Of a stretch of 64,000 nt of DNA, positions 1-64,000 are shown one piece after another. The position numbers and the translations under genes are program-made. The notes beneath the pieces are model-generated. The model searched no databases. It saw nothing but the letters and a program-made list of their open reading frames with translations, and had not been told where the DNA came from. Position 1 is the first letter of the stretch, and the number at the start of each line of letters is the position of its first letter. This DNA is from Pelagicoccus sp. SDUM812003 (GTDB taxonomy: Bacteria; Verrucomicrobiota; Verrucomicrobiia; Opitutales; Opitutaceae): NCBI RefSeq assembly GCF_031127815.1, contig NZ_JARXHY010000007.1, positions 1 through 64,000 of the forward strand. Reading direction: 5' to 3'.

Positions 1-1
1 G

Positions 2-1381
2 CGCCAGCCGCCACCCCCGTCGGAAAACGATTACATCGAAGGTGATCTGCCCAAGGCGGACCAGTTCCCCAGCAAGGACGCCTGCGAAGCGGCCTTGGCC
101 GATCTCGACACCGAAAACACCGTCGATCTGACGCAGCTTTTCGAGATGAAAGTCGAGCCGCTGGCTTCCGAAGTTCGAGCGCTCGGGGCGGAGCTCGAGC
201 CCAAGCCCGGCCGCAAGACCGCCCTCGAAGCGCTCTTCAAGCACTGCCGCGAAAACAAGCGCCTTTTCAAGGATATCGGATTCTTGGATACGACTGACGA
301 TGGCTACGGTTTCGTGGTGCATCCAGCGAGCAACTACCAGCTCAAGCCGGAGAGCGTCTACGTGCCGGCCAGCCTGATCAAGGAGTACAGCTTGAAGCGT
401 GGCCACGAAGTCGAGGTGATCGCGGTAGCCCCAGAAGAAAACATGCGCTGTCCGGTGGCCTTGCGCATCGTTTCGGCGATGGGTAGCAAGCCGGAGGAAA
501 TGGCCAACGTGACGCCCTTCGAAGACCTCATCCCGTACTATCCCACGGAGCGTTTGGTGCTGGAGACGCCCATGCCCTCCAACAACAAGAAGGACGTTTC
601 CATGCGCGCCTTCGACCTGCTGACGCCGATCGGATTTGGCCAGCGCGGGCTGATCGTAGCGCCGCCGCGCACCGGCAAGACTGTGCTGCTGCAGGGACTG
701 GCCAACTCCATCCAGGAGAACTGGCCGGACGCGCACCTGATTGTCCTGCTCATTGACGAGCGACCGGAAGAAGTGACCGATTTCAAGCGCCGCGTGAACG
801 GCGAGGTGGTGAGCTCCACCTTCGACGAAACGCCGACCAGCCACGTCCACGCGGCCGAAATGGTAGTTGAAAAAGCCCGACGCATGGTGGAACAGGGCAA
901 GAAGGTGATCATTCTTCTCGACTCCATCACCCGTCTCGCTCGCGCATACAACGCATTGGCGAGCAACAGCGGCAAGATCATGTCGGGCGGTATCGAAGCC
1001 ACCGCCTTGCAGAAGCCGAAACGATTCTTCGGCTCCGCACGCAATATCGAGGAAGGCGGCAGCCTGACCATCATGGGTACTGCTCTAGTGGATACAGGCA
1101 GCAAGATGGACGAAGTCATTTTCGAAGAGTTCAAGGGCACTGGCAACATGGAGATCCACCTCGATCGCGACTTGATCAACAAGCGTATCTTCCCCGCCAT
1201 CAATTTCGAGCGCAGCGGCACCCGAAAGGAGGAGCTGCTCTACCACCCGCAGGAGATGGAAAAGGTCTACAGTCTGCGTCGCGTGATGCAGGGCGTGCCA
1301 GGCGTGGAAGCCATGGAGATGCTTATCAAGCGCCTCAAGGTCACCAAGAACAACGTGGAGTTCCTGATGTCGCTCAAGTAG
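2..1381 (+). CDS. rho: Transcription termination factor Rho (5' end outside window)
   Basis: Hexameric RNA-dependent helicase/ATPase that ends transcription at Rho-dependent sites. The frame is open from nt 2, so the start lies upstream; 459 residues are visible. The first ~30 visible residues are Pro/acidic-rich and precede the segment that aligns with the E. coli N terminus, so this Rho carries an N-terminal extension. A cold-shock-like RNA-binding part follows (DGYGFVVHP), then the RecA-like core with Walker A APPRTGKT near visible residue 218, Walker [12 protein letters not shown], the [12 protein letters not shown] segment and the [20 protein letters not shown] region. All core motifs are intact. 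Assignment is secure; only the true N terminus is unknown. Confidence 0.97.
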
Positions 1382-1415
1382 CGATCTGCGCTTGTCGCAA
1401 CGGTATTGTTTTTTC

Positions 1416-1445
1416 ACGGCCGCTTCCTCTCTGGGAGGCGGCCGT
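1416..1445 (+). terminator. Hairpin downstream of rho
   Basis: A 12-bp stem (1416-1427 with 1434-1445, one G-U pair) encloses a six-base loop 35 nt after the rho stop. No clear T run follows, so it may act as an mRNA 3' end or a weak terminator. Confidence 0.5.
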
Positions 1446-1516
1446 TCGCTTGTCTCGATTCAGCCTGAATGGGCGCCGGTTTTTAAGGCTGGATAAGGTG
1501 CTCGAGCTGGGCTTTT

Positions 1517-3244
1517 ATGTTCAGGCCAATGGCGGACGCAACTCTCATCCTACAGATCGTCGAATCCCGTGGACTTGTATCCAGCGAGCAACTTCAGCTC
1601 TTGCGGGATTCCTTGGAGACGGAGAGCGACGAGGACGTGCTGGAGGCGCTTTCGACCAAGGGCTACGTGGATCGCAAATCCGTTTTGCGAGCGGTGGCGG
1701 AGGAGTTCGCGATCGACTCCATCGATTTGTCGACCGCGAATTGGCCGCAGAATCCCAAGGAGCTTTTGGACGAGGAGCTGGCCAGGCGGTTCAAGGTGTT
1801 TCCCTTGGCGAAGAACCGCAATCGCCTGCGGGTCGCCGTTTCCGATCCCTTGATGGAGCTGGACGTGCTCTCCCATTTGCTCGGACTGCAGGTCGAGCCC
1901 TGCCTTGCATCGGAGGAGGATGTGGAAATCGCCATCGACGCCTCCTACCTCGCCCCGCATGAGGGCGCCGCAGCGCGCCTCAGCCGAGAGGAGCGTCGGC
2001 TCGTGGAAGAGGTTTCTCTGGCCAAGCGATCGGTGGAGATCAAGAGCTCGCTCAAGGGCGAGGACGACGCTCCGATCATTCGCTTGGTGCAGGTGCTGAT
2101 CTCGGAGGCCATCCGCATGCGAGCTTCCGATATCCACCTGGAACCTCTGGAAGCGCGTTTTCGGGTGCGCTACCGCGTGGACGGCATTTTGCAGGAGGTG
2201 CCCAATCCGCCGCCGCGTCACCTTCAGCTGCCGGTGATTTCCCGCATCAAGGTGATGGCGAAGATGAGCATTGCGGAGAAACGATTGCCGCAGGACGGTC
2301 GCATTCAGGTCCGGGTGGAGGGCGAGGAGTACGATCTGCGCGTTTCCTCCCTGCCGACCACCTACGGGGAGAGCATCGTGATGCGCATCCTCGACAAGAC
2401 CAGCTTGATGATGGGCATGCCGGAGCTCGGCTTCCTGCCCGACGATCAGGAGGACTTCGAGCGATTGATCACCCTGCCGGACGGCATTTTGCTGGTCACC
2501 GGCCCTACAGGTTCGGGCAAGACCACCACGCTCTACAGCTGCCTTCACTTTCTCAACAAGCCCGACCGCAAGATCATCACGGTGGAGGATCCGATCGAGT
2601 ATCAGCTCAACGGGATCAACCAGGTGCCGGTGAAGAAGGAGATCGGCATGAGTTTCGCGGCGGCGTTGAAGGCCATGCTTCGCCAGGCGCCTAACATCAT
2701 CATGGTGGGGGAGATTCGCGATCGCGAGACGGCGGAGATCGCTATCAACGCCTCGCTGACGGGTCACATGGTTTTTAGCACGCTGCACACCAACGACGCC
2801 CCTTCCGCGGTGACGCGTCTAGTGGACATCGGGGTAAAGCCGTACTTGGTGGCGACCTCTCTGCGAGCGGCTTTGGCTCAGCGTCTGGTAAGACGGAGCT
2901 GTCCGGCCTGTCGCGAACGGTACGAGCCGAGCCTGCGCGAGCTGGCGGCGATCGGACTGGACGCCACCACTGCGGCGAATTCTACCTTCATGCGCGGCCG
3001 CGGTTGCCCGGAGTGCCATGGGCTGGGGTTTCGAGGGCGCTTCGGGGTATTCGAGCTCTTTCGAGTCAACGAGGAAGTGGAACGGCTGATCTACACCGGT
3101 GGCGCCACCAGCCAGCTGCGCTCGCTCTCCCGCCAGCTCGGCATGCGCACCATGCGGGAGGATGGCGTGCGCAAGGTCATGGCGGGCATGACCACGATCG
3201 AGGAAGTGCTTTCGGTCACCGTGGCGGAGCCGCTGGGGGTCTAG
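1517..3244 (+). CDS. pilB: Type IV pilus assembly/type II secretion ATPase (PilB/GspE family)
   Basis: Cytoplasmic hexameric ATPase that drives pilus extension (or pseudopilus assembly). The N-terminal ~150 residues form a GspE-N/MshEN-like domain. The ATPase core shows Walker A GPTGSGKTTT (about residue 325), the Asp box, Walker B around IIMVGEIRD and the His box HTNDAPSA. Two CxxC pairs (SCPAC and GCPEC) form the zinc-binding knuckle typical of PilB/GspE. Length 575 aa is normal for the family. An in-frame ATG at 1529 is an equally good start. Because pilT follows 168 bp downstream, a pilus role is favoured over type II secretion. Confidence 0.93.
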   Translation: MFRPMADATLILQIVESRGLVSSEQLQLLRDSLETESDEDVLEALSTKGYVDRKSVLRAVAEEFAIDSIDLSTANWPQNPKELLDEELARRFKVFPLAKNRNRLRVAVSDPLMELDVLSHLLGLQVEPCLASEEDVEIAIDASYLAPHEGAAARLSREERRLVEEVSLAKRSVEIKSSLKGEDDAPIIRLVQVLISEAIRMRASDIHLEPLEARFRVRYRVDGILQEVPNPPPRHLQLPVISRIKVMAKMSIAEKRLPQDGRIQVRVEGEEYDLRVSSLPTTYGESIVMRILDKTSLMMGMPELGFLPDDQEDFERLITLPDGILLVTGPTGSGKTTTLYSCLHFLNKPDRKIITVEDPIEYQLNGINQVPVKKEIGMSFAAALKAMLRQAPNIIMVGEIRDRETAEIAINASLTGHMVFSTLHTNDAPSAVTRLVDIGVKPYLVATSLRAALAQRLVRRSCPACRERYEPSLRELAAIGLDATTAANSTFMRGRGCPECHGLGFRGRFGVFELFRVNEEVERLIYTGGATSQLRSLSRQLGMRTMREDGVRKVMAGMTTIEEVLSVTVAEPLGV

Positions 3245-3412
3245 TTCGAGTCGCTTGAGCAGCCGCCGCGTCCTGACGATCTGAGAGGAAGAATCGGCCA
3301 TCGGCCTTGCCCGGCTAGCCGACAGGGGCGGGTGGTACGCATGGACGCGTAGGGGAGATTCGTGTCGCTGCGGAGCTCAGGTGGAGCCTCATTTGGACGA
3401 TAAAGCAGCTAT

Positions 3413-4495
3413 ATGAGCTACGAAATGGATGAACTGCTGGATCTGGTCTTCGAAGAGGACGCATCCGACCTTCACATTCAAGTCGGACGACCACCCACGC
3501 TGCGTCTGCATGGGGAAATGGTTTCCGTGGACGGACCGGATCTGACTCCGAGCGACACCGAGCGCTTGATGCAGTCCATCACTCCCGAGTCCTACATCCA
3601 GTCGCTCAAGATGGAGGGCAGCGCCGACTTCGGTTTCGCGTTCCGCGACAAGTCCCGTTTTCGCGTGAGCGTGCTGAAGGCGAAGGGCTCCTATGGCCTG
3701 GTGCTTCGCCAGATTCCCAACGATTTTTTCGCTCTCGATCAGATCGGGATCCCGGACAAGATTCGCGACTTGCTGTACCGTCCGCGCGGGCTGGTGCTGG
3801 TCACCGGGCCGACCGGTTCAGGCAAGAGCACCACGCTGGCCTCCATGATCAACTACATCAACGAGCGCCGCAGCGGGCACATCATCACCATCGAGGATCC
3901 GATCGAATACTACCACGATCACAAGAAATGCATCGTGACGCAGCGTGAGGTCGGGGTGGATGTGACCACCTTTTCCGAAGCGATCCGCCGGGCCCTGCGT
4001 CAGGACCCGGACGTGATCCTAGTGGGCGAAATGCGCGACCTCGAGACCATCGAGGCGGCTATCAGCGCCGCGGAAACGGGACATTTGGTTTTCGGCACCT
4101 TGCATACCAACAGCGCCGCCAAGACCATCGACCGAATCGTGGACGCGTTTCCGGCGAACATGAAGGAGATGATCCGCACTCAGCTGGCGTCTTCGGTGGT
4201 AGGCGTCATCTCGCAGGTGCTTTGCAAGAAGATCGGTGGCGGCCGTGTCGCGGGGCTGGAGATCATGGTGACCACCACCTCGATCAGCGCCTTGATTCGC
4301 GACAACAAGACCTACCGCATCAACTCCGACATCCAGACCGGAGCTGCGCTTGGTATGATAACTATGGATACGCACCTGCTGAGCTTGTACAATCGCGGCT
4401 TGATCACAGCTCGCGAGTGCTTCGAGAAATCTCAGGAGCCGGAGGACATGCGCAAGCGTCTCATCGATCTGGGAGCCGAGCTGGAGGATTCCTGA
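3413..4495 (+). CDS. pilT: Type IV pilus retraction ATPase PilT
   Basis: Hexameric ATPase that depolymerises the pilus and powers twitching and DNA uptake. The 360-aa protein has the PilT N-terminal PAS-like domain ([10 protein letters not shown] start), Walker [11 protein letters not shown], the Asp box [10 protein letters not shown], Walker [11 protein letters not shown] and the PilT-type segment [11 protein letters not shown] followed by [11 protein letters not shown]. It lacks the CxxC zinc knuckle of the preceding PilB, as expected for PilT. Probably co-transcribed with or closely follows pilB, and ends at a strong terminator 35 nt downstream. Confidence 0.95.
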
Positions 4496-4530
4496 AAACC
4501 TCCTGCGGCTCGCGTTCTCGCTTTCGACTG

Positions 4531-4569
4531 GCTCGACTCGCTTTGGGTCGAGCTTTTTTTTTGGTTTTT
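4531..4569 (+). terminator. Rho-independent terminator after pilT
   Basis: GCTCGAC...GTCGAGC stem (4531-4537 with 4546-4552) followed by a run of about ten T. Closes the pil genes before the convergent glnD. Confidence 0.88.
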
Positions 4570-4572
4570 GGG

Positions 4573-7377
4573 CTAGAGAGCGATGTCCTTTGCGAGGGTG
4601 TTGCTCAGGCTGTCGCGAAGCTCCATCAGCTTTTCCCCATCGGTCTCGGTATTCGGGTCCACGTTGCTAAGGTAGAGGGTATCGATGGCGATGCCGCGCT
4701 CGGTATTGATGCGGGCGAAGGTGATGTCGAAGCCGTGCTTGTAGATCGCGTAGGAGATCTGGTAGAGAAGGCCCAAGTGGTCGGTGGCCTGTACTTCCAG
4801 AATGGTGCGCTGCAGAGAGAGCTCGTGATAGACGTCGACCCGCGGCTCGAAGCTTTCCGCCAGAGGATTCTCGTCGCGCTTGAATAGGTCGGCCGCCTCC
4901 CTGCGCATGATGTCCTGGATGCGTGGATACAGGTCTTTGTTGGAGACCAGAGCGTCGCTCACGGCGTCGGCGAAAATCTTCTGGGCCTGGTCGGAGCTGG
5001 CGTTTCCGCGGCCGCTTTCGGTCACGTAGAAGGTGTCGATCGCGATGTGGTCGTCTCGTGAAATGGCCTTGGCGCTGAGGATGTTGAAGCCCGCGATGTT
5101 GAGGGCTCCGGCCAGCTTGTGGAAGAGTCCGGCTCGGTCCCAGGTGATGATGTTCACCACCGTGAGGCTTCGATTGATGTCGTGGTACCAATCGATGACT
5201 GGGGCGAGGGCTCCGACGGATTCCGCGGTATTGATCTCCTGCAGCAGCTGGTTGATCATCTGGATGTGTTTGATGATCTCCTGCTGGGAGGTGTTGATGA
5301 AGTAGCGATCTGGGAGCAGGCTGAAGTGGGCGTTGATCTCCTCCTTGCCGACACCTTCGATGCTGAGCGCGAGCAATTCCTTCTGCGTCATGTTGCGATG
5401 CTCCTCGTGCTTCTCCTCGAGGCGGCCCTCGGCTGCGAACACATCCAAACTGCGCCGGTATAAAGTGGTGTGGAGCGTGTCCTTGTACTGATTCCAGAGG
5501 CCCTTGGCCGTCCCCCTCGCATCGCAGAACGTGTGCACGTACAGCAGTCTAAGTCGTTCGGGAGTCTCGACTTGTTTGGCGAAGGCTTTTGCGGCTTCAG
5601 GGTCATCGATGTCGAACCGTTGCCAAAATCGCGCCATCTGCAGGTGATTTTTGATAATAAAGCGGACCAGCCCTCGATTTTCCTCGTCGATCTGCAGGCG
5701 ATCGAGAATGGGCTCGGCCAGTTCCACGCCGGTTTCCGCATGGTCCCGGATGGCGATCCCCTTGCCGATGTCGTGGAGCAGGAGGATCAGGTAGATCAGG
5801 TTGGGCAGCCGGAGTTCGTGCAAGGCTTCGCGGTAGTTGCGATACATGCGGTCCGGGTTGGAAAATATTTCATCGAGTTCCCTAATGGTATGAAGCGTAT
5901 GCACATCCGCGGTGTAGCGATGGTAGTACTCGTGCTGCACCAGGCAGGTGAGTCTTCCCCATTCGGGAACGAAGGCTCCGAGCACGCCGAGCTCGTGCAT
6001 TTCGGAGAGCGTGGGGTAGACGTTGCCGGTCTCCTGCAGGATGGTGCGGAAGCTGAGATTTGCGTCCGGGGACTGCCGCACGCCGTCGTCGATTTTCTCG
6101 AGCGATGCTCGAATTAGAGCGCTCAGCTCAAAATCTAGCTCGACGTTGTTCTGCTGTTTGTGGCGGAAGACACGTATCAGTCGGGCGGGCTCCTCTTCGA
6201 AAACCGCGGGGTTCTCGGTGGTGATCAGCTTGCCCCGAATCACGAAACCGTCGACGTTCTTGATGCGTTCCTTTCGCCGGGCCATGAGGAAGGACTTCAC
6301 CGATTCGAGGGCGCTTTTCTTGCTGCTCTCCTCGTTGGAGAGGGCCAGTCGCTTTTCGACGTTCTTGGAGATCCGGTAGATGGTCTGGGCGCGTTGATAG
6401 TAGTCGCGCATGAAGGCTTCCACCCGTTTCAGGATATCGCGTTGGGTGTAGCCGAGGCGGCGCGCCACCTTTGGCTGGGCTTCGAGGGAAAGCAGATCGC
6501 TGGGGCGCTTGATTCGAAAGTGCAGCTCGTTGCGCACGCGCAGCAGGTAGTCGTAGGCCTCCTTGAATTCGGCGAGCTCCTGCTTGCTGAGATAGTTCAG
6601 CTCGGAGAGGCCCTCCACTGTAGTGAGGTTGAGCCGCACGCGAGCCATCCAGAGGGTATTGTGGTAGTCGCGTAGACCGCCGACGCCGCTTTTGATGTCC
6701 GGCTCCTGCATGAAGACGCTGCCGCCGAACTTTGCTCGTCGGCTGCGCTGGTCGTCGAGGCGCTCCTTGATGTACTCCTTCGGTTTCTCCTTGCGGTAGA
6801 ACAGGGTGTAGGAGGATTGGAAGCCCTCGAAAAGCGGCTTGGAGCCAGTGATCAGACGCGCCTCCAGCAGGGCGGTCTTGGTTTGGATGTCGGCTTTGGC
6901 CTCGGAGAAGGCCTCGTCGATGGTTCGCGTGGAGTGGCCCACTTTCAACCCGGCGTCCCAAAGCGGGTAGAGCACTTCGCGCACCAGGATCTCCTGGGCG
7001 GTATCGAGATCCTTCTTGGCCGTGTTGGGCGGGTAGAGGAACATGATGTCGATGTCGCTCAGCGGGCAGAGCTCTTCGCGTCCGTAGCCGCCGAGGGCGA
7101 TGACGGATACGGCGATCTCGTTGTCCACGGTGGCTTCCTGTGCCTTTTCGATGGCCGGGTCAGCCAGGGCGATGATGAGGGAATCGATCATCAGCGAGCG
7201 GGCTTTGGAAATGTCCAAGCCGGTGCCGCCGTTGCGATGCTCCTCCTTGATGACAGCCGTCTCCGACTTGAGGAAGCTCTTCAGGGCGGCGAGCTTCTTG
7301 GCGGGCGTTGTGTCGTTTGCGAAGTTCAGCTGGCTGGCGACTTCGCTTTTCAATCTCTTCTCAAAGGCTTGGATCAT
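4573..7377 (-). CDS. glnD: PII uridylyltransferase/uridylyl-removing enzyme GlnD
   Basis: Bifunctional nitrogen sensor that uridylylates PII at low glutamine and removes UMP at high glutamine. The 934-aa length is family-typical. Domains in order: nucleotidyltransferase with GGYGREE and LSDIDIMF (residues ~95-113), GlnD central region, HD hydrolase domain (HRYTADVH and LLLHDIGKG, residues ~490-560), and two C-terminal ACT domains (~735-815 and ~850-930) that bind glutamine. All signature motifs are present. It sits alone on the minus strand, convergent with pilT. The Amt-type sensor at 38988 could feed the same nitrogen response. Confidence 0.95.
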   Translation of the reverse strand: MIQAFEKRLKSEVASQLNFANDTTPAKKLAALKSFLKSETAVIKEEHRNGGTGLDISKARSLMIDSLIIALADPAIEKAQEATVDNEIAVSVIALGGYGREELCPLSDIDIMFLYPPNTAKKDLDTAQEILVREVLYPLWDAGLKVGHSTRTIDEAFSEAKADIQTKTALLEARLITGSKPLFEGFQSSYTLFYRKEKPKEYIKERLDDQRSRRAKFGGSVFMQEPDIKSGVGGLRDYHNTLWMARVRLNLTTVEGLSELNYLSKQELAEFKEAYDYLLRVRNELHFRIKRPSDLLSLEAQPKVARRLGYTQRDILKRVEAFMRDYYQRAQTIYRISKNVEKRLALSNEESSKKSALESVKSFLMARRKERIKNVDGFVIRGKLITTENPAVFEEEPARLIRVFRHKQQNNVELDFELSALIRASLEKIDDGVRQSPDANLSFRTILQETGNVYPTLSEMHELGVLGAFVPEWGRLTCLVQHEYYHRYTADVHTLHTIRELDEIFSNPDRMYRNYREALHELRLPNLIYLILLLHDIGKGIAIRDHAETGVELAEPILDRLQIDEENRGLVRFIIKNHLQMARFWQRFDIDDPEAAKAFAKQVETPERLRLLYVHTFCDARGTAKGLWNQYKDTLHTTLYRRSLDVFAAEGRLEEKHEEHRNMTQKELLALSIEGVGKEEINAHFSLLPDRYFINTSQQEIIKHIQMINQLLQEINTAESVGALAPVIDWYHDINRSLTVVNIITWDRAGLFHKLAGALNIAGFNILSAKAISRDDHIAIDTFYVTESGRGNASSDQAQKIFADAVSDALVSNKDLYPRIQDIMRREAADLFKRDENPLAESFEPRVDVYHELSLQRTILEVQATDHLGLLYQISYAIYKHGFDITFARINTERGIAIDTLYLSNVDPNTETDGEKLMELRDSLSNTLAKDIAL

Positions 7378-7390
7378 CGTCGAAAAGGAT

Positions 7391-7412
7391 CGCGCCCGGT
7401 GGAGGGGGCGCG
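7391..7412 (-). terminator. GC hairpin between membrane-protein gene and glnD
   Basis: CGCGCCC (7391-7397) pairs with GGGCGCG (7406-7412). On the minus strand it is followed by ATCCTTTTCG, a weak U tract, so it may terminate the upstream ABC operon before glnD. Confidence 0.4.
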
Positions 7413-7474
7413 GTTTCGACTGCGAGAAAGATGCAAGAGGCCGGACGGGTCAACAGCCAAGCTAGGCGAACTCC

Positions 7475-8896
7475 CTAGAGGTCCTTTCGCAGGAAGCGCT
7501 TTCGGGATCGCGGCACCAGCCAGAGCCAGCTGAAGGCGGCTGTGGCGATGAGCGCCGCCGCTTCGATGGCGAGATAGAGCGGGACGGTGTCGGGCTTCTC
7601 CTGAGCGAGATGCGTGAAGGCGATGGAGCTGAAGCCGAACCAGAACGCCATGGGGATAGCGACGGCCAGCATGATGGCCAGCCGCGCGCCGCTCAAAGGG
7701 GCGGTCTGGTTGTGCTTGAGCTGGAGAACGCTGAACTGCCAGATCGCCGCAGGCGCCAGCACCACCAGGGTGAGGGCGAGGCCGAGCAGGGCGGTGTGAA
7801 AGTCGAACCAGGTGAAGAGAGAGCCCATGCGGTAGTGGACCGCAAACTGCAGGGCGGGAAAGAAAACCAGCAAGGCGAGGCTTAGGCAAGTGGCGGAGCG
7901 AAGGATCAGTTTTTCGGTGAAACGAAAGCATTCGGCCCGTCCCAAGCGCGTCAGAAAGACGGACAGCTCGGCTGGCGTGTAGGTGGCGAGACCGATCATG
8001 GGAACGATCATGGCGATGAATCCGATGGAGTTGAATGCTTTCAGGGGTTCCTGCAGGTCGCTGGACATCGCGGTCGAGGTCGCGTAGAGGGCGAGGTAGG
8101 AGGCGAGAAATCCCAGGATGTAGATCAAGGTCAAGCGCCCGGGGCGCCGCATGGCGCGGGGAAAGCCAGTCGAGGCCTCGTAGGTGTTTCGGATCCTTTG
8201 CTGCACGGAATCCTGAGCGGCTGGAAAAATCCGTTGCTTCGGGCTCCACCGGTTCTTTCTGGAATGCATGACCTCTGCGAGCTTCTTGGTATCATTCGAA
8301 TAGACGGGCGGTAGGCCAGCGCGATGCAGCCGTATCCAGTTTTTGATAACGACTGGATCCATGATCAGCGTCGCTCCGATAGGCAGCAGCGCCGCGGCCA
8401 CCAAGCCAGACAAGGTAACCTGATCCGCGAATTCGATAAGCTGTGTCTTGAAGGGAGCGCTAGCCAGCAGGGCGACCACCAGGGCGATGTGAAAACCGGT
8501 CACCACGAACTTGGGGCGCGAGCTGCGGGCTTGGGTGAGGAGCCAGGCGAGATTGAACAGGGACGCGTAAAGCAGTGGCAATGCGTGACCTTCCATCCCC
8601 AATCGAAAGGCGAGCCCCGTGCATGCGGCACCCAAGGCGATGGTCGCAAGGGTGTCGCCCAACAGACTGTGGCGGCGCGGTGGCAGCACGGGGTAGCAGG
8701 CCCGCGCTCTGATCGCGATCTGGGTTTGGGAAAGCATCATGCAAATGGCGAACACGATGCCGCAAAGAATGAAAATCGTCCCGTATCCGGTTTGTGGATC
8801 TGTGAAGAAGCTGATGCTTGGAACGAAGAAATACCCGAAGAAGCCGATTGCCAGCGTCGGTTGCTTGAACAGCTTTAGTCGACTAGACAGTAGCAT
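7475..8896 (-). CDS. Multi-pass membrane protein, probable permease partner of the upstream ABC ATPase
   Basis: 473 aa from the ATG at 8896, which overlaps the ABC ATPase stop by 14 nt. The longer in-frame extension upstream lies inside the ATPase gene and is non-coding in character. The protein has around ten hydrophobic segments (for example LAIGFFGYFFVPSISFF, GTIFILCGIVFAICMML and FSWLWLVPRS near the end) and no soluble domain that I recognise. Coupling to an ATPase with no other permease nearby suggests the membrane half of an ABC exporter, similar in layout to ytr-type operons. Substrate unknown. Confidence 0.75.
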   Translation of the reverse strand: MLLSSRLKLFKQPTLAIGFFGYFFVPSISFFTDPQTGYGTIFILCGIVFAICMMLSQTQIAIRARACYPVLPPRRHSLLGDTLATIALGAACTGLAFRLGMEGHALPLLYASLFNLAWLLTQARSSRPKFVVTGFHIALVVALLASAPFKTQLIEFADQVTLSGLVAAALLPIGATLIMDPVVIKNWIRLHRAGLPPVYSNDTKKLAEVMHSRKNRWSPKQRIFPAAQDSVQQRIRNTYEASTGFPRAMRRPGRLTLIYILGFLASYLALYATSTAMSSDLQEPLKAFNSIGFIAMIVPMIGLATYTPAELSVFLTRLGRAECFRFTEKLILRSATCLSLALLVFFPALQFAVHYRMGSLFTWFDFHTALLGLALTLVVLAPAAIWQFSVLQLKHNQTAPLSGARLAIMLAVAIPMAFWFGFSSIAFTHLAQEKPDTVPLYLAIEAAALIATAAFSWLWLVPRSRKRFLRKDL

Positions 8897-9791
8897 GGCG
8901 AGGCGCGTTTGAGGTTGAACTGAGCAGAGGGTAAATCGCTTCGAGGTTGAGCGACCGTTCGCGGATCTCCAGCCCATGGGACGTTTCGAATGCGGAGCGA
9001 TGGGTTTCGGGATCGCGCACGAGCAGGACGCGTTGGGAGAAATCCCCATGCTGTTGAAGAACGTAGGCCTCCTCGAAGCGCTCGGGGAGAGCTTGTCCTG
9101 GGGCGGCGGATACGGTCCACTCGGCGTAGCGCTCCTTCAGTTCGTCGAGATCGGAGTCGGCGATGAGCTGGCCGGACTTAAGGAACCAGACGTGGTCGAT
9201 GACTTTTTCCACGTCGACTAGAATGTGGGACGAGATGATGATGGAGCTCTCCTCGGTGCTGGCGATGCTCAGGAGGAAGCGCAGCAGGTTCGCGCGCGAT
9301 TCGGGATCCAGAGCGCTTGCCGGCTCGTCGAGCAGCAGCAGCTTCGGGTGGTGGCAGACTGCCAAGGCGATGGCGAGCTTCTGGCGATCTCCCGTCGAGA
9401 GGGTCGCGACCTTCGCTTCCCGATCGAGGTGGAAGGCCTCGACCAGTTCCGTTTCCCGCTGCCTGTCCCAGTTTTTATAATACGAGGCGATGTAGCGCAG
9501 GTGCTCGTCCACCGTCAGCCAGTCCAGGAAATCGCTTTCCTGTTGCACGAATCCGATTTGCGAAAGCGCCTCGCTCCCGATCGCGTCAGCTGGGACGCCT
9601 AGGGTGCGGATGGAGCCGGAGCTGGGCAGGACTAGCCCGACGACGCTTCTGAGCAGGGTGGTTTTTCCGGAGCCGTTGGGGCCGAGCAGGCCCACGATGC
9701 TGCCAGGCTTGCAAGCGGTGGTGATCTCGTCGAGGGCGACCTTCAGGTCGAAGCGTTTGGTGAGCTGGTTGATTTCGAGAGGGCTAGTCAT
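8883..9791 (-). CDS. ABC transporter ATP-binding protein (YtrB-like)
   Basis: Nucleotide-binding subunit of an ABC transporter. 302 aa with Walker A LLGPNGSGKTT (residue ~35), a Q-loop around FVQQES, a degenerate signature LSTGDRQKLAIALA, Walker B LLLLDEPASALD and the switch His in SSHILVDVEKV. The C-terminal ~80 residues form the extension common in ABC-2 type exporters. The start overlaps the GntR stop by 8 nt and the 3' end overlaps the membrane gene, so the three genes form one translationally coupled operon. The arrangement parallels Bacillus ytrA-ytrB, an envelope-stress responsive system. Substrate not predictable from sequence. Confidence 0.9.
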   Translation of the reverse strand: MTSPLEINQLTKRFDLKVALDEITTACKPGSIVGLLGPNGSGKTTLLRSVVGLVLPSSGSIRTLGVPADAIGSEALSQIGFVQQESDFLDWLTVDEHLRYIASYYKNWDRQRETELVEAFHLDREAKVATLSTGDRQKLAIALAVCHHPKLLLLDEPASALDPESRANLLRFLLSIASTEESSIIISSHILVDVEKVIDHVWFLKSGQLIADSDLDELKERYAEWTVSAAPGQALPERFEEAYVLQQHGDFSQRVLLVRDPETHRSAFETSHGLEIRERSLNLEAIYPLLSSTSNAPRHATV

Positions 9792-10170
9792 GGGATTTGT
9801 TTTGTTTCAGCAGGGCTTTGAAGATCTTAACGGCGTCGGCTTGGGAAACGCCCAGCTGATGGGCGAGAGCAGCGGCGTCGCGTAGGGCGTTTTTCATGGC
9901 GTCCTCCACGGTTTGCTTGGGGGAGGCGTCTAGCTGCGGAGCCACCACGAGCGGTTTGCCGCGCTGACGCAGCAGGGCGCCGTCGCGCTCCAGCAGGTTG
10001 TAGGCTTTGCTGATGGTCATCGGATTCAGACCGATCTGAGCCGAAAGCGCCCGGGTGGACGGAAGCTCGTCGCCCGGCTTCAGATGATCGAGCGCGATCT
10101 GCCGCTTGATCTGCTCGATCAGCTGCCGGTAGGCGGGAACGCCGCTGTGGTGTTCGATTCGGATCAGCAT
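9784..10170 (-). CDS. GntR-family regulator, YtrA subfamily
   Basis: Short 128-aa transcriptional regulator. Residues 1-75 are a winged helix-turn-helix of GntR type (YRQLIEQIKRQIALDHLKPGDELPS at the start, then LPSTRALSAQIGLNPMT). The C-terminal part is only ~50 residues, as in the YtrA subfamily, which usually represses its own ABC operon. It is the first gene of the operon and overlaps the ATPase gene. A palindrome and repeated GTGTAT boxes immediately before the start codon are the likely autoregulatory operator. Confidence 0.9.
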   Translation of the reverse strand: MLIRIEHHSGVPAYRQLIEQIKRQIALDHLKPGDELPSTRALSAQIGLNPMTISKAYNLLERDGALLRQRGKPLVVAPQLDASPKQTVEDAMKNALRDAAALAHQLGVSQADAVKIFKALLKQNKSHD

Positions 10171-10213
10171 CTTATGTGTATAAGTGTATTAGTTTGGTAA
10201 TGCACTTGGTCAA
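10171..10213 (-). promoter_or_regulatory. Candidate promoter and operator of the GntR-ABC operon
   Basis: CTTATGTGTATAAG (10171-10184) is a perfect inverted repeat with 5-bp arms abutting the start codon, overlapped by a direct repeat GTGTAT at 10176 and 10184. Upstream on the minus strand, TTGACC (10208-10213) and TAATAC (10186-10191) lie 16 bp apart as plausible -35/-10 elements, putting the palindrome over the transcription start. Function is inferred. Confidence 0.45.
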
Positions 10214-10313
10214 GGAAGAATTGGATGCCGGGTTTCCGGTGACGGGTTTCGGGTGGCGCCCGACGTCTCGGCGGGCGCTGAAGCTGTAGCTCGCCGCGCT
10301 GAGGCGCGAGGTC

Positions 10314-10428
10314 GATGGCGGGTCAGCGCCCCGCCCTACAGGTGGGACAAGCTGATGGCGGGTCGGCGCCCCGCCCTGCAAGAGGGACAAGCTGGTGGCG
10401 GGTCAGCGCCCCGCCCTACAGGTGGGGG
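10314..10428. repeat. Tandem 40-bp GC-rich repeat, 2.9 copies
   Basis: Copies at 10314-10353, 10354-10393 and 10394-10428 share an exact 40-bp period and differ at few positions. Each contains GGCGGG-N6-7-CCCCGCC, able to fold as a hairpin. A fourth copy of the core lies alone at 16711-16736, at the other end of the macroglobulin gene, so the element is dispersed (REP-like). It lies downstream of the macroglobulin gene and could act as its 3' mRNA end. Confidence 0.85.
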
Positions 10429-10441
10429 GGGCGTCGGGCTC

Positions 10442-13400
10442 CTAGTCGACTTCGATGGCGATGCTTTCCGAGTGGCTGTTGAACTCGGGCGCGTACATGC
10501 ACTGGATCTCGGCGATACCGGTCTGGTAGCGGCCTTTGAGTTGGACGCGGGTCGAGTACTCGAAGACGTAGGTTCCGGCGTCGAGTTGATCGATGAAGAA
10601 GTGGCTGGCGGTGTCGCGGGTGCTTTGGAAATAGCCTAGGCCGTCTTGGTAGCGTTGCTGGCTGATCACGTCGACCGGCTCGGTGCCGCTGCCGCGCTGG
10701 TCTTTTAGGTGCAGGTATTCCATGTCGCGGTCGCTGCGCAGGATAAGGCGAACGACCAGTTCATCGCCGACGGAGACGGGGCCGTCGACCGCTTTTAGCA
10801 CGGGACCTTGAGCGGTGGTTTCCTTGACGAACAGCTGTTTCTCTAGGGTGAGCGGGGTGGCGGTATGGGCAGTGATATTCTCCATGTCTTCGAGGTACTG
10901 CCAGTGAAGGCTGCCCCAGCTCACGCCTTGGTCGGGCTTGGAGACGGTGATCTGCCCCATGGCGGGCTCGATCTCACCGGGGGTAAACGTCTTCTGATAG
11001 AAGCCGGTGCCGGCTTCCACGTTTTCCGGCTTCACTTCGTAACTCCCTAGGGTGACGGAGACCAGCTCGTCCGAGGACAGAAGATCGTCGCCGCGCAGGA
11101 GCAGGGCGTAGATGGCGTCGGCGGTGCCTTTGGTCGTTTTCCAGCTGTTGGTTTGCTTTTGCTTGATCAGCCAGACCTTCAGGTCTTCCACTGCTTGAGC
11201 GTCTTGGGCCACTTCGTCGAAGGCCTCGATCATGAGGGCTTGGGTTTCGATAGGAGCCTGATGCCACCACCAGCTTCTGTCATTGCCAGACCAATACATG
11301 CCCATCTCTTCCGACTTGAGGCTGCGTTCGTTGAGTGATCGCACGATGTCGATAGCGGTTTTACCCTCGCCGAAACGCTGCAGAGCGAGGGCCAGCTGAG
11401 CCTGATTTTGGCGGGAGGAAACGTCGAGCCAGCGCGCCTTCGCCTGCTCGATGAAGAAATCCACCGCTTCGCGATGCGATTCGGAGATGGGGCGATCGGC
11501 GAGGAAGAAGCTACGTCCGTAGAGGTAGAGGCATTCCAGGGGAGCGGGCGCGTAGGCCTGAGGACTATCGAGTTTCTGGACGTCTTGGTAGCGGTCTTTT
11601 ATCCAATCGTCCAAAGCCGGAAGCGCGTCGAGGGCGAGCTGCATATCGGTTTCGACTCCAAGGTGGCGCAGGCGTCCGAATCCGGTGGTGATGTAGAGGC
11701 TTATGTAGTGATCAGTCCAGTATCCGGAAAACCATGACCAAAGACTGCTATCGTCGTGGCGACGTTGCTCCAGCTTTCGCAAGGCCTGGGTCGCTTCGGA
11801 TTGGAGCCGGTTCTCGTCGAAGAGAATGCCGAGGCGTCGTTTGGCTTGGCTCTCGCTTTTGGCGTCGCGCAGCCAAGGCGTTTCTTCGATGAGCATCGAT
11901 TTGAGTTCCTGGTTTTTCTCTAGCGGACTATCGAGGGCCGAGGTGTTTTTCCAGAGGTCGAAGATGCGGCGAACCTTAGGGTCGGAACGCGCGATATGAG
12001 CGGCGAGGGCATTGGCGTAGTAGCGATTGAAAAGCTGTTCGTTGCACTCGTAGGCGTACTCCATGAGATAGGGCAGAGACTGGACCGCGTACCAGATCGG
12101 TTGGGAGACCATCTGCACGTTCAGGCTTTGGTGGACCAAGGAGTCGGAGTTTTCGGATTCGAGGAGTTTCTCGAAACGAAAAACCTTTTCGCCGTTTCCG
12201 CGTATGGGAAGCGGTAGCGATTCGGTGACCAGTATTCGTCGACTGAGTACAGGAAGGTAACCCTCCTCTCCATCGCTGAGACTGTCGGAAGCTCCCACCA
12301 CCTTGTAGCTCAGCACTCGGGCTCCATCAGGCGTCTTGAGGCGCCAAGAGTAGGAGCGCGATGCCTTAGCTGGTACGTCGAAGGCTTGTTCGGTCTGGCG
12401 GATGCCCAGCTCGTCGCTCACGTCTTGGAGGGAAGCTGCTTCGGCGAAGGTGAGGCGCAGCTGGCCGGACTGGGCATCGTCGGAAAGGTTGGTGACCTTT
12501 ACCGTGAACTCCACCTCGTCGCCCTCTCGGAGAAAGCGTGGCGGATTGGGCTGCACCATGAGGTCCTTGGCGGTGACGGCGGAATCGCTGAGGAAGCCCA
12601 CACGGGTGTCCTTGTCGTGAGCCAGCCCCATGAAACGCCAGCGGGTCAAGGTGTCGGGCAAGGTGAACTGGATCTTCACGACCCCGTCTTCATCGGAAAG
12701 CAGGTGCGGGAAGAAGAAGGCGGTCTCGGCGAGATTGGCGCGGGATTGGACTTGGTCGAGGGCGGGCGGAGGCGGGGCGGCTCCGCCGACTTCGGTATTC
12801 GCGGTGTAGGAAAGGAGGGCTTCGTTTCCCGTGGCGCCCGTATCCTGCATGGTTTGTATCGTCGTCACGGATATGGCGGAGCCGTGGTCGGCAAGCCGTG
12901 TTTTCATTCGTGATCCGGCGAGCGTCGATACGGCGCGATATCCCTCATGGTCCACATCGGCTACGCTGAAAGGGGAAAGTTCATAGATTTCCTCAAGGCC
13001 TGGCATCATCGTGGGAATCGGAAAGGATGGGTAGTTCCAGCTTGTATCCAAATTCTTGTACTCTCTAGGGAAGTTCAGATGGTACTGGTGAGGGAAATTG
13101 TTGAAGCGACGGAAGCGGTAGTTGTTTTCCTGACGATAGGTCGCGATGGACTGAGTCCATGAGTGCGAGCGGAACTGGTCCAGGGAGGCGTCGTAAAGAC
13201 AAGCCAGCATTTCTGCGGCAGCCAGTTCCGATTCCGGTCCGGTGATGGTGGCCGTCCAGGTTTCCCGCTGCCCGGGTTCGAGTTTGCTGCGAAAGCTTTC
13301 CCAGTCGATCTGCAGGCGCTTGTTGCTCCAAGGAACGTTAATCTGCTCTTGAACAAGGTAGGCTCGGTTGTCGCGCACGAAGGTAAGGCTTAGGGTGAAA

Positions 13401-16400
13401 CCGCCCCGCAGCTCATCTGTCACCGGAAATTCGATACGCTGCTGCGTATTTCCCGCTTCGGTCCAATATGCGACAAGTGTCTCGTCGTCGGCGGTGAACT
13501 CCACGTAGGCTCGACCGCTCGGGTAGCCTGTGCCCCAGAGGGCGGAGAAGGTCTGGCCGGGTTCGAGCGTGTTCGATCGTACCGAAAGGTAGTGGGGAAT
13601 CTTATACGGAAAACGATCGCTATGGGGATCGATAACGGTGAAGGTCTTGCTCGCGGTGACCGGATTGCCAAAGGCGTCTTTGCTTTCGAGAGCGGCTCGA
13701 TAGATGCCGGCTTCGAGGGGGAAAGGGAGTTCGGCAATGCCGGACGCGTTGGTGCGAAAGCTCTTATTGCGAACCTGCTTGCCGAGCGGCCAGGTTTCGG
13801 GATTGCTGGCGTCGTAGGGAGGACGATCGGCGGGCTGGGAATCCTTCCAAGCGTAAGGGCCCTGTGGGCGATGGCTGCCCCAAGGGGCGCGGTGAACGCT
13901 TTCCGGCTCTTCTAGGCGGTGAATGCGAAGGCGCCCTTTGGCGCTCAGCGGGGAGCCGTCGAGAGTTTCGGTAGTGAGAGTGAATGCGACCGGTCGCTCG
14001 GTGGTCAATTCCTCCTCTGTGGAAATGCTCGCTTTCATGGCGGTGTATCCGGAAAGCGTGACAGCCTGAGCGCTGCGTGTTTCGCCGCTGTTGTCGGTGA
14101 CATCCGCGTGGATGGTGAAGGCGAAGCGAGGCTCGTTTTCGCGGGGCGCGTCGAGATCGGGCTCGGCCACAAACTCGATTTGAAAGCGTCCTTGAGCGTC
14201 GGTGACGCTTTGACCGTGGGCGATGGCCTTGGTTTCCGGAGGCTGCCACCACCAGCACCAGAGCGGGCGTTCCACGCTACGCTCGACACGCCAAACCACC
14301 TTCGCCCCGTCGATGGCCGCACCCGTGTAGGCGCTGGCGTCGCCTTCGATCAGGACGTTCTCGTCGAGTTTGGTGGCTTTCGTCGGCTGCTCCAGGGTGA
14401 CCTCGAACTTGGGGCGTTTGTATTCCTCGACGTTAAAGTCGACGCTGCCTCGAGGACCCTTTTGGACGATCAGGCGCATGGTTCCAAAGGCTCCCGAACT
14501 GGGGGCGGTGAAGGAGCCGCTGAAGGAGCCATAGTCGTTTGAGAGCAGTTCGAGTCGATCGATCGCCTGTCCGTTGAGATCGACCAAGCCGAGGGTGACC
14601 TTTTTGCGGGGGAGGATAATCTGGCGACCGTGTTGCGGATCGCTTTCGGTGCAGATGCCTTTGAAGTGAATGGTCTGGCCCGGGCGATAGAGGGCTCGGT
14701 CGGTGAATAGAGTGGTTCGAACCTGATGTTGGTTGGGCTGGTATGGGCTTCCGACATAGATCTCCTGCGTGGCGAGATGTCCTTCGCGTTCCGCCTGAAA
14801 AACGAGACGGGAGTCTCTTGAGGCCTTGTATTGGAAACGGCCCTCGGCGTCGCTGCGGGCGCCTTTTTCCGCGATGAGCTTTTGATAGTTGCCCCTGCTC
14901 CAGACGCGCACGTTCACGTCAGGCGCCGGTTCGCCCGATACCGCGTCCACCACGATGCCGTAGATTTGATTTGTCGCGGGCTGCCGTTCGAGCACCAAGG
15001 CGAGGTCGCTGTGGGTGAAGCGAAAGGTTTCCGAATAGTCATCAGGGAAATCTGGATACGCGCTCGCAGCGACAAGGTAGCGACCCGGCTCCGGGAGTTC
15101 TGGATGTTGCAGATCGAAGCGGTTTTCTCGGAAGTCGCTGGTTTGCGGAAGCTCCTCCGTCCATTCGCTTAGCAGGGCGCGTTCGCTGGGGTTTTCGACG
15201 GGTTTGTTGTCTTCGAAGTCTAGTCGATAGAGGCGCAAGTGAAGTTTGGATACGTTTCGATAAACGGCCTGAAACAGCGGTTCGGGCCCGTGAGTGGTCC
15301 AGGCCATTTCGCTCTCCAGGCGAAGCGATTTCTCTTCGATGTCGTCGATCAGCAATTGGCAGCGAAGACCTCCAATGCTCTCGGGAAACGTGGCGACTCC
15401 TCGGCTGGCGGCTTGGTGGGCTTCGTCTGGGGCGTCCGCGGAGAGTTGCAGCTCAGCGATTTTGGCCCAAGCGCGTGCGGAGACTTCGTGCGAAGCGGTC
15501 TGATGGGCGAAGGCTTGCAGGGCGTGGAGGAGCTCCTGGTCGGCCTGGTCGCTTACGGCGATGTTTCCTGCGTAGATCAGTCGGGAAAGGTTGGCATCGT
15601 AAAAGGCGGTCGGATCTTCGTCGTCGAGATGAAAGCGCAGCAGCTTCTGGTAGAGGTGGAGCGCCTTGAGCTCGGGGGAATACCCCTCGGCGGGCGGCAG
15701 TTGCCAGTCAAGAAAGGTCTCAACTGGGGCGAAGAGTGGGTCGTCTTCGCTGAGCTGAAAGGCGTTTTCCGCGATCATGGCCGCTTGCTCTCCGGCTTGA
15801 TAAAAGGCGAGGGCTTCGTGGGCCAGGAAATCGTAGAGCGTGGGGCGGTAGGCGAGCGGCACGTTTCCCATGTCCAGCAATGCGGAGTAGTCGCTGATTG
15901 GGAGGCTCTGCAGGACGGCTTCGTTTTCCAAGGCGGCGGAAAAATGCCGGTCGATTTCGCTGAGAAGTTTCGACAGGTCCCAGGTTTTGATATCGTCGCT
16001 GTCGTTCGCCGAAACGGTGGAGCGCTCGAGCAGGCTCCAGCGGTTTTGTTGAAAATAGCTCCAGTAGAAGTGAGCGGTGATGGCGCTGACTGCAGGGCGA
16101 AGGAACTCCGGTACGTCGCGGGCGCGTTCTCGAAGGCGCTCGATGGCGTAGGTGGTGTCGCCTCCTTGAATCTCGATCTCCAAGGAGATCTTCTGCAGGT
16201 TGGCCCGCAGGGCTTGCGCAGCTTGGCCGCTTTGTTCGGCTTGCTCGATGATCGTATCGAGAATCTGGATAGCGGTGCGAGGGAGGCCGTCTTGGCGGGC
16301 TTCTTCGACCTGGAGCCAAAGGTCTTCGTCGGCCTGGGCGAAGCAGGTCGCAAGCGGAGTGATGAGTGCGGCGAGGGAGACGAGCAGGATTCGGAATGAG

Positions 16401-16408
16401 GGGCGCAT
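10442..16408 (-). CDS. Alpha-2-macroglobulin family protein with embedded TonB-plug-like box
   Basis: Giant exported protein (1988 aa) of the bacterial alpha-2-macroglobulin family, thought to trap attacking proteases at the cell envelope. Signal peptide at residues 1-25 ending in CFAQA, with no clean lipobox. Then a helical/TPR-like N-terminal part, a carboxypeptidase-regulatory-like domain (~485-550), MG2 (FTDRALYRPGQTIHFKG, ~570), further MG domains, the A2M domain (ETAFFFPHLLSDEDG, ~1225) and the thioester motif CNEQ at about residue 1454 in the alpha-alpha barrel. Oddly, residues ~1136-1210 contain ELSPF...STLAGSR...GSAISV...DTGATGNEALLSY, a close look-alike of the N-terminal/plug segment of Opitutia TonB receptors. 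No pbpC neighbour is present, unlike many bacterial homologues. Confidence 0.9.
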   Translation of the reverse strand: MRPSFRILLVSLAALITPLATCFAQADEDLWLQVEEARQDGLPRTAIQILDTIIEQAEQSGQAAQALRANLQKISLEIEIQGGDTTYAIERLRERARDVPEFLRPAVSAITAHFYWSYFQQNRWSLLERSTVSANDSDDIKTWDLSKLLSEIDRHFSAALENEAVLQSLPISDYSALLDMGNVPLAYRPTLYDFLAHEALAFYQAGEQAAMIAENAFQLSEDDPLFAPVETFLDWQLPPAEGYSPELKALHLYQKLLRFHLDDEDPTAFYDANLSRLIYAGNIAVSDQADQELLHALQAFAHQTASHEVSARAWAKIAELQLSADAPDEAHQAASRGVATFPESIGGLRCQLLIDDIEEKSLRLESEMAWTTHGPEPLFQAVYRNVSKLHLRLYRLDFEDNKPVENPSERALLSEWTEELPQTSDFRENRFDLQHPELPEPGRYLVAASAYPDFPDDYSETFRFTHSDLALVLERQPATNQIYGIVVDAVSGEPAPDVNVRVWSRGNYQKLIAEKGARSDAEGRFQYKASRDSRLVFQAEREGHLATQEIYVGSPYQPNQHQVRTTLFTDRALYRPGQTIHFKGICTESDPQHGRQIILPRKKVTLGLVDLNGQAIDRLELLSNDYGSFSGSFTAPSSGAFGTMRLIVQKGPRGSVDFNVEEYKRPKFEVTLEQPTKATKLDENVLIEGDASAYTGAAIDGAKVVWRVERSVERPLWCWWWQPPETKAIAHGQSVTDAQGRFQIEFVAEPDLDAPRENEPRFAFTIHADVTDNSGETRSAQAVTLSGYTAMKASISTEEELTTERPVAFTLTTETLDGSPLSAKGRLRIHRLEEPESVHRAPWGSHRPQGPYAWKDSQPADRPPYDASNPETWPLGKQVRNKSFRTNASGIAELPFPLEAGIYRAALESKDAFGNPVTASKTFTVIDPHSDRFPYKIPHYLSVRSNTLEPGQTFSALWGTGYPSGRAYVEFTADDETLVAYWTEAGNTQQRIEFPVTDELRGGFTLSLTFVRDNRAYLVQEQINVPWSNKRLQIDWESFRSKLEPGQRETWTATITGPESELAAAEMLACLYDASLDQFRSHSWTQSIATYRQENNYRFRRFNNFPHQYHLNFPREYKNLDTSWNYPSFPIPTMMPGLEEIYELSPFSVADVDHEGYRAVSTLAGSRMKTRLADHGSAISVTTIQTMQDTGATGNEALLSYTANTEVGGAAPPPPALDQVQSRANLAETAFFFPHLLSDEDGVVKIQFTLPDTLTRWRFMGLAHDKDTRVGFLSDSAVTAKDLMVQPNPPRFLREGDEVEFTVKVTNLSDDAQSGQLRLTFAEAASLQDVSDELGIRQTEQAFDVPAKASRSYSWRLKTPDGARVLSYKVVGASDSLSDGEEGYLPVLSRRILVTESLPLPIRGNGEKVFRFEKLLESENSDSLVHQSLNVQMVSQPIWYAVQSLPYLMEYAYECNEQLFNRYYANALAAHIARSDPKVRRIFDLWKNTSALDSPLEKNQELKSMLIEETPWLRDAKSESQAKRRLGILFDENRLQSEATQALRKLEQRRHDDSSLWSWFSGYWTDHYISLYITTGFGRLRHLGVETDMQLALDALPALDDWIKDRYQDVQKLDSPQAYAPAPLECLYLYGRSFFLADRPISESHREAVDFFIEQAKARWLDVSSRQNQAQLALALQRFGEGKTAIDIVRSLNERSLKSEEMGMYWSGNDRSWWWHQAPIETQALMIEAFDEVAQDAQAVEDLKVWLIKQKQTNSWKTTKGTADAIYALLLRGDDLLSSDELVSVTLGSYEVKPENVEAGTGFYQKTFTPGEIEPAMGQITVSKPDQGVSWGSLHWQYLEDMENITAHTATPLTLEKQLFVKETTAQGPVLKAVDGPVSVGDELVVRLILRSDRDMEYLHLKDQRGSGTEPVDVISQQRYQDGLGYFQSTRDTASHFFIDQLDAGTYVFEYSTRVQLKGRYQTGIAEIQCMYAPEFNSHSESIAIEVD

Positions 16409-16636
16409 GAGTGGACGTTTGTTTATTCAGGTAGGCGCGTGGGCCTCGCCCTACGGATATGTTTGATGGATTGTTATGTAGTACTACTAGCAGACGATTT
16501 TGGATTTAGAAATCTTAGAGGAAAATGGCTTTGCCAAGGGTATGGCGGGGATGGGGGCGCGGTTGGCCTGTCAGGTCGCACGCGGCGATTAGAGTCCCTT
16601 CGGGATCAGGGCTGGAGAGACGCGGGATTTGGGGCC

Positions 16637-16666
16637 GAAAAAAGCGCCTCCGGGTGGGAGACGCTT
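16637..16666 (-). terminator. Rho-independent terminator of the PVC heme protein gene
   Basis: On the minus strand a hairpin (AAGCGTCTCCC paired with GGAGGCGCTT, one mismatch) is followed by TTTTTTC. It lies ~85 nt past the stop at 16752. Confidence 0.75.
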
Positions 16667-16710
16667 GGGGAAACTGGGGTTGTAGGTTACGGCGCTGGGG
16701 CGAGAGGATC

Positions 16711-16736
16711 ATGGCGGGTCGGCGCCCCGCCCTGCA
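16711..16736. repeat. Dispersed copy of the 40-bp repeat core
   Basis: Matches the GGCGGGTCGGCGCCCCGCC core of the second tandem copy at 10354-10393 and is in the same orientation. Confidence 0.8.
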
Positions 16737-16751
16737 GTAAGGCCACCGCCT

Positions 16752-19700
16752 TTATTCGCCGTGGGTGGCGCGGGCGTTGGGGTCGGTGCGTTGGCGGGCG
16801 AGGAATTCCACCACGTCGCGCAGGTCGTGGCGGCTGAGGTTGTCAGCGAACACCGCGGGCATGCTGGAGGGCATGGAGTCGCGTTTGACGACGGTGGATT
16901 TCGCGAACGTTTCTTCTTCGCCGGAGGGCAGCGTGAGGGTGATGGTCTTCTGGTCTTCCTTCGATACGAGACCGAATTTTGAGCTGCCGTCCCCAAGCGT
17001 GAGGATGACGTTTTCGTACCCGTGCGCGATGGTGGCGTTGGGAGCGACCACTGCTTCCAGCAGCTCGCGGCGGTCGAGGCGCAGACCGATATCGGAGAGA
17101 TTTGGTCCTGCCGCTTCCCCGGGGCCGTACACGATGTGGCAGCGCACGCAGGCCATGATCTGGTTGTTGAAAAAGACGTCGTTGCCTTCCGGTCGGCTGG
17201 AGCCGCCTTCGAGGGCGAAGCGGTAGGGGGCGAGCGGATCGGGGTCTGCTGCGATGGCGGCTTGGTAGGCTTGGTAGGCGGCTCGTACCTCTGGAGCGGG
17301 ATGGTTTTCGGCGGCTTCGATGAGCTCAAGCTGGGCGTCGAGAGGGACTTCGTTTCGGGCGAGTCGCTGCAGGCTGCTCGCTAGCAGCTCGCTGGCGAAG
17401 GGTTGCTCGGTCTTGGCCAGCGTCTTGAAGGCGACGCGTTGCTCTTGGGCGCTGCCCTCGCTCATGAGGGCGAGCGTGCGCTTGGCTTGTTCAGGCGCCT
17501 TTCGGGCCACTAGGGGCAGAGCGGCGAGGCGCAGTTCGGAGGCGTCTGATTCGCTGGCCGCGATGACGAGCTGGTCCATGCGAGGGTCGTTCTGCTGGAC
17601 CAGACTCTCAAACGCCGCCACCCGAGCGGCGCCGTCCTGAGCCTCATCGAGCGCTAGGGCGAACAGGGCGTCTGCGATTCCGGTGACGCCGAGTTTCGAA
17701 GCGGTTTCGATATAGGCGGCCTGCACCGTGCCGGGGGCTGCGCCTAGGATTTGCGGAGCGACGGTGGCCAAGGCCTTGGCGGGGACTAGGGCGTCGCGTT
17801 TCGGCAGTGGCCGGTACACGCCCATGATGCGGTCGCGCTGCAGCGGGTCCGGCCAGGATCCGAGCTGGGCGAGGGCTTCGAGCCGAAAGCGGGTGTCGAT
17901 GTCGGCATCCGCAGCCAGCTGGGCCATGGTTTGGGCGTTTTCGGCGTCGCCGAGACGAAAGTGGGCGTTGATGACTCGGAGGGCTAGAGCCGGCTCTTGC
18001 ATGAGTGGATGCTCGATCGCGGCGGCGAGCGCAGGGAAGGCGGCTTCGATGGGGTGATCGTTGATGGCACGGGCAGCTTCCAGGACGATCTCCTTGTCCG
18101 GGTCCTTGAGAAATCGGGCGACAAGCGGGTCCTGCAGGCGTCTCAAGGCGAGCAGCGCTGCCATGCGCACGGCGGTGGAATCGTCGTCGATGGCAGCTTG
18201 CAGCGCAGGACGGTGGTTGGCCCCGACGAGTCCCATGACGATGGCATGCTCCAGGTAGGCGTCTGCCCCGTCGTTCTCTCGCGCGGCCTCGACGAGGGCG
18301 GGAGCGGCGTCGGCGGCTTGCAGTTTGCCGAGGCTTTGGGCGGCGAAGAAACGTACGCGCGGGCTGGCGTCCTGCAGGCGGGAGACGAGCTGATCGATGT
18401 TTCCAGCGATGCGATGATCGCCGATGAGCTTAGCGGCTTGGGCGCGGACTTCGGCGGTTTCGCTGTGGGCGAGAGCGCTGATTTCGGAAGCGGCTTTTGG
18501 CGAATCGCGATCCGCGAGCACGCCCAGTCCCCAGGTGGCGTGCAGGCGAGCGTGGAGGTCGCGGCTTGGGTCGCCGGCGATGCGGGAGAGCAGCGGCACG
18601 TTTGCCTCGCCTCTGGAGGCGAGCTCGAGCTGGGCTTCCAGGCGCACGTTCCAGTTGGGATGGCTCAGCAGATCGGCCAGCTCCTCGGAGTCGCGATCGG
18701 CCATGCCCTGGGAAATGAGGTTTCGCGTTTCGTCGATGATCGGATCCTGCAGCGTTTCGGGATTGGCCAAGGCGTAGACGCGGCCCTTGTTGGACTTGGG
18801 CCAGCCGTCCACCCAGTCCAGCACGTAGAACTTCCCGTCCGGGGCGAAGGTCACGTCGGTAGGCAGGATGCCTTCGAGGAAGTCCGTTTTCTCGCCAAGT
18901 TTGTAGGTGGCCCCGTCTTGCTCGAAGGTGTAGCTGGTGACGCCGCTGGAGGCGATGCTGCCCTTGAAGTGGGTGATGAAAAGGTGTCCTTGGTACTCGG
19001 GCGAGAGTCCGGTGCCGGGGTGGTAGGCGATGCCGGAGGGACCGTCGTCGATATAGAAAAGCGGCGGCAGGGCGAAACGGGTCCGCCCATCGAAGCGCGT
19101 TTTCCACCAGCCCTCCGACATCCAGACGCCGGCCCCGCCCAGCGGGGCGTGCTGGTGGCCGATGCGCCAGCCGGAGTCGCCACCGTCCACGATGTGCACC
19201 AGTCGCTCGAAGTCTCCGTTGTCGCAGTCGTTGTCGCCGGTGAAGAGGTTGCCCAGCTCGTCGAAGGCCAGCTCCTGCGGGTTGCGCAGGCCCCAGTGCA
19301 CGATTTCCAGCTCGGAGCCGTCGAGATTGCAGCGGTACACGGCGCCTTGGTCCGGGTAGGCGAGGGTCTCGCCTTCGTGGTTGGTGACGTTGATGCCGCG
19401 GTCGCCGATGGAGAAATAGAGTTTTCCATCCGGCCCGAGGATCAAACCATGGAAGTCGTGGCCGGTGTAGCCGAAGTGCACCCCGAAGCCGCGATGGATG
19501 GATTCGCGCGAAAGCGCTTTCCCGTCCTCGCTGATGCCTTCCAGTTTCCAGAGGTGCGGGATGTTGGTGAAATAGACGTCGCCTTGTCGCGCCAGCACGC
19601 CGGAAGCGATGCCGCTGAGGCTGGAGTCGAACTTTCCTCCGTAGTCGGTGGAGCGGTCCGCGCGGCCGTCGCCATCGGTGTCCACCAGCAAGCGCAGCAC

Positions 19701-20108
19701 TTCGCTCTCGATTTCGAACTGCTTGGCCTGCTCCTCCCCGAAGAGTTCGATGATGCCTCGTGCTCGATCGTCCACGGTGCGGAAGGCCATGTCCTCCTCC
19801 AGCATGTCCAGGTAGCCGCGGATATCGAGCACGCTGGTGCGGTAGCGATAGGTTTCCGCCACGAAGAGGCGGCCCTGCTCGTCGAAGTCGAAGGCTACCG
19901 GATTGGCCAGCAGCGGCTCGGCCGCCCAGAGGGAGGCCTCGATGCCCTCGGGAAGGCGCAGCTGGTTGATGGCCAGCTCGGTCTCGGCAGTGGCGGCATC
20001 GATGATGGGATCGGGGAGACGGTCCGACGGTTCAAGGGTCATTTTCTGGCCGAAGGCCAGCGAGACCACGCAGCCGGCTGCGATTAGGGGTAAGGCGCGG
20101 ATGAGCAT
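16752..20108 (-). CDS. PVC-type dehydrogenase/HEAT/cytochrome c protein
   Basis: Large exported redox protein (1118 aa) of a family expanded in Planctomycetes and Verrucomicrobia, usually linked to oxidative sugar breakdown. Signal peptide residues ~1-20 (cleavage near AFGQ). Residues ~45-440 are a membrane-bound dehydrogenase/PQQ-type beta-propeller (FDFDEQGRLFVAETYRYR, GVHFGYTGHDFHGLILGPDG, LRNPQELAFDELGNL). Residues ~460-900 are HEAT repeats. Residues ~980-1118 are the PVC cytochrome module with heme motif CVRCH and distal Met candidates near MPSSMPAVF. It is divergent from the Tat-like TIM-barrel gene at 20314, with which it may work on an oxidised sugar. Substrate unknown. Confidence 0.9.
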   Translation of the reverse strand: MLIRALPLIAAGCVVSLAFGQKMTLEPSDRLPDPIIDAATAETELAINQLRLPEGIEASLWAAEPLLANPVAFDFDEQGRLFVAETYRYRTSVLDIRGYLDMLEEDMAFRTVDDRARGIIELFGEEQAKQFEIESEVLRLLVDTDGDGRADRSTDYGGKFDSSLSGIASGVLARQGDVYFTNIPHLWKLEGISEDGKALSRESIHRGFGVHFGYTGHDFHGLILGPDGKLYFSIGDRGINVTNHEGETLAYPDQGAVYRCNLDGSELEIVHWGLRNPQELAFDELGNLFTGDNDCDNGDFERLVHIVDGGDSGWRIGHQHAPLGGAGVWMSEGWWKTRFDGRTRFALPPLFYIDDGPSGIAYHPGTGLSPEYQGHLFITHFKGSIASSGVTSYTFEQDGATYKLGEKTDFLEGILPTDVTFAPDGKFYVLDWVDGWPKSNKGRVYALANPETLQDPIIDETRNLISQGMADRDSEELADLLSHPNWNVRLEAQLELASRGEANVPLLSRIAGDPSRDLHARLHATWGLGVLADRDSPKAASEISALAHSETAEVRAQAAKLIGDHRIAGNIDQLVSRLQDASPRVRFFAAQSLGKLQAADAAPALVEAARENDGADAYLEHAIVMGLVGANHRPALQAAIDDDSTAVRMAALLALRRLQDPLVARFLKDPDKEIVLEAARAINDHPIEAAFPALAAAIEHPLMQEPALALRVINAHFRLGDAENAQTMAQLAADADIDTRFRLEALAQLGSWPDPLQRDRIMGVYRPLPKRDALVPAKALATVAPQILGAAPGTVQAAYIETASKLGVTGIADALFALALDEAQDGAARVAAFESLVQQNDPRMDQLVIAASESDASELRLAALPLVARKAPEQAKRTLALMSEGSAQEQRVAFKTLAKTEQPFASELLASSLQRLARNEVPLDAQLELIEAAENHPAPEVRAAYQAYQAAIAADPDPLAPYRFALEGGSSRPEGNDVFFNNQIMACVRCHIVYGPGEAAGPNLSDIGLRLDRRELLEAVVAPNATIAHGYENVILTLGDGSSKFGLVSKEDQKTITLTLPSGEEETFAKSTVVKRDSMPSSMPAVFADNLSRHDLRDVVEFLARQRTDPNARATHGE

Positions 20109-20313
20109 AAGTTGTGTTAGATGGGGCTTGTAGCTGATCTAATGCGCGAGGCAAAGAAGAGCTGACTCTTATGTATTGGCAATCTGGGGATTGGTTGCCA
20201 AGTTCGCTGGGTCAGTTTTGACCTATCCCGTTAATACCCTTGGCGAGGGATTGCGAATGCAATGATAAATCTCTTTCCCGAAGCCTAACGATCAACCCAC
20301 TGCTCCCCCACCT

Positions 20314-21237
20314 ATGGATTCTCGTAGAACTTTCTTGAAAGGCGCCTTCGGCTTGGCCGCTGGCTCCCTGCTCGCGCGGCCTGTCCTGTCCGCTACTGCT
20401 TCGCTCGCCGAGCGCGTGCAGGGCACGTGGTTCGACATTTCGCTAGCCCAGTGGTCGCTCAACAAGGCCTTCTGGAACGGCGAGAAGGACAAGATGCGCT
20501 TCCCTCAGATCGCCAAGAACGAATTCGGCATCAACGCGGTGGAGTACGTGAACCAGTTTTACATGGAAGGCTTTTCGCAGGCCGTAGTTGACGAGCTGGT
20601 ACGCGTTTCCAACGGCGAAGGCGTGCGCAACGTGCTCATCATGTGCGATCGGGAGGGACGTTTGGGCGATCCGGACGAAGCCAAGCGGAGCGAAGCCATC
20701 GAGAACCATCGCCGGTGGATCGAGATGGCCCGAGCCCTCGGCTGTCACGCTATTCGCGTGAATGCCGCTTCGGAGGGGACCTTCGACGAGCAGATCAAGC
20801 TGGCGGCGGACGGCCTGCGCCGCCTATCCGAAATGGGCGACTTGTACGGCATCAGCGTAATCGTGGAAAACCATGGCGGCCTCTCCAGCAACGGCGCTTG
20901 GCTGTCCGCGGTGATGCGGCAGGTGGACCATCCGCGCTGCGGGACCTTGCCGGACTTCGGAAACTTCGTGGTCGATCGGGAAACGGGCGAGCAGTACGAC
21001 CGCTATCTTGGCACGGAACAGCTGATGCCCTTCGCCAAAGGGGTCAGCGCCAAGACCTATAACTTCATGCCCGACGGCTATGAGCGCGATCTCGACTACG
21101 GAAGGTTGCTGGAGATCGTAAAGACGTCTGGCTACCGCGGATACATCGGCATCGAATGGGAAGGCAGCTCGCTCGACGAGCCGACGGGAATTCTCAAGAC
21201 CAAGAAGCTGCTCGAGATGCTCGGCGGCCGAGCGTAA
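20314..21237 (+). CDS. Secreted TIM-barrel sugar phosphate isomerase/epimerase-like protein
   Basis: 307 aa of the AP-endonuclease-2-like TIM-barrel superfamily, used for isomerising or epimerising sugars or inositols. The N terminus DSRRTFLKGAFGLAAGSLLA is a Tat-type signal, so export in folded form is expected. Barrel segments include FGINAVEYVNQFY, CHAIRVNAASEG, VIVENHGG (metal-binding Glu/His) and the C-terminal GYIGIEWEGS (Glu). It is divergent from the PVC heme protein gene (205-bp spacer) and convergent with another TIM-barrel isomerase gene. The exact reaction cannot be told. Confidence 0.85.
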   Translation: MDSRRTFLKGAFGLAAGSLLARPVLSATASLAERVQGTWFDISLAQWSLNKAFWNGEKDKMRFPQIAKNEFGINAVEYVNQFYMEGFSQAVVDELVRVSNGEGVRNVLIMCDREGRLGDPDEAKRSEAIENHRRWIEMARALGCHAIRVNAASEGTFDEQIKLAADGLRRLSEMGDLYGISVIVENHGGLSSNGAWLSAVMRQVDHPRCGTLPDFGNFVVDRETGEQYDRYLGTEQLMPFAKGVSAKTYNFMPDGYERDLDYGRLLEIVKTSGYRGYIGIEWEGSSLDEPTGILKTKKLLEMLGGRA

Positions 21238-21314
21238 GGCGAGCGGCGAGGGTAGAGTGGTGAAGGTGGTGGCCGACCTGCTCGGCGGCCATATTTCGCT
21301 TGGGAGGCTCATGT

Positions 21315-21433
21315 GCCCGCGAGGGCCTGCGGGCGCTCCCTTGGTTGGTGGGAGCGGCGTCGACCGTGTTCGGCACGGTTTTCTGAACGCGCCGGGGACG
21401 TCGCGTCCCACCTTGTAGCTACGCTTCAGCTAC
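21315..21433. repeat. Cluster of short GC-rich inverted repeats between convergent genes
   Basis: Consecutive hairpins: GCCCGC/GCGGGC (21315-21334), GCTCCC/GGGAGC (21335-21355), GGGACG-TCG-CGTCCC (21395-21409) and GTAGCT/AGCTAC (21415-21433, running into the next gene's stop). CGTCCCACCTT at 21404-21414 recurs in the hairpin element near 34933. Likely REP-like material that also ends both convergent transcripts. Confidence 0.65.
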
Positions 21434-22323
21434 ACGTCGCAGATGCGGATGCCTTGGGCGAGGGCGGCGATGGGATCCTCCCAGCTAGGCACGAACTCCT
21501 GAGCGACGTAGCCGTCGTAACCGGTTTCCAAAATCGCTCGCATGATGGCGGGATAAAAGAGCTCCTGCGTCTCGTCGATCTCATGACGGCCCGGCACGCC
21601 GCCAGTGTGGTAGTGCCCGAAGTACGGGTGGTTTTCCTGAATGGTGGCGATGACGTCGCCGTCCATGATCTGCATGTGATAGATGTCGTAGAGCAGCTTG
21701 AAGGCCTCCGACTCCACGCGCTTGACCAGTTCCACGCCCCAAGCGGTATGGTCGCATTGGTAGTCGGGGTGGTTGCGCTTGGAGTTCAGCAGCTCCATCA
21801 CCACTAGTATGCCGTGCTTTTCGGCGATCGGGGTAATGCGCTGCAGGCCGATCTTGCAGTTTTCCAGGCCTTCTTCGTCGTCCAGCCCGTCGCGGTTTCC
21901 CGAGAAGCAGATCACGCGCTTGGCCCCGGCGTTGGCGACCTGCGGAATGTTTGTTTCGAAGAAGGAAACGATGTTGTCGTGGTTTTCCAGCCGGTTGAGC
22001 CCAGAAACGATGCCGCCAGGGACGCCCCAGATCAGCGAGGGGTCGAGACCGTTTTCCCTCAGCGTCGGAATCTCGTCCACGTTTACGAGATCCAGCGCCT
22101 CCAGTCCGACCTCCTTTCCGCGGCGGCAGAGCTCGTCCAGCTCGATGTCCTTGTAGCACCAGCGGCAAGCGGAGTGGTGGATGTTTCGCTTAAGATCGGA
22201 AGTGGGCATGGACATAGCTTCGCTGGTTTCGTTCTGATTGGCGAAGGCTCGGGTCGCTGCGAGTGCGGCGGCTCCAGTGGCGACTTTCTTCAGCGCGTCG
22301 CGGCGGTGCATGGGGTTGTTCAT
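21430..22323 (-). CDS. Secreted hydroxypyruvate isomerase-like TIM-barrel protein
   Basis: 297 aa with a Tat-type N terminus (HRRDALKKVATGAAALAA). The body resembles the hydroxypyruvate isomerase (Hyi) family of xylose-isomerase-like TIM barrels: HHSACRWCYKDIELDELC near the start, GLEALDLV, a metal-binding Glu in VVMELLNSK, LLYDIYHMQIMDGD and HYHTGGVPGRHEID, and a last Glu in YVAQEFVPSW. Activity on hydroxypyruvate is not certain because many exported members of this family act on other ketoses. It converges with the isomerase-like gene at 20314. Confidence 0.85.
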   Translation of the reverse strand: MNNPMHRRDALKKVATGAAALAATRAFANQNETSEAMSMPTSDLKRNIHHSACRWCYKDIELDELCRRGKEVGLEALDLVNVDEIPTLRENGLDPSLIWGVPGGIVSGLNRLENHDNIVSFFETNIPQVANAGAKRVICFSGNRDGLDDEEGLENCKIGLQRITPIAEKHGILVVMELLNSKRNHPDYQCDHTAWGVELVKRVESEAFKLLYDIYHMQIMDGDVIATIQENHPYFGHYHTGGVPGRHEIDETQELFYPAIMRAILETGYDGYVAQEFVPSWEDPIAALAQGIRICDV

Positions 22324-22446
22324 AGGGGTGTCTTCTTGGTGTGCGGAGAAAAGTGGACATCGCAGAGCTTGGGTGCCACTAAGAGGCGCGCCAACGAAAT
22401 TTGTCGAGAGTCGCGAACCTTCGAAGCAGCGCCGCGTGAGTTTTTG

Positions 22447-22460
22447 CTACAACGTTGTAG
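22447..22460. promoter_or_regulatory. Perfect palindrome CTACAACGTTGTAG between divergent genes
   Basis: A 14-bp perfect palindrome centred on AACGTT, flanked by TTTTTG on the left and AAAAAA on the right, lies 124 bp before the isomerase start and 140 bp before valS. The central CpG and symmetry are like LacI/PurR-family operators. Which gene it controls is inferred; the isomerase is the likelier target. Confidence 0.45.
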
Positions 22461-22599
22461 AAAAAACTTTTGGAAGAGGGGCTGGAGGCGAAAGGTGTGT
22501 GGATTTCAGAGCAGGCGGGCCGTTTGTTTAAGCGCTTGCCCTCGACTGGGGCGACGCTTATCGCTAGGCCCTTTTTTCTTTCATCCACGCTCACAGCTC

Positions 22600-25332
22600 A
22601 TGGCACAGGAAATCAATCAAGGCTACGATCCGAAGGAAGTTGAGCCCAAGTGGTACGCCGCTTGGGAGGAAAACGGCTGCTTCGAAGGTGAAGTGAAGGA
22701 GGGCCAAGAGTCCTACTCGATCATGATTCCGCCGCCGAATGTGACGGGCATCCTGCATATGGGCCACGTGCTGGACAACACCTTGCAGGACATCTTCATC
22801 CGCCGGGCCCGCATCGAGGGCAAGAGCACGCTCTGGTTTCCCGGCACGGACCACGCGTCCATCGCCACTCAGACCAAGGTCGAGCAAGCCCTGCGCAAGG
22901 AAGGCACCAGCCGCCGCGACATCGGGCGCGAGAAGTTCCTCGAACGAGCGTGGCAGTGGAGCGACGACCATGGCGGCAAGATTCTCAACCAGCTCAAGAA
23001 GCTCGGCGCGTCCTGCGATTGGCGTCGCACCACCTTCACCATGGACGAGGCCTACGAGCGGGCGGTCAAGGACGCGTTTGTGAAACTCTACCAGCGCGGC
23101 TTCATCTATCGTGGCAAGCGATTGGTAAACTGGTGCCCCAGCTCCCAGACCGCTCTCTCCAACGAAGAGGTCATCATGAAGCCTCAGAAGGGCAAGTTCT
23201 GGAAGATGCGCTACGAGGTCGTGGAAGAGCCCGGCCGTTATCTGGAGATTTCCACCACGCGCCCGGAGACTATCATGGGCGACACCGCGGTGGCGGTTCA
23301 TCCGGAGGACGAGCGCTATACCGATCTCGTCGGCAAGCACGTCTGGCGTCCCTTCCCGCGCGAGCAGATCCCTATCGTGGCGGATCGCGCCGTAGAGCGC
23401 GACTTCGGAACCGGCGCCCTCAAGGTCACTCCGGCTCACGACCAGGTCGACTTCGACATCGGCAAGCGTCACGATCTGCCGTTGATCGACGTGATGAATC
23501 CCGATGGCACGCTCAACGAAAACGCCGGACCGGAGTTCGCGGGCATGGAGCGTTTCGAGGCCCGCAAGAAGGCGGCGGCCCTGCTGGAAGAGCTCGGCTT
23601 GCTGGTCGACACGGAGGACTACGAAAACAACGTTGGCTTCTCCGAGCGGGCTGACGTGCCCATCGAGCCGCGCCTATCCGAGCAGTGGTACCTCAAGTAT
23701 CCAAAAGTCGAGGAAGCCAAGCGAGCGGTCGAGAAGGGAATCATCAGGTTCCACCCGAAGCGTTGGGAAAAGGTTTACCTGCATTGGCTCAACAACATCC
23801 AGGATTGGTGCATCAGCCGTCAGCTCTGGTGGGGCCAGCGCATCCCGGTTTGGTACAAGAAGGGAGCGGATCGCACCGATCCCGCCAACCTGCACGTGTC
23901 CGTCGATGGTCCGTCCGATCCCGAAAACTGGGAGCAGGACGAGGACGTTCTCGACACCTGGGCATCCTCCTACATCTGGCCCATCGCGTGTTTCGGCTGG
24001 CCGAATGAAGACGAGAAGACCTTGAAAGAGCTGCAGCATTTTTATCCTACGAGCACCTTGGTCACCGGCTTCGACATCATTTTCTTCTGGGTCGCTCGCA
24101 TGATCATGGCGGGACTCGAACTCTACGGAGAGGACAAGAAAACGCTGACCGACGAGGAGATCGAGGCCCGCATTCCGTTCAAGGATATCTTCATCCACGG
24201 TCTTATTCGCGACGAGAAGGGCCGCAAGATGTCCAAGACGCTCGGCAACTCGCCCGACCCGCTCGACCTGATCGAGCGATTTGGAGCCGACGGCCTGCGT
24301 TTCGGCATTATCAACATCGCTCCCAGCGGTTCGGATATTCTCTTTTCGGAAGACCGCATCGAGATCGGCCGCAACTTCTGCAACAAGCTTTGGAACGCCT
24401 GCCGCTTCCGTCAGATGAACGGCGGCGTCGAGGGCAACGCGTCGCTGGAGGCCATCATCGATCGTGTAAAAGCGTCGCCGCTCGATGGATACAGCAATTG
24501 GATTCTCAATCGCATGCTGGAAACCATGCGCGAGATCGAAGGCCAGTTCGAAAAGTTCGAGCTGCATCAGCTTGCCCATACCCTATACAACTTCGTTTGG
24601 GGCGACTACTGCGACTGGTACGTTGAAGCGTCCAAGGCGTTGCTGCAGAAGAAGGACGACCCGGCTCACGACATGGCTCTCGCGGTATCCGACTTGGTGA
24701 TACGCCAAGCCCTGCTGCTGCTCAACCCCATCATGCCGCACATCACCGAAGAGCTCTGGCATGCCATGGGCTTCTGCGAAGAAGGTGGCTTCCTGCAGCA
24801 AACCGTGATCGGCACCGCTGACGAGCTCGCTGCCAAGTTGGCCGCCGCGGGCGTGTCCGTCGACGCAGTTGCCGCTAAGGATATCGAAAACGTGAAGGAG
24901 CTCATTTCCAAGGCCCGAGCGGTGAAGGCGGAGTACAACGTGGCGTCGAAAAAGGACGTGACGCTCTTCGTTTCGCCCGCCGACGAAGCCAGCGGCAATG
25001 TGGTGTCAGGGAATCTGGGTACCATCAAGAAGCTCGCAGGAGCCGCGACCATCGAGCTGAAGGACAGCGTGGACGGTTGTCCAGGAGCGGTCGGCGCCTT
25101 GGGTACGGTTTACCTCGATCTCTCCAGCGCCATCGACGTGGACGCGGAGAAGGAGCGCCTGAGCAAAGAGCTCGAAAAGCTTAACAAGCAAGTCGCCGCG
25201 GGCGAAGGAAAGCTCAAGAACCCGAAGTTCGTCGACAAGGCTCCCGCCAACGTGGTGGAAGGGGCACGTAAGCAGCTTGCGGATACAGTGGCCAAGCGTG
25301 ACGAGATCGAGCGACTGTTGAAGAGCTTGTAG
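22600..25332 (+). CDS. valS: Valyl-tRNA synthetase
   Basis: Class I synthetase that charges tRNA-Val and edits mischarged threonine. 910 aa from the ATG at 22600; the open frame continues far upstream but that part overlaps the divergent isomerase gene and is not coding. Signature HIGH is seen as HMGH in PPNVTGILHMGH (~residue 50) and KMSKS as KMSKT (~545). The editing domain includes TTRPETIMGDTAVAVHP. The anticodon-binding domain contains WILNRM. The C-terminal ~70 residues form the ValS coiled-coil arm (DAEKERLSKELEKLNKQ). A perfect terminator follows. Confidence 0.97.
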   Translation: MAQEINQGYDPKEVEPKWYAAWEENGCFEGEVKEGQESYSIMIPPPNVTGILHMGHVLDNTLQDIFIRRARIEGKSTLWFPGTDHASIATQTKVEQALRKEGTSRRDIGREKFLERAWQWSDDHGGKILNQLKKLGASCDWRRTTFTMDEAYERAVKDAFVKLYQRGFIYRGKRLVNWCPSSQTALSNEEVIMKPQKGKFWKMRYEVVEEPGRYLEISTTRPETIMGDTAVAVHPEDERYTDLVGKHVWRPFPREQIPIVADRAVERDFGTGALKVTPAHDQVDFDIGKRHDLPLIDVMNPDGTLNENAGPEFAGMERFEARKKAAALLEELGLLVDTEDYENNVGFSERADVPIEPRLSEQWYLKYPKVEEAKRAVEKGIIRFHPKRWEKVYLHWLNNIQDWCISRQLWWGQRIPVWYKKGADRTDPANLHVSVDGPSDPENWEQDEDVLDTWASSYIWPIACFGWPNEDEKTLKELQHFYPTSTLVTGFDIIFFWVARMIMAGLELYGEDKKTLTDEEIEARIPFKDIFIHGLIRDEKGRKMSKTLGNSPDPLDLIERFGADGLRFGIINIAPSGSDILFSEDRIEIGRNFCNKLWNACRFRQMNGGVEGNASLEAIIDRVKASPLDGYSNWILNRMLETMREIEGQFEKFELHQLAHTLYNFVWGDYCDWYVEASKALLQKKDDPAHDMALAVSDLVIRQALLLLNPIMPHITEELWHAMGFCEEGGFLQQTVIGTADELAAKLAAAGVSVDAVAAKDIENVKELISKARAVKAEYNVASKKDVTLFVSPADEASGNVVSGNLGTIKKLAGAATIELKDSVDGCPGAVGALGTVYLDLSSAIDVDAEKERLSKELEKLNKQVAAGEGKLKNPKFVDKAPANVVEGARKQLADTVAKRDEIERLLKSL

Positions 25333-25383
25333 CGGATTTTTGCCCACAGATTACGCAGATGGGCACTGATGATTTTCATGTTG

Positions 25384-25414
25384 AGAGCGGGTCTGATGAC
25401 CCGCTCTTTTTTTT
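25384..25414 (+). terminator. Rho-independent terminator after valS
   Basis: Perfect 10-bp stem AGAGCGGGTC/GACCCGCTCT with TGAT loop running straight into eight T residues, 52 nt after the valS stop. The preceding CACAGATTACGCAGATGGGCACTGA text looks like a dispersed intergenic repeat. Confidence 0.93.
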
Positions 25415-25448
25415 GGTGGGGCGACTTGTCCTCAAGGCGACCGTGTTT

Positions 25449-25491
25449 GCTTGTCCTTAGGTTTTGAACGTGTTGGGACAAGCCGTTCAAA
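25449..25491. other. Two interleaved perfect 8-bp inverted repeats
   Basis: GCTTGTCC (25449-25456) pairs with GGACAAGC (25476-25483), and TTTGAACG (25463-25470) pairs with CGTTCAAA (25484-25491), the latter followed by CTTTTT on the plus strand. The arms interleave with no spacer between the two 3' arms, so the two hairpins exclude each other. It lies just downstream of the minus-strand vWA gene. Confidence 0.5.
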
Positions 25492-25495
25492 CTTT

Positions 25496-27463
25496 TTAGC
25501 TGCGGCTGGGCAGGCCGGTGATGGGTTCTATCTCAGCCCTTCGGAACGGGGCTTGGTAGGCGGTGTCTTTCGAGTGACGGGTGAGTTGCATAACGTTTTC
25601 TTCATTTCCGTATTCGTCGTAAACAGTCAGGACTAGTCGGTCGCCACGCAGCTTGTAGTCGATGCGTGAAATGTCGCTGGCGTAGTCGGCCGAATTGGCA
25701 AGAGCATGGAGCCTTTCGTTGGAGCCCGCGAGATCGTAGATGAGGTACTCGTCGATCATTCGCAACTGACCGTGACGACGCTTGCTGAAGGCTTTCGACG
25801 CGATCGCATAGCTTTCGTATTCAGGATTTCCGAGTTCATCTAGGAGTGTGACTTCGATGATACGGCTGGAATGGAAAGTCAAAAGCGTGGCGGAACCGAG
25901 TTCGGGATTTTCGGATGGATCGGCGATCCAGCAGCCAGAGATGGGCGAGTCAAAGTCTTCGTCGAAGAGCTTCTCGTCGTTTTTGGATACGATGGCTAGG
26001 TTCTTCTCTATTTCCTTGATCAGCTTCTTTTCAGGCCTGATTTCGTTGTCGTTATGATTTTGAAAACGATCTGCGAGATTGCTCACGATGCGGTAGGCTC
26101 TCTCGACGTCTCCCTGTTCGTGATACAGGGTAGTTGCTTTCTTGAGTGAGATGTACTCGTCGATCAATGCTTCGCCGCGGCGCAGACCGACGCTTGCGTC
26201 ACGTTGGCTTTGCAGAGGGAGCGATACGGTTTGAGAGATGGGAAATTTCTGGTTGCCCATCTGATAGGAGAGTGAGGCTTGAGCAATCTCGTCTGAAGTC
26301 GCGCGGCTGAACGGGCGGGTGTTTTGAGAGGCCAGGGCGAAGTAGATGGCTCCTTTTCTTAGGCTCAGAAACAGGGTTTCCACTTTCATGTAGAGGGAGC
26401 GCCCATCGTCGGTCCATTGAAGCATGTCACCAGGAATTCCATACACGCCGACGATTTTGAAACCTTCCGCTGGCGAGAGGGTTAGTTTCATGTCGTAGGC
26501 AAGTTCGGTGACCATGGTTTCGAACTCGTTGGCGAACTTGTCCTGCATGGTCGCGGCGTCGGGGAAGAAAAACAGATTTCCGCCGCGAACCGAACTGATG
26601 GTATTTGCCAGCTCGGCTCCGAAGTGGGTGCCTACTCCGATAGTGGTCAGTCCGTAGCCTTTGTTGGACCCCTCTCTCATCTGCCGCATGAAACCATGCT
26701 CGCTCGTGTTGCCGGTATTGGGTCGCTCGTCGGTGAAGAGCATGAGACGCGTGGTGCCCTCAAAATCCGGAGCGGTCTCGTCGGCCACGGAGTAGCCTAC
26801 TTTGAGCCCATGTTCCAGGTTGGTGGATCCGGCCGACTGAATTCCAAGAATGGAATTTCGGATACGTTTTTTGTTGAAAGGCGAAGTCGCGATGGGCTCG
26901 AGATAGACGTGGCTTCGATCGCCGTAGAGCACGATGGAAAGCTGGTCTTTTTCGCCGAGCTGATCGAGCGCTTCTAGCAGGGATAGTCGCACAAGGTCCA
27001 GAGGACGTCCGCTCATTGAGCCCGACTTGTCGACTACGGCGATCAGGTTGAGTGGGGCGCGTTCCCACGATGCCGCGTCGATGCCTGAGGAGAAACCAAT
27101 CTGAGCAAGGTGGGTCGCTTCGGGGAGTTCTGGAAGGCTGACTGGCATGGCTTCACCAAAAACGTTTATCAGATTGGCCCCGCGGCTTGGTTCGTTCAGC
27201 GGGAGATCGTATTCGCTCAGCAGTCCCTCCGCAGTGAAGCTTGTTGGTTGCGGGATCTTGCCCATGGCGATCTGCGAGCGAGTGAAGGCGATGTCTTGGG
27301 CTCCGCCGGCGGTGACGCCGAAGCTGGGAGAGGATACTTCAAAAGGAGAGAGTTCGAATATCTCTTCCTCGTCATTGTTTCTCTGCTGCCCTTGGATGAA
27401 GGTAGAGAGAAACAGCGGAAGGGCGACGAATGCGCTGATGGCGCGAGTGGATTTTTGTTTCAT
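25496..27463 (-). CDS. Exported vWA-domain protein with N-terminal ELSPF box (YfbK-like)
   Basis: 655 aa. Signal peptide residues 1-25. Residues 37-43 read ELSPFEV, the same box seen in the macroglobulin here and in TonB receptors of Opitutia. Then the segment GVTAGGAQDI and a YfbK-type lead-in (TSFTAEGLLSEYDLPL). The vWA domain starts ~residue 135 with an intact MIDAS DKSGS, continuing through a Thr-containing loop (SAGSTN) and LFTDERPN. The C-terminal ~250 residues form a beta-rich YfbK-like domain. Role unknown; probably a periplasmic or surface protein-interaction factor. It lies 121 bp downstream of the response regulator gene and shares phased promoter boxes with the first vWA gene. Confidence 0.85.
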   Translation of the reverse strand: MKQKSTRAISAFVALPLFLSTFIQGQQRNNDEEEIFELSPFEVSSPSFGVTAGGAQDIAFTRSQIAMGKIPQPTSFTAEGLLSEYDLPLNEPSRGANLINVFGEAMPVSLPELPEATHLAQIGFSSGIDAASWERAPLNLIAVVDKSGSMSGRPLDLVRLSLLEALDQLGEKDQLSIVLYGDRSHVYLEPIATSPFNKKRIRNSILGIQSAGSTNLEHGLKVGYSVADETAPDFEGTTRLMLFTDERPNTGNTSEHGFMRQMREGSNKGYGLTTIGVGTHFGAELANTISSVRGGNLFFFPDAATMQDKFANEFETMVTELAYDMKLTLSPAEGFKIVGVYGIPGDMLQWTDDGRSLYMKVETLFLSLRKGAIYFALASQNTRPFSRATSDEIAQASLSYQMGNQKFPISQTVSLPLQSQRDASVGLRRGEALIDEYISLKKATTLYHEQGDVERAYRIVSNLADRFQNHNDNEIRPEKKLIKEIEKNLAIVSKNDEKLFDEDFDSPISGCWIADPSENPELGSATLLTFHSSRIIEVTLLDELGNPEYESYAIASKAFSKRRHGQLRMIDEYLIYDLAGSNERLHALANSADYASDISRIDYKLRGDRLVLTVYDEYGNEENVMQLTRHSKDTAYQAPFRRAEIEPITGLPSRS

Positions 27464-27534
27464 GATGCGATTCGAATTTTGGGTTATAACTTCGAGTATC
27501 TGCCATCATGATACAGATCGGGGCTGTGAAAGTC

Positions 27535-27582
27535 GTCACCGGCAAGTAAAAGCCTGTGACACGTTGTATGCACTTGTCACCG
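27535..27582 (-). promoter_or_regulatory. Phased GTCACC/GTAAAA boxes upstream of the second vWA gene
   Basis: On the plus strand GTCACC (27535), GTAAAA (27546), GTGACA (27556), GTATGC (27566) and GTCACC (27576) recur every 10-11 bp, one helical turn apart. The first two boxes, GTCACCG-N4-GTAAAA, recur upstream of the vWA gene at 31121. Helically phased direct repeats are what PhoB/OmpR-type regulators bind, and such a regulator gene is adjacent. Confidence 0.6.
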
Positions 27583-27584
27583 CA

Positions 27585-28286
27585 TCACCCCGAGAATTTA
27601 TAACCTACGCCGTGTACGGTTTTGATAAGACTCGGGCTGTCGCTGGGTTCGATTTTTGCTCGAAGTTTAGCGATATGCTGATCGAGGGTGCGAGTGGTGC
27701 CTTGGTAATCGATGCCCCAGGCCTCGTCTAAGAGAAAATCACGACTGAGGGCTTCTTGTGGATGGGCGTGGAAAAGGTGGAGAAGGGTGAGCTCGCGCTC
27801 GGTCAGTTCTTTTTCCTCGTCGTCGACGATCGCTACGAGACGACGCGGGTCGATGGTGACCGGGCCGAATTCGAAGGTATGGGAAGTGGCTTTCTTCGCT
27901 GTAGCGGTGGTGGAGGAAAATGCGTCAACCCGGCGTAAGGCAGCGTGGATACGGGCCAGCAGCTCGCGGACGCGAAAGGGTTTTTCGATATAGTCGTCAG
28001 CGCCCAGCTCGAGCCCGAGCACGTGGTCGATTTCTTCGGTCTTCGCGGTGAGCATGAGGATGGGGACTTGCTTGTTCTTCTCACGAATCTGCCGACAGAC
28101 ATCGTATCCATTTTTCTTAGGCATCATAATGTCGAGCAGGACGAGATCGGGGCCTTTGGCGAAAAATTGCTCCACTGCTTCTTCTCCGTCGGCGGCGAGC
28201 AGAGGGCGATGCCCATCGGCTTCGATCGCATCGGATAAGCCTTCGCGGATGTTCGTATCGTCTTCGACTATGAGGATGGTTTTCAT
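27585..28286 (-). CDS. OmpR/PhoB-family response regulator
   Basis: 233 aa. The receiver domain (1-~120) has the acidic pair EDD, phospho-acceptor Asp in LVLLDIMMP, the conserved Thr in MLTAKT and the Lys in EKPFRV. The C-terminal winged helix (~140-230) contains the transactivation-loop type LTERELTLLHLF and the recognition helix around GTTRTLDQHIAKLRAKI. It starts 13 nt after the kinase stop and is certainly its partner. Likely targets are the two vWA promoters with phased boxes. The product of the following vWA gene may be part of the regulated output. Confidence 0.95.
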   Translation of the reverse strand: MKTILIVEDDTNIREGLSDAIEADGHRPLLAADGEEAVEQFFAKGPDLVLLDIMMPKKNGYDVCRQIREKNKQVPILMLTAKTEEIDHVLGLELGADDYIEKPFRVRELLARIHAALRRVDAFSSTTATAKKATSHTFEFGPVTIDPRRLVAIVDDEEKELTERELTLLHLFHAHPQEALSRDFLLDEAWGIDYQGTTRTLDQHIAKLRAKIEPSDSPSLIKTVHGVGYKFSG

Positions 28287-28299
28287 GGGGATTCGCTTT

Positions 28300-29796
28300 T
28301 CAGGATGGGGTGGCGAGCGGGAGTTCGAGGATGAAGCGGGCTCCTTCGGTGTACTTGGTATCTAAGGACAAGTCGCCTCGGCAGTCGCGAGCCATGCGGC
28401 GTGATATGCTGAGGCCGATGCCAGCGCCGGGGCTCTTATCCGTGAGAGTCGATTGCTCCTGGTAGAATGCTTCGAAGATTTGATCTCGCTGAGAAGAGGG
28501 AATTCCTGGTCCACGGTCTTCTACGAGAATGCGGCAGCGTGCGGAGCAATGGAGATGGATGCCAACGTACTGTCCCCCTGCGGCGTATTTACGGGCGTTG
28601 TCGAGCAGGTTGAGAAGAATCTGGCGTAGCGCAGCGGGGTCGAAAGAGATTTGGCAACGTTCGCCGGGCGCTTCCCATTCGATGGTGAGGCCGGCGGTTT
28701 CCAGCGGGCGCTGGTGGTCGGAAAGGATTTGGGAAATGGCTGCAGCAGGATCGAAGGTTTGGATACGATAGCGTTTCTTTCCCAGCTCGAGGGCATTGAG
28801 AGCTAGGATGTTGTCCACCATTTCACTGAGTCGGTGGCTCTCGCGGCTGATGGTATCCAGATACCTCTGACGTTTTTCGGGAGGTAGGTTTTCATTGGAA
28901 AGCAAATCCGAATAAAGAGAGATGCTAGTGAGCGGCGTCTTGAATTCGTGACTGATCTGGGAGACGAAGGTGGTCTTGCGAAGGGCGTCGCGTCGATCTC
29001 GGGAAACCTGGCGAACGATAAGGAAGGAGCACAGCAAGCCTATGGCCAGAGTGAGGACGAGGAGTGAGTAGCGAAAGGAGCTCAGCCAGGCGCTTTCCGG
29101 ATCCGGAGCCAGTGAAAGTTGCAAAGAATAGCCAGGCAGGATCGAAGAGAGCGAAACGGAGTCGCTTGCTTGCTCTTTCTGGATCGAAGCCGAGAGCCCA
29201 GGGATGGCGAGCTCGTCTAGCAGACTGTGGAACGCTGCCAGCAGAGTTTCCGTATCGAGAGTTACGATACGCGGGGGCTGTCCCTTTGCCATGCGATGTC
29301 CGACCACCCAAGCTGGCTCGTTTTCGCTGCTTCGATAGGCCCAGAAGAGGATAGGGTCGATGGCGCCTTCGTCGTGCAAGGCGATCTCCTTGTTGTCCTG
29401 ATAGTAGCCACTGCGAAGGATCGCTGGAGCGTCCGGCGATTCGAGGGCGATCGTTTGTTGCCCATCGCCTTGCAGAAAGGGGGCGAGATCGGTTTGCGGC
29501 GGCAGTATCCGAGCGTTGCGAATGATGGGGGCAGTCTTAGCCCAGCGATCGAGTTGCGAGGCGAGCCCTTCCTGATGATAGCCGATGAGCTGACGAGCGA
29601 TCTGTAGCTGGATTTCGGAGAAGTAGGCGGCGAGTTTCTCCGAGAGGCGCAGCTCCTGTTGGCTAATCAGTTCGGTGCGGCGGCGCGAATCCGCGTGCTT
29701 TTCGCGATAGAGAGAAAAGAGGGTTAGGCCTGCAAGGCAGAGCGCGGAGGCTGCGAGGAGTATCCAGACAAAGGTCGATTTTGTGGACGGCTTCAC
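28300..29796 (-). CDS. Membrane sensor histidine kinase
   Basis: 498 aa. TM1 at ~residues 10-30 (FVWILLAASALCLAGLTLF), a ~215-residue periplasmic sensor with no recognised fold, TM2 (~245-265, LLVLTLAIGLLCSFLIV), then HisKA with FVSQISHEFKTPLTS (phospho-His) and HATPase with N box LLNLLDNARKYA, DRGPGIP and GAGIGLSISRRMA. The start overlaps the stop of the upstream vWA gene by 4 nt (ATGA), showing translational coupling. Together with the next gene it forms a two-component system whose kinase is co-translated with a vWA protein, which could serve as its periplasmic partner. Confidence 0.93.
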   Translation of the reverse strand: MKPSTKSTFVWILLAASALCLAGLTLFSLYREKHADSRRRTELISQQELRLSEKLAAYFSEIQLQIARQLIGYHQEGLASQLDRWAKTAPIIRNARILPPQTDLAPFLQGDGQQTIALESPDAPAILRSGYYQDNKEIALHDEGAIDPILFWAYRSSENEPAWVVGHRMAKGQPPRIVTLDTETLLAAFHSLLDELAIPGLSASIQKEQASDSVSLSSILPGYSLQLSLAPDPESAWLSSFRYSLLVLTLAIGLLCSFLIVRQVSRDRRDALRKTTFVSQISHEFKTPLTSISLYSDLLSNENLPPEKRQRYLDTISRESHRLSEMVDNILALNALELGKKRYRIQTFDPAAAISQILSDHQRPLETAGLTIEWEAPGERCQISFDPAALRQILLNLLDNARKYAAGGQYVGIHLHCSARCRILVEDRGPGIPSSQRDQIFEAFYQEQSTLTDKSPGAGIGLSISRRMARDCRGDLSLDTKYTEGARFILELPLATPS

Positions 29797-31121
29797 TGGG
29801 GCGACTCGTTGAGTGAGGGGAATAGGGTGTCGAAAAGCGCCCGTTGTTCGATGGTAGACTCGCTGGCGTTTTCGATGGTGTCGATCGTTCTGGTGAGTTG
29901 ATCGAGGGCGCTTTGCACCTGGAGTTCAGGCAGATCGCTAGCGACGCTGCGAAGGCTGCGGGCCAGTTTTTTAAGATCGCGCAGGGCCTGCTTTCCATTT
30001 CCTTGCTGGAAAGCTTCGATCGATTCCCGAACGGTGTCGGCGACTTCCCCCTCGCAGACTGCTTGATAGACGTGGGTCGCAATGCTTTTGAAGGAGTGGG
30101 AGCTGCTCGGGGTGAAACGCGCTTCGACCGATGATTCGATGACGATGGGGGCGTTGGTTTCCGGGCTGCCAATCGGCTGATAGCTCAGTCTTGCGGTGGC
30201 GATTCTGGAGGGTGAATAGAAGGAGCCGGAGGCTCGCAGGGTCGCTTGCACGATGGTGCTGAGCTCCTGATTCGCGAGCAGTTTTTCAAAACGGAAGGTT
30301 ATGGCGCGGCGGTTTGGGTCCGCCTGGCGACCGATGCTCTCCACGATGTCGACGGAGCCGTCGAACTTGATCTCCAGCACGGCGCCCTTGCCGATGGCTT
30401 GATTGAGCGTTTGCAGTTCGCTGGCGAGTGTCTCGGTTAGTTGGTTGGGATCGGCCAGATCGTAGAAAGGGGCGGCGCTGGGCTCGACCAAGCGGAAGAG
30501 CAGATCTCTGGGCGCGTCTTCGCCGAGAGCGAAGGCGGCGATACTGATGCTGCTTTTAGCCAGTGAAGTGGCGAGCTCGACAAAAGACTCTTTGTCGCGT
30601 CGACCTTTGTTGGGAGGGCCGTCGCAGATGAGCAGGATGCGGTCGAAGCTCTGTGGAGTGGCGTTTTTCTTGATCTCGGCTTCGGCCTGTTTGAGTCCGC
30701 TAAATAGGTCCGAGCCGCCGTCTGTACCAAGATTCGCGATAGTGGCGGCGGGACTCTGCAATTGATCTAGCGGGATCGGTGCGATGAGCGTTTCGATGCT
30801 GGAGCCGAAGGCTACGAGGGAAACTCGGTCGTGGGAGGAGAGCTGGTTGAGCGCCTGTTGCAACGCGCGTTTGAGCGCCTCGAGTCTTTCGCCCTCCATG
30901 GAGCCCGAGCGATCGACGAGGAAAACGATATTGGCGGGGGGACGTTCGCGTTGCGAAGGAAGCTCGTCGGTGTAGACGGTGGTTTTCAGGTAGAGGTTGT
31001 TCTGAGTTTTTTCCAAGTAGTACTCGCGGTCGAGCTCCATGCTCAGTCGCGTCTCGGCGGAAGCGAAGACGGTGAGAACGAAGGAAAGCGACGCGAAAAC
31101 GAGCCTTGATAGCAAGCGCAT
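29793..31121 (-). CDS. Exported vWA-domain protein, first gene of the vWA-kinase-regulator operon
   Basis: 442 aa from the Met at 31121, chosen because it begins a clean signal peptide (MRLLSRLVFASLSFVLTVFASA); a longer in-frame start at 31181 would add 20 residues and overlap the promoter boxes. The vWA domain (~residues 55-240) has a complete MIDAS DRSGS, the Thr loop GTDGGSD and ICDGPPN. A beta domain and a helical C terminus (~335-442) follow. It lacks the ELSPF box of the second vWA protein. Function unknown; the 4-nt overlap with the kinase gene argues for equal expression and a sensory or effector role in that system. Confidence 0.85.
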   Translation of the reverse strand: MRLLSRLVFASLSFVLTVFASAETRLSMELDREYYLEKTQNNLYLKTTVYTDELPSQRERPPANIVFLVDRSGSMEGERLEALKRALQQALNQLSSHDRVSLVAFGSSIETLIAPIPLDQLQSPAATIANLGTDGGSDLFSGLKQAEAEIKKNATPQSFDRILLICDGPPNKGRRDKESFVELATSLAKSSISIAAFALGEDAPRDLLFRLVEPSAAPFYDLADPNQLTETLASELQTLNQAIGKGAVLEIKFDGSVDIVESIGRQADPNRRAITFRFEKLLANQELSTIVQATLRASGSFYSPSRIATARLSYQPIGSPETNAPIVIESSVEARFTPSSSHSFKSIATHVYQAVCEGEVADTVRESIEAFQQGNGKQALRDLKKLARSLRSVASDLPELQVQSALDQLTRTIDTIENASESTIEQRALFDTLFPSLNESPQ

Positions 31122-31432
31122 GGGGCGGAGTGTACCAGATCTGAGAAGAGAAAGGGTCACCGATCTGTAAAACTTTGTCACGAACTTGTCGCGACGGATT
31201 CGATACGAGGGGCAGGCTTGGCGGTGGAGAGATTTGGAATCGCGAGTGGACGCGGATAACCCCGGGTGCTTTTGGAGTGAAAGGAGGGTATGCTGGCAAG
31301 CACCTGCCTCGCTAGGGCGTTTAAGACCCGCTGGGTGGCGTGGGTGAGGAGCTCATTGACCTAGGACCACGGTCAACGTCCGCGACTGCAACGAGATGCG
31401 TGTTCGCAGAGGTTACCTATGAAGGCGGTATT
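31122..31432. other. Intergenic region upstream of the vWA-kinase operon
   Basis: 311 bp, no gene recognised. Besides the phased boxes at 31156-31193 it has a GGTGCT/AGCACC hairpin near 31264-31304. The rest (31305-31432), between the PEGA gene stop and the operon promoter, shows nothing I can name; no tRNA, SRP or known riboswitch core was found. Confidence 0.5.
31156..31193 (-). promoter_or_regulatory. Phased GTCACC/GTAAAA boxes upstream of the first vWA gene
   Basis: GTCACC (31156), GTAAAA (31167), GTCACG (31177) and GTCGCG (31188) recur at 11, 10 and 11 bp, 35-72 bp before the start codon. GTCACCG-N4-GTAAAA is identical to the first two boxes at 27535. Likely binding site for the operon's own response regulator. 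Confidence 0.6.
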
Positions 31433-32416
31433 TTATTTTTCCAGCACGACTTCGATCACTTGATCGTCGCCGGGCTGGTTGATGATGACCTGCTCGTGGG
31501 CAAGGCGAAGGTCCGAGGTGACTGACAAGAGAATCGTTCCTGTCGGGGCTTGGTCGAATGTCGCTTCTCGGCCTTTTTGTTCCTCGATGTAGAGAATGAT
31601 GTCTTTGTTGTTGTCGGCAGTTTTTTCGATCGAAACTGAGATTTCGGCTTTCATCTTGCCGCCGACTACCTTGACGCTGACAGGATTTGTGGCCATTTGC
31701 AGGTCGACCGCGGGGGGCTCGATTTGTCCGCTGCGAGTGACTTCGACTTCGATTTCGGCGGGAAGGTAACCCTCCTTTTCGAAGCGCAGGAGATGGGTCC
31801 CTTTTCGCACGTTTTGAATGCCGAGTGAAGAGAGACCGATGTATTCGCCGTCGAGATAGGTTTTCGCTCCGGAGGGGAACGACTTGGCGATCACCGTGGC
31901 GGAGACGCTGTTGATTTCCGTGAGGATGCGCTGTTTTCGTTGCGACCAGGTGGAGAGGAGTTCGTTTCGCGTTTCCGTATCCAAATTTCGTGACAAAGCC
32001 TTCAGCTCCGTCTCGAACGCTTCCAGCTCTTGCGCGGAGCTGCTGAGAGGGAACTCGGCCACGCGCTTGTTTAGTTCCTCGACCTTTGCCATCCGCTCTT
32101 CGCGTTTGGATTCTATGGTTTCGATATGAGCGATCCAGGTTTCGCGGGCGGAAGGGATCGCGTCGGTGCGGGCGAGATACTCTGATATTTGATTGCGGAC
32201 ACGTTGGATCTCGCCGGCGGTAGCGTTTTCGTCCAACCGGATGACAGCCTTCGACAGGTCGCTGGCCATTTGGATGGTTTCCGCTGCGTAGCTTTCCTTG
32301 CTGGATTCCGTGTAAAAGTAAAAAGCGGCTCCACCCGCAGCGAGCAGGAACAGAACCAGGATCAGCACGATGGCGACGCCGCCTCTGCTGCGGTTTTCAG
32401 GTGTTAGGGTCAGCAT
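31433..32416 (-). CDS. Membrane-anchored PEGA-domain protein
   Basis: 327 aa. One TM helix (residues ~12-33, VAIVLILVLFLLAAGGAAFYFY) near the N terminus, a long helical/coiled-coil stretch (~40-170), then a PEGA domain (~175-245: SFPSGAKTYLDGEYIGLSSL ... KGTHLLRFEKEGY) and a C-terminal beta domain (~250-327). PEGA domains are small surface or periplasmic beta modules found with S-layer and kinase proteins. It is the last gene of a four-gene minus-strand cluster, 53 bp from the previous one. Function unknown; an envelope-spanning structural role is inferred. Confidence 0.8.
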   Translation of the reverse strand: MLTLTPENRSRGGVAIVLILVLFLLAAGGAAFYFYTESSKESYAAETIQMASDLSKAVIRLDENATAGEIQRVRNQISEYLARTDAIPSARETWIAHIETIESKREERMAKVEELNKRVAEFPLSSSAQELEAFETELKALSRNLDTETRNELLSTWSQRKQRILTEINSVSATVIAKSFPSGAKTYLDGEYIGLSSLGIQNVRKGTHLLRFEKEGYLPAEIEVEVTRSGQIEPPAVDLQMATNPVSVKVVGGKMKAEISVSIEKTADNNKDIILYIEEQKGREATFDQAPTGTILLSVTSDLRLAHEQVIINQPGDDQVIEVVLEK

Positions 32417-32469
32417 GCGTAAGAGTGGCGATTTTGCCGCACGCTTGGCAACTCAATACGAAAATGGCT

Positions 32470-32883
32470 CTAGGCTTCGAAAAGCAGGTCGACGGGGGAT
32501 TGCGAGACGTCGATGGTTTCCACTTTATGGATACGTAGATGAGGGAGCGGCTTGGCGAGAAGGTCCTGGAAAGGGGCGAAATCGAGCAGATCGTGAGTCT
32601 TGATCTCGCCGTTTTCCGATAGGGTCACGCGGTAGGCGAATTCGTCGTCTTTGAGCCGACGGATTTTGGGCGGGCCTTTTTTCGTAGGGCGTTTCTTGGC
32701 CTTGGCCAGCTTTCGCTTATGGGATGAGGGGAGCTCGGCTTGGGGGGCGTCGAAGGGGTAGGGCTGTCCGAGCAGCTCGGTGATGGAGCGCTCGATCTGA
32801 CTGAGCTCAGCGAGTTCGGTCTCTCGCTCGATGAGCAGAGAGTTGACCGCGATGAGCTCGTCTATGGACATGTTTGGTGGCAT
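32470..32883 (-). CDS. Conserved-looking hypothetical protein with basic middle segment
   Basis: 137 aa, not recognised. Residues ~1-40 form an amphipathic helix or coiled coil (DELIAVNSLLIERETELAEL). Residues ~52-75 are highly basic and Pro-rich (HKRKLAKAKKRPTKKGPPK), suggesting binding to nucleic acid or an acidic partner. The C-terminal ~60 residues look like a small alpha/beta domain. Start may be Met5 (32871). Codon use matches its neighbours and it lies in line with the LRV, Lys/Ala-rich and PEGA genes, so it is probably real and part of that cluster. Confidence 0.6.
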   Translation of the reverse strand: MPPNMSIDELIAVNSLLIERETELAELSQIERSITELLGQPYPFDAPQAELPSSHKRKLAKAKKRPTKKGPPKIRRLKDDEFAYRVTLSENGEIKTHDLLDFAPFQDLLAKPLPHLRIHKVETIDVSQSPVDLLFEA

Positions 32884-32896
32884 GTGGGTGCTGTTC

Positions 32897-32959
32897 TCCC
32901 ACGAATGACACGAATCCTCACGAATTCATCATTCGCGTAGATTAGTGAGATTCGCGGGA
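32897..32959. repeat. 29-bp imperfect inverted repeat, REP-like
   Basis: Left arm 32897-32925 and right arm 32931-32959 match at 23 of 29 positions around a TCATC loop. The arms carry CACGAAT-type words (TCCCACGAATGACACGAATC). It begins one base after the stop of the upstream gene, so it could stabilise or end its mRNA. Similar CACGAATT phrases are familiar from intergenic DNA of related genomes (memory, unchecked). Confidence 0.7.
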
Positions 32960-32960
32960 G

Positions 32961-33308
32961 TTATTCTTCCTCTTCGGTGGGGGCTTCGGGCTTGGTCTCC
33001 TCGGTGGGCTTTCCCTCTGCCTTGGGCTTGGGAGCGGCCTTTTTAGCGGCTTTCTTGGCAGCGGGTTTGCTTGGGAAGGCGGCGACGGGAGCGGGAGGCT
33101 CAGGGAAGGGGAAGACGCCTTCTTCGCCAACGATGGACTCTACTTGTGTCTCCAGTTCGCTGATACGCTGGTAAGCGGCTTCGCGTTCTTCGAGCAATGT
33201 GTCGATCTGTGTGCGGGCTTCGAGGGCTTGACGGATGGTTTCGCTGTCGCCGCGAAGTACGATTTCGGCGAAGGTCAAGGGGTCGAGTTTCAGTGGTTTC
33301 TTAGCCAT
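32961..33308 (-). CDS. Small protein with coiled coil and Lys/Ala/Pro-rich tail
   Basis: 115 aa, no family recognised. Residues 1-60 are mostly helical (SETIRQALEARTQIDTLLEE ... SELETQVESIVGEEG), a likely coiled coil. Residues ~75-115 are low complexity, first Lys/Ala/Pro (KPAAKKAAKKAAPKPK) and then acidic (EETKPEAPTEEEE). Such tails resemble histone H1-like basic tails but the acidic end is different. It starts 4 nt after the LRV gene stop, so the two are probably co-translated. A partner of the LRV protein is a reasonable guess. Confidence 0.65.
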   Translation of the reverse strand: MAKKPLKLDPLTFAEIVLRGDSETIRQALEARTQIDTLLEEREAAYQRISELETQVESIVGEEGVFPFPEPPAPVAAFPSKPAAKKAAKKAAPKPKAEGKPTEETKPEAPTEEEE

Positions 33309-33312
33309 AGGT

Positions 33313-34812
33313 CTATTCTTTGAAAAAGGTTACGATCTTGTTGAGAATGGTGCGGCGGGAGCCGCTGGAAAGGGTGGTCGGTCTGTCGAATCGTTCGCGA
33401 GGTTCGCTGCTGCTGGTGCTGGCGCTGACGGGCTGCATACGCTGAGCGATGGCTTTTTCAGCCGCGTTGGCGATGGCCTTGTTGGTATCGTAGCAGAGGG
33501 CTCGGAGCTGGGGCTCGGGCAGTTTGGGATTTGCCACGGCGGATTCGCGCACCTTGTCGCAGAGGTCCTGGCTAAGGATCCCAAGAGTCGCGGGGCTGAG
33601 CTCGAGAGCGGCGGCTGCGAAGGCGCGTAGTGAAGGGTTGCGACTGGCGGCGAAGCGTTCCGCGACCGCTTCTTCGATGTTGGGGAAATCGATGGCTTGG
33701 AAGGCGATGTGTTTGGCGACCTCGCTGTCTTCGCGGTGGTTGATCAGCAGGTCCCAGTGTTTTTCGGTCAAGTCTTCGCGGTAGGCGACGAGTTTGGCGA
33801 CTTCCGGATCGGGATGCAGGCAAAGCTCGCTGATCAGGCTGGCGCTGATGTTGGGCGACTTGGCGAGGGCCATGCAGGCTTGTAGGTCGTGGGAGGCGGC
33901 GATGCGTTCCGCGATGTCTTGCTGAAGGCTGACGCTGGCGGCGAGAAGTCGGCGAACCTTTTCCGATGTATCCTGAGCGAGGATACGCTGGATGGCGGAG
34001 GGGAGATTCTTTTGCTGGGCGAGGTAGACGCGATCTTCGATGCTGTCGGACTCGGCCAGCCAGAGCATTTCCGGAAGGGAAAGGGGTTCTGTGTCGAGAG
34101 CGGCGAAGCGTACGGAAGCCCGCGTGGAGTAGCGCAGCGACTTGCGGACGGAGGCCGGGTAGGCGTCGAGATTGCGCAGGATGAGAGACTGCAAGGTCTC
34201 GTCGTCCATGTCGGCCCAGAGCTGGAACAGCTCCGGTTCCAGCTCCTTGTTTTGCAGCAGGGCGGTCTTGACCAGAGCGCTCTGATCGCGGCCGAGGTGG
34301 TGGGCGACGTCTGTATCGAGATTTTCGCGACCAGCGAGGGCGATCTTCACCACCGGCTCGCTGTCTTCGGCCAGAATGAACTGCAGGTAGGTAGGCAAGC
34401 CCGGGTTTTCCGCGATAGCGGCTCGCACGAAGGCGGATTGATCTTGGGCCAGCAGTTGGCACTCCTTGGGGCTGGCGTTGGGATTTTGGGCGACGGCGAG
34501 GCGAACGCTCGAGTCGTCGCGCTTAGCCAGTTTATGGAGAGATTGCTGGGGCGTGCGAGGATTGGCAGCGAGGTGGCGGGCGATCTCGGACTGGTTTTTC
34601 TTTAGATCGTCCACCATGGACTGCGCGAGCTCTGACGGGATCAGCGGGTAGCGGGAGAGAAAAAGAAGATACGCTGGTTTGTCCGCGTAGTTTGAATACA
34701 GGTCCCGAAGCGCGAAGCTGGAGATGGGCCGCTTGCGGGTGCCCTTGATGACGGCGTCGGCTCCATGCTCTTCCAGAGCGTCGAGCAAGTCGTTGATGGA
34801 AAGGATGTCCAT
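33313..34812 (-). CDS. LRV/HEAT-type repeat protein
   Basis: 499 aa built of ~24-residue helical repeats of leucine-rich-repeat-variant (LRV) type, e.g. LAANPRTPQQSLHKLAKRDD, LAVAQNPNASPKECQLLAQD, AIAENPGLPTYLQFILAEDS, covering residues ~80-430. The C-terminal ~65 residues are Ser/Arg-rich linker plus a short amphipathic end (RRTILNKIVTFFKE). No signal peptide, so cytoplasmic; an adaptor or scaffold role is usual for such solenoids. No catalytic domain and no iron-sulfur Cys cluster at the N terminus, unlike Azotobacter LRV protein. First gene of the cluster that continues to the PEGA gene. Confidence 0.8.
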   Translation of the reverse strand: MDILSINDLLDALEEHGADAVIKGTRKRPISSFALRDLYSNYADKPAYLLFLSRYPLIPSELAQSMVDDLKKNQSEIARHLAANPRTPQQSLHKLAKRDDSSVRLAVAQNPNASPKECQLLAQDQSAFVRAAIAENPGLPTYLQFILAEDSEPVVKIALAGRENLDTDVAHHLGRDQSALVKTALLQNKELEPELFQLWADMDDETLQSLILRNLDAYPASVRKSLRYSTRASVRFAALDTEPLSLPEMLWLAESDSIEDRVYLAQQKNLPSAIQRILAQDTSEKVRRLLAASVSLQQDIAERIAASHDLQACMALAKSPNISASLISELCLHPDPEVAKLVAYREDLTEKHWDLLINHREDSEVAKHIAFQAIDFPNIEEAVAERFAASRNPSLRAFAAAALELSPATLGILSQDLCDKVRESAVANPKLPEPQLRALCYDTNKAIANAAEKAIAQRMQPVSASTSSSEPRERFDRPTTLSSGSRRTILNKIVTFFKE

Positions 34813-34910
34813 TATCTAAACGAAAAAGGAAGAAGGAAGAACGAAGAGCGCGCTAGGCGAAGCGCCGCTGGGCTGGATTGGGCTAGCGTAGGCTTGATGG
34901 CTAGCGTTTT

Positions 34911-34933
34911 GGACGGGTTCGGAGCCCCCGTCC
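34911..34933. repeat. GC-rich hairpin element between LRV and ftsK genes
   Basis: GGACGGG (34911-34917) pairs with CCCGTCC (34927-34933); the following CGTCCCACCTT word also occurs at 21404-21414. Probably another dispersed REP-like copy; it may also end the ftsK transcript. Confidence 0.55.
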
Positions 34934-34951
34934 CACCTTTTAAGTAGCTGA

Positions 34952-36862
34952 TCATTGAGCGAGCTCCTCCGGGGTGATGAAGACTTCACGCGGGGTGGAG
35001 CCGTTTTGCGGGCCGATGTAGAAGCGGTCTTCCATTTCCTCGATGAGGGTGGCGGCACGGTTATAGCCGATGCGCAGACGGCGCTGCAGGTAGCTGGTGC
35101 TGGCCTTTTGCGACTCGGCCACGATGGCGAGGGCTTCTTTGAACAGATCGTCCAAGCCCTCCTGGTCGGGGTCGCGCTCGCCGTCGCCAGGGCCGGCGAC
35201 GCTTGAAAGATCGACGCGGTGGCGTTCGGCTTGGTTTTGCGAGACGTGGGTGACCACGCGGGTCAGTTCCTCGTCCTGCACCATAGGACTTTGGATACGC
35301 AGCAAGCGCGAGAAGCCCGGCGGGTTGAAAAGCATGTCGCCTTGGCCCAGCAGAGACTCGGCGCCTTTGCAATCGAGGATGGTGCGGGAGTCGACCAGCG
35401 AGGAAACTTGGAAGGCGATGCGAGTCGGGTAGTTTGCCTTTATGACGCCAGTGATGACGTTGACCGACGGCCGCTGGGTGGCGATGATGGTGTGGATGCC
35501 CACGGCTCGCGAAAGCTGGGCGATGCGAGCGAGGGAGGCTTCGGCTTCGCCCTTGGAAGTCATCATAAGGTCCGCCAGCTCGTCGATGATCACCACCATG
35601 AAAGGCATCTTTTCGAAGCCTTGGGCTTCGGCCTTGGCGTTGTAGCCGGCGATGTTGCGGACCTGTTTTTCCGCCAGGATCTCGTAGCGGGTTTCCATCT
35701 CCTGTACGACCCACTTGAGAACTTGCACGGCGGTTTTGGCTTCGCCCACTACGGAGTGGATGAGGTGAGGCACCTCGCGGAAGAGACCGAACTCGACGCG
35801 CTTCGGGTCGATGAGCACCAGCTCCAGCTCCTCGGGGCTGAACTTGTAGAGCAGGCTGAGGATGAGGTTGCTCATGCAGACCGACTTGCCGCTGCCCGTG
35901 GCGCCTGCGATCATGAGGTGCGGGGCTTTGGCGAGGTCCGCCACCACGATCTTGCCCTGAATGTCCATGCCGATGGCCAGCGGGATGGTTTCCTTGCCTT
36001 GGCGCCAGGCTTTGGACTCGAAGACGCTGCGCAGGCGGATGGGCAGGGTGTTTCCGTTGCCCACCTCGATGCCTACGAAGGGCTCGCCCGGTATGGGGGC
36101 TTGGATGCGCACGTTAGTTTGGGCGAGGGCGAGGGAAATGTTTTTTTGCAGGGCGGCGATTTTCTCCACCCGTACGCCGATGCCCGGGCGGACGCGAAAC
36201 TGGGTGACTCGCGGGCCGACCACCGCGTCGTAGACCAGGGCGTCCACCGCGAAATTGTCGAGAGCGCCTTGCAGGGCGCGTTCCTGCTGTTCGAGAGAGT
36301 CGGGGGAGACGAGGGCCGATTCGTCGAGCTCCGAGGCGTCGAGAAGGTCGACGGTCGGCGTGGCGTAGGGTTGGGGGGCGATGGAAGAGGTTGTTTCCGA
36401 GGCGCTTGCGGTGGCTGTCGGCTCGGAAACGGGAGTATCCTCTTCGGATTCCGCTTCGTGAGCTTGCTCGAAATCCGAGGGCGTTTTGCCGGCGAGCTGG
36501 TCGCGGGCGCTCTGCAGCATTTGGGCGAAGCGGGTTCCGCGCTCCTTTGCCAGGTCGGCGAAGTAGGCCTGACGCTCCTCGCGGTCTTTCAGGATGCGTT
36601 CGAGCTCCTGGCGCCATTGCGCGATCTGGCGTGATTCCGCTTGCAGGGTGGCGGCTTCCATTTCGGCGATGCGCACGAGGTCTTCGGGGAGATTCTCGGT
36701 GTCTTGCGTCTGCGAGGAAGCGGCGGTCTTCCCTGTGGTTTCCTCGTTTTCCATCTCCTCCTCTTCGCTGATGCCCTCGCCCGCCATATTCTCCAGGAAG
36801 CGGCGCACGCCGTCTTTTACGCGAAGAATGGATTTGGCGTGGAGGGAAGAGGGACGAGGCAT
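34952..36862 (-). CDS. ftsK: FtsK/SpoIIIE DNA translocase lacking membrane segments
   Basis: Hexameric DNA pump that clears the chromosome terminus from the septum and recruits XerCD at dif. 636 aa. Alpha/beta motor domain (~residues 195-540) with Walker A GATGSGKSVCMS, Walker B MVVIIDELADLMM and HTIIATQRPSVNVITG. The C-terminal winged-helix gamma domain (~570-636, ALAIVAESQKASTSYLQRRL) that reads polar KOPS sites is present. The N-terminal ~190 residues are acidic and coiled-coil (QWRQELERILKDREERQAYF) with no transmembrane helix, whereas FtsK usually has four. No membrane partner is encoded next to it. Septal location must come from another protein, or this is a second soluble paralogue. 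Confidence 0.92.
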   Translation of the reverse strand: MPRPSSLHAKSILRVKDGVRRFLENMAGEGISEEEEMENEETTGKTAASSQTQDTENLPEDLVRIAEMEAATLQAESRQIAQWRQELERILKDREERQAYFADLAKERGTRFAQMLQSARDQLAGKTPSDFEQAHEAESEEDTPVSEPTATASASETTSSIAPQPYATPTVDLLDASELDESALVSPDSLEQQERALQGALDNFAVDALVYDAVVGPRVTQFRVRPGIGVRVEKIAALQKNISLALAQTNVRIQAPIPGEPFVGIEVGNGNTLPIRLRSVFESKAWRQGKETIPLAIGMDIQGKIVVADLAKAPHLMIAGATGSGKSVCMSNLILSLLYKFSPEELELVLIDPKRVEFGLFREVPHLIHSVVGEAKTAVQVLKWVVQEMETRYEILAEKQVRNIAGYNAKAEAQGFEKMPFMVVIIDELADLMMTSKGEAEASLARIAQLSRAVGIHTIIATQRPSVNVITGVIKANYPTRIAFQVSSLVDSRTILDCKGAESLLGQGDMLFNPPGFSRLLRIQSPMVQDEELTRVVTHVSQNQAERHRVDLSSVAGPGDGERDPDQEGLDDLFKEALAIVAESQKASTSYLQRRLRIGYNRAATLIEEMEDRFYIGPQNGSTPREVFITPEELAQ

Positions 36863-37354
36863 AGAAAGGCGTCGTGAAACGGATGGGTTTTAGACTCTGA
36901 AACGGAAGCAGAGCACGCTGTCGAAGAGGGGCTGGGGTTCAAGGATTTTTGGGAAGAAAATGGGAGGTTCCAGTCGTTCCCCTGCGGAGGCCGTGTCGGC
37001 GCCTTTTTCTGTGAGGGATCTCGCTAGGGGATTTTCGCAGGAAGCGTCTAATGCTCCCTCCTGGCTAGGGATGGGGCGGTTTTCGTAGCTGATAAATGAA
37101 TACGTAGCAAAGGGCTTTCATCGAAACGTCGGGAGCCCTGCTGTTCTGTGTCGCTCTTGCGGAAGATGAAATCCGTAGGCGAGATGCCGTTTTTTTTCGG
37201 GCGCCGCTTCCAGGGGGGGAGCTGGTCTCTGGGCGAGGAGGTCAAAGCGTGAAGGCTGAGGAATCTTTTTGCGTTTCCGCGGGGCTTTGGTCTGCTGAGC
37301 AGGCCGAGGGAGGAGAGACGTCTCTGTGGTCTCGGAGTTGAATAAGGATCGGTT
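36863..37354. other. Intergenic region between ftsK and the malonyl-CoA decarboxylase gene
   Basis: 492 bp between divergent genes. No gene, RNA or clear repeat recognised. A 9-bp hairpin with wobble pairs (AGGGCTTTC/GGGAGCCCT) lies near 37109-37138. A Shine-Dalgarno AAGGA at ~37344 sits 7 nt before the decarboxylase ATG. Confidence 0.5.
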
Positions 37355-38773
37355 ATGGCTACGAAGCAGGAAGTGAATGGAAACGGAAAAGAAGGGCTTT
37401 TTGGAAGCGCCTTGCAAAACTTGCGCAGCGCGTGGCGGGAGATCGTTCGCGTATCCAGAAAATCGGACACGCCGGACATTTCGAATCCGGAAAACCTGCG
37501 GGCGCAGATCGAGGCGTGCTTGGAGAAGAAGGGGGGCGATGTCTCGGCTCGACATCGAGCGGCGGAGCTGGCCCGCGCCTATCTGGCGTTTCCCCCTGCC
37601 AAGCGCTTGGCGTTTCTCAGGGTGCTCAGTTCCGAATACGGGGCGGACGCGGATTTGATCGCCGGGGCGGTCGCCGGGCTAGATGCGGCGACCTCAGCCG
37701 AGGAAGTGGAGACTGCCCGCTATCGCTTGCGTCAAGCCCTGGAGCCGGCTCGCTTGAACCTGTTGCGTGAGTTCAACACCTTGCAGTCCGGACCCCGTTT
37801 TCTCGTACAGCTCAGGAAGGATTTGATTGATTTCAAAAAGGAGCACCCCGAGCTCGGGCCGTTGGAGCGCGACTTGCGAGAACTGTTGCGATCGTGGTTC
37901 GACATCGGATTTCTCGAGATGCAGAGCATCACCTGGAACTCTCCGGCTTCGTTGCTGGAGAAGCTCGGCCGCTATGAAGCGGTCCACCGCGTGCGCAGCT
38001 GGCTGGACCTGAAGAACCGCTTGGATATCGACCGACGCTGCTTCGCCTTCTTCCATCCCTGCATGCGGGAGGAGCCGCTGATTTTCATCGAAGTCGCCCT
38101 GGTCAAAGGCTTAGCGGTGCAGATCCAGGAGCTTCTGGACGAAAAGGCGGAGGTCCTGGAGTCGGACGAAGCGGACACCGCGATCTTCTACTCCATTTCG
38201 AACGCGCAGAAGGGCTTGGTAGGCATCAGCTTCGGCAACTTCCTCATCAAGCAGGTGGTCGCCAAGCTGCGCCAGGAGTTGCCGAATCTGAAGCGTTTCG
38301 CCACCCTTTCGCCCTTGCCGGGGTTCGCCCGCTGGCTGGCCCGGGAGTTGGAAGTGGAAAACGTGAGTCTGCGTCCTGGCGAACTGAAGAAGTTCAAGGC
38401 TCTGGGCCTGGAGGAAAGCCCCTTGCAGCTCTTGGCCCAAGTCGCCCAATCGGGCAAGTGGGCTCGCGATGCCTCCGTCTGCGAGGCCTTGAAGCCCGTC
38501 CTGCTTCGTCTGTGCGCGGATTACCTGTTAAACGCCAAGCGCAAGGGCGGGGCCAAGGCGGCCGACCCGGTGGCCCATTTCCATCTGACCAATGGGGCTC
38601 GGGTGGAGCAGATCAATTGGATGGGCGACACCTCCGGCAAGGGCATGCAGGAATCGGCGGGGCTGATGGTGAACTACCTGTACCGTCTCGATCGCATCGA
38701 CCGATTCCACGAGGATTATCAAAGTCGCGGCAAGATCAACGCCTCCAAATCGGTGAAGGGATTGCTGGACTAG
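37355..38773 (+). CDS. Malonyl-CoA decarboxylase
   Basis: Converts malonyl-CoA to acetyl-CoA and CO2, using a GNAT-fold catalytic domain. 472 aa. N-terminal helical domain ~residues 1-190, then the catalytic domain with FFHPCMREEPLIFIEVAL, SISNAQKGLVGISFGN, FATLSPLPGF (catalytic Ser region) and DPVAHFHLTNGARVEQINW (catalytic His), closing with STSGKG-like DTSGKGMQESAGLMVNYLY. Start supported by AAGGA. No malonate transporter, malonyl-CoA synthetase or mat/mdc genes flank it, so it may tune malonyl-CoA for fatty acid synthesis instead of serving malonate use. Slow-growing relatives with this gene were not checked. Confidence 0.92.
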   Translation: MATKQEVNGNGKEGLFGSALQNLRSAWREIVRVSRKSDTPDISNPENLRAQIEACLEKKGGDVSARHRAAELARAYLAFPPAKRLAFLRVLSSEYGADADLIAGAVAGLDAATSAEEVETARYRLRQALEPARLNLLREFNTLQSGPRFLVQLRKDLIDFKKEHPELGPLERDLRELLRSWFDIGFLEMQSITWNSPASLLEKLGRYEAVHRVRSWLDLKNRLDIDRRCFAFFHPCMREEPLIFIEVALVKGLAVQIQELLDEKAEVLESDEADTAIFYSISNAQKGLVGISFGNFLIKQVVAKLRQELPNLKRFATLSPLPGFARWLARELEVENVSLRPGELKKFKALGLEESPLQLLAQVAQSGKWARDASVCEALKPVLLRLCADYLLNAKRKGGAKAADPVAHFHLTNGARVEQINWMGDTSGKGMQESAGLMVNYLYRLDRIDRFHEDYQSRGKINASKSVKGLLD

Positions 38774-38987
38774 CGCGTCCTGCGTGTGGCCGAGGCGTTC
38801 GCTGCAACCGGTCCTCTTCCGGCCCGGACGGGGTCGCGATGAGTCGTTTTAGAGCTTGGAAAAGTCGACCGGAGCTGCGGCTTCCGTTTCCTCTATTATC
38901 CGGAATATGAGGAAACTTCTAAATTTTCGCTAAAAGGGATCGATGGAGTAGGGAGCCCTTGTGCTCCGCTTTATTCTGGTACCTTAG

Positions 38988-40910
38988 GTGCTGCGTCCCG
39001 ACCGCGAAATGGTTCTGACTTCCTTAGACAGTCTCTGGCTGATTGTTTGCTCAGCTCTCGTTTTCATCATGCAGGGTGGTTTCCTCTGCTTGGAGAGCGG
39101 ATGCACGCGCACCAAGAACAGCATCAACGTCGCGGTCAAAAACCTGACTGATTTCGGGATTTCCGTTATCGCGTTCTGGCTGTTCGGCTTTGGGATCATG
39201 TTTGGCCTGTCTCGATTCGGACTTTTCGGGGAGTCCCGCTTCCTGTTCGAGGCGGATGCCGCGAATGCCAGCGAAGTCGCGTTCTTTCTCTTTCAGGCCA
39301 TGTTCTGCGGCACTGCGGTGACCATTGTCTCGGGCGCGGTGGCGGAGCGCATGAGCTTCAAGGGCTACCTGCTGGTCTCGCTCTTCGTTTCCGCCCTGAT
39401 CTATCCGCTTTTCGGTCATTGGGCTTGGGGCGGTTTGCTCGGGGGCGATCCAGGCTGGCTGGCGGAGCTGGGATTCATCGATTTCGCCGGATCGACTGTA
39501 GTGCACGGCGTAGGCGGTTGGGTGGCCCTGGCGAGCGTCTTGGTCATCGGACCTCGTCTCGGGAGGTTCGACGAGCAGGGAAAGCCGAGACGGATACATG
39601 GGCAAAGCCTGCCACTGGCCATGCTCGGAGCGCTGCTGCTTTGCTTCGGCTGGATCGGTTTCAATGGCGGCAGCGCCCTATCGTGGGGGGAGGGCATTCC
39701 GGGGATCGTCACCAACACGATTCTCGCGGCGTGCAGCGGCTTGCTGGTCGCGCTGTTTCTTGGCTACGCTTGGCGCAGGTATCCGGACGTCAAATACGCG
39801 ATGAACGGCCTGCTCGCGGGCCTGGTGGCGATCACGGCGAACTGTCACATGGTTTCCTCTTTGAGCGCCGTGCTCATCGGAGGGATCGGGGCGGTGGTGA
39901 TGGTGTTTTCCGATCGGCTGCTGGAGCGGCTCGGACTTGACGATGCGGTGGGCGCCTTCCCGGTGCATGCGGCAGCGGGGATTTGGGGAACGCTGGCGGT
40001 GGCGCTTTTCGGAGACGCGGAGCAGTTCGCCAACGGCATGGGCCGGCTCGAGCAGCTCGTCACTCAGGCCCTGGGCAGCCTGGTCTGCGCCGGGCTGGCG
40101 TTTGGCGCCACGTATTTGTTTCTTCGATTGGTGACCGCTTGGGTGAAGTTGCGCGTGGATCCGGATCATGAGCGGGAGGGACTGAACGCATCGGAGCACC
40201 ACGTTTCGACCGAGCACCTCGATCTCCTGCGGGAGATGGAGCTGCAGTCGCGCAGGTTCGATCTGGCGCGGCGCGTTACCGTGGAGCCCTTCACGGAGAT
40301 CGGACAGATCGCCAGCAAGTACAACGAGGTGCTGGATTCCTTGGAGAAGACGGTGGCCCGAAACGAGCTGATCGTGCGGGACGCCAAGGACGGCATCCTG
40401 ACATGCTCGGTCGAGGGAACCATCTTGCGGGCCAATCCAAGCGCCTGCGCGATGTTCGGCTTTGAGACTCTGGAGGGGCGCAGCGTTTGGCAGCTCCTGC
40501 AGCGCTCTGACGGCGGCTTGCTGGAGTCCTTCGAGCAGTTGATACGTGTCTCTGCCAGCTATGTTTCCGAGCAGCAGCAGCGCCCTTTGGTCGGCCTCTC
40601 GCAGTCGGGCGAGCTTTCCCCGGTGGAGGTGGAGACCACGGAGGGCAAGATCGGCGGACAACGCATTTTCACGGTCAAGGTTCGCGATCGGTCCCGCAGC
40701 GAGAAATACAAGACCATGCTGCAAAAGGCCAAGGAAGAGGCCGAGCGCACGCGTGACGAGCTGGAGGAAAAGGTGCGGCAGATCGAGGCGTTTAACGGCT
40801 TGGCCGTCGATCGCGAACTCCGCATGGCGGAGCTCAAGCGCCAGATAGACGATCTGTCGCAGGAGCTGGGACGAGAACCGCCCTTTGGCAAGGAGCTGCA
40901 GTCTCGATAG
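38988..40910 (+). CDS. Ammonium transporter domain fused to PAS sensor and coiled coil
   Basis: 640 aa. Residues ~1-390 form a complete Amt/Rh channel with about eleven TM helices; both pore histidines appear conserved ([10 protein letters not shown] and [14 protein letters not shown]). A HAMP-like linker (~400-460) leads to a PAS domain (~465-590, [20 protein letters not shown]) and a C-terminal coiled coil (~590-640). No kinase domain is fused; a hybrid kinase begins 20 nt downstream. Start is GTG 38988, or ATG 39009. Probably an ammonium sensor ('transceptor') signalling to that kinase, by analogy with Amt-kinase fusions such as Kuenenia Amt5; transport itself is also possible. Confidence 0.87.
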
Positions 40911-40930
40911 ACTGTGTCACCCCTCGGGAG

Positions 40931-42844
40931 ATGAGCGTGTTTTGGATCTCAATGCTAGTGGCCGCGGCAGGCCTCGGTCTGTTTTCCGTCTGGACGGCGC
41001 TTCGGCGAGCGAACGATCGCGCGAGCGAGCTGGGCCGCTATGCCGGATTGCTGGAGCGCAAGGTGGAGCTGCTGGAGGAATCAAGGGATCGGGCTGGTTC
41101 GCGCGTCGAGCAGCTCTGCCGCGAGGTTTCGAGTCTGGAGTCGGCGCTCGCGGTGAAGGAGCTCGCCATGGAGGAAGGAGATCGCAAGGCCAAGCTCTAT
41201 CGGGACATGGGAGAGGCCATGCAGAACATTTTGGAAGACTCCCTTCAGGCCCGCAAGGAAGCCGAAATGGCTAGCGAGACCAAGAGCCAGTTTCTCGCCA
41301 ACATGAGTCACGAAATACGCACTCCCATGAACGGGGTGCTGGGCATGATGCAGCTGCTTTTGGATACGAAGCTGGACGAGGAGCAGCTGGAGTACGCCGA
41401 GTCGAGCTACCAATCCGCGGAAGCGTTGCTGGGCATCATCAACGACATACTGGATTTTTCCAAGATGGAGGCGGGCAAGATGGAGGTCGATCGCCATCGC
41501 TTCGACCTGATGAAGCTTTTCGATGACGTGGTGGGTTTGCTCTCCAGTCGAGCGATGGAGAAGGGGATCGACTTGTCATCCAACATCGAGCCCATGGTCC
41601 CGACCTTGCTCATCGGGGATAGCCATCGCATCCGTCAGGTCCTGGTGAACATCGTGAGCAACGCCATCAAGTTCACCCATCAAGGCGCCATCGATGTACA
41701 GGCGAAGCTGGTGAGCCGCAAAGGGTGCGACGTTGTATTGGAAATTTCGGTACGCGATACTGGGATTGGGATCCCCGAGGAGAAGCTCGACAAGCTCTTC
41801 CAGTCCTTTGTGCAGGTCGATAGCTCGCACACCCGCGTATTTGGCGGGACCGGGCTTGGATTGGCGATTTCGAAGCGGCTCGTCGAGCTGATGGGCGGCG
41901 ACATCTCGGTGGAAAGCGTTCTGGGGAAAGGCTCGCGATTCTCTGTCACGCTGCCGTTGAAGAAACAGCCGCGCGGGGTGCCGGTTTCGGTGGCTTTGCT
42001 GCCCGAGATTCGCAGCAAGCGATTCCTCATCGCGCAGGATCAGTCTCGGCCAGCCGCGGAAATGCTGGTCGCTCACCTGCGCAATTGGGGATGCTTCAAG
42101 ATCGAAGTCGTGAGCGTCTCGAAGGTCGATCAGCTCGCCGCGCAGCTGCTTCATGCCTCTTCGCCCTTCGACGCCCTTATCTGGAACGGTCAGCTGAACG
42201 TCGACAACGCAGGGGCCTTGCGGTCCGCCTGCGATAGGGCGTACCCGGGCAGAGACATAAAGGTCCTCGCGGTGGAACGCTTTGGGGAAAAACGCGACGA
42301 GGCAGCGGTGGCTATGGTGAATGGCGTAGTCAAATCTCCGATACGGCAGACCCAGCTGGTCAACGCGCTCAATTCCGTCTGCGCCCGAAGCGTCGCCTCT
42401 CGAGGCGACTCTCGCGCGGACGAGAGCGCTGCGAACCTCCCAGGAGAGGCCCTTTCATCGCACGGCCGCGTTTTGGTGGTGGAGGACAATCCGATCAATT
42501 CGAAGATCGCGGCCCGTTTCCTTAAAAAGGCCGGCTACGAAGCGACGATCGCCAGCAATGGGAGGGAGGCGTTGGAGCTATTGGAAACGCGCCGCTTCGA
42601 GCTGATCCTCATGGACTGTCAGATGCCGGTGCTCGATGGGTACGAAGCGACGCGGAGAATCCGAGCCCTGCCGGACGAGCAAAGGCGAAAGACGCCCATC
42701 ATCGCGCTCACCGCGAACGCCTTGCAAGGAGATCGCGAGAAGGCTCTCAGCTCGGGCATGGACGACTTTCTCTCCAAGCCCCTGAAAAAGGGCGACCTCG
42801 AAGCGGCGGTTAAGAAGTGGACCAGTCCGGACCAAGTCGCATAA
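40931..42844 (+). CDS. Hybrid histidine kinase with receiver domain, partner of the Amt-PAS protein
   Basis: 637 aa. One N-terminal TM helix ([17 protein letters not shown]), a coiled-coil linker (~25-115), HisKA with [18 protein letters not shown], HATPase ([31 protein letters not shown]), a pseudo-receiver-like stretch (~355-490), then a true receiver (~510-630) with [11 protein letters not shown], phospho-Asp in [13 protein letters not shown] and KPLKKGD. The sensor input is missing, consistent with taking its signal from the Amt-PAS protein 20 nt upstream. The start could be GTG at 40937, which has GGGAG at a better distance than ATG 40931. Downstream target not encoded nearby, except perhaps the AraC gene that follows. 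Confidence 0.92.
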
Positions 42845-42895
42845 GCGGGGCGCGATCCGGACGATCGCAGGGTTGCCTTCGGACGAGCTTGCGCG

Positions 42896-43684
42896 ATGAT
42901 GCCTCCCGCTATGAAACGCTGGACAGTCGCCTTGCCGTCTGAGAAGTGGGCCCGATGGGTCGAGTACTTTTGGCTGACCGAGGCTTCCGAGGAGGGGACT
43001 TTCGAAGTGATTCCTGATGGTCGTTTCGATCTGGGAATCGTTCTCTCGAGGCAGACCCCGCGCTTCGTCGCGTACGGGGTGGCCACTAAGCCGAGGCTAC
43101 TTTCCATGGAAGCGGGCGTTCGCTACGCGGGCGTTCGCTTGCGTCCCGGAGCGCCTCTCGTGAGTGAGCTGGCAGGCTTGGCGCGGGCCAAAGACGACGA
43201 GCTGTCCTTGACGAAGATCGCAGGGGTGGCCGCTAGCGATTTGGTCGAGGGATTTCCCGCAGGCGAGTCGGCCAGCGTTGTGGAGCCCTGTTTGTCGCCG
43301 GTTCTGGATCGCTCCATCGGTAAGGGGAATTCGGATACGATTTGGATTCGTCGCGCCACGGATCGGATCATTGGCTCCCGCGGGACCATGCGGATCGAGG
43401 ACCTGGCGGACGCTTTAGGAGTGAGTCGCCGCTTTCTTGAGCTCGTTTTCAAGCGTTCGCTCGGCATTTCGCCCAAGGCGTTTTCGAAGATAACCCGACT
43501 CGGCGCCTTGGCGAACCGTATCCGAGCTATCGAGGGAAACTGGTCCGGCGTGGCCTCTGACTTCGGGTTTTCCGACCAGGCCCATATGAACAGGGACGTT
43601 TCCAATATGACGGGATATACTCCTCGGCGCTTTCAGGAGAGAGTGGAGCTCATGCCTCCCGGCTGGGCGGGAGGCTTGGACTAA
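42896..43684 (+). CDS. AraC-family transcriptional regulator
   Basis: 262 aa. N-terminal ~155 residues are a DUF6597-like sensor domain (WVEYFWLTEASEEGTFEVIPDG, GVRYAGVRLRPGA). The C-terminal ~100 residues carry two helix-turn-helix motifs of AraC type (MRIEDLADALGVSRRFLELVF and GVASDFGFSDQAHMNRDVSNMTGYTPRRF). Met6 (42911) is an alternative start. It precedes the aldo/keto reductase gene by 57 bp in the same direction, so that gene is its most likely target. Confidence 0.88.
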   Translation: MMPPAMKRWTVALPSEKWARWVEYFWLTEASEEGTFEVIPDGRFDLGIVLSRQTPRFVAYGVATKPRLLSMEAGVRYAGVRLRPGAPLVSELAGLARAKDDELSLTKIAGVAASDLVEGFPAGESASVVEPCLSPVLDRSIGKGNSDTIWIRRATDRIIGSRGTMRIEDLADALGVSRRFLELVFKRSLGISPKAFSKITRLGALANRIRAIEGNWSGVASDFGFSDQAHMNRDVSNMTGYTPRRFQERVELMPPGWAGGLD

Positions 43685-43741
43685 GGCTGTTCGCATTTCT
43701 TCAATACGAGGCGGTTCGAGGCTGATACGCTGTCCGTTGTT

Positions 43742-44785
43742 ATGACACAGGTATCAACTCGAATAGAACTGAAGAAAACACCGCTCGGCGCCACGGAAGA
43801 ACGCGTTAGCGAACTATGCTTGGGCTGCATGCTGATGGGGTCCTCGATCGGTCAGGAGGAGTCCTTTCGCGTTCTGGATCATTTTCGCTCCTCTGGTGGG
43901 AATTTTATGGATACGGCGAATTGCTATGCTTGGTGGGTTGGCGCTGGCGAGAATGTGGGCGACGAAAGCGAAGTTGTATTGGGCAAATGGATGCGTGAGA
44001 GAAGGGCGCGGGATCAGGTCTTTCTCGCGACGAAAGAGGGCGGCCGATTGAGGGATCTCTCCGCCATGAGGGATGCCTCTGGCGAGATTGACTGGAGCCT
44101 GCTGCCGGACAACTACGAGCTGCAGAATGCTCAGACCATCCGGCGCTCCATGGACGAGAGCCTACGTCGATTGAGAACGGATCGTGTCGACCTCTTCTAT
44201 GCCCATATCATGGATGAACGGGTGCCGTTGGAGGAGACGCTGGAGGCCCTGAATAGCCTCGTGGAGACGGGTAAGGCGCGCTATCTGGGGTGTAGCAACT
44301 ATTCGACCGAGCGTCTGCGGCAGGCTCGAGAGATTTGCCAGCGCGAGGGCTGGGCGGACATCGTGGCGATCCAGCAACAGTATTCCTACCTGCAGCCAAA
44401 TGCCGGGGCGGACTTCGGTGTGATGCGAAATGTGGATACGGAGCTACTTCGTTATTTGAAGGAAAATCCGGAGGTGCAGCTGCTTGCCTATTCGCCTCTG
44501 CTTAAAGGCTTGTACGACGATGATCAGAAACGGAAAGCATACTATGCTTGGGGCCAGTTTGAAAGCGAAGCCTCGTGGGAACGTCTGAGACGGATTCGAA
44601 CGCGAGCAGCGGAGATGGGCGTCCTGCCAAGCCAGCTCGTGTACGCCTGGTTGATGAGTCAAAGGCCGAAGGTGATCCCCTTGCTGGGCTTTAGTCGTTT
44701 CGATCAGTATCTCAGCAATCTGCAGTCGGTGGCGATCGAACTGGGCGAGGAGATGTTGGGGCGGTTGGAGCGCGCTGCGGAGTAG
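43742..44785 (+). CDS. Aldo/keto reductase
   Basis: NADPH-dependent oxidoreductase of the aldo/keto reductase fold, 347 aa. Catalytic tetrad visible as Asp57 (NFMDTA), Tyr62 (NCYAW), Lys98 (LATKEG) and His155 (FYAHIMDE). Substrate and cofactor loop segments LGCSNYSTERLRQA, LAYSPLLKGLY and the C-terminal PKVIPLLGFSR match the larger AKR families active on sugars or small carbonyls. Follows the AraC regulator and converges with the GH17 gene. Specific substrate not predictable. Confidence 0.9.
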   Translation: MTQVSTRIELKKTPLGATEERVSELCLGCMLMGSSIGQEESFRVLDHFRSSGGNFMDTANCYAWWVGAGENVGDESEVVLGKWMRERRARDQVFLATKEGGRLRDLSAMRDASGEIDWSLLPDNYELQNAQTIRRSMDESLRRLRTDRVDLFYAHIMDERVPLEETLEALNSLVETGKARYLGCSNYSTERLRQAREICQREGWADIVAIQQQYSYLQPNAGADFGVMRNVDTELLRYLKENPEVQLLAYSPLLKGLYDDDQKRKAYYAWGQFESEASWERLRRIRTRAAEMGVLPSQLVYAWLMSQRPKVIPLLGFSRFDQYLSNLQSVAIELGEEMLGRLERAAE

Positions 44786-44836
44786 CTGCAATAGAGACGT
44801 TATGTGGTGGTCCGGGGCGGCGCCTGCACCCTAGCT

Positions 44837-45892
44837 TTATCGCATGGCTGCTTTGGGCTCGCGGTCAATGTCGTAGAGGCCCCAGTGCTTTTCGGCTCCG
44901 TCGGGATTCGCTGGGTTGCCCTTCCAGTCCTCGTCGAAGGCTTCGAACCAGAGCAGGGTGATGTTGTGGCGCTGGGTGAAGTCGAAAAGCTCGCGATAGT
45001 AGCGAGCTTGGTTGGCTTCGCTGGCTTGTTCGGGAAATTCGCTGGCGACTGTGGCCCAGCCCGCTTCGGTGATGACGATCGGCTTGTCTGGCAGGACGGA
45101 GCGAATTTCGAGCAAGTTCTCGATGGTGTACTCGAGCGCTTGCTCTACAGTCTTGCTCTCCCACGCCGGGTAGGTGTGCACGCCAAGAAAATCGAGGTGA
45201 TCCGCCAGCTCTGGTCCGTAGTCGGCGAACACCTTGTAGTTGTCAGCGGTTGTGATTGGTTGCTGGATACGCGATCGCACGGTTTCCAGGTGGTCGATCA
45301 TTGAGTCGAGCGAGACGAGGTGGTCGTTCCAGGTGACAAGCGCTTCATTGCCGACGTTCACCGCCACCACGATGTCCGAATACTTGTTGGCGAGCTCGAT
45401 ACCGCGTTCGATTTCGAGACGATTAGCGAGCTTGTTCTTTTCAAGCTGGGCGCTTGGGATCGGCTCGGTGAGCCAGGCGCAATCGTGGTGATTGCTCAGC
45501 TCCGCCTTCAGCCAGATGCCAAGCATCACCTTGAGGGGAAGATCATGCTCGCGAATGAGACGCAGCACGTCCTGAGAGTTTTGCTGGCTGTCATAGAGTC
45601 GAATCAGCTCGAAGCCGGCGTCGAAGGCGATGATCCGCAGGTCCTGCAGGATTTGCTCGTCGGTGGGCAGCGACGCTCCGTCTCCCCGATCGGGATGCTG
45701 TCCATGGCGAAAGCCCGAGTAGGCCACGCCCCGCTGGCAGCTGGCGAGCAGGGCATGCGAGGACTGGGCGAGCGCAGGCTGAGTCGCCTCGCTGGCGTTT
45801 CCCTGCGGCTCGGCGCTGGTCAGGCCGGCTGCAAGAGCGAATGCGCTCGCGAATGATAGGAGAAAGGGGCGAACTGGGGTATGCGACCTCAT
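44837..45892 (-). CDS. Secreted GH17-like glycoside hydrolase (beta-1,3-glucan active family)
   Basis: 351 aa from Met at 45892, which opens a signal peptide (PFLLSFASAFALAAGLTSA). TIM-barrel of glycoside hydrolase family 17: catalytic acid Glu183 in AVNVGNEALVTW and nucleophile Glu276 in PIVITEAGWA, with GVAYSGFRHGQHPD at the first strand and GVHTYPAW on strand six. Bacterial GH17 enzymes cleave or transfer beta-1,3-glucan such as laminarin, which fits a marine polysaccharide degrader. The upstream in-frame start at 45919 is unlikely because it lies on the palindrome. Confidence 0.88.
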   Translation of the reverse strand: MRSHTPVRPFLLSFASAFALAAGLTSAEPQGNASEATQPALAQSSHALLASCQRGVAYSGFRHGQHPDRGDGASLPTDEQILQDLRIIAFDAGFELIRLYDSQQNSQDVLRLIREHDLPLKVMLGIWLKAELSNHHDCAWLTEPIPSAQLEKNKLANRLEIERGIELANKYSDIVVAVNVGNEALVTWNDHLVSLDSMIDHLETVRSRIQQPITTADNYKVFADYGPELADHLDFLGVHTYPAWESKTVEQALEYTIENLLEIRSVLPDKPIVITEAGWATVASEFPEQASEANQARYYRELFDFTQRHNITLLWFEAFDEDWKGNPANPDGAEKHWGLYDIDREPKAAMR

Positions 45893-45912
45893 GGCCGAAA
45901 CGTCATATAAGA

Positions 45913-45926
45913 TGCACACAAGTGCA
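45913..45926. promoter_or_regulatory. Palindrome TGCACACAAGTGCA before the GH17 gene
   Basis: TGCAC-ACAA-GTGCA inverted repeat 20 bp upstream of the GH17 start codon, next to a TATAT that could be a -10. Candidate operator; regulator unknown. Confidence 0.35.
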
Positions 45927-46174
45927 ACAAAAATAGTTTGGCTACGCTGGCTCGTTCACCTTGGCGAGCGGAGATGGAAGTCGTTTGAGGAAGCCTTTTT
46001 GAGGTTTCCAAAGCTTGGGCCAGCGAATCGTCGAAGGGGAAATGTTCCGGAATCGTGTCTACGCGTTTGCCCGCTGGTCTTTTCTGAGGTAAGTCACCCA
46101 AGCGTCGGTATAAAGCTCTAGTTTGTTATCCTAGTTTCCCCAATCGAAGCCTTGAGTCGAGGGCATCTTTAGCG

Positions 46175-47326
46175 ATGCGGGCGGGCTTTGGCACTTGTAT
46201 GTTAAGTACCTGTTCCTACAACTGTTATCTATCTGCTGAGAGCCACGTTTTGACTGACACGAAAAAGAGAATACTATTGATCGACGACGACCCTTCGGTC
46301 TGCAGCGCCTTGCTCATGTTGCTGAAGGACGAGTTCGATGCGCACGCTGCTGGCACGGTTAGAGAAGGGGTCGAGCTGTTTGATTCGCTCAATCCGAACG
46401 TGGTGGTCCTGGACCTGCATTTGCCTGATCAGCATGGGCTCGACGCCTTGCGTTCGATCCGACGCATGAATCGTTCGGCCCCGGTTGTGATCTTGACTGG
46501 ATACGCCACTTTGGAGGCGGTCGAGGAATCGATGCGGCTTGGCGCTTCGGACTGCTTGCACAAGCCCTTCGACGCTCTGGCTCTGCGCTCGCGGCTGCGC
46601 GAGCTTTCGAATCTTGACGATGTGCTGGGCCCTGAGGTGGAGGAGTCGAGTGCGGCGTACGGTCGTTTGGAGCCGTCCGACGACAGCTTGGTCGCCTCGT
46701 CCTTTCTCCATGACATCGGAAACCCGCTGACTAGCCTGTCGGCGATTTCCGCCATGATGCAGGAATGCGTGGGCGATGCCCAAAAGTGCGCTCGTCTGGC
46801 GGAGATGATCGACAAGAATGTGGAGTACGCCTCGTCGTTGATCGAGCAATGGCGGGCGTTTGCCGAACCGGAGAACCTGCGCGGAGACTACGCTTCCGCT
46901 GAGGAGATCGCTCAGTGGGCGATCGGTCTGGTTCGCCTGCGAGCGGAGGCCAAGAAGGTGGAGCTGCTTCTCGAGGTGCAATCGCCGCTGGTCAGCCCGC
47001 GCCTGAATCGCTATGCCACGATTCGGATTTTGGTGAACCTGCTGCAGAACGCGATCGAAGCGGTGCCGCGCGAGGCGGGATGGGTGCGCTTTCGAGCAGG
47101 GGAGAGGGATGGCATGGTGGAGTTTAGCGTGAGCGACAACGGAGCAGGCATCGATCCCGCCGTCGGGCAAAAGATATTTCAACCCCGCTACACGACGAAG
47201 AAGAAGGGAACCGGATTGGGGCTGTTCATCGCGCGTCGCATCGTCGACTCAGCCCGCGGCTCGATTTCGCTTTGCTCTCGTCCTGGTCGGGGAACGACAT
47301 TTACCGTACAGCTTCCCGCCATTTGA
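46175..47326 (+). CDS. Receiver-histidine kinase protein (PhcR-like), first gene of signalling operon
   Basis: 383 aa. Receiver domain (~30-145) with IDDDPS, phospho-Asp in VVVLDLHLPD, Thr in ILTGYATLEA and KPFDA. It is followed by a kinase part: phospho-His in SFLHDIGNPLTSLSA, N box LLQNAIEA, SDNGAGID and KGTGLGLFIARRI. No membrane helix. A receiver followed by a kinase output is the unusual layout of Ralstonia PhcR. The start is unsure: ATG 46175, ATG 46199 or TTG 46250 are in frame, the last being close to the receiver. The stop overlaps the methyltransferase ATG by one base (TGATG). Confidence 0.88.
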   Translation: MRAGFGTCMLSTCSYNCYLSAESHVLTDTKKRILLIDDDPSVCSALLMLLKDEFDAHAAGTVREGVELFDSLNPNVVVLDLHLPDQHGLDALRSIRRMNRSAPVVILTGYATLEAVEESMRLGASDCLHKPFDALALRSRLRELSNLDDVLGPEVEESSAAYGRLEPSDDSLVASSFLHDIGNPLTSLSAISAMMQECVGDAQKCARLAEMIDKNVEYASSLIEQWRAFAEPENLRGDYASAEEIAQWAIGLVRLRAEAKKVELLLEVQSPLVSPRLNRYATIRILVNLLQNAIEAVPREAGWVRFRAGERDGMVEFSVSDNGAGIDPAVGQKIFQPRYTTKKKGTGLGLFIARRIVDSARGSISLCSRPGRGTTFTVQLPAI

Positions 47327-48753
47327 TGAGCGCCTCCCAAGATCTAGAGAACGAAAGCCTAATCGTATGTCGCAATAGCCAAGGCACCCAGCTGAGGGCG
47401 ACGCTGATGAGGATGACCCGCTATCTGGTCACCTTCGAGGTCTACAATCCCTACAGCATCCTTCAGCTCTCGGAGGTGCTTGGCGAATTCGAGATCGTCA
47501 TCAACTCCCGTAAGGTCTACCAAGGCAGAGCGATCGTCAGCAACATGGTGAACACCGGACTGGTGCTGGTGTGCGAAGCCACGCTGGACGAAGACAGCTG
47601 GCTGGATGTGGAGCTGCTCTCGCCCACGGCTCAGGTAGAGCGGCTGTCGGACGACTTCGACCGGTTGATCAAGGAATGGGAGAAGGTGGGCAGCATCTCC
47701 GCGGAGCTCAAGATTCTGATATCGGACATCGAGACCTTTCTCACGGACATACGCCGTTGGACGGAGAACATCGAGATGTCGGTGCGTTCGGCCCCGCCAC
47801 CGGAGCGGGATAACTACGAAGTGAAGGTGGTGGAGAAGGTGAACAGTCTGGTGGCGCCCGTCATCGCCGATCAGTTCAAGCGCTTCGAGGAGATAGCGGA
47901 GGAGGTGCCCGAGCAGATCCGCGACATCCACCGAGCGTTTTGCCGGCGCCAGTTGCACCCGTTGCTCCTGTGCGCACCCTTTGTGCATCGAACCTTCGAA
48001 AAGCCCCTGGGCTATGCTGGCGACTATGAAATGGTGAACATGATTCTGCGCGACCCCATGGAAGGAGCGTCGATATTCGCCAAGGTCGTGAATATCCAGT
48101 TTTTGGCGACACCTCCAGCGGAGGGTCATCGAAACCGTATCGATTATTTGCTTACGACCATTTCGAACGAGACGCGTCGCTGCCGGAGCAAGGGCCGACG
48201 GGCGCGCATATTCAATCTTGGCTGTGGACCGGCGAAGGAGGTTCAGCAGTTTCTCGCCAAGGACGAGCTCTGCGAAATGGCGGATTTCGCATTGCTCGAC
48301 TTCAATGAGGAAACCATCACTCGTACGGGGCAGCTGCTGAGGGATTTGAAATCGAGGCATCGCCGCTCGACCTCGATCCGCATGATCCAGCGCTCCGTGA
48401 ACCAGATCCTGAAGGAAGGACCGAGAATCGGCGATGTGCAGGGCGAAGAGGCGGTGTACGACCTGGTGTATTGCGCCGGCCTTTTCGACTACCTTTCGGA
48501 TCGTGTCTGCAAGCGCCTGCTGGAAACGTTCTACAAGATGACCGCTCCGGGAGGGATCGTGGTGGCGACCAATGTGGACGATAGCAATCCCGTGCGCAAC
48601 GTCATGGAATACGTGACGGAATGGCACCTCATTTATCGCAATGCCGAGCAATTCGCGGAGCTCGCTCCTTCCGAGGCGCCCGCTGATAGGGTGAGCGTGC
48701 ACAAGGACGCGTCCGCTGCGAATATCTTTCTGGAGCTTCGCAAGCCGGAGTAA
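47326..48753 (+). CDS. SAM-dependent methyltransferase, PhcB-like, with PilZ-like N-terminal domain
   Basis: 475 aa from ATG 47326, overlapping the previous stop. Residues ~10-95 form a beta-rich PilZ-like domain (RATLMRMTRYLVTFEV ... RAIVSNMVNTGLVLV) without the canonical RxxxR. A helical segment (~100-215) follows, then a class I methyltransferase (~220-475) with SAM motif FNLGCGPAKEVQQF, acidic loop ALLDFNEET and DLVYCAGLFDYL. It resembles proteins annotated as 3-hydroxypalmitate methyl ester (extracellular factor) biosynthesis enzymes. Position between signalling kinases, as with phcB in Ralstonia, supports a role in making a diffusible fatty-acid methyl ester. Substrate is inferred. Confidence 0.72.
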   Translation: MSASQDLENESLIVCRNSQGTQLRATLMRMTRYLVTFEVYNPYSILQLSEVLGEFEIVINSRKVYQGRAIVSNMVNTGLVLVCEATLDEDSWLDVELLSPTAQVERLSDDFDRLIKEWEKVGSISAELKILISDIETFLTDIRRWTENIEMSVRSAPPPERDNYEVKVVEKVNSLVAPVIADQFKRFEEIAEEVPEQIRDIHRAFCRRQLHPLLLCAPFVHRTFEKPLGYAGDYEMVNMILRDPMEGASIFAKVVNIQFLATPPAEGHRNRIDYLLTTISNETRRCRSKGRRARIFNLGCGPAKEVQQFLAKDELCEMADFALLDFNEETITRTGQLLRDLKSRHRRSTSIRMIQRSVNQILKEGPRIGDVQGEEAVYDLVYCAGLFDYLSDRVCKRLLETFYKMTAPGGIVVATNVDDSNPVRNVMEYVTEWHLIYRNAEQFAELAPSEAPADRVSVHKDASAANIFLELRKPE

Positions 48754-48754
48754 C

Positions 48755-51424
48755 ATGCAGCAGGCTCCCTCGATGAAGAAGAGCAGCCTGGACCGCGAAT
48801 ACCGCGAGTACAACAAAGGGCTGCAGTTGGGGACCTCGAAAGTGGCGGCCCTGTTCATCGTCGCATTGATGCCGCTGGGAAGCCTGCTGGACTACTTCGT
48901 CTATCCTGGTCAGCTGGGCTTCTTCCTCGAGTTGAGGCTCTTGTGCTCGGCCATCGCCCTTGCCGGGTGGTGGTTTTTGAAGACGCCGCTTGGAAAGCAC
49001 GTCTATCGGCCCTTCGGGCTTTTCATCTTCCTGCTCCCATCCTTCTTCATCAGCCTGATGGTCTATTTCACCGAAGGCGCCGAATCGCCGTACTACGCGG
49101 GGCTCAATCTTGTGTTCGTGGGGCTCTCCTGGGTGGTGCAAATGTATACTTTGGATACCTTGGTGGCGGTGGCGATTACCTTGCTGATGTATGGCGCGGC
49201 GGTGTATTCAAACGGGAATGCGTCGGAGTCGATATTGTTCAACAATCTCTACTTTCTGGGACTGACTGGCATTATAGTCGTATCCGGAACCTACATACTT
49301 AACCGCATGAAGTTTCGGGAGTTCGTGCTGCGTCACGAGCTCGATCAGAATCGAAGCCAGTTGACGGAATCGAACCAGAAGCTGGTGGAGATGGACAAGG
49401 CGAAGACCAATTTCTTCGCCAACATCAGCCACGAGCTGAGGACGCCGCTCACGCTCTTGATCGGTCCGTTGGATCGGTTGCGAAGCCCTCGGGAGAGCGT
49501 TTCGGAGCGGGAGCGCGACGAGTTGCTCGACATCATGCAGCAGAACGCCATGCGCCTGATGCGCCTGATCAACGACCTGCTTAACTTGGTCCGTCTGGAA
49601 AGCGGTTCATTGAAGCTGCGTCCGGCCGCCATCGATCTGCGTCCCTATTTGGAGGGCATTTGTCGGTCGTTTCTCCCCATGGCCCAGGAGCGGCATCTGG
49701 AGTTTCGTTGGGAAATAGACGACGAAGGTAAGCGGCAGGTTCACCTTGACCAGGACAAGGTGGAGAAGATTCTCCTGAACCTGCTGTTCAACGCCATCAA
49801 GTTCACGCCGCCTGGCGGCAGCATCGTATTGCGGGCCCGCCGAGACGGATCTTTGGTTCGTATCGAAGTGGAGGATACGGGGCAGGGAATCGCTCCCGAG
49901 GAGCTGGCCAGCATCTTCGACCGATTCTGGCAGGCGGAGAGCTCTTCGAACCGGCGCTATCAAGGAGTGGGCATCGGCTTGGCCCTGGTGAGGGACCTTG
50001 CGCGACTGCATGGCGGAAACGTGGAGGCCAGCAGCGAACTAGGATCGGGCACGGTGATGAAGGTCAGCTTGAATGTGGAGCTGGAGCTGCAGCCCGCGCC
50101 CATCGAGGTGAGCGAAGGAGAAGTTCAGGTGGATACGAAATGGCTGGAGCAGCTCTATCGAAGGGCGGAGTTTTTCCCCGCTCATGTGCAGAGCAGAGCC
50201 AACGCGGACAAGGTGACGGAGGAGACGCTCGGTGACGAGGAGGAGCAAACGGGCGATGGCCGCCCGAGAATCCTAGTCGCCGACGACGAACCGGAAATGA
50301 TGCGGTTTTTGCGATCGCAGCTTCGGGGACGGTTCCAGATGGACGAAGCGAGCAACGGCGCCGAAGCGCTTGAGCTGGCCGCTCGACGGAGGCACCACCT
50401 GATCCTGCTCGACTTCATGATGCCGCAGGTCGACGGGATCGAAGCGACGCGGCGCTTGCGGGAGATGCCGAGCCATCGCGGAGTGCCCATCATCATCCTG
50501 ACCGCTCGCATGGACGAAGAATCGAAATTTCAGGCTTTGGACGCTGGAGCGACCGACTTCCTGACCAAACCGTTCTCCTCTACCGAGCTCATGGCCCGCT
50601 GTCGCAATCTCGCTTCGGTGTACGAGCTGCAGCAGCAGATCGAAGATCGAACCAAGCGCTTGGAGGAGGCCCTGGATCTCATAAAGCAAACGGAGACGCA
50701 AATGGTGCAGCAGGCCAAGATGGCCACGCTCGGCCAGCTGAGCGCCGGCTTGCTGCACGAAGTCAACAATCCGCTCAACTACGCCACCGCATCCATTCAT
50801 CTGATACGCAAGCGCCTTGGCAAATCGCCGCATCCGGATCCGGAGCTGATCGAGAAGCCGCTCAGCGACCTGCACGATGGGATCCGGCGCGTCTCCACCA
50901 TTGTCTCCAGCTTGCGGGAGTTCACGCACCCAGATACCACTCGATTCGAGCGAGTCGACTTGAAGGAGGCCATTGCCAACGCCATCCGCTTCGTGCAGAT
51001 CCCCGCTGCGGAGATCAAGCTCACCCAGGAGATGGAGGGAGCGCCGATGATCCGGGGAAACCAGAGCCAGCTGGTGCAGCTGTTCATCAACCTGTTGCAG
51101 AACTCCGTCGACAGTTTGAAGGAGAAAGGCGGCGAAGGACGCGAGATCGCTATCAGCTGCCGCGAGGAGTCGGGACGAGTGTATCTGGTCTTTGGCGACA
51201 ACGGGATCGGGATCTCTCGCGAGGAGCAGACGCGAATTTTTGACGCTTTCTTTACGACGAAGAAGGTTGGACAAGGAGTGGGCTTGGGTCTTAGCATCTG
51301 CCACCGAATAATTCAGCAGCATGAAGGCTCTGTGAGAGTCGAGAGCGAGCCTGGGCAGTGGTGCCGCTTCGCGATCGATTTCCCGGCTTACGAGCGTAAA
51401 AAACCCAATAGTATCCACAAGTAG
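48755..51424 (+). CDS. Six-TM hybrid sensor kinase with receiver and second kinase module (PhcS/CqsS-like)
   Basis: 889 aa. N-terminal membrane domain (~25-185) with about six helices (KVAALFIVALMPLGSLLDYF, LRLLCSAIALAGWWFL, PFGLFIFLLPSFFISLMVYF, NLVFVGLSWVVQMYTL, TLVAVAITLLMYGAAVY, LYFLGLTGIIVVSGTYIL) and no periplasmic domain, as in sensors of lipophilic signals (PhcS, CqsS, LqsS). Then HisKA FFANISHELRTPLTLL, HATPase (LLFNAIKFTP, GVGIGLALV), receiver (VADDEPEMM, Asp in LILLDFMMPQ), coiled coil, and a second kinase core (AGLLHEVNNPLNYA, GVGLGLSICHRI). Start is one base after the methyltransferase stop; the next ATG abuts its own stop. Confidence 0.88.
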   Translation: MQQAPSMKKSSLDREYREYNKGLQLGTSKVAALFIVALMPLGSLLDYFVYPGQLGFFLELRLLCSAIALAGWWFLKTPLGKHVYRPFGLFIFLLPSFFISLMVYFTEGAESPYYAGLNLVFVGLSWVVQMYTLDTLVAVAITLLMYGAAVYSNGNASESILFNNLYFLGLTGIIVVSGTYILNRMKFREFVLRHELDQNRSQLTESNQKLVEMDKAKTNFFANISHELRTPLTLLIGPLDRLRSPRESVSERERDELLDIMQQNAMRLMRLINDLLNLVRLESGSLKLRPAAIDLRPYLEGICRSFLPMAQERHLEFRWEIDDEGKRQVHLDQDKVEKILLNLLFNAIKFTPPGGSIVLRARRDGSLVRIEVEDTGQGIAPEELASIFDRFWQAESSSNRRYQGVGIGLALVRDLARLHGGNVEASSELGSGTVMKVSLNVELELQPAPIEVSEGEVQVDTKWLEQLYRRAEFFPAHVQSRANADKVTEETLGDEEEQTGDGRPRILVADDEPEMMRFLRSQLRGRFQMDEASNGAEALELAARRRHHLILLDFMMPQVDGIEATRRLREMPSHRGVPIIILTARMDEESKFQALDAGATDFLTKPFSSTELMARCRNLASVYELQQQIEDRTKRLEEALDLIKQTETQMVQQAKMATLGQLSAGLLHEVNNPLNYATASIHLIRKRLGKSPHPDPELIEKPLSDLHDGIRRVSTIVSSLREFTHPDTTRFERVDLKEAIANAIRFVQIPAAEIKLTQEMEGAPMIRGNQSQLVQLFINLLQNSVDSLKEKGGEGREIAISCREESGRVYLVFGDNGIGISREEQTRIFDAFFTTKKVGQGVGLGLSICHRIIQQHEGSVRVESEPGQWCRFAIDFPAYERKKPNSIHK

Positions 51425-52684
51425 ATGACAGTCCCTTACGATTATAAGAAGTTTCGCGTTCTCTTCGTCGACGACGAGGAGCAGACGACGGATTTGGTTC
51501 GTGAGTATCTGCTGGATACGTTCGATGTCGTGACGGCTTACGACGCCGAGGAGGCCTGGTCGGCTTTCGAGGAGGCTCCTGATTCCTTCGCCGTCATCGT
51601 GACTGACCAGCGCATGCCTGGTGATCAGGGGACCGATCTCTTAGAGAAGATCCGAGCTTCGCGGCCGCGGACCATCCGCATTCTTTGCACTGCCTACGCT
51701 GACATCGATGCCGCTATCGCGGCGGTGAACGAAGGGGCGATCTACAAATACATCACCAAGCCGGTCGAGACGCCGGAGCTGGAGGTGAACATCATGCGCG
51801 CCATGGAGTTCTTCCTGATCCAGCGAGAGCGCGATCTGCTGATGCGCGAAAAGCTCTCCGCCTTGCAGCGGCTGATGATGACGGATCGGCTGATCAGCCT
51901 GGGGATTTTCGCGGCTGGACTGAACCATCACATGCGCAACGGGCTCACTGCGGTGAAGACCTTTCTCGATCTCGCTCCGCTGAAGCTGCAAAGCGAGAAC
52001 GTCGATCTGGAAAACCTGCGCAATCCGAACTACTGGAACCACTTTTACGCAACGGCTCAGGATTCCATTCAGAAGGTGCTCGAGCTGCTCAAGGAGGTGC
52101 AGGAGATCCCAGAGCCGCCGTCCGTGCCGAACGGGGATGACGTCGATTTGAACGAGGTGATCGCGGCCGCTTTGCAGCGACAGAAAAACGCCCTCGAATC
52201 CCGCTCGATCACGGTGGAGTTCGAACCCGCAGAGGTGTCGCAGATCGCGGTCAACCGCTCCATGATCGACCGGTTTTTCGATTTGATGATCAAGGATGAG
52301 CTCGCGAACTCCAACGAGGGAGGGCGATTCTGCCTCTCTCTGGTGGACGAAGCGGACAGCCAAGGGGTGCAAGGGGTGCGTATCGTGATGGAGGACGATG
52401 GCCCGGGACTCACGGCGAGCAACCTGCAATGCCTGTTTGACCCCTTCTTCACGCGAAACGGCAAGCCGGATCAGTATGGCATCAATCTATTGGCGGCCTT
52501 CTTTCTAGTGCACCATCATTCCGGATCGATCAGCGCTGGAGCCTCGGCGATGGGAGGTGTGCGATTTGAGATCTGGCTGCCGCAGGATCCGGCGTCGATC
52601 CCGGCGCCTCGCGGCGAAGACGCGTTCATGCAGAAGGTCATGGAGGCGGAACGAGCCTGGGAGAAGAAGCTAATTGGGGACTAG
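51425..52684 (+). CDS. Receiver protein with degenerate kinase/ATPase output (PhcQ-like)
   Basis: 419 aa. Receiver (~5-125) with DDEEQT, phospho-Asp in VIVTDQRMPGDQG, Thr in ILCTAYAD and Lys in YITKPVETPE. Output half: helical dimerisation segment with GLNHHMRNGLTAVKTFLDLA (His in H-box position), then an HATPase-like domain with MEDDGPGLTASNLQCLFDPFF and a divergent G2 region (QYGINLLAAFFLVHHHSGSIS). The ATP-binding end is not typical, so it may dephosphorylate or regulate instead of acting as a kinase. ATG directly follows the upstream stop, giving full translational coupling. Layout matches PhcQ of the Ralstonia system. Confidence 0.85.
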   Translation: MTVPYDYKKFRVLFVDDEEQTTDLVREYLLDTFDVVTAYDAEEAWSAFEEAPDSFAVIVTDQRMPGDQGTDLLEKIRASRPRTIRILCTAYADIDAAIAAVNEGAIYKYITKPVETPELEVNIMRAMEFFLIQRERDLLMREKLSALQRLMMTDRLISLGIFAAGLNHHMRNGLTAVKTFLDLAPLKLQSENVDLENLRNPNYWNHFYATAQDSIQKVLELLKEVQEIPEPPSVPNGDDVDLNEVIAAALQRQKNALESRSITVEFEPAEVSQIAVNRSMIDRFFDLMIKDELANSNEGGRFCLSLVDEADSQGVQGVRIVMEDDGPGLTASNLQCLFDPFFTRNGKPDQYGINLLAAFFLVHHHSGSISAGASAMGGVRFEIWLPQDPASIPAPRGEDAFMQKVMEAERAWEKKLIGD

Positions 52685-52694
52685 AGAGCGACAG

Positions 52695-53072
52695 ATGCCA
52701 CAAGCAACGCAAGCCGCAAGCAAGCGCGTGCTGGTTATCGATGACGACCAAGGCGTGCGCGAATCGCTCACCATGCTTTTCGAGCACTACGGCTGGGAGG
52801 TTCTGGCGGTGGAATCGGGAGATATCGTTCTGGAGAGCCTGCGACCGATCGACTACCAACTCGCGGTGGTTGACCACCTGATGGAGGGGGCTGATGGGGT
52901 GGAAGTCATCCGGGAGCTCAAAAACATTTCCACGGCCCCGGTTTTCATGCTGACGGGCTGCGTGGATCCAGCGATTCGAGAGGCGGCCGAACTGGTCGGG
53001 GCGGACCGCTATTTCTCCAAGCCCATCCAAGCATCGGAAATGATCGAGGCTCTGAAGGAGATCTCACGCTAG
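52695..53072 (+). CDS. Single-domain response regulator, last gene of signalling operon
   Basis: 125 aa from ATG 52695 (10 nt after the previous stop; a TTG at 52674 is in frame but overlaps). Receiver only: acidic IDDDQGVRE, phospho-Asp in LAVVDHLMEGADG, Thr in FMLTGCVD and Lys in RYFSKPIQAS. No DNA-binding domain, so it passes phosphate to, or binds, another protein. Equivalent to CheY/Spo0F-like relays. It ends the five-gene operon; no DNA-binding output such as PhcA is encoded in the window. Confidence 0.88.
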   Translation: MPQATQAASKRVLVIDDDQGVRESLTMLFEHYGWEVLAVESGDIVLESLRPIDYQLAVVDHLMEGADGVEVIRELKNISTAPVFMLTGCVDPAIREAAELVGADRYFSKPIQASEMIEALKEISR

Positions 53073-53114
53073 CTGCTCGCTCGGCGAGCTCGGTCGACGG
53101 TCCGCTGCCGCTTT

Positions 53115-53945
53115 CTACGGGTCCAGCAGGCCGAATCGGGTCTCTTCGGGAAACGTGAGGCCGAAGAGCTGCCCTAGGGCATCGAGACGCCCTTCCTCGC
53201 TTCGCAGGGTCTCTCGCGAGACCTCGCCATCCCAGCTCCGCTGGATGAGCTCGTTGTTGGAGATGATGATGCGCCCAGTTTCGGCGAGGCGGGCCACCAG
53301 GAGCGAGTTGCGGAAGCGAGCCTTCGGGTGGGTGAAGGAAAACCAGTTTCCCACTTCCAGATCGATCGGAGCCGCTTCGATCGGGGTGAAGCGATAGATA
53401 TCCTGCCACCGCTCGCCCAATTGGATCTGGTGGGACAGGTCGCTTCCTGATTTGAGCAGTCGTCGTGGTTCGAAGGCCTGGTGCTGCACGCTGGTCGAGC
53501 TCAGCGAAATCGGTTCGACCAGTCCCACGCCGCCAAAGCCCACATCGGCCAGCTGAGGACCACGCTCGGTCTCCACGCGAAGAATCATGTGGCTCAAAGG
53601 GGGGACGGCCTGCGTGGGTTGCATCCAGAGCACGCGAGCGAGCATGGGGGTGACGGTGAAGCCGATCGCTCGCAACGCCGCGGCGAAGAGGCTGTTTTGC
53701 TCGAAGCAATATCCGCCACGTCCTTGCTCGACCAGTTTGCGTTGGATGGCGGGAAGTTCGATCGAGATTTCTCGGCCGAGCAGCACGTCCAGGTTTTCGA
53801 AGGGGATGGTGGATTCGTGCAGCCGGTGAAGGCGTTTGAGAAACGCCAGGCTCGGTTCCGGGCGTTCGCAGAGTCCGATGCGTCTTAGGTACGCGTCGAG
53901 GTCGATCGACGGACCGGCGGAGGGAGGGGGGGCAAGAGTGGGCAT
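53115..53945 (-). CDS. Arylamine N-acetyltransferase
   Basis: Transfers an acetyl group from acetyl-CoA to arylamines or hydrazines through a Cys thioester. 276 aa from Met at 53945, chosen because it lies 2 nt after the transporter stop and starts the family fold (DAYLRRIGL). Catalytic triad Cys80 (RGGYCFEQN), His119 (LSHMILRV) and Asp134 (LADVGFGG) is intact. The long upstream in-frame extension overlaps the transporter gene and is spurious. Co-transcribed with the small transporter gene and perhaps controlled by the Crp/Fnr protein upstream. Detoxification of xenobiotic amines is a reasonable role. Confidence 0.93.
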   Translation of the reverse strand: MPTLAPPPSAGPSIDLDAYLRRIGLCERPEPSLAFLKRLHRLHESTIPFENLDVLLGREISIELPAIQRKLVEQGRGGYCFEQNSLFAAALRAIGFTVTPMLARVLWMQPTQAVPPLSHMILRVETERGPQLADVGFGGVGLVEPISLSSTSVQHQAFEPRRLLKSGSDLSHQIQLGERWQDIYRFTPIEAAPIDLEVGNWFSFTHPKARFRNSLLVARLAETGRIIISNNELIQRSWDGEVSRETLRSEEGRLDALGQLFGLTFPEETRFGLLDP

Positions 53946-53947
53946 GA

Positions 53948-54406
53948 TTAGATCGTCGGTTGTCGTGTGTAGAGAAGCGCTCCCGCGAATACCAGGGCAA
54001 GGGCCAGGAGGCGTTGAGTCGAGAGAGGGCTGGCTGGAAGGTGGAACCATGACAGGTGGCTGGCCAGGGCGCCGCAGATCAGTTGGCCGCAGATGACCCA
54101 GATCAGCGTGGAGCCGATTCCAAGCTTGGGCATGGCCCAGTAGACGGAGGAAAGGGCAGTGGCGCTGATGGCGCCGCCAAGCACCCACAAATGGCGAGGC
54201 GTTTCCAGCAGGGTGGAGCGTGAAGGGAAGGAGCTGGAGCGTATGGAGAGAAAGAGGGCGATGCAGACGAACCCCACGAGATAGACCGAGGCGCTGGCCA
54301 GCATCGGATTGCGCAGCCGTTGGCTGAGCTGTCCGCTGAGGGCGCTTTGGATGGAGATGGCGGCCCCTGCGAGCAGGCCGACGGCTGGTAGAAGAAACGT
54401 GTTCAT
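53948..54406 (-). CDS. YdcZ/DUF606-family small DMT transporter
   Basis: 152 aa from Met at 54406. Four to five TM helices (LLPAVGLLAGAAISIQSALSG, SASVYLVGFVCIALFLSI, WVLGGAISATALSSVYWAMP, LIWVICGQLICGALASHL, LLALALVFAGALLY), the half-size DMT architecture in which two copies dimerise. An efflux role is usual for the superfamily. It ends 2 nt before the N-acetyltransferase start, so the pair may acetylate and export the same amine-type toxin. Confidence 0.87.
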   Translation of the reverse strand: MNTFLLPAVGLLAGAAISIQSALSGQLSQRLRNPMLASASVYLVGFVCIALFLSIRSSSFPSRSTLLETPRHLWVLGGAISATALSSVYWAMPKLGIGSTLIWVICGQLICGALASHLSWFHLPASPLSTQRLLALALVFAGALLYTRQPTI

Positions 54407-54495
54407 GGGCGGAGCATAGCAGCGAGTCGTCGACGGCGCCTCAACATGGGTTGAGAGCGGGCGAAAAAAGCAGTTGGTTGGCGCAAGCTCGCCCC

Positions 54496-55098
54496 TCAAT
54501 CGGCCTCGCGCTCTGTCAGCGACTTGCGAATACGACTCAGCTGGGTGGGGGTGACTCCGATGCGCGAGGCGATGTGGTGCAGCGGGATCCGGTGAGCGAG
54601 CTCGGGATACGTTTTGAGAAACGTCTGGTAGCGCGTTCGGGAGTCGGAGATGGCAAGCCCCACCTCGATCGGCTCCTTATCTAGCACCCAGTTCTTTTCC
54701 AGGTATTGGATGTGATACCACTTCAAGTCCTCGCGAGCTTCCAGGATGCGGCGATAGGCGGCATGATCGATTTCCAGAACCACGCTTGGCTCGAGCGTTT
54801 GCAGGGCAAACTCCGAAGGGCCTCCTCGGAGCAGGGTTCGGATGGAAGCCGGAAAGCTGTTTTCGGGGAAGAAGTGCTTGTTGTACTCCTTTCCGTCCTC
54901 CGAGAGGGTGAACGAACGGATCAGCCCGTGGCAGACGAAAAAGAGGTAGCGGCTCGGCTCTCCGATGCGCACGAGCAAGTCGCCCTTGTCGAATCGCCGT
55001 TCCCGGCATTGGCTGCGCAGGCGCGACCAGGTGTCGTCGCTGAGTTTGGCGTACCGCTCCATCGCGTCGCGCATGAGTTGGAGCTTGTGGTCGCTCAT
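54496..55098 (-). CDS. Crp/Fnr-family transcriptional regulator
   Basis: 200 aa from Met at 55098. Cyclic-nucleotide-binding-like beta barrel (~residues 20-120: RRFDKGDLLVRIGEPSRYLF, SFPASIRTLLRGGPS) without the Arg/Ser pair that binds cAMP and without Fnr Cys ligands, so the effector is unknown. C-terminal winged helix with RIPLHHIASRIGVTPTQLSRIRKSL. It precedes the transporter and acetyltransferase genes by 89 bp in the same direction and probably controls them. The longer start at 55134 is possible. Confidence 0.88.
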   Translation of the reverse strand: MSDHKLQLMRDAMERYAKLSDDTWSRLRSQCRERRFDKGDLLVRIGEPSRYLFFVCHGLIRSFTLSEDGKEYNKHFFPENSFPASIRTLLRGGPSEFALQTLEPSVVLEIDHAAYRRILEAREDLKWYHIQYLEKNWVLDKEPIEVGLAISDSRTRYQTFLKTYPELAHRIPLHHIASRIGVTPTQLSRIRKSLTEREAD

Positions 55099-55260
55099 GA
55101 GCGGAAAGCTGTCTCGACGCGGCCTCCCTGGCAAGTCTCTGCTGCCGTCCGGGAATCGGAGAGCATTTGTTGCAGGGAGCGTTGCGTTTAGGTCCGCAGT
55201 GTAGTAGTCTCTAGGCCTCCGGGATCGCGGTGATCTCGGCGCAACTCAAAGGAGGTCGGC

Positions 55261-55641
55261 ATGCAGGAAGTGGCTCACAACGTATCCGTTCGCAAGGAAG
55301 CGAACGGGAAGATTCTACTCGTTAGCATTTCAGGTAAGCTCGAGCGAGCGGACTATGAAATTTTCGTCCCGGAAATCGATGAGGAAGTGAAGCGGCATGG
55401 CCAGGTCCGTCTGCTGCTGGACTTCGCCGGCTTTCAAGGCATGACGGTAGGGGCGTTTTTCGAAGACGTGAAGTTCGCCATCACCCATTATCATGCGATC
55501 ACCCGCATCGCCATGGTTGGCGACAAGAAATGGGAGCGCGTCATGGCAAGCCTCTGCAAGCCGTTCACGAAAGCGCAGATCTACTTCTACGACCTCTCCG
55601 ATATGGATCTGGCCAAGGCTTGGCTCAGGGAAGGCACCTGA
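55261..55641 (+). CDS. SpoIIAA-like (STAS-fold) protein
   Basis: 126 aa of the SpoIIAA-like family (PF11964 type), a STAS-fold protein common in marine bacteria whose function is unclear. Sequence shows strand ILLVSISGKLERADYEIFVP, then LLLDFAGFQGMTVGAFFEDVKF, ITRIAMVGDKKWERVMASLCKP and FYDLSDMDLAKAWL. No conserved phospho-Ser motif of true anti-anti-sigma factors is obvious. A consensus Shine-Dalgarno GGAGGT ends 4 nt before the ATG. Stand-alone gene, divergent from the Crp/Fnr gene. Confidence 0.85.
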   Translation: MQEVAHNVSVRKEANGKILLVSISGKLERADYEIFVPEIDEEVKRHGQVRLLLDFAGFQGMTVGAFFEDVKFAITHYHAITRIAMVGDKKWERVMASLCKPFTKAQIYFYDLSDMDLAKAWLREGT

Positions 55642-56766
55642 TAAGGCGAGGCGAGCAGGGCTTTTCGGGCTCTCTTTTGCGCGTCGGTCGCGCAGAGATC
55701 GCTTGCGGCGTGAAGCGCCGCAGGGAATTAGGGTGTCATTGATAGGCATCCTAGGGATTCGTCTGATGGATTTCGAAAATCAGAGCCTACGTTTGTAGGC
55801 GGTTTTAGCGAAATCGAGAACGAACCTAGCCTGCGATTCTGTAAAATTGCTTCCCTTTGATCGGAATCCCGAAAGGTTCGCGGCCCTTTTTGATCAGAAA
55901 TGATCCGCAGCTAGGCGCTATGCCGACTGGGGAAAACGATTAAGGTCACTTTTCCGGCATCAAATTGATCATTTGCGGCGAAATCGCTGTTCCAGCGCAG
56001 GGATTGACGCGATTGCGGAAGGGATAGGAGGTGATGGTTTCCGGAAGGACTTCCTGGAATGCGCAGATGAACGCGCTTTTTGGCACGGATTAAGCGCAGG
56101 AAGAGAGGCGTACAGGGAAAAGCTTTAGGATGTGCGAGGTAAGAACACTACGGGCAGGGGATGCTGAAACCAACTTTAGCGGTCGGTCTCGCATTGCGAG
56201 TAAAGACGTAAAATATTGCGGTTATAATGAGGGTATAAAAGTTTAAAAAATAAGGGTAAACACTCTGTTTTGGGTTTCTTAGGGTAAGTTCCTTTTGTTG
56301 AGGAATTTAGTTTATTTATAAGTGATATATCAGTCGCTTTGTGTAGTTTTTGCGTCATGGATTGAGACTTTCTAGTAAAAACGGCGAATAAAATAAGGGT
56401 AAACAATTAGCTAGTAAAAAGTTTATGATTTAGGGTTAAGAATTGTTTCATAAGATATTGGATCAGAGAGAATAGTGGAGGATAAGATAATCTCTAGAGT
56501 GCCCTGCTGGATTAAGGGTAAAGGCTTAAAAGGCGCTCAATTTATCCTATGAGGAATTCTCTGAGGAGGTGTTGTAAATGCACTATATAGTGAAAAGGAG
56601 ATGTCTCATGGTTTGCTCGTGTCGAAGTAGTTGTTAATTTTATTGCCATGATTAGTAAGTTTAAATTTCTAGTGAATCCGCTTAGTGAAGAACTCTCTTT
56701 GTGATCAGCCGCCTTACCAGCGGATGTGAGCGAGAGGGGAGGCAGGAATCCAACATTGTATCAACT
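55642..56766. other. Long noncoding region upstream of giant surface protein gene
   Basis: 1125 bp without a convincing gene. 55642-56150 has genomic GC content and nothing recognisable. 56200-56690 is strongly AT-rich and carries six AGGGTWAA boxes plus a repeated CTAGTAAAAA word. A GGGGAGG at ~56733 is 27 nt before the giant gene's ATG. Contains presumably the giant gene promoter and a long leader. A 76-codon minus-strand frame (56176-56406) is judged accidental. Confidence 0.6.
56230..56522 (+). repeat. Six AGGGTAAA-type boxes in an AT-rich island
   Basis: AGGGTATA (56230), AGGGTAAA (56253), AGGGTAAG (56281), AGGGTAAA (56396), AGGGTTAA (56432), AGGGTAAA (56515), all in one orientation; most are preceded by TA or AA. 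CTAGTAAAAA occurs at 56372 and 56411, 24 and 21 bp before a box. Possible binding sites of an unidentified regulator of the downstream giant gene. Confidence 0.6.
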
Positions 56767-59700
56767 ATGGCTCATTCATCTCGCTCTGGAGGGCGGAGCT
56801 TGCGCAAGCTCCTAATCCGAATGACATTATTATGCGCGCTGGTGCTCGGCATCATGTCCTACCAGGTGCAAGACGCGGAGTCAGCGCCGCCTGGCGATTT
56901 CGCGGTCGAGGTCGTCCTATCGGATCTGGAGCAACCGATGAGCATGCGGTTTCTCCCGGATGGCCGATTGCTGCTTCTTCTCAAGCGGGGTGAGATTCTG
57001 ATCGCGGACGTGACGGGCGAGGGGCCGGCGACATTCGCGACCTACATGGACCTGAGCGATCCGTCGCATGCGGCGGGCCTTGTTTCCACTCAGGAGCGAG
57101 GGGTTATCGATATCGCCCTCGATCCGAATTTCCCCACGGATCCTTACATCTACATTTTCTACACCCCGGCGTCCGGGCCGAACGGTCCGAGGTCCCGCGT
57201 TTCGCGGTTCGCGCACGTGGAGAATTCTGGCGGTTTGACGAGCCGTGGCAATCCAGCGTCCGAACTGATGCTGTGGCAGGATACGCACGGCTACGACTCC
57301 TGTTGCCACTTTGGTGGCGGCTTGGACTTTGGCCCTGATGGAAACCTGTGGCTTTCCACTGGCGACCACTTCCAAGGGTCTTACGCTGAAAGCCTCGAAG
57401 CTGGAGGTGGCAAGATTCATCGCTTCGGCAAGGACGGCTCCATTCCAGAGGACAATCCGTTTGTGGATGGGCCAGGTGGGGCAGTCGACACGATCGTCGC
57501 CTATGGTCTGCGAAATCCCTTCCGGTCCCGTTGGGATTTGGAGACCAACCGCTACTACATTGGCGAGGTTGGAGGCAACACTCAGACTACTGCTTGGGAG
57601 GATCTGCATGTTATCCAATGGGATCCGGAATCCAATCAGATCGTGGACGACGACTACGGAACCGCTGAGGACAATTTCGTTTTCGACGGCATCAATTTCG
57701 GGTGGCCGACCGTGGAAGGCCTCCCGCCGCACAATGACTGGCCGGGAGCGAACATCGATCGAATCGCGGGCGAGCCAATTTTCGCTTGGCGGCACGCTGG
57801 CCAGACCTCGGCGATCAATGGCGGGGTGGTTTATCGTGGTTCCAACTTTCCTGAAAAGTACGTGGGCGCGTATTTCTATGCGGATTCGACACGAGACTTT
57901 GTGCGCTATCTTCTTTTCAACGAGGACGGTTCGATCTCGCCGAACCCCGACCCTGCGCCGATTGACGGCCAGAACCCTGACACGATCAGTTATCCGTTCG
58001 ATCTCAGCCCGGTGGGCCGTATCGTGAGCTTGGAGGTCGGGCCCGACGGTGCTCTTTATTACGTTAGCTTCACTGATTCCGGTGGTGCCTATGGGGAGGC
58101 GAACCCATCTGTATTGGGATCGTTGAGACGCTACATCTACGATGGCGTGGATCCGCGACCGGTGATCGATCTCTTTGAAGCGGATTACGACGAGGGGTCC
58201 TCTCCGCTCGATGTCACCTTCCAGGTGCAGTCCCATGACCCTGAAGGGGAGGGTATCAGCTACCGCATCGATTTCGGGGACGGGACTTCGACGCAGTTTG
58301 CTGCCTTGCAGAACAACAATCTGATAACCATCAATCACACGTATGAAGACGATGGCGTGTACACGGCGACCTTGTACGTGACCGATGGCGGTTTGACCGA
58401 ATCCAGGCTCAAGAAGGTGACGGTGGGTAATGCTCCGGTCATTCAAAGCATCTCGGCTACAAACAACCGGGAGGGAGCTGACGATAGCATGTTCCAGTTC
58501 GGTGATGTCTTCACCTTCTCCGCGGAGGCTATCGACGTCGAAGATGGAGTCATGGGTCCGGAAGCCTTCGTGTGGGAAATAACGTTTGTTCGCCCGGGGA
58601 ACTTGCACCCGACTCAGGGGCCTGACGAAGGCGTTTCCTCGATCGATTTTTCCATCCCGTCTCAAGGCCAAGGCTTTAGCGGTCCGGTCTATTACGAAGC
58701 CAGAGTGACGGTCACGGATTCCAGCGGATTGTCGACTCAAGCGACCATCGACGTGTATCCGGAAAAGGCGAACATCATCGTCGATTCCTCGCCGAGCAAA
58801 ACGGTGGTGCAGATTAACGGAAACACCGCGGTCGAAACGCTCCATATATTGGATACGTTGGTGAACTGGGATCACATCATATCCGTTCCGGATACGCGAT
58901 GCATCAACGGAATCGAGTACGCGTTCAGCAATTGGTCGGACGGATCGACCGATAATCCTCTCCACATCATCATGCCCGATGAGGACCTTCATTTGACCGC
59001 CTTCTACGTGCCGGTGGGTGACTGCTTGGGCGTGCCCGAGGAAGGCCTGAAGCTTCATCTTGCGAGCGACAAGGGCGTGACGCTCGATGGCGACGCGGTG
59101 GATACCTGGCTCGACCAGAGCGAGAATATCAATCTCTTCCAGGCGCAGGGACAGCCGACATTCGTGTCTGGTGGAGTCAACGGCGAGAATTACATCCACT
59201 TCGACGGCGTTGATGACGTGTTGGCCACGGAAGGTCTGATCGGGCTGCCGATGGGGGCTGAGGATCGGACCATGATAATGGTCGCTCGCTACAACGGAAC
59301 AGCTCCCGGAGGCGGTTGGGCTGGAGCGGCCTACGGGTCTCCAAAGCTCAATAGCGTGTTTGGCACGACTTTGTCTGCCGATGGAAGCTTGGGCGTGCAA
59401 GGTTGGGGCAGCGCGAACGACGTTCTTACCGATCCGCCGGTGAATGGAGTCGGTAGTTGGAAAGTGCATACAGCGACGTATTCCAATGGAGTGCTCACTC
59501 AGTATGTGGATGGCGAGCCCGCTGGAACGGCCAACCATGTCTTCGCCACAGCGGGCGGCAAGATGCGAATCGGCGAGGAGATCGACGGCAATAAGAACCT
59601 CGATATGGATGTCGCTGAGATCATCGTATACAATCGGGCCCTGGATCCGGTCGAGCAAACCCAGGCTGAAGACTACTACAAGGAGAGGTATTTGGGCATC

Positions 59701-62700
59701 GCGTCGAACCAAGCGCCTGTGGTCGGCATCACCAGCCCTCTGAACGAGACCAGTTACGAGGAAGGAAGCCTCATCACCTTCGAAGGGGCGGCTAACGACT
59801 TGGAGGATGGAGATCTCGCCGAAGAGATCGTCTGGAGTTCGGACTTGGACGGAGCGTTGGGACGCGGAGCCACCATCGCGGTGGACTCGCTTCGATACGG
59901 TACTCACGAAATCACCGCTTCAGTCTCGGATTCTGGAGGCAATTTGGGCGAGGAGAGCATTACGGTCTACGTCATACCCAACTTCGGTGTCCTGCCTCTT
60001 GAGGGGCTGGTCGTGCAGCTTGAATCGGATCAAAATGTCGGTATGCTCTCTCCGGATGACGCGACTGTCGCAACCTGGTTGGATCAATCCGGACTAGGAA
60101 ATGATTTGGATGCTACGGGAAATCCGCAGTTCATCAGCTCCGCGACGCCTGCTGGTTTGCCAGCGATCGCCTTCGACGGAGTGGGAGACAGCTTGGAGCG
60201 GGTGAATGCGACCGATCCGCTCGGAGGTCTGCCCCTTGGAAACAACGACAGAACCGTGTATACGGTTGTCAAATACAAGAGCGGAACTGGGTCCGGTGGC
60301 GTGACCTATGGAAGAGGGCGGAGCAATGAAGCGTTCGGAGTGGGCGTCTCGGCCTACGACGGCAACCTGTTCGTGCAGGGCTGGGGAAATGTGCACGACT
60401 TCCCGTCGAATGAACCTGGCTTCGGAGCTGGATGGCTCATTCAGGGAGCGGTGCTGGAAGCGGGGGTAGCGACCCATTACGTCGATGGCGCGGAAGTCGG
60501 AGCTTTCGTTCACAACTACAACACTCGAAGCGGCAAGCTGATCATAGGCGAAGAGATCGCGGAATATGGATACATCGAAATGGAAACCGCTGCTGTGCTC
60601 ATCTACAATAGAGCGCTGTCGGAGTTGGAGCGGGCCGAGCTGGAAAGCTACCTTTTCAAGAAGTACTTCGAAGAAGCGGGTTCCAACTCGGAACCAACGG
60701 TGCAAATCACCTCGCCCACCGAGGGACAGCGGTTTCTGGATACAGATACCATCACCTTGACCGCGACAGCCACCGATGCTGAGGATGGCGATCTCTCCTC
60801 CGAGATCATCTGGGTTTCCAGCATCGATGGGGAACTTGCTAGCGGCGCCAGCGCGGAAGTCGCCCTCAGTCTCGGCGCCCACGAAATCACCGCTGCCACG
60901 GCTGATAGCGGTGGACTCGCGGGTGATGCCAAGGTTTCGGTGCTGGTCACTTCGGAATCTGTCCAGAACCTCGTGTTGGAGGGACTGGCCCTCCGTTTGG
61001 AGTCGGATCTCGGGGTTGAGACGGATGTCGATGAAACGATAATCTCCTGGTCCGACCAGACGGCCCGAGGCAATGATGTGTTTGGCCGAGGCGGACCGAC
61101 GCTGCAGCTGGATGCCACACCGTCCGGAATGCCTTCGATCGAGCTCGATGGAGTCGGTCAGAAGCTTGAACGTATCAACAGCGCGAATACGATAAGCGGG
61201 CTCCCGGTCGGTTCGGCCAATCGTACGATCTTTCTGGTGGGCCGCTATGATGGCGGATCCGCTTGGGGTGGCGCTTCCTATGGAACTGGAAAGTCGAATC
61301 AGGCTTTCGGCTTAGGAACGAAGCAGGGAACTGGTGAATTGTTTCTGCAAGGATGGGGAACGAAAAACGACCTCCTCTCCACAACGCCAGCCTATGGGGC
61401 CGGTTGGTTGATTCATAGCGCCATCGTCGATTCCGGAAATGCCGCGCACTATCTCAACGGCGAAATGCTTGGGCAGTTCCAGCACAATTACGCCACGGTT
61501 CTGTCGGAGCTGACTATTGGAGAGGAAATCGCAGGCTATGGATACATCGATATGGGCGTAGCCGCCCTGCTGATCTACAACAGAGCTCTCAGCGAAGAGG
61601 AGCGCTTGGCGGTCGAAGACTACCTTTTTGTGAAGTACCTTGATCCTTACAGGGGAGGCGAGCCTTCGCAGGTGACCATCGAGCAACCCTCCGATGGAGC
61701 GAACTTCGATGCAGGTGAAGCGGTTACGTTTGTTGGCACCGCCAGCGACATCGATCAAAGCGATCTGTCGGAGAGCATCGTTTGGAGTTCGGATCTCGAT
61801 GGAGAGCTCGGGTCGGGAGCATCGATAGAGGTCGCTTCTTTGAGTCAGGGGCAGCATGTCATCACTGCGAGTGTGATCGACTCCAGCGAGTTGGAGGCGT
61901 CTGACACGATTGCTATCGAGGTGCTTCCTGGCGTTTCTCCGAGCGAGCCGTTGTCCCTGTTCAACCAGCAGGATTTGAGCGGTTTCGACCTCGTTTATTC
62001 GGAATCGATCACGCCGGATCCGAGCACCCTCTTCGAGGTAGTGGATGGTCAGCTCGCCGTTTCTGGAGATGGATTTGGCGGGTTGGTAACCCAAGGCGCG
62101 TATCGCGATTACGTGGCCGTTCTCGAATTTAAATGGGGAGAAAACACCTTTGGCAACAAAGTGGGGAAAGCGAGGCACGCTGGCCTAGTCCTGCACAGTG
62201 TAGCTCCTGATCCGGAGTCACCTAATCCGCTGCAGGTTGGAACCATGATCCAGATTCTTGAAGGAAGTCTTGGAGACATTTTCTCGATGGCGGGGACGGG
62301 AGTCTCTCCATCGCTGGCGGCATTTGTTTCTCAGGTCGCGTGTATCGAAAACAACTGGAATTGCTACGATGGTATCGTGTGGGATTCGAACGGCGCCTTG
62401 CAGACGTTCGCGGATGGCAAAGACGTTATCCACTGGAGCGGCTGGGATCCCAACTGGCAGGACGTCACCGGCTATCGGGGGCAAAACGACGTCGAGCGTC
62501 CCGAGGGCGACTGGAATCAAATGGTCGTCGTTGCGGACGGAGACCTGCTCCAAATCTTTGTGAACGGGATCAAGGTCAATGAAGCCATGTCGGTCGATCC
62601 GATGTTCGGAAAGCTTCAACTCGCGGTGATCCGAGCTGAGTACCACGTGAAGCGGTTCGACCTGCTCCCGCTGGGTGGAGCCCCTGGACCGCTGATCACT

Positions 62701-64000
62701 CAATCGGAGATTCCAAGCGGTCAAGTTTCCCTGCCTTACGCCCACGCCTTGAATGCGGTGGACCTGGCGTCCCTGAGTGGATGGAGCGTGGTCGCTGGAT
62801 CCCTGCCTGATGGAATTGATCTTGATACGACCACTGGCGAGCTAAGTGGCACGCCCACGAGCGCGGGAAGTTTTTCCTTCACCGTAGAAGTGGTTGATGA
62901 AAATGGGGCCACGGATCGAGCAGACTACACTTTGGTCGTCGATGAGTTGGACTCCTCGCTGCTGACCGACGGTCTGGTGCTCAGACTGGAGGCCGACGCT
63001 AGCGTGCAATACAGCGGAGGCGCCAAGGTGAGCGCTTGGACGGATCAATCCGGAAACGGAAACGATCTCTACGGCTACGGCGATCCCACAATCCTCTTCG
63101 GAGCGACCCCTTCCAATCGCGCTGCGGTATCCTTTGACGGAGCGGGCGATAAGCTGGAGCGCAGTCTCGCGGACGGCGCTATCCAGGGGCTACCGGTCGG
63201 CAACGCCGACAGAACCGTGTTCATGTTGGCTCGCTATCGCGGCGGCTCGGCTTGGGCGGGATTCGCGTATGGAGAAGGCAGCCCCAACAAGGCTTTCGGA
63301 CTGCTGGCGAAGCAGAAGACCGGCGAGCTTGTGCTGACTGGCTGGGGGCTTGAAAACGACCTGATCTCCAGCTCGGTGGGTTATGGCAACGCTTGGCTGA
63401 TTCATACCGGCATGGTGGATTCGGGCATCGCCACTCACTATCGCGATGGAGCCCAAATCGGACAGTTCGCCCATGTATACGATACTGGCGTGGGCGAGAT
63501 CGTCATTGGCGAGGAAATCGCGAACTACGGTTTCGTCGATATGGATGTGGCAGCGTTGCTGGTCTACGACCGGGCTCTTTCGCTGTCCGAACGCGTGCAG
63601 GTTGAAAGCTATTTGCAGGAAACCTATCTCTCGTCGCAGCCTGGAAACACCGCTCCGACGCTGGACATTTCGAGTCCGGCGGACGGAAGCTCGGTCGACG
63701 AAGACGTCCAGATCAACTTCGCCGCCACGGCCTCTGATTTGGAAGACGGTGACTTGTCGGCTAGCATCGAATGGGTCTCCGACTTGGACGGCCCGATCGG
63801 TACGGGGGCTTCGATCGCCACCAGCTTGAGCGTCGGCCAGCATGTCGTGAGCGCGACTGTCAGCGACTCGGGAGGTCTGCCGGCGTTTGATGCGGTGGGC
63901 GTGCAAGTCAATGCGGTCATCGAGGGCAACCTCATCACCGAGGGGCTTGTGCTTCGTCTGGAAGCGGATGATTCGATCGTCACGAGCTTTGCCGATAATG
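56767..64000 (+). CDS. Giant modular exported protein: sugar-dehydrogenase propeller, PKD, LamG repeats, DUF1080-like (3' end outside window)
   Basis: Open without a stop to the window end (2411 codons visible). Residues ~1-37 form a signal peptide (RSLRKLLIRMTLLCALVLGI); ATG 56821 is an alternative start. Residues ~38-455: PQQ-type glucose/sorbosone dehydrogenase propeller (MRFLPDGRLLLLLKRGEI, GVIDIALDPNFPTDPYIYI, GGGLDFGPDGNLWLSTGDH, NPFRSRWD). ~459-555: PKD (DFGDG, YEDDGVYTATLYV). Then Ig/cadherin-like modules and LamG-like domains (first near 59041) in ~970-bp units joined by EDGDL(S/A)..I.WSSDLDG linkers. 61960-62670: DUF1080/3-keto-glycoside hydrolase-like domain (LFNQQDLSGFDLVY, GLVLHS); 62690-62945: putative Ig domain. 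Likely a surface protein that binds and oxidises or degrades polysaccharide. Confidence 0.9.
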   Translation, partial: MAHSSRSGGRSLRKLLIRMTLLCALVLGIMSYQVQDAESAPPGDFAVEVVLSDLEQPMSMRFLPDGRLLLLLKRGEILIADVTGEGPATFATYMDLSDPSHAAGLVSTQERGVIDIALDPNFPTDPYIYIFYTPASGPNGPRSRVSRFAHVENSGGLTSRGNPASELMLWQDTHGYDSCCHFGGGLDFGPDGNLWLSTGDHFQGSYAESLEAGGGKIHRFGKDGSIPEDNPFVDGPGGAVDTIVAYGLRNPFRSRWDLETNRYYIGEVGGNTQTTAWEDLHVIQWDPESNQIVDDDYGTAEDNFVFDGINFGWPTVEGLPPHNDWPGANIDRIAGEPIFAWRHAGQTSAINGGVVYRGSNFPEKYVGAYFYADSTRDFVRYLLFNEDGSISPNPDPAPIDGQNPDTISYPFDLSPVGRIVSLEVGPDGALYYVSFTDSGGAYGEANPSVLGSLRRYIYDGVDPRPVIDLFEADYDEGSSPLDVTFQVQSHDPEGEGISYRIDFGDGTSTQFAALQNNNLITINHTYEDDGVYTATLYVTDGGLTESRLKKVTVGNAPVIQSISATNNREGADDSMFQFGDVFTFSAEAIDVEDGVMGPEAFVWEITFVRPGNLHPTQGPDEGVSSIDFSIPSQGQGFSGPVYYEARVTVTDSSGLSTQATIDVYPEKANIIVDSSPSKTVVQINGNTAVETLHILDTLVNWDHIISVPDTRCINGIEYAFSNWSDGSTDNPLHIIMPDEDLHLTAFYVPVGDCLGVPEEGLKLHLASDKGVTLDGDAVDTWLDQSENINLFQAQGQPTFVSGGVNGENYIHFDGVDDVLATEGLIGLPMGAEDRTMIMVARYNGTAPGGGWAGAAYGSPKLNSVFGTTLSADGSLGVQGWGSANDVLTDPPVNGVGSWKVHTATYSNGVLTQYVDGEPAGTANHVFATAGGKMRIGEEIDGNKNLDMDVAEIIVYNRALDPVEQTQAEDYYKERYLGIASNQAPVVGITSPLNETSYEEGSLITFEGAANDLEDGDLAEEIVWSSDLDGALGRGATIAVDSLRYGTHEITASVSDSGGNLGEESITVYVIPNFGVLPLEGLVVQLESDQNVGMLSPDDATVATWLDQSGLGNDLDATGNPQFISSATPAGLPAIAFDGVGDSLERVNATDPLGGLPLGNNDRTVYTVVKYKSGTGSGGVTYGRGRSNEAFGVGVSAYDGNLFVQGWGNVHDFPSNEPGFGAGWLIQGAVLEAGVATHYVDGAEVGAFVHNYNTRSGKLIIGEEIAEYGYIEMETAAVLIYNRALSELERAELESYLFKKYFEEAGSNSEPTVQITSPTEGQRFLDTDTITLTATATDAEDGDLSSEIIWVSSIDGELASGASAEVALSLGAHEITAATADSGGLAGDAKVSVLVTSESVQNLVLEGLALRLESDLGVETDVDETIISWSDQTARGNDVFGRGGPTLQLDATPSGMPSIELDGVGQKLERINSANTISGLPVGSANRTIFLVGRYDGGSAWGGASYGTGKSNQAFGLGTKQGTGELFLQGWGTKNDLLSTTPAYGAGWLIHSAIVDSGNAAHYLNGEMLGQFQHNYATVLSELTIGEEIAGYGYIDMGVAALLIYNRALSEEERLAVEDYLFVKYLDPYRGGEPSQVTIEQPSDGANFDAGEAVTFVGTASDIDQSDLSESIVWSSDLDGELGSGASIEVASLSQGQHVITASVIDSSELEASDTIAIEVLPGVSPSEPLSLFNQQDLSGFDLVYSESITPDPSTLFEVVDGQLAVSGDGFGGLVTQGAYRDYVAVLEFKWGENTFGNKVGKARHAGLVLHSVAPDPESPNPLQVGTMIQILEGSLGDIFSMAGTGVSPSLAAFVSQVACIENNWNCYDGIVWDSNGALQTFADGKDVIHWSGWDPNWQDVTGYRGQNDVERPEGDWNQMVVVADGDLLQIFVNGIKVNEAMSVDPMFGKLQLAVIRAEYHVKRFDLLPLGGAPGPLITQSEIPSGQVSLPYAHALNAVDLASLSGWSVVAGSLPDGIDLDTTTGELSGTPTSAGSFSFTVEVVDENGATDRADYTLVVDELDSSLLTDGLVLRLEADASVQYSGGAKVSAWTDQSGNGNDLYGYGDPTILFGATPSNRAAVSFDGAGDKLERSLADGAIQGLPVGNADRTVFMLARYRGGSAWAGFAYGEGSPNKAFGLLAKQKTGELVLTGWGLENDLISSSVGYGNAWLIHTGMVDSGIATHYRDGAQIGQFAHVYDTGVGEIVIGEEIANYGFVDMDVAALLVYDRALSLSERVQVESYLQETYLSSQPGNTAPTLDISSPADGSSVDEDVQINFAATASDLEDGDLSASIEWVSDLDGPIGTGASIATSLSVGQHVVSATVSDSGGLPAFDAVGVQVNAVIEGNLITEGLVLRLEADDSIVTSFADN
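59041..64000 (+). repeat. ~970-bp in-gene LamG/Ig repeat units
   Basis: Equivalent positions (EGLxLxLESD) start at 59041, 60001, 60979, 62968 and 63940, spacings 960, 978, 1989 and 972 bp. The long interval contains one full unit plus the DUF1080-like and Ig insertion. Shared landmarks: WxDQSG, GVGDxLER, NDRTVxxVxRY, GWGxxND, IGEEIxxYGxxxMxVAxLLxYNRAL. Confidence 0.85.

What the first reader, a model, noticed from the sequence alone, without database searches (positions are those of the whole stretch)
46175..53072. Phc-like cell-density signalling operon in a verrucomicrobium
Five genes are coupled by 1-nt overlaps or gaps of 0-10 nt: REC-kinase, SAM methyltransferase, six-TM hybrid kinase, REC plus degenerate kinase, and lone REC. 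The parts correspond to PhcR, PhcB, PhcS and PhcQ of Ralstonia, which make and sense 3-hydroxy fatty acid methyl esters. Seen directly: gene order, domains, coupling. Known: the Phc system and related six-TM lipophilic-signal sensors (CqsS, LqsS). Inferred: that this operon makes and senses its own signal. The order (R-B-S-Q plus extra REC) and the duplicated kinase core in the sensor differ from Ralstonia, and no PhcA-type regulator lies nearby.
Basis: partly seen in the sequence, partly recalled or inferred. Interest (0 to 1): 0.8.

Follow-up and report, generated by a model that had tools for sequence, protein, structure and literature searches.

The report
Phc-type lipid-signal operon, new phylum
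A bacterial operon carries the core parts of the Cupriavidus/Ralstonia cell-density system that makes and senses a fatty-acid methyl ester, outside the group where that system was described, and cousins of the operon carry their own polyketide synthase right beside the signal-making enzyme.

Summary
The five-gene operon is real. B (47326-48753) is a full-length PhcB homologue (39% over 465 columns to Cupriavidus pinatubonensis PhcB). The six-helix sensor domain of S has one significant relative in that whole genome: PhcS (E 3.3e-15). Q and PhcQ are reciprocal best hits over receiver plus linker. R is not a PhcR orthologue, and S carries a kinase-receiver pair that PhcS lacks. In two surveys of the window's phylum, S sits beside B in 29 of 30 other loci and a PhcQ-like gene follows in 27. 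Unexpected: in 9 of these 30 a type I polyketide synthase lies directly upstream of B. Eight share one full-length design ending in a carrier domain; one is FAAL-ACP-KS-AT-MT-KR-ACP. These loci, not the window's, are nearest to betaproteobacterial Phc in trees of B and of the sensor kinase. The window's genome has no such synthase, so it would, like Ralstonia, use ordinary fatty acids. Best reading: B makes a fatty-acyl methyl ester that S senses. Homology and linkage are shown; chemistry, export and cell-density role are inferred. No Ralstonia sequence was fetched (Cupriavidus stood in), and the host's phylum name was not verified.

The parts
46175..47326 (+). R: receiver + histidine kinase (383 aa from the first ATG; true start may lie about 72 nt further on)
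   Evidence: found in 6 of 30 other loci, all of the window's genus; not grouped with PhcR
47326..48753 (+). B: PhcB-type SAM methyltransferase, 475 aa
   Evidence: 38.7% over 465 columns to Cupriavidus PhcB; tree; model pLDDT 83.2
47356..47586 (+). B residues 11-87: N-terminal beta domain shared with PhcB (holds R24, which aligns with Cupriavidus PhcB R22)
   Evidence: no Pfam family for 8 of 9 members tried, a chance-level hit for one
48202..48741 (+). B residues 293-472: Rossmann methyltransferase core with NLGCGPAKE and VYCAGLFDYL
48755..51424 (+). S: 6TM sensor - kinase 1 - receiver - kinase 2 hybrid, 889 aa
48755..49402 (+). S residues 1-216: six-TM sensor domain, PhcS-type
   Evidence: only significant match in the C. 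pinatubonensis genome is PhcS, E 3.3e-15, 32%; model pLDDT 89.6
49400..50077 (+). S kinase 1 (H226), absent from the PhcS proteins examined
50270..50599 (+). S internal receiver
50672..51409 (+). S kinase 2 (H668 in AGLLHEVNNP; PhcS has the same string at H231)
51425..52684 (+). Q: PhcQ-like receiver + linker + degenerate kinase-like half, 419 aa
   Evidence: reciprocal best hit with PhcQ over residues 12-166
52695..53072 (+). lone receiver domain protein
   Evidence: last gene of the block in the 6 same-genus loci

Best explanation
The operon is a Phc-type lipid-signalling cassette. [quoted passage not shown] The ester partitions into the membrane and is bound by the six-TM domain of S. Ligand state sets the phosphorylation of kinase 1, which passes phosphate through the internal receiver and the PhcS-type kinase 2 to the soluble receivers Q and the lone REC; R feeds a second input into the same pool. 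Having no DNA-binding domain, Q acts as PhcQ does, by binding a regulator encoded elsewhere. In a sister group of loci a dedicated polyketide synthase without thioesterase makes the acyl chain and B takes it over. Shown: gene order, homology of B, S and Q to PhcB, PhcS and PhcQ, their linkage, and the synthase beside B in sister loci. Inferred: substrate, product, export, ligand, direction of phosphotransfer, target and role in cell density.
For: B versus Cupriavidus PhcB 38.7% over 465 columns; one record of 125 plasmid records matched covers at least 80% of B, a Paraburkholderia plasmid with B, a kinase and two response regulators in a row. S membrane domain: PhcS E 3.3e-15, next match E 0.07. 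PhcS against the own genome: the two best of 102 places are both in S. PhcQ against the own genome: best of 16 is Q (2.0e-29); Q against the Cupriavidus genome: best of 35 is PhcQ (2.4e-29). S beside B in 29 of 30 other loci, PhcQ-like gene after S in 27 of 30. Polyketide synthase upstream of B in 9 of 30; all 5 full-length matches to this synthase in 387 genomes lie directly upstream of B. B tree and kinase-2 tree place betaproteobacterial Phc with the synthase-linked loci. Cupriavidus Phc products are 56-75% identical to those of R. solanacearum GMI1000 (PMC2842291, passage seen, said of the JMP134 strain).
Against: No product, ligand or regulator is shown. No PhcA-type gene lies in the operon; the genome has 11 LysR places and none was tested as PhcA. 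The window lacks the synthase, and its genome has only two stand-alone ketosynthase-like matches. B is only 39% identical to PhcB, and the nearest solved folds are general methyltransferases acting on varied substrates, the best with TM-score 0.39 by query length. The predicted six-TM fold resembles membrane cyclase anchors as much as any receptor, so fold alone does not show ligand binding. One of 30 loci has B with no S nearby (L064). G005, in the same genus, has the synthase type instead of the window type.
Confidence: 0.6

Rival explanations
1. B modifies an acyl lipid that stays in the cell, and S reports membrane or fatty-acid status; the system is a self-monitoring lipid sensor and not cell-to-cell signalling.
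For: Six-TM domain with short loops fits a ligand inside the membrane (and PMC4821796 passages); no exporter among the five genes; nothing here shows secretion.
Against: Homology of all three core parts to a system shown to act through a secreted ester (PMC8578825 abstract and introduction).
Confidence: 0.22
2. The enzyme makes a methyl ester mainly as a secreted product for other organisms, or S listens to esters made by neighbours; self-sensing is secondary.
For: Fatty-acid methyl esters diffuse; Phc systems occur in many soil Burkholderiales (80 loci kept).
Against: B and S are linked in 29 of 30 loci, and the B and kinase-2 trees share their main split, which fits a matched maker and sensor.
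Confidence: 0.1
3. B methylates a protein, for instance a partner kinase or receptor, as CheR does, and the operon is a phosphorelay with adaptation by methylation.
For: B is translationally coupled to kinases; in L062 it is fused to a receiver domain.
Against: No CheR family in Pfam or among 50 listed fold matches; whole-length kinship to PhcB; synthase beside B in 9 of 30 loci; a related core follows a carrier domain in an Enterobacter plasmid polyketide synthase.
Confidence: 0.08

Closest known systems
PhcBSRQ system of Ralstonia and Cupriavidus (3-hydroxy fatty acid methyl ester signalling)
   Same: Methyltransferase with the same N-terminal domain; six-TM sensor with the same kinase and H-box; PhcQ-like receiver; adjacent genes; no DNA-binding output domain in the operon.
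   Different: Gene order R-B-S-Q-REC; R not kin to PhcR; S has an extra kinase and receiver; Q has a kinase-like C-terminal half that Pfam does not see in PhcQ; PhcA not identified; about 39% identity for B.
Polyketide synthase-linked B-S-Q loci of the same phylum (L021, L022, L023, L024, L054, L056, L057, L058, L059; found here)
   Same: B and S adjacent in all nine; a PhcQ-like gene after S in eight of nine.
   Different: Type I synthase directly upstream; no window-type R or terminal REC (for four, for the others); closer to betaproteobacterial Phc in the trees.
CqsS and LqsS six-TM quorum-sensing kinases (Vibrio, Legionella)
   Same: Six-TM anchor with a cytosolic kinase and lipophilic ligands (PMC4821796, passages).
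   Different: Their sequences were not compared here; no CqsA/LqsA-type synthase in the operon.

Membership tests
PhcB | Whole-length similarity including the N-terminal domain | tested here: met
   38.7% over residues 10-470; R24, aligned with Cupriavidus PhcB R22, invariant in 40 rows; R22C is an adaptive PhcB mutation outside the methyltransferase domain (PMC6989110, passages; equal numbering assumed)
PhcB | Makes a 3-hydroxy fatty acid methyl ester | not testable with these tools
   needs chemistry
PhcS | Six-TM sensor domain of the PhcS kind | tested here: met
   E 3.3e-15 to PhcS, next best E 0.07 in the whole genome; model
PhcS | PhcS-type kinase with phospho-accepting His | tested here: met
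   kinase 2, 32.5% over 265 columns; LLHEVNNP shared, H668 and H231; H230 reported for strain OE1-1 (PMC11960443, passages)
PhcS | Sensor directly followed by a single kinase | tested here: not met
   kinase 1 and a receiver stand between
PhcQ | Reciprocal best hit | tested here: met
   receiver and linker part only
PhcR | Orthologous receiver-kinase in the operon | tested here: not met
   R is 23% to PhcR, Q's receiver 33%; R kinase does not group with PhcR kinases
Phc system | LysR regulator PhcA under control | not tested
   11 LysR places in the genome, none compared with PhcA
Phc system | Cell-density dependent output through a secreted ester | not testable with these tools
   needs culture work
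CheR or PilZ-linked protein methyltransferase | CheR or PilZ domain | tested here: not met
   (50 rows seen)

The most novel reading that the evidence does not exclude
There is a lineage of quorum-type systems in which a dedicated polyketide synthase builds the acyl chain, a PhcB-type methyltransferase takes it off the carrier as a methyl ester, and a PhcS-type sensor reads it. The betaproteobacterial Phc system would be a branch of this lineage without the synthase, running on ordinary fatty acids, and the window a deeper branch without it.
Probability: 0.4. Interest if true: 0.8.

Novelty: new variant of a known kind. Interest (0 to 1): 0.62.

Why it matters
A survey limited to Proteobacteria reported the phc cluster as restricted to Betaproteobacteria (PMC10653808, passages). 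Finding B-S-Q in another phylum widens the known spread of methyl-ester signalling if the function holds. The synthase-linked loci make an open point testable: whether PhcB-type enzymes act on carrier-bound acyl chains, and what chain is made. The FAAL-ACP-KS-AT-MT-KR-ACP synthase of L058 would be expected to give a 2-methyl-3-hydroxyacyl chain (inference from domain order), which is close to the 3-hydroxyacyl chain of the known signals.

Tried and rejected
R as PhcR: rejected on sequence and kinase tree. S as a fusion of PhcS and PhcR: rejected, because PhcR's receiver is closer to Q and the PhcR kinases form their own distant group, although L055 has S split into a 6TM-kinase and a receiver-kinase gene. 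N-terminal domain of B as PilZ: no Pfam support in 9 members. All nine synthase loci as one clade of B: rejected (p-AU 7.9e-5, quick tree, long branches present), so the association either arose twice or was lost in between; the different architecture of L058 favours two origins. A second copy of the system in the own genome: the C18 cluster (L147) is a kinase whose N-terminus reads as PAS-like by eye, with no six-TM domain, plus a Q-like gene, without a methyltransferase. Phylum by 16S: no 16S found in the assembly. Fold of B: general methyltransferases only. Promoter and terminator scan: promoter-like sites as in shuffles, 2 found against a mean of 1.8; terminator-like sites 11 against a mean of 6.6 (sd 2.6), of no evident use because most lie inside genes. 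Literature: searches listed no paper whose title or abstract start describes phc genes in this phylum; only listings were seen for most papers.

No R. solanacearum sequence was fetched; Cupriavidus pinatubonensis stands in. In one search only two candidates per genome were scored. The neighbourhood ORFs are mechanical, so negative gaps partly reflect over-long starts.

Full report
Observation. Pfam sees receiver and kinase domains in R, S and Q, a receiver in the last gene and a weak class I methyltransferase in B. NCBIfam lists no family for B, and a search of solved-structure sequences gave nothing better than E 0.14. The own genome has one match to B.

What B is. The tblastn search of plasmid records found 125 records, of which one covers at least 80% of B: a Paraburkholderia graminis plasmid at 38.6%, followed by an ATP-binding protein and two response regulators. 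The 40 records listed besides or including it are otherwise 24-28% identical and partial. Among these is Cupriavidus pinatubonensis HN-2 (L093), whose B-S-R-Q genes lie in the order phcB-phcS-phcR-phcQ. A genome paper on strain JMP134 (there called C. necator) reports a complete Phc system, 56-75% identical to R. solanacearum GMI1000 (PMC2842291, one passage seen). Window B is 38.7% identical to L093 PhcB over 465 columns. In PhcB the adaptive mutation R22C lies outside the methyltransferase domain (PMC6989110, passages); Cupriavidus PhcB has R at 22, and the aligned window residue R24 is invariant in 40 rows, 39 of them betaproteobacterial. In a more diverse set of 12 that column is not invariant. 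The model of B has an N-terminal beta domain, a helical middle and a Rossmann core (pLDDT 83.2).

What S is. The membrane domain was run against the whole L093 genome: three places at E up to 10, PhcS at 3.3e-15 and then 0.07 and 0.75. PhcS run against the own genome gives 102 places, the best two being kinase 2 of S (1.7e-42) and the six-TM plus kinase 1 stretch (6.5e-27). The kinase tree (51 rows, quick method, SH-aLRT only) puts kinase 1 of all loci in one clade (95), PhcS kinases with the kinase 2 of the synthase-linked loci and of L055 and L058 (95), and window kinase 2 with its own class (89). So kinase 1 plus receiver is an extra module; L060 lacks it and L055 has it on a separate gene. 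The six-TM model is confident (pLDDT 89.6); its nearest solved folds are ImcA (E 1.2e-3, TM 0.70 by query length) and the membrane part of adenylyl cyclase 9 (TM 0.61-0.63), with no match at E 0.001 or below. Six-TM anchors of cyclases and of the receptor CqsS have been exchanged experimentally (PMC4821796, passages).

What Q, R and the last gene are. Q and PhcQ are reciprocal best hits, over the receiver and linker. R has no PhcR ortholog status; it and the last receiver gene occur only in the 6 same-genus loci among 30. PhcR itself is reduced or missing in some betaproteobacterial loci examined: the best PhcR match is an ORF of 162-206 aa in L012, L065, L073 and L079, and the PhcQ ORF in L116 and L132. 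Deleting phcR in Ralstonia changed QS-dependent phenotypes little, deleting phcQ much (PMC8578825, abstract and introduction). PhcQ binds PhcA and maintains its stability (PMC13320629, abstract).

Spread in the window's phylum. B was matched in 11 of 57 relatives including the own genome (E <= 1e-5) and in 22 of 387 genomes of the phylum including the own (E <= 1e-20). Leaving out the own genome these give 30 distinct loci. S lies beside B on the same strand in 29 of 30 (all but L064) and a PhcQ-like ORF follows S in 27 of 30 (not in L055, L058, L064). In the window's genus 6 of 7 other genomes have the window type; the seventh, G005, has a synthase-linked type whose B is only 39% identical.

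The polyketide synthases. In 9 of 30 loci a large gene lies directly upstream of B, 2-60 nt away by mechanical ORFs and overlapping by 29 in L058. Pfam was run on three of the nine: L021 and L024 show KS, AT, DH, ER-like, KR and ACP and no thioesterase; L058 shows AMP-binding, ACP, KS, AT, methyltransferase, KR and ACP (its start is cut by the stretch fetched). The other six are full-length relatives of the L021 protein. In the alignment of the eight, KS, AT, DH, KR and ACP active-site motifs are kept, while the ER cofactor motif GGLG is kept in four (L024, L054, L056, L057) and altered in four (L021, L022, L023, L059). A search of 387 genomes of the phylum with the L021 synthase gave 25 places in 21 genomes at E <= 1e-150, two candidates scored per genome; 5 cover nearly the whole query, and all 5 lie directly upstream of B. 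Of the 20 partial matches one is the L058 synthase; 6 are on other contigs of genomes that have B (for G262 the B contig is only 8.5 kb, so linkage is not excluded) and 13 are in genomes without a B match. The own genome has only two short ketosynthase matches. Outside the phylum, an Enterobacter plasmid synthase ends KS-ACP-methyltransferase, and that end is 27% identical to B residues 180-442.

Descent. In the B tree (51 rows) 18 betaproteobacterial PhcB form one clade, sister to the 8 main synthase-linked B (99/97), with L055 and L058 next (98/99); the window lies with 22 others elsewhere (98/99 for the split). L021 B is 46% identical to Cupriavidus PhcB over 460 columns, more than to the window's B (39%). 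Several rows have long branches, and the nine synthase rows are not one clade (p-AU 7.9e-5). So the synthase was gained twice, or gained once and lost in the Phc branch and in L055; the data do not decide.

Mechanism. The most likely working is synthesis of an acyl methyl ester by B and its sensing by S, with output through Q. Every chemical step is inferred from homology and linkage. The synthases have no thioesterase and are followed at once by B, which suggests that B releases or caps the chain; this is inference. In the window the chain would come from ordinary fatty-acid synthesis.

Verdict. The homology claim is strong, the functional claim moderate (0.6). New variant of a known kind. 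The novelty lies in the phylum, the extra kinase-receiver module in the sensor and above all the synthase-linked sister loci.

Noticed in passing
L021, L022, L023, L024, L054, L056, L057, L059 (upstream of B): Type I polyketide synthase of about 2,100 aa directly upstream of the PhcB-type gene; ER cofactor motif kept in only four of the eight.
   Followed up: yes
L058:1-7581: A different synthase (FAAL-ACP-KS-AT-MT-KR-ACP) directly upstream of B; its start lies beyond the stretch fetched.
   Followed up: partly
L055:9589-12306: The S protein is split into two genes, a 6TM-kinase (485 aa) and a receiver-kinase (395 aa), which shows where its modules part.
   Followed up: partly
L062:2089-4146: B is fused to an N-terminal receiver domain (685 aa).
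   Followed up: no
L060:5858-7219: A short PhcS-like sensor (453 aa) without the extra kinase and receiver, in the window's class.
   Followed up: partly
L147:4380-7283 (own genome, contig C18): A kinase and a Q-like receiver-kinase resembling the S kinase 2 and Q pair, without six-TM domain or methyltransferase.
   Followed up: partly
L022 (G005, same genus as the window): This genome has the synthase-linked type instead of the window type, with B only 39% identical, which suggests replacement or transfer.
   Followed up: partly
L116, L132, L012, L065, L073, L079: Betaproteobacterial phc loci in which PhcR is missing or reduced to a short receiver ORF.
   Followed up: no
L149:3733-6870 (Enterobacter ludwigii plasmid): Plasmid-borne polyketide synthase whose last domain, after the carrier domain, is a PhcB-like methyltransferase core.
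   Followed up: partly
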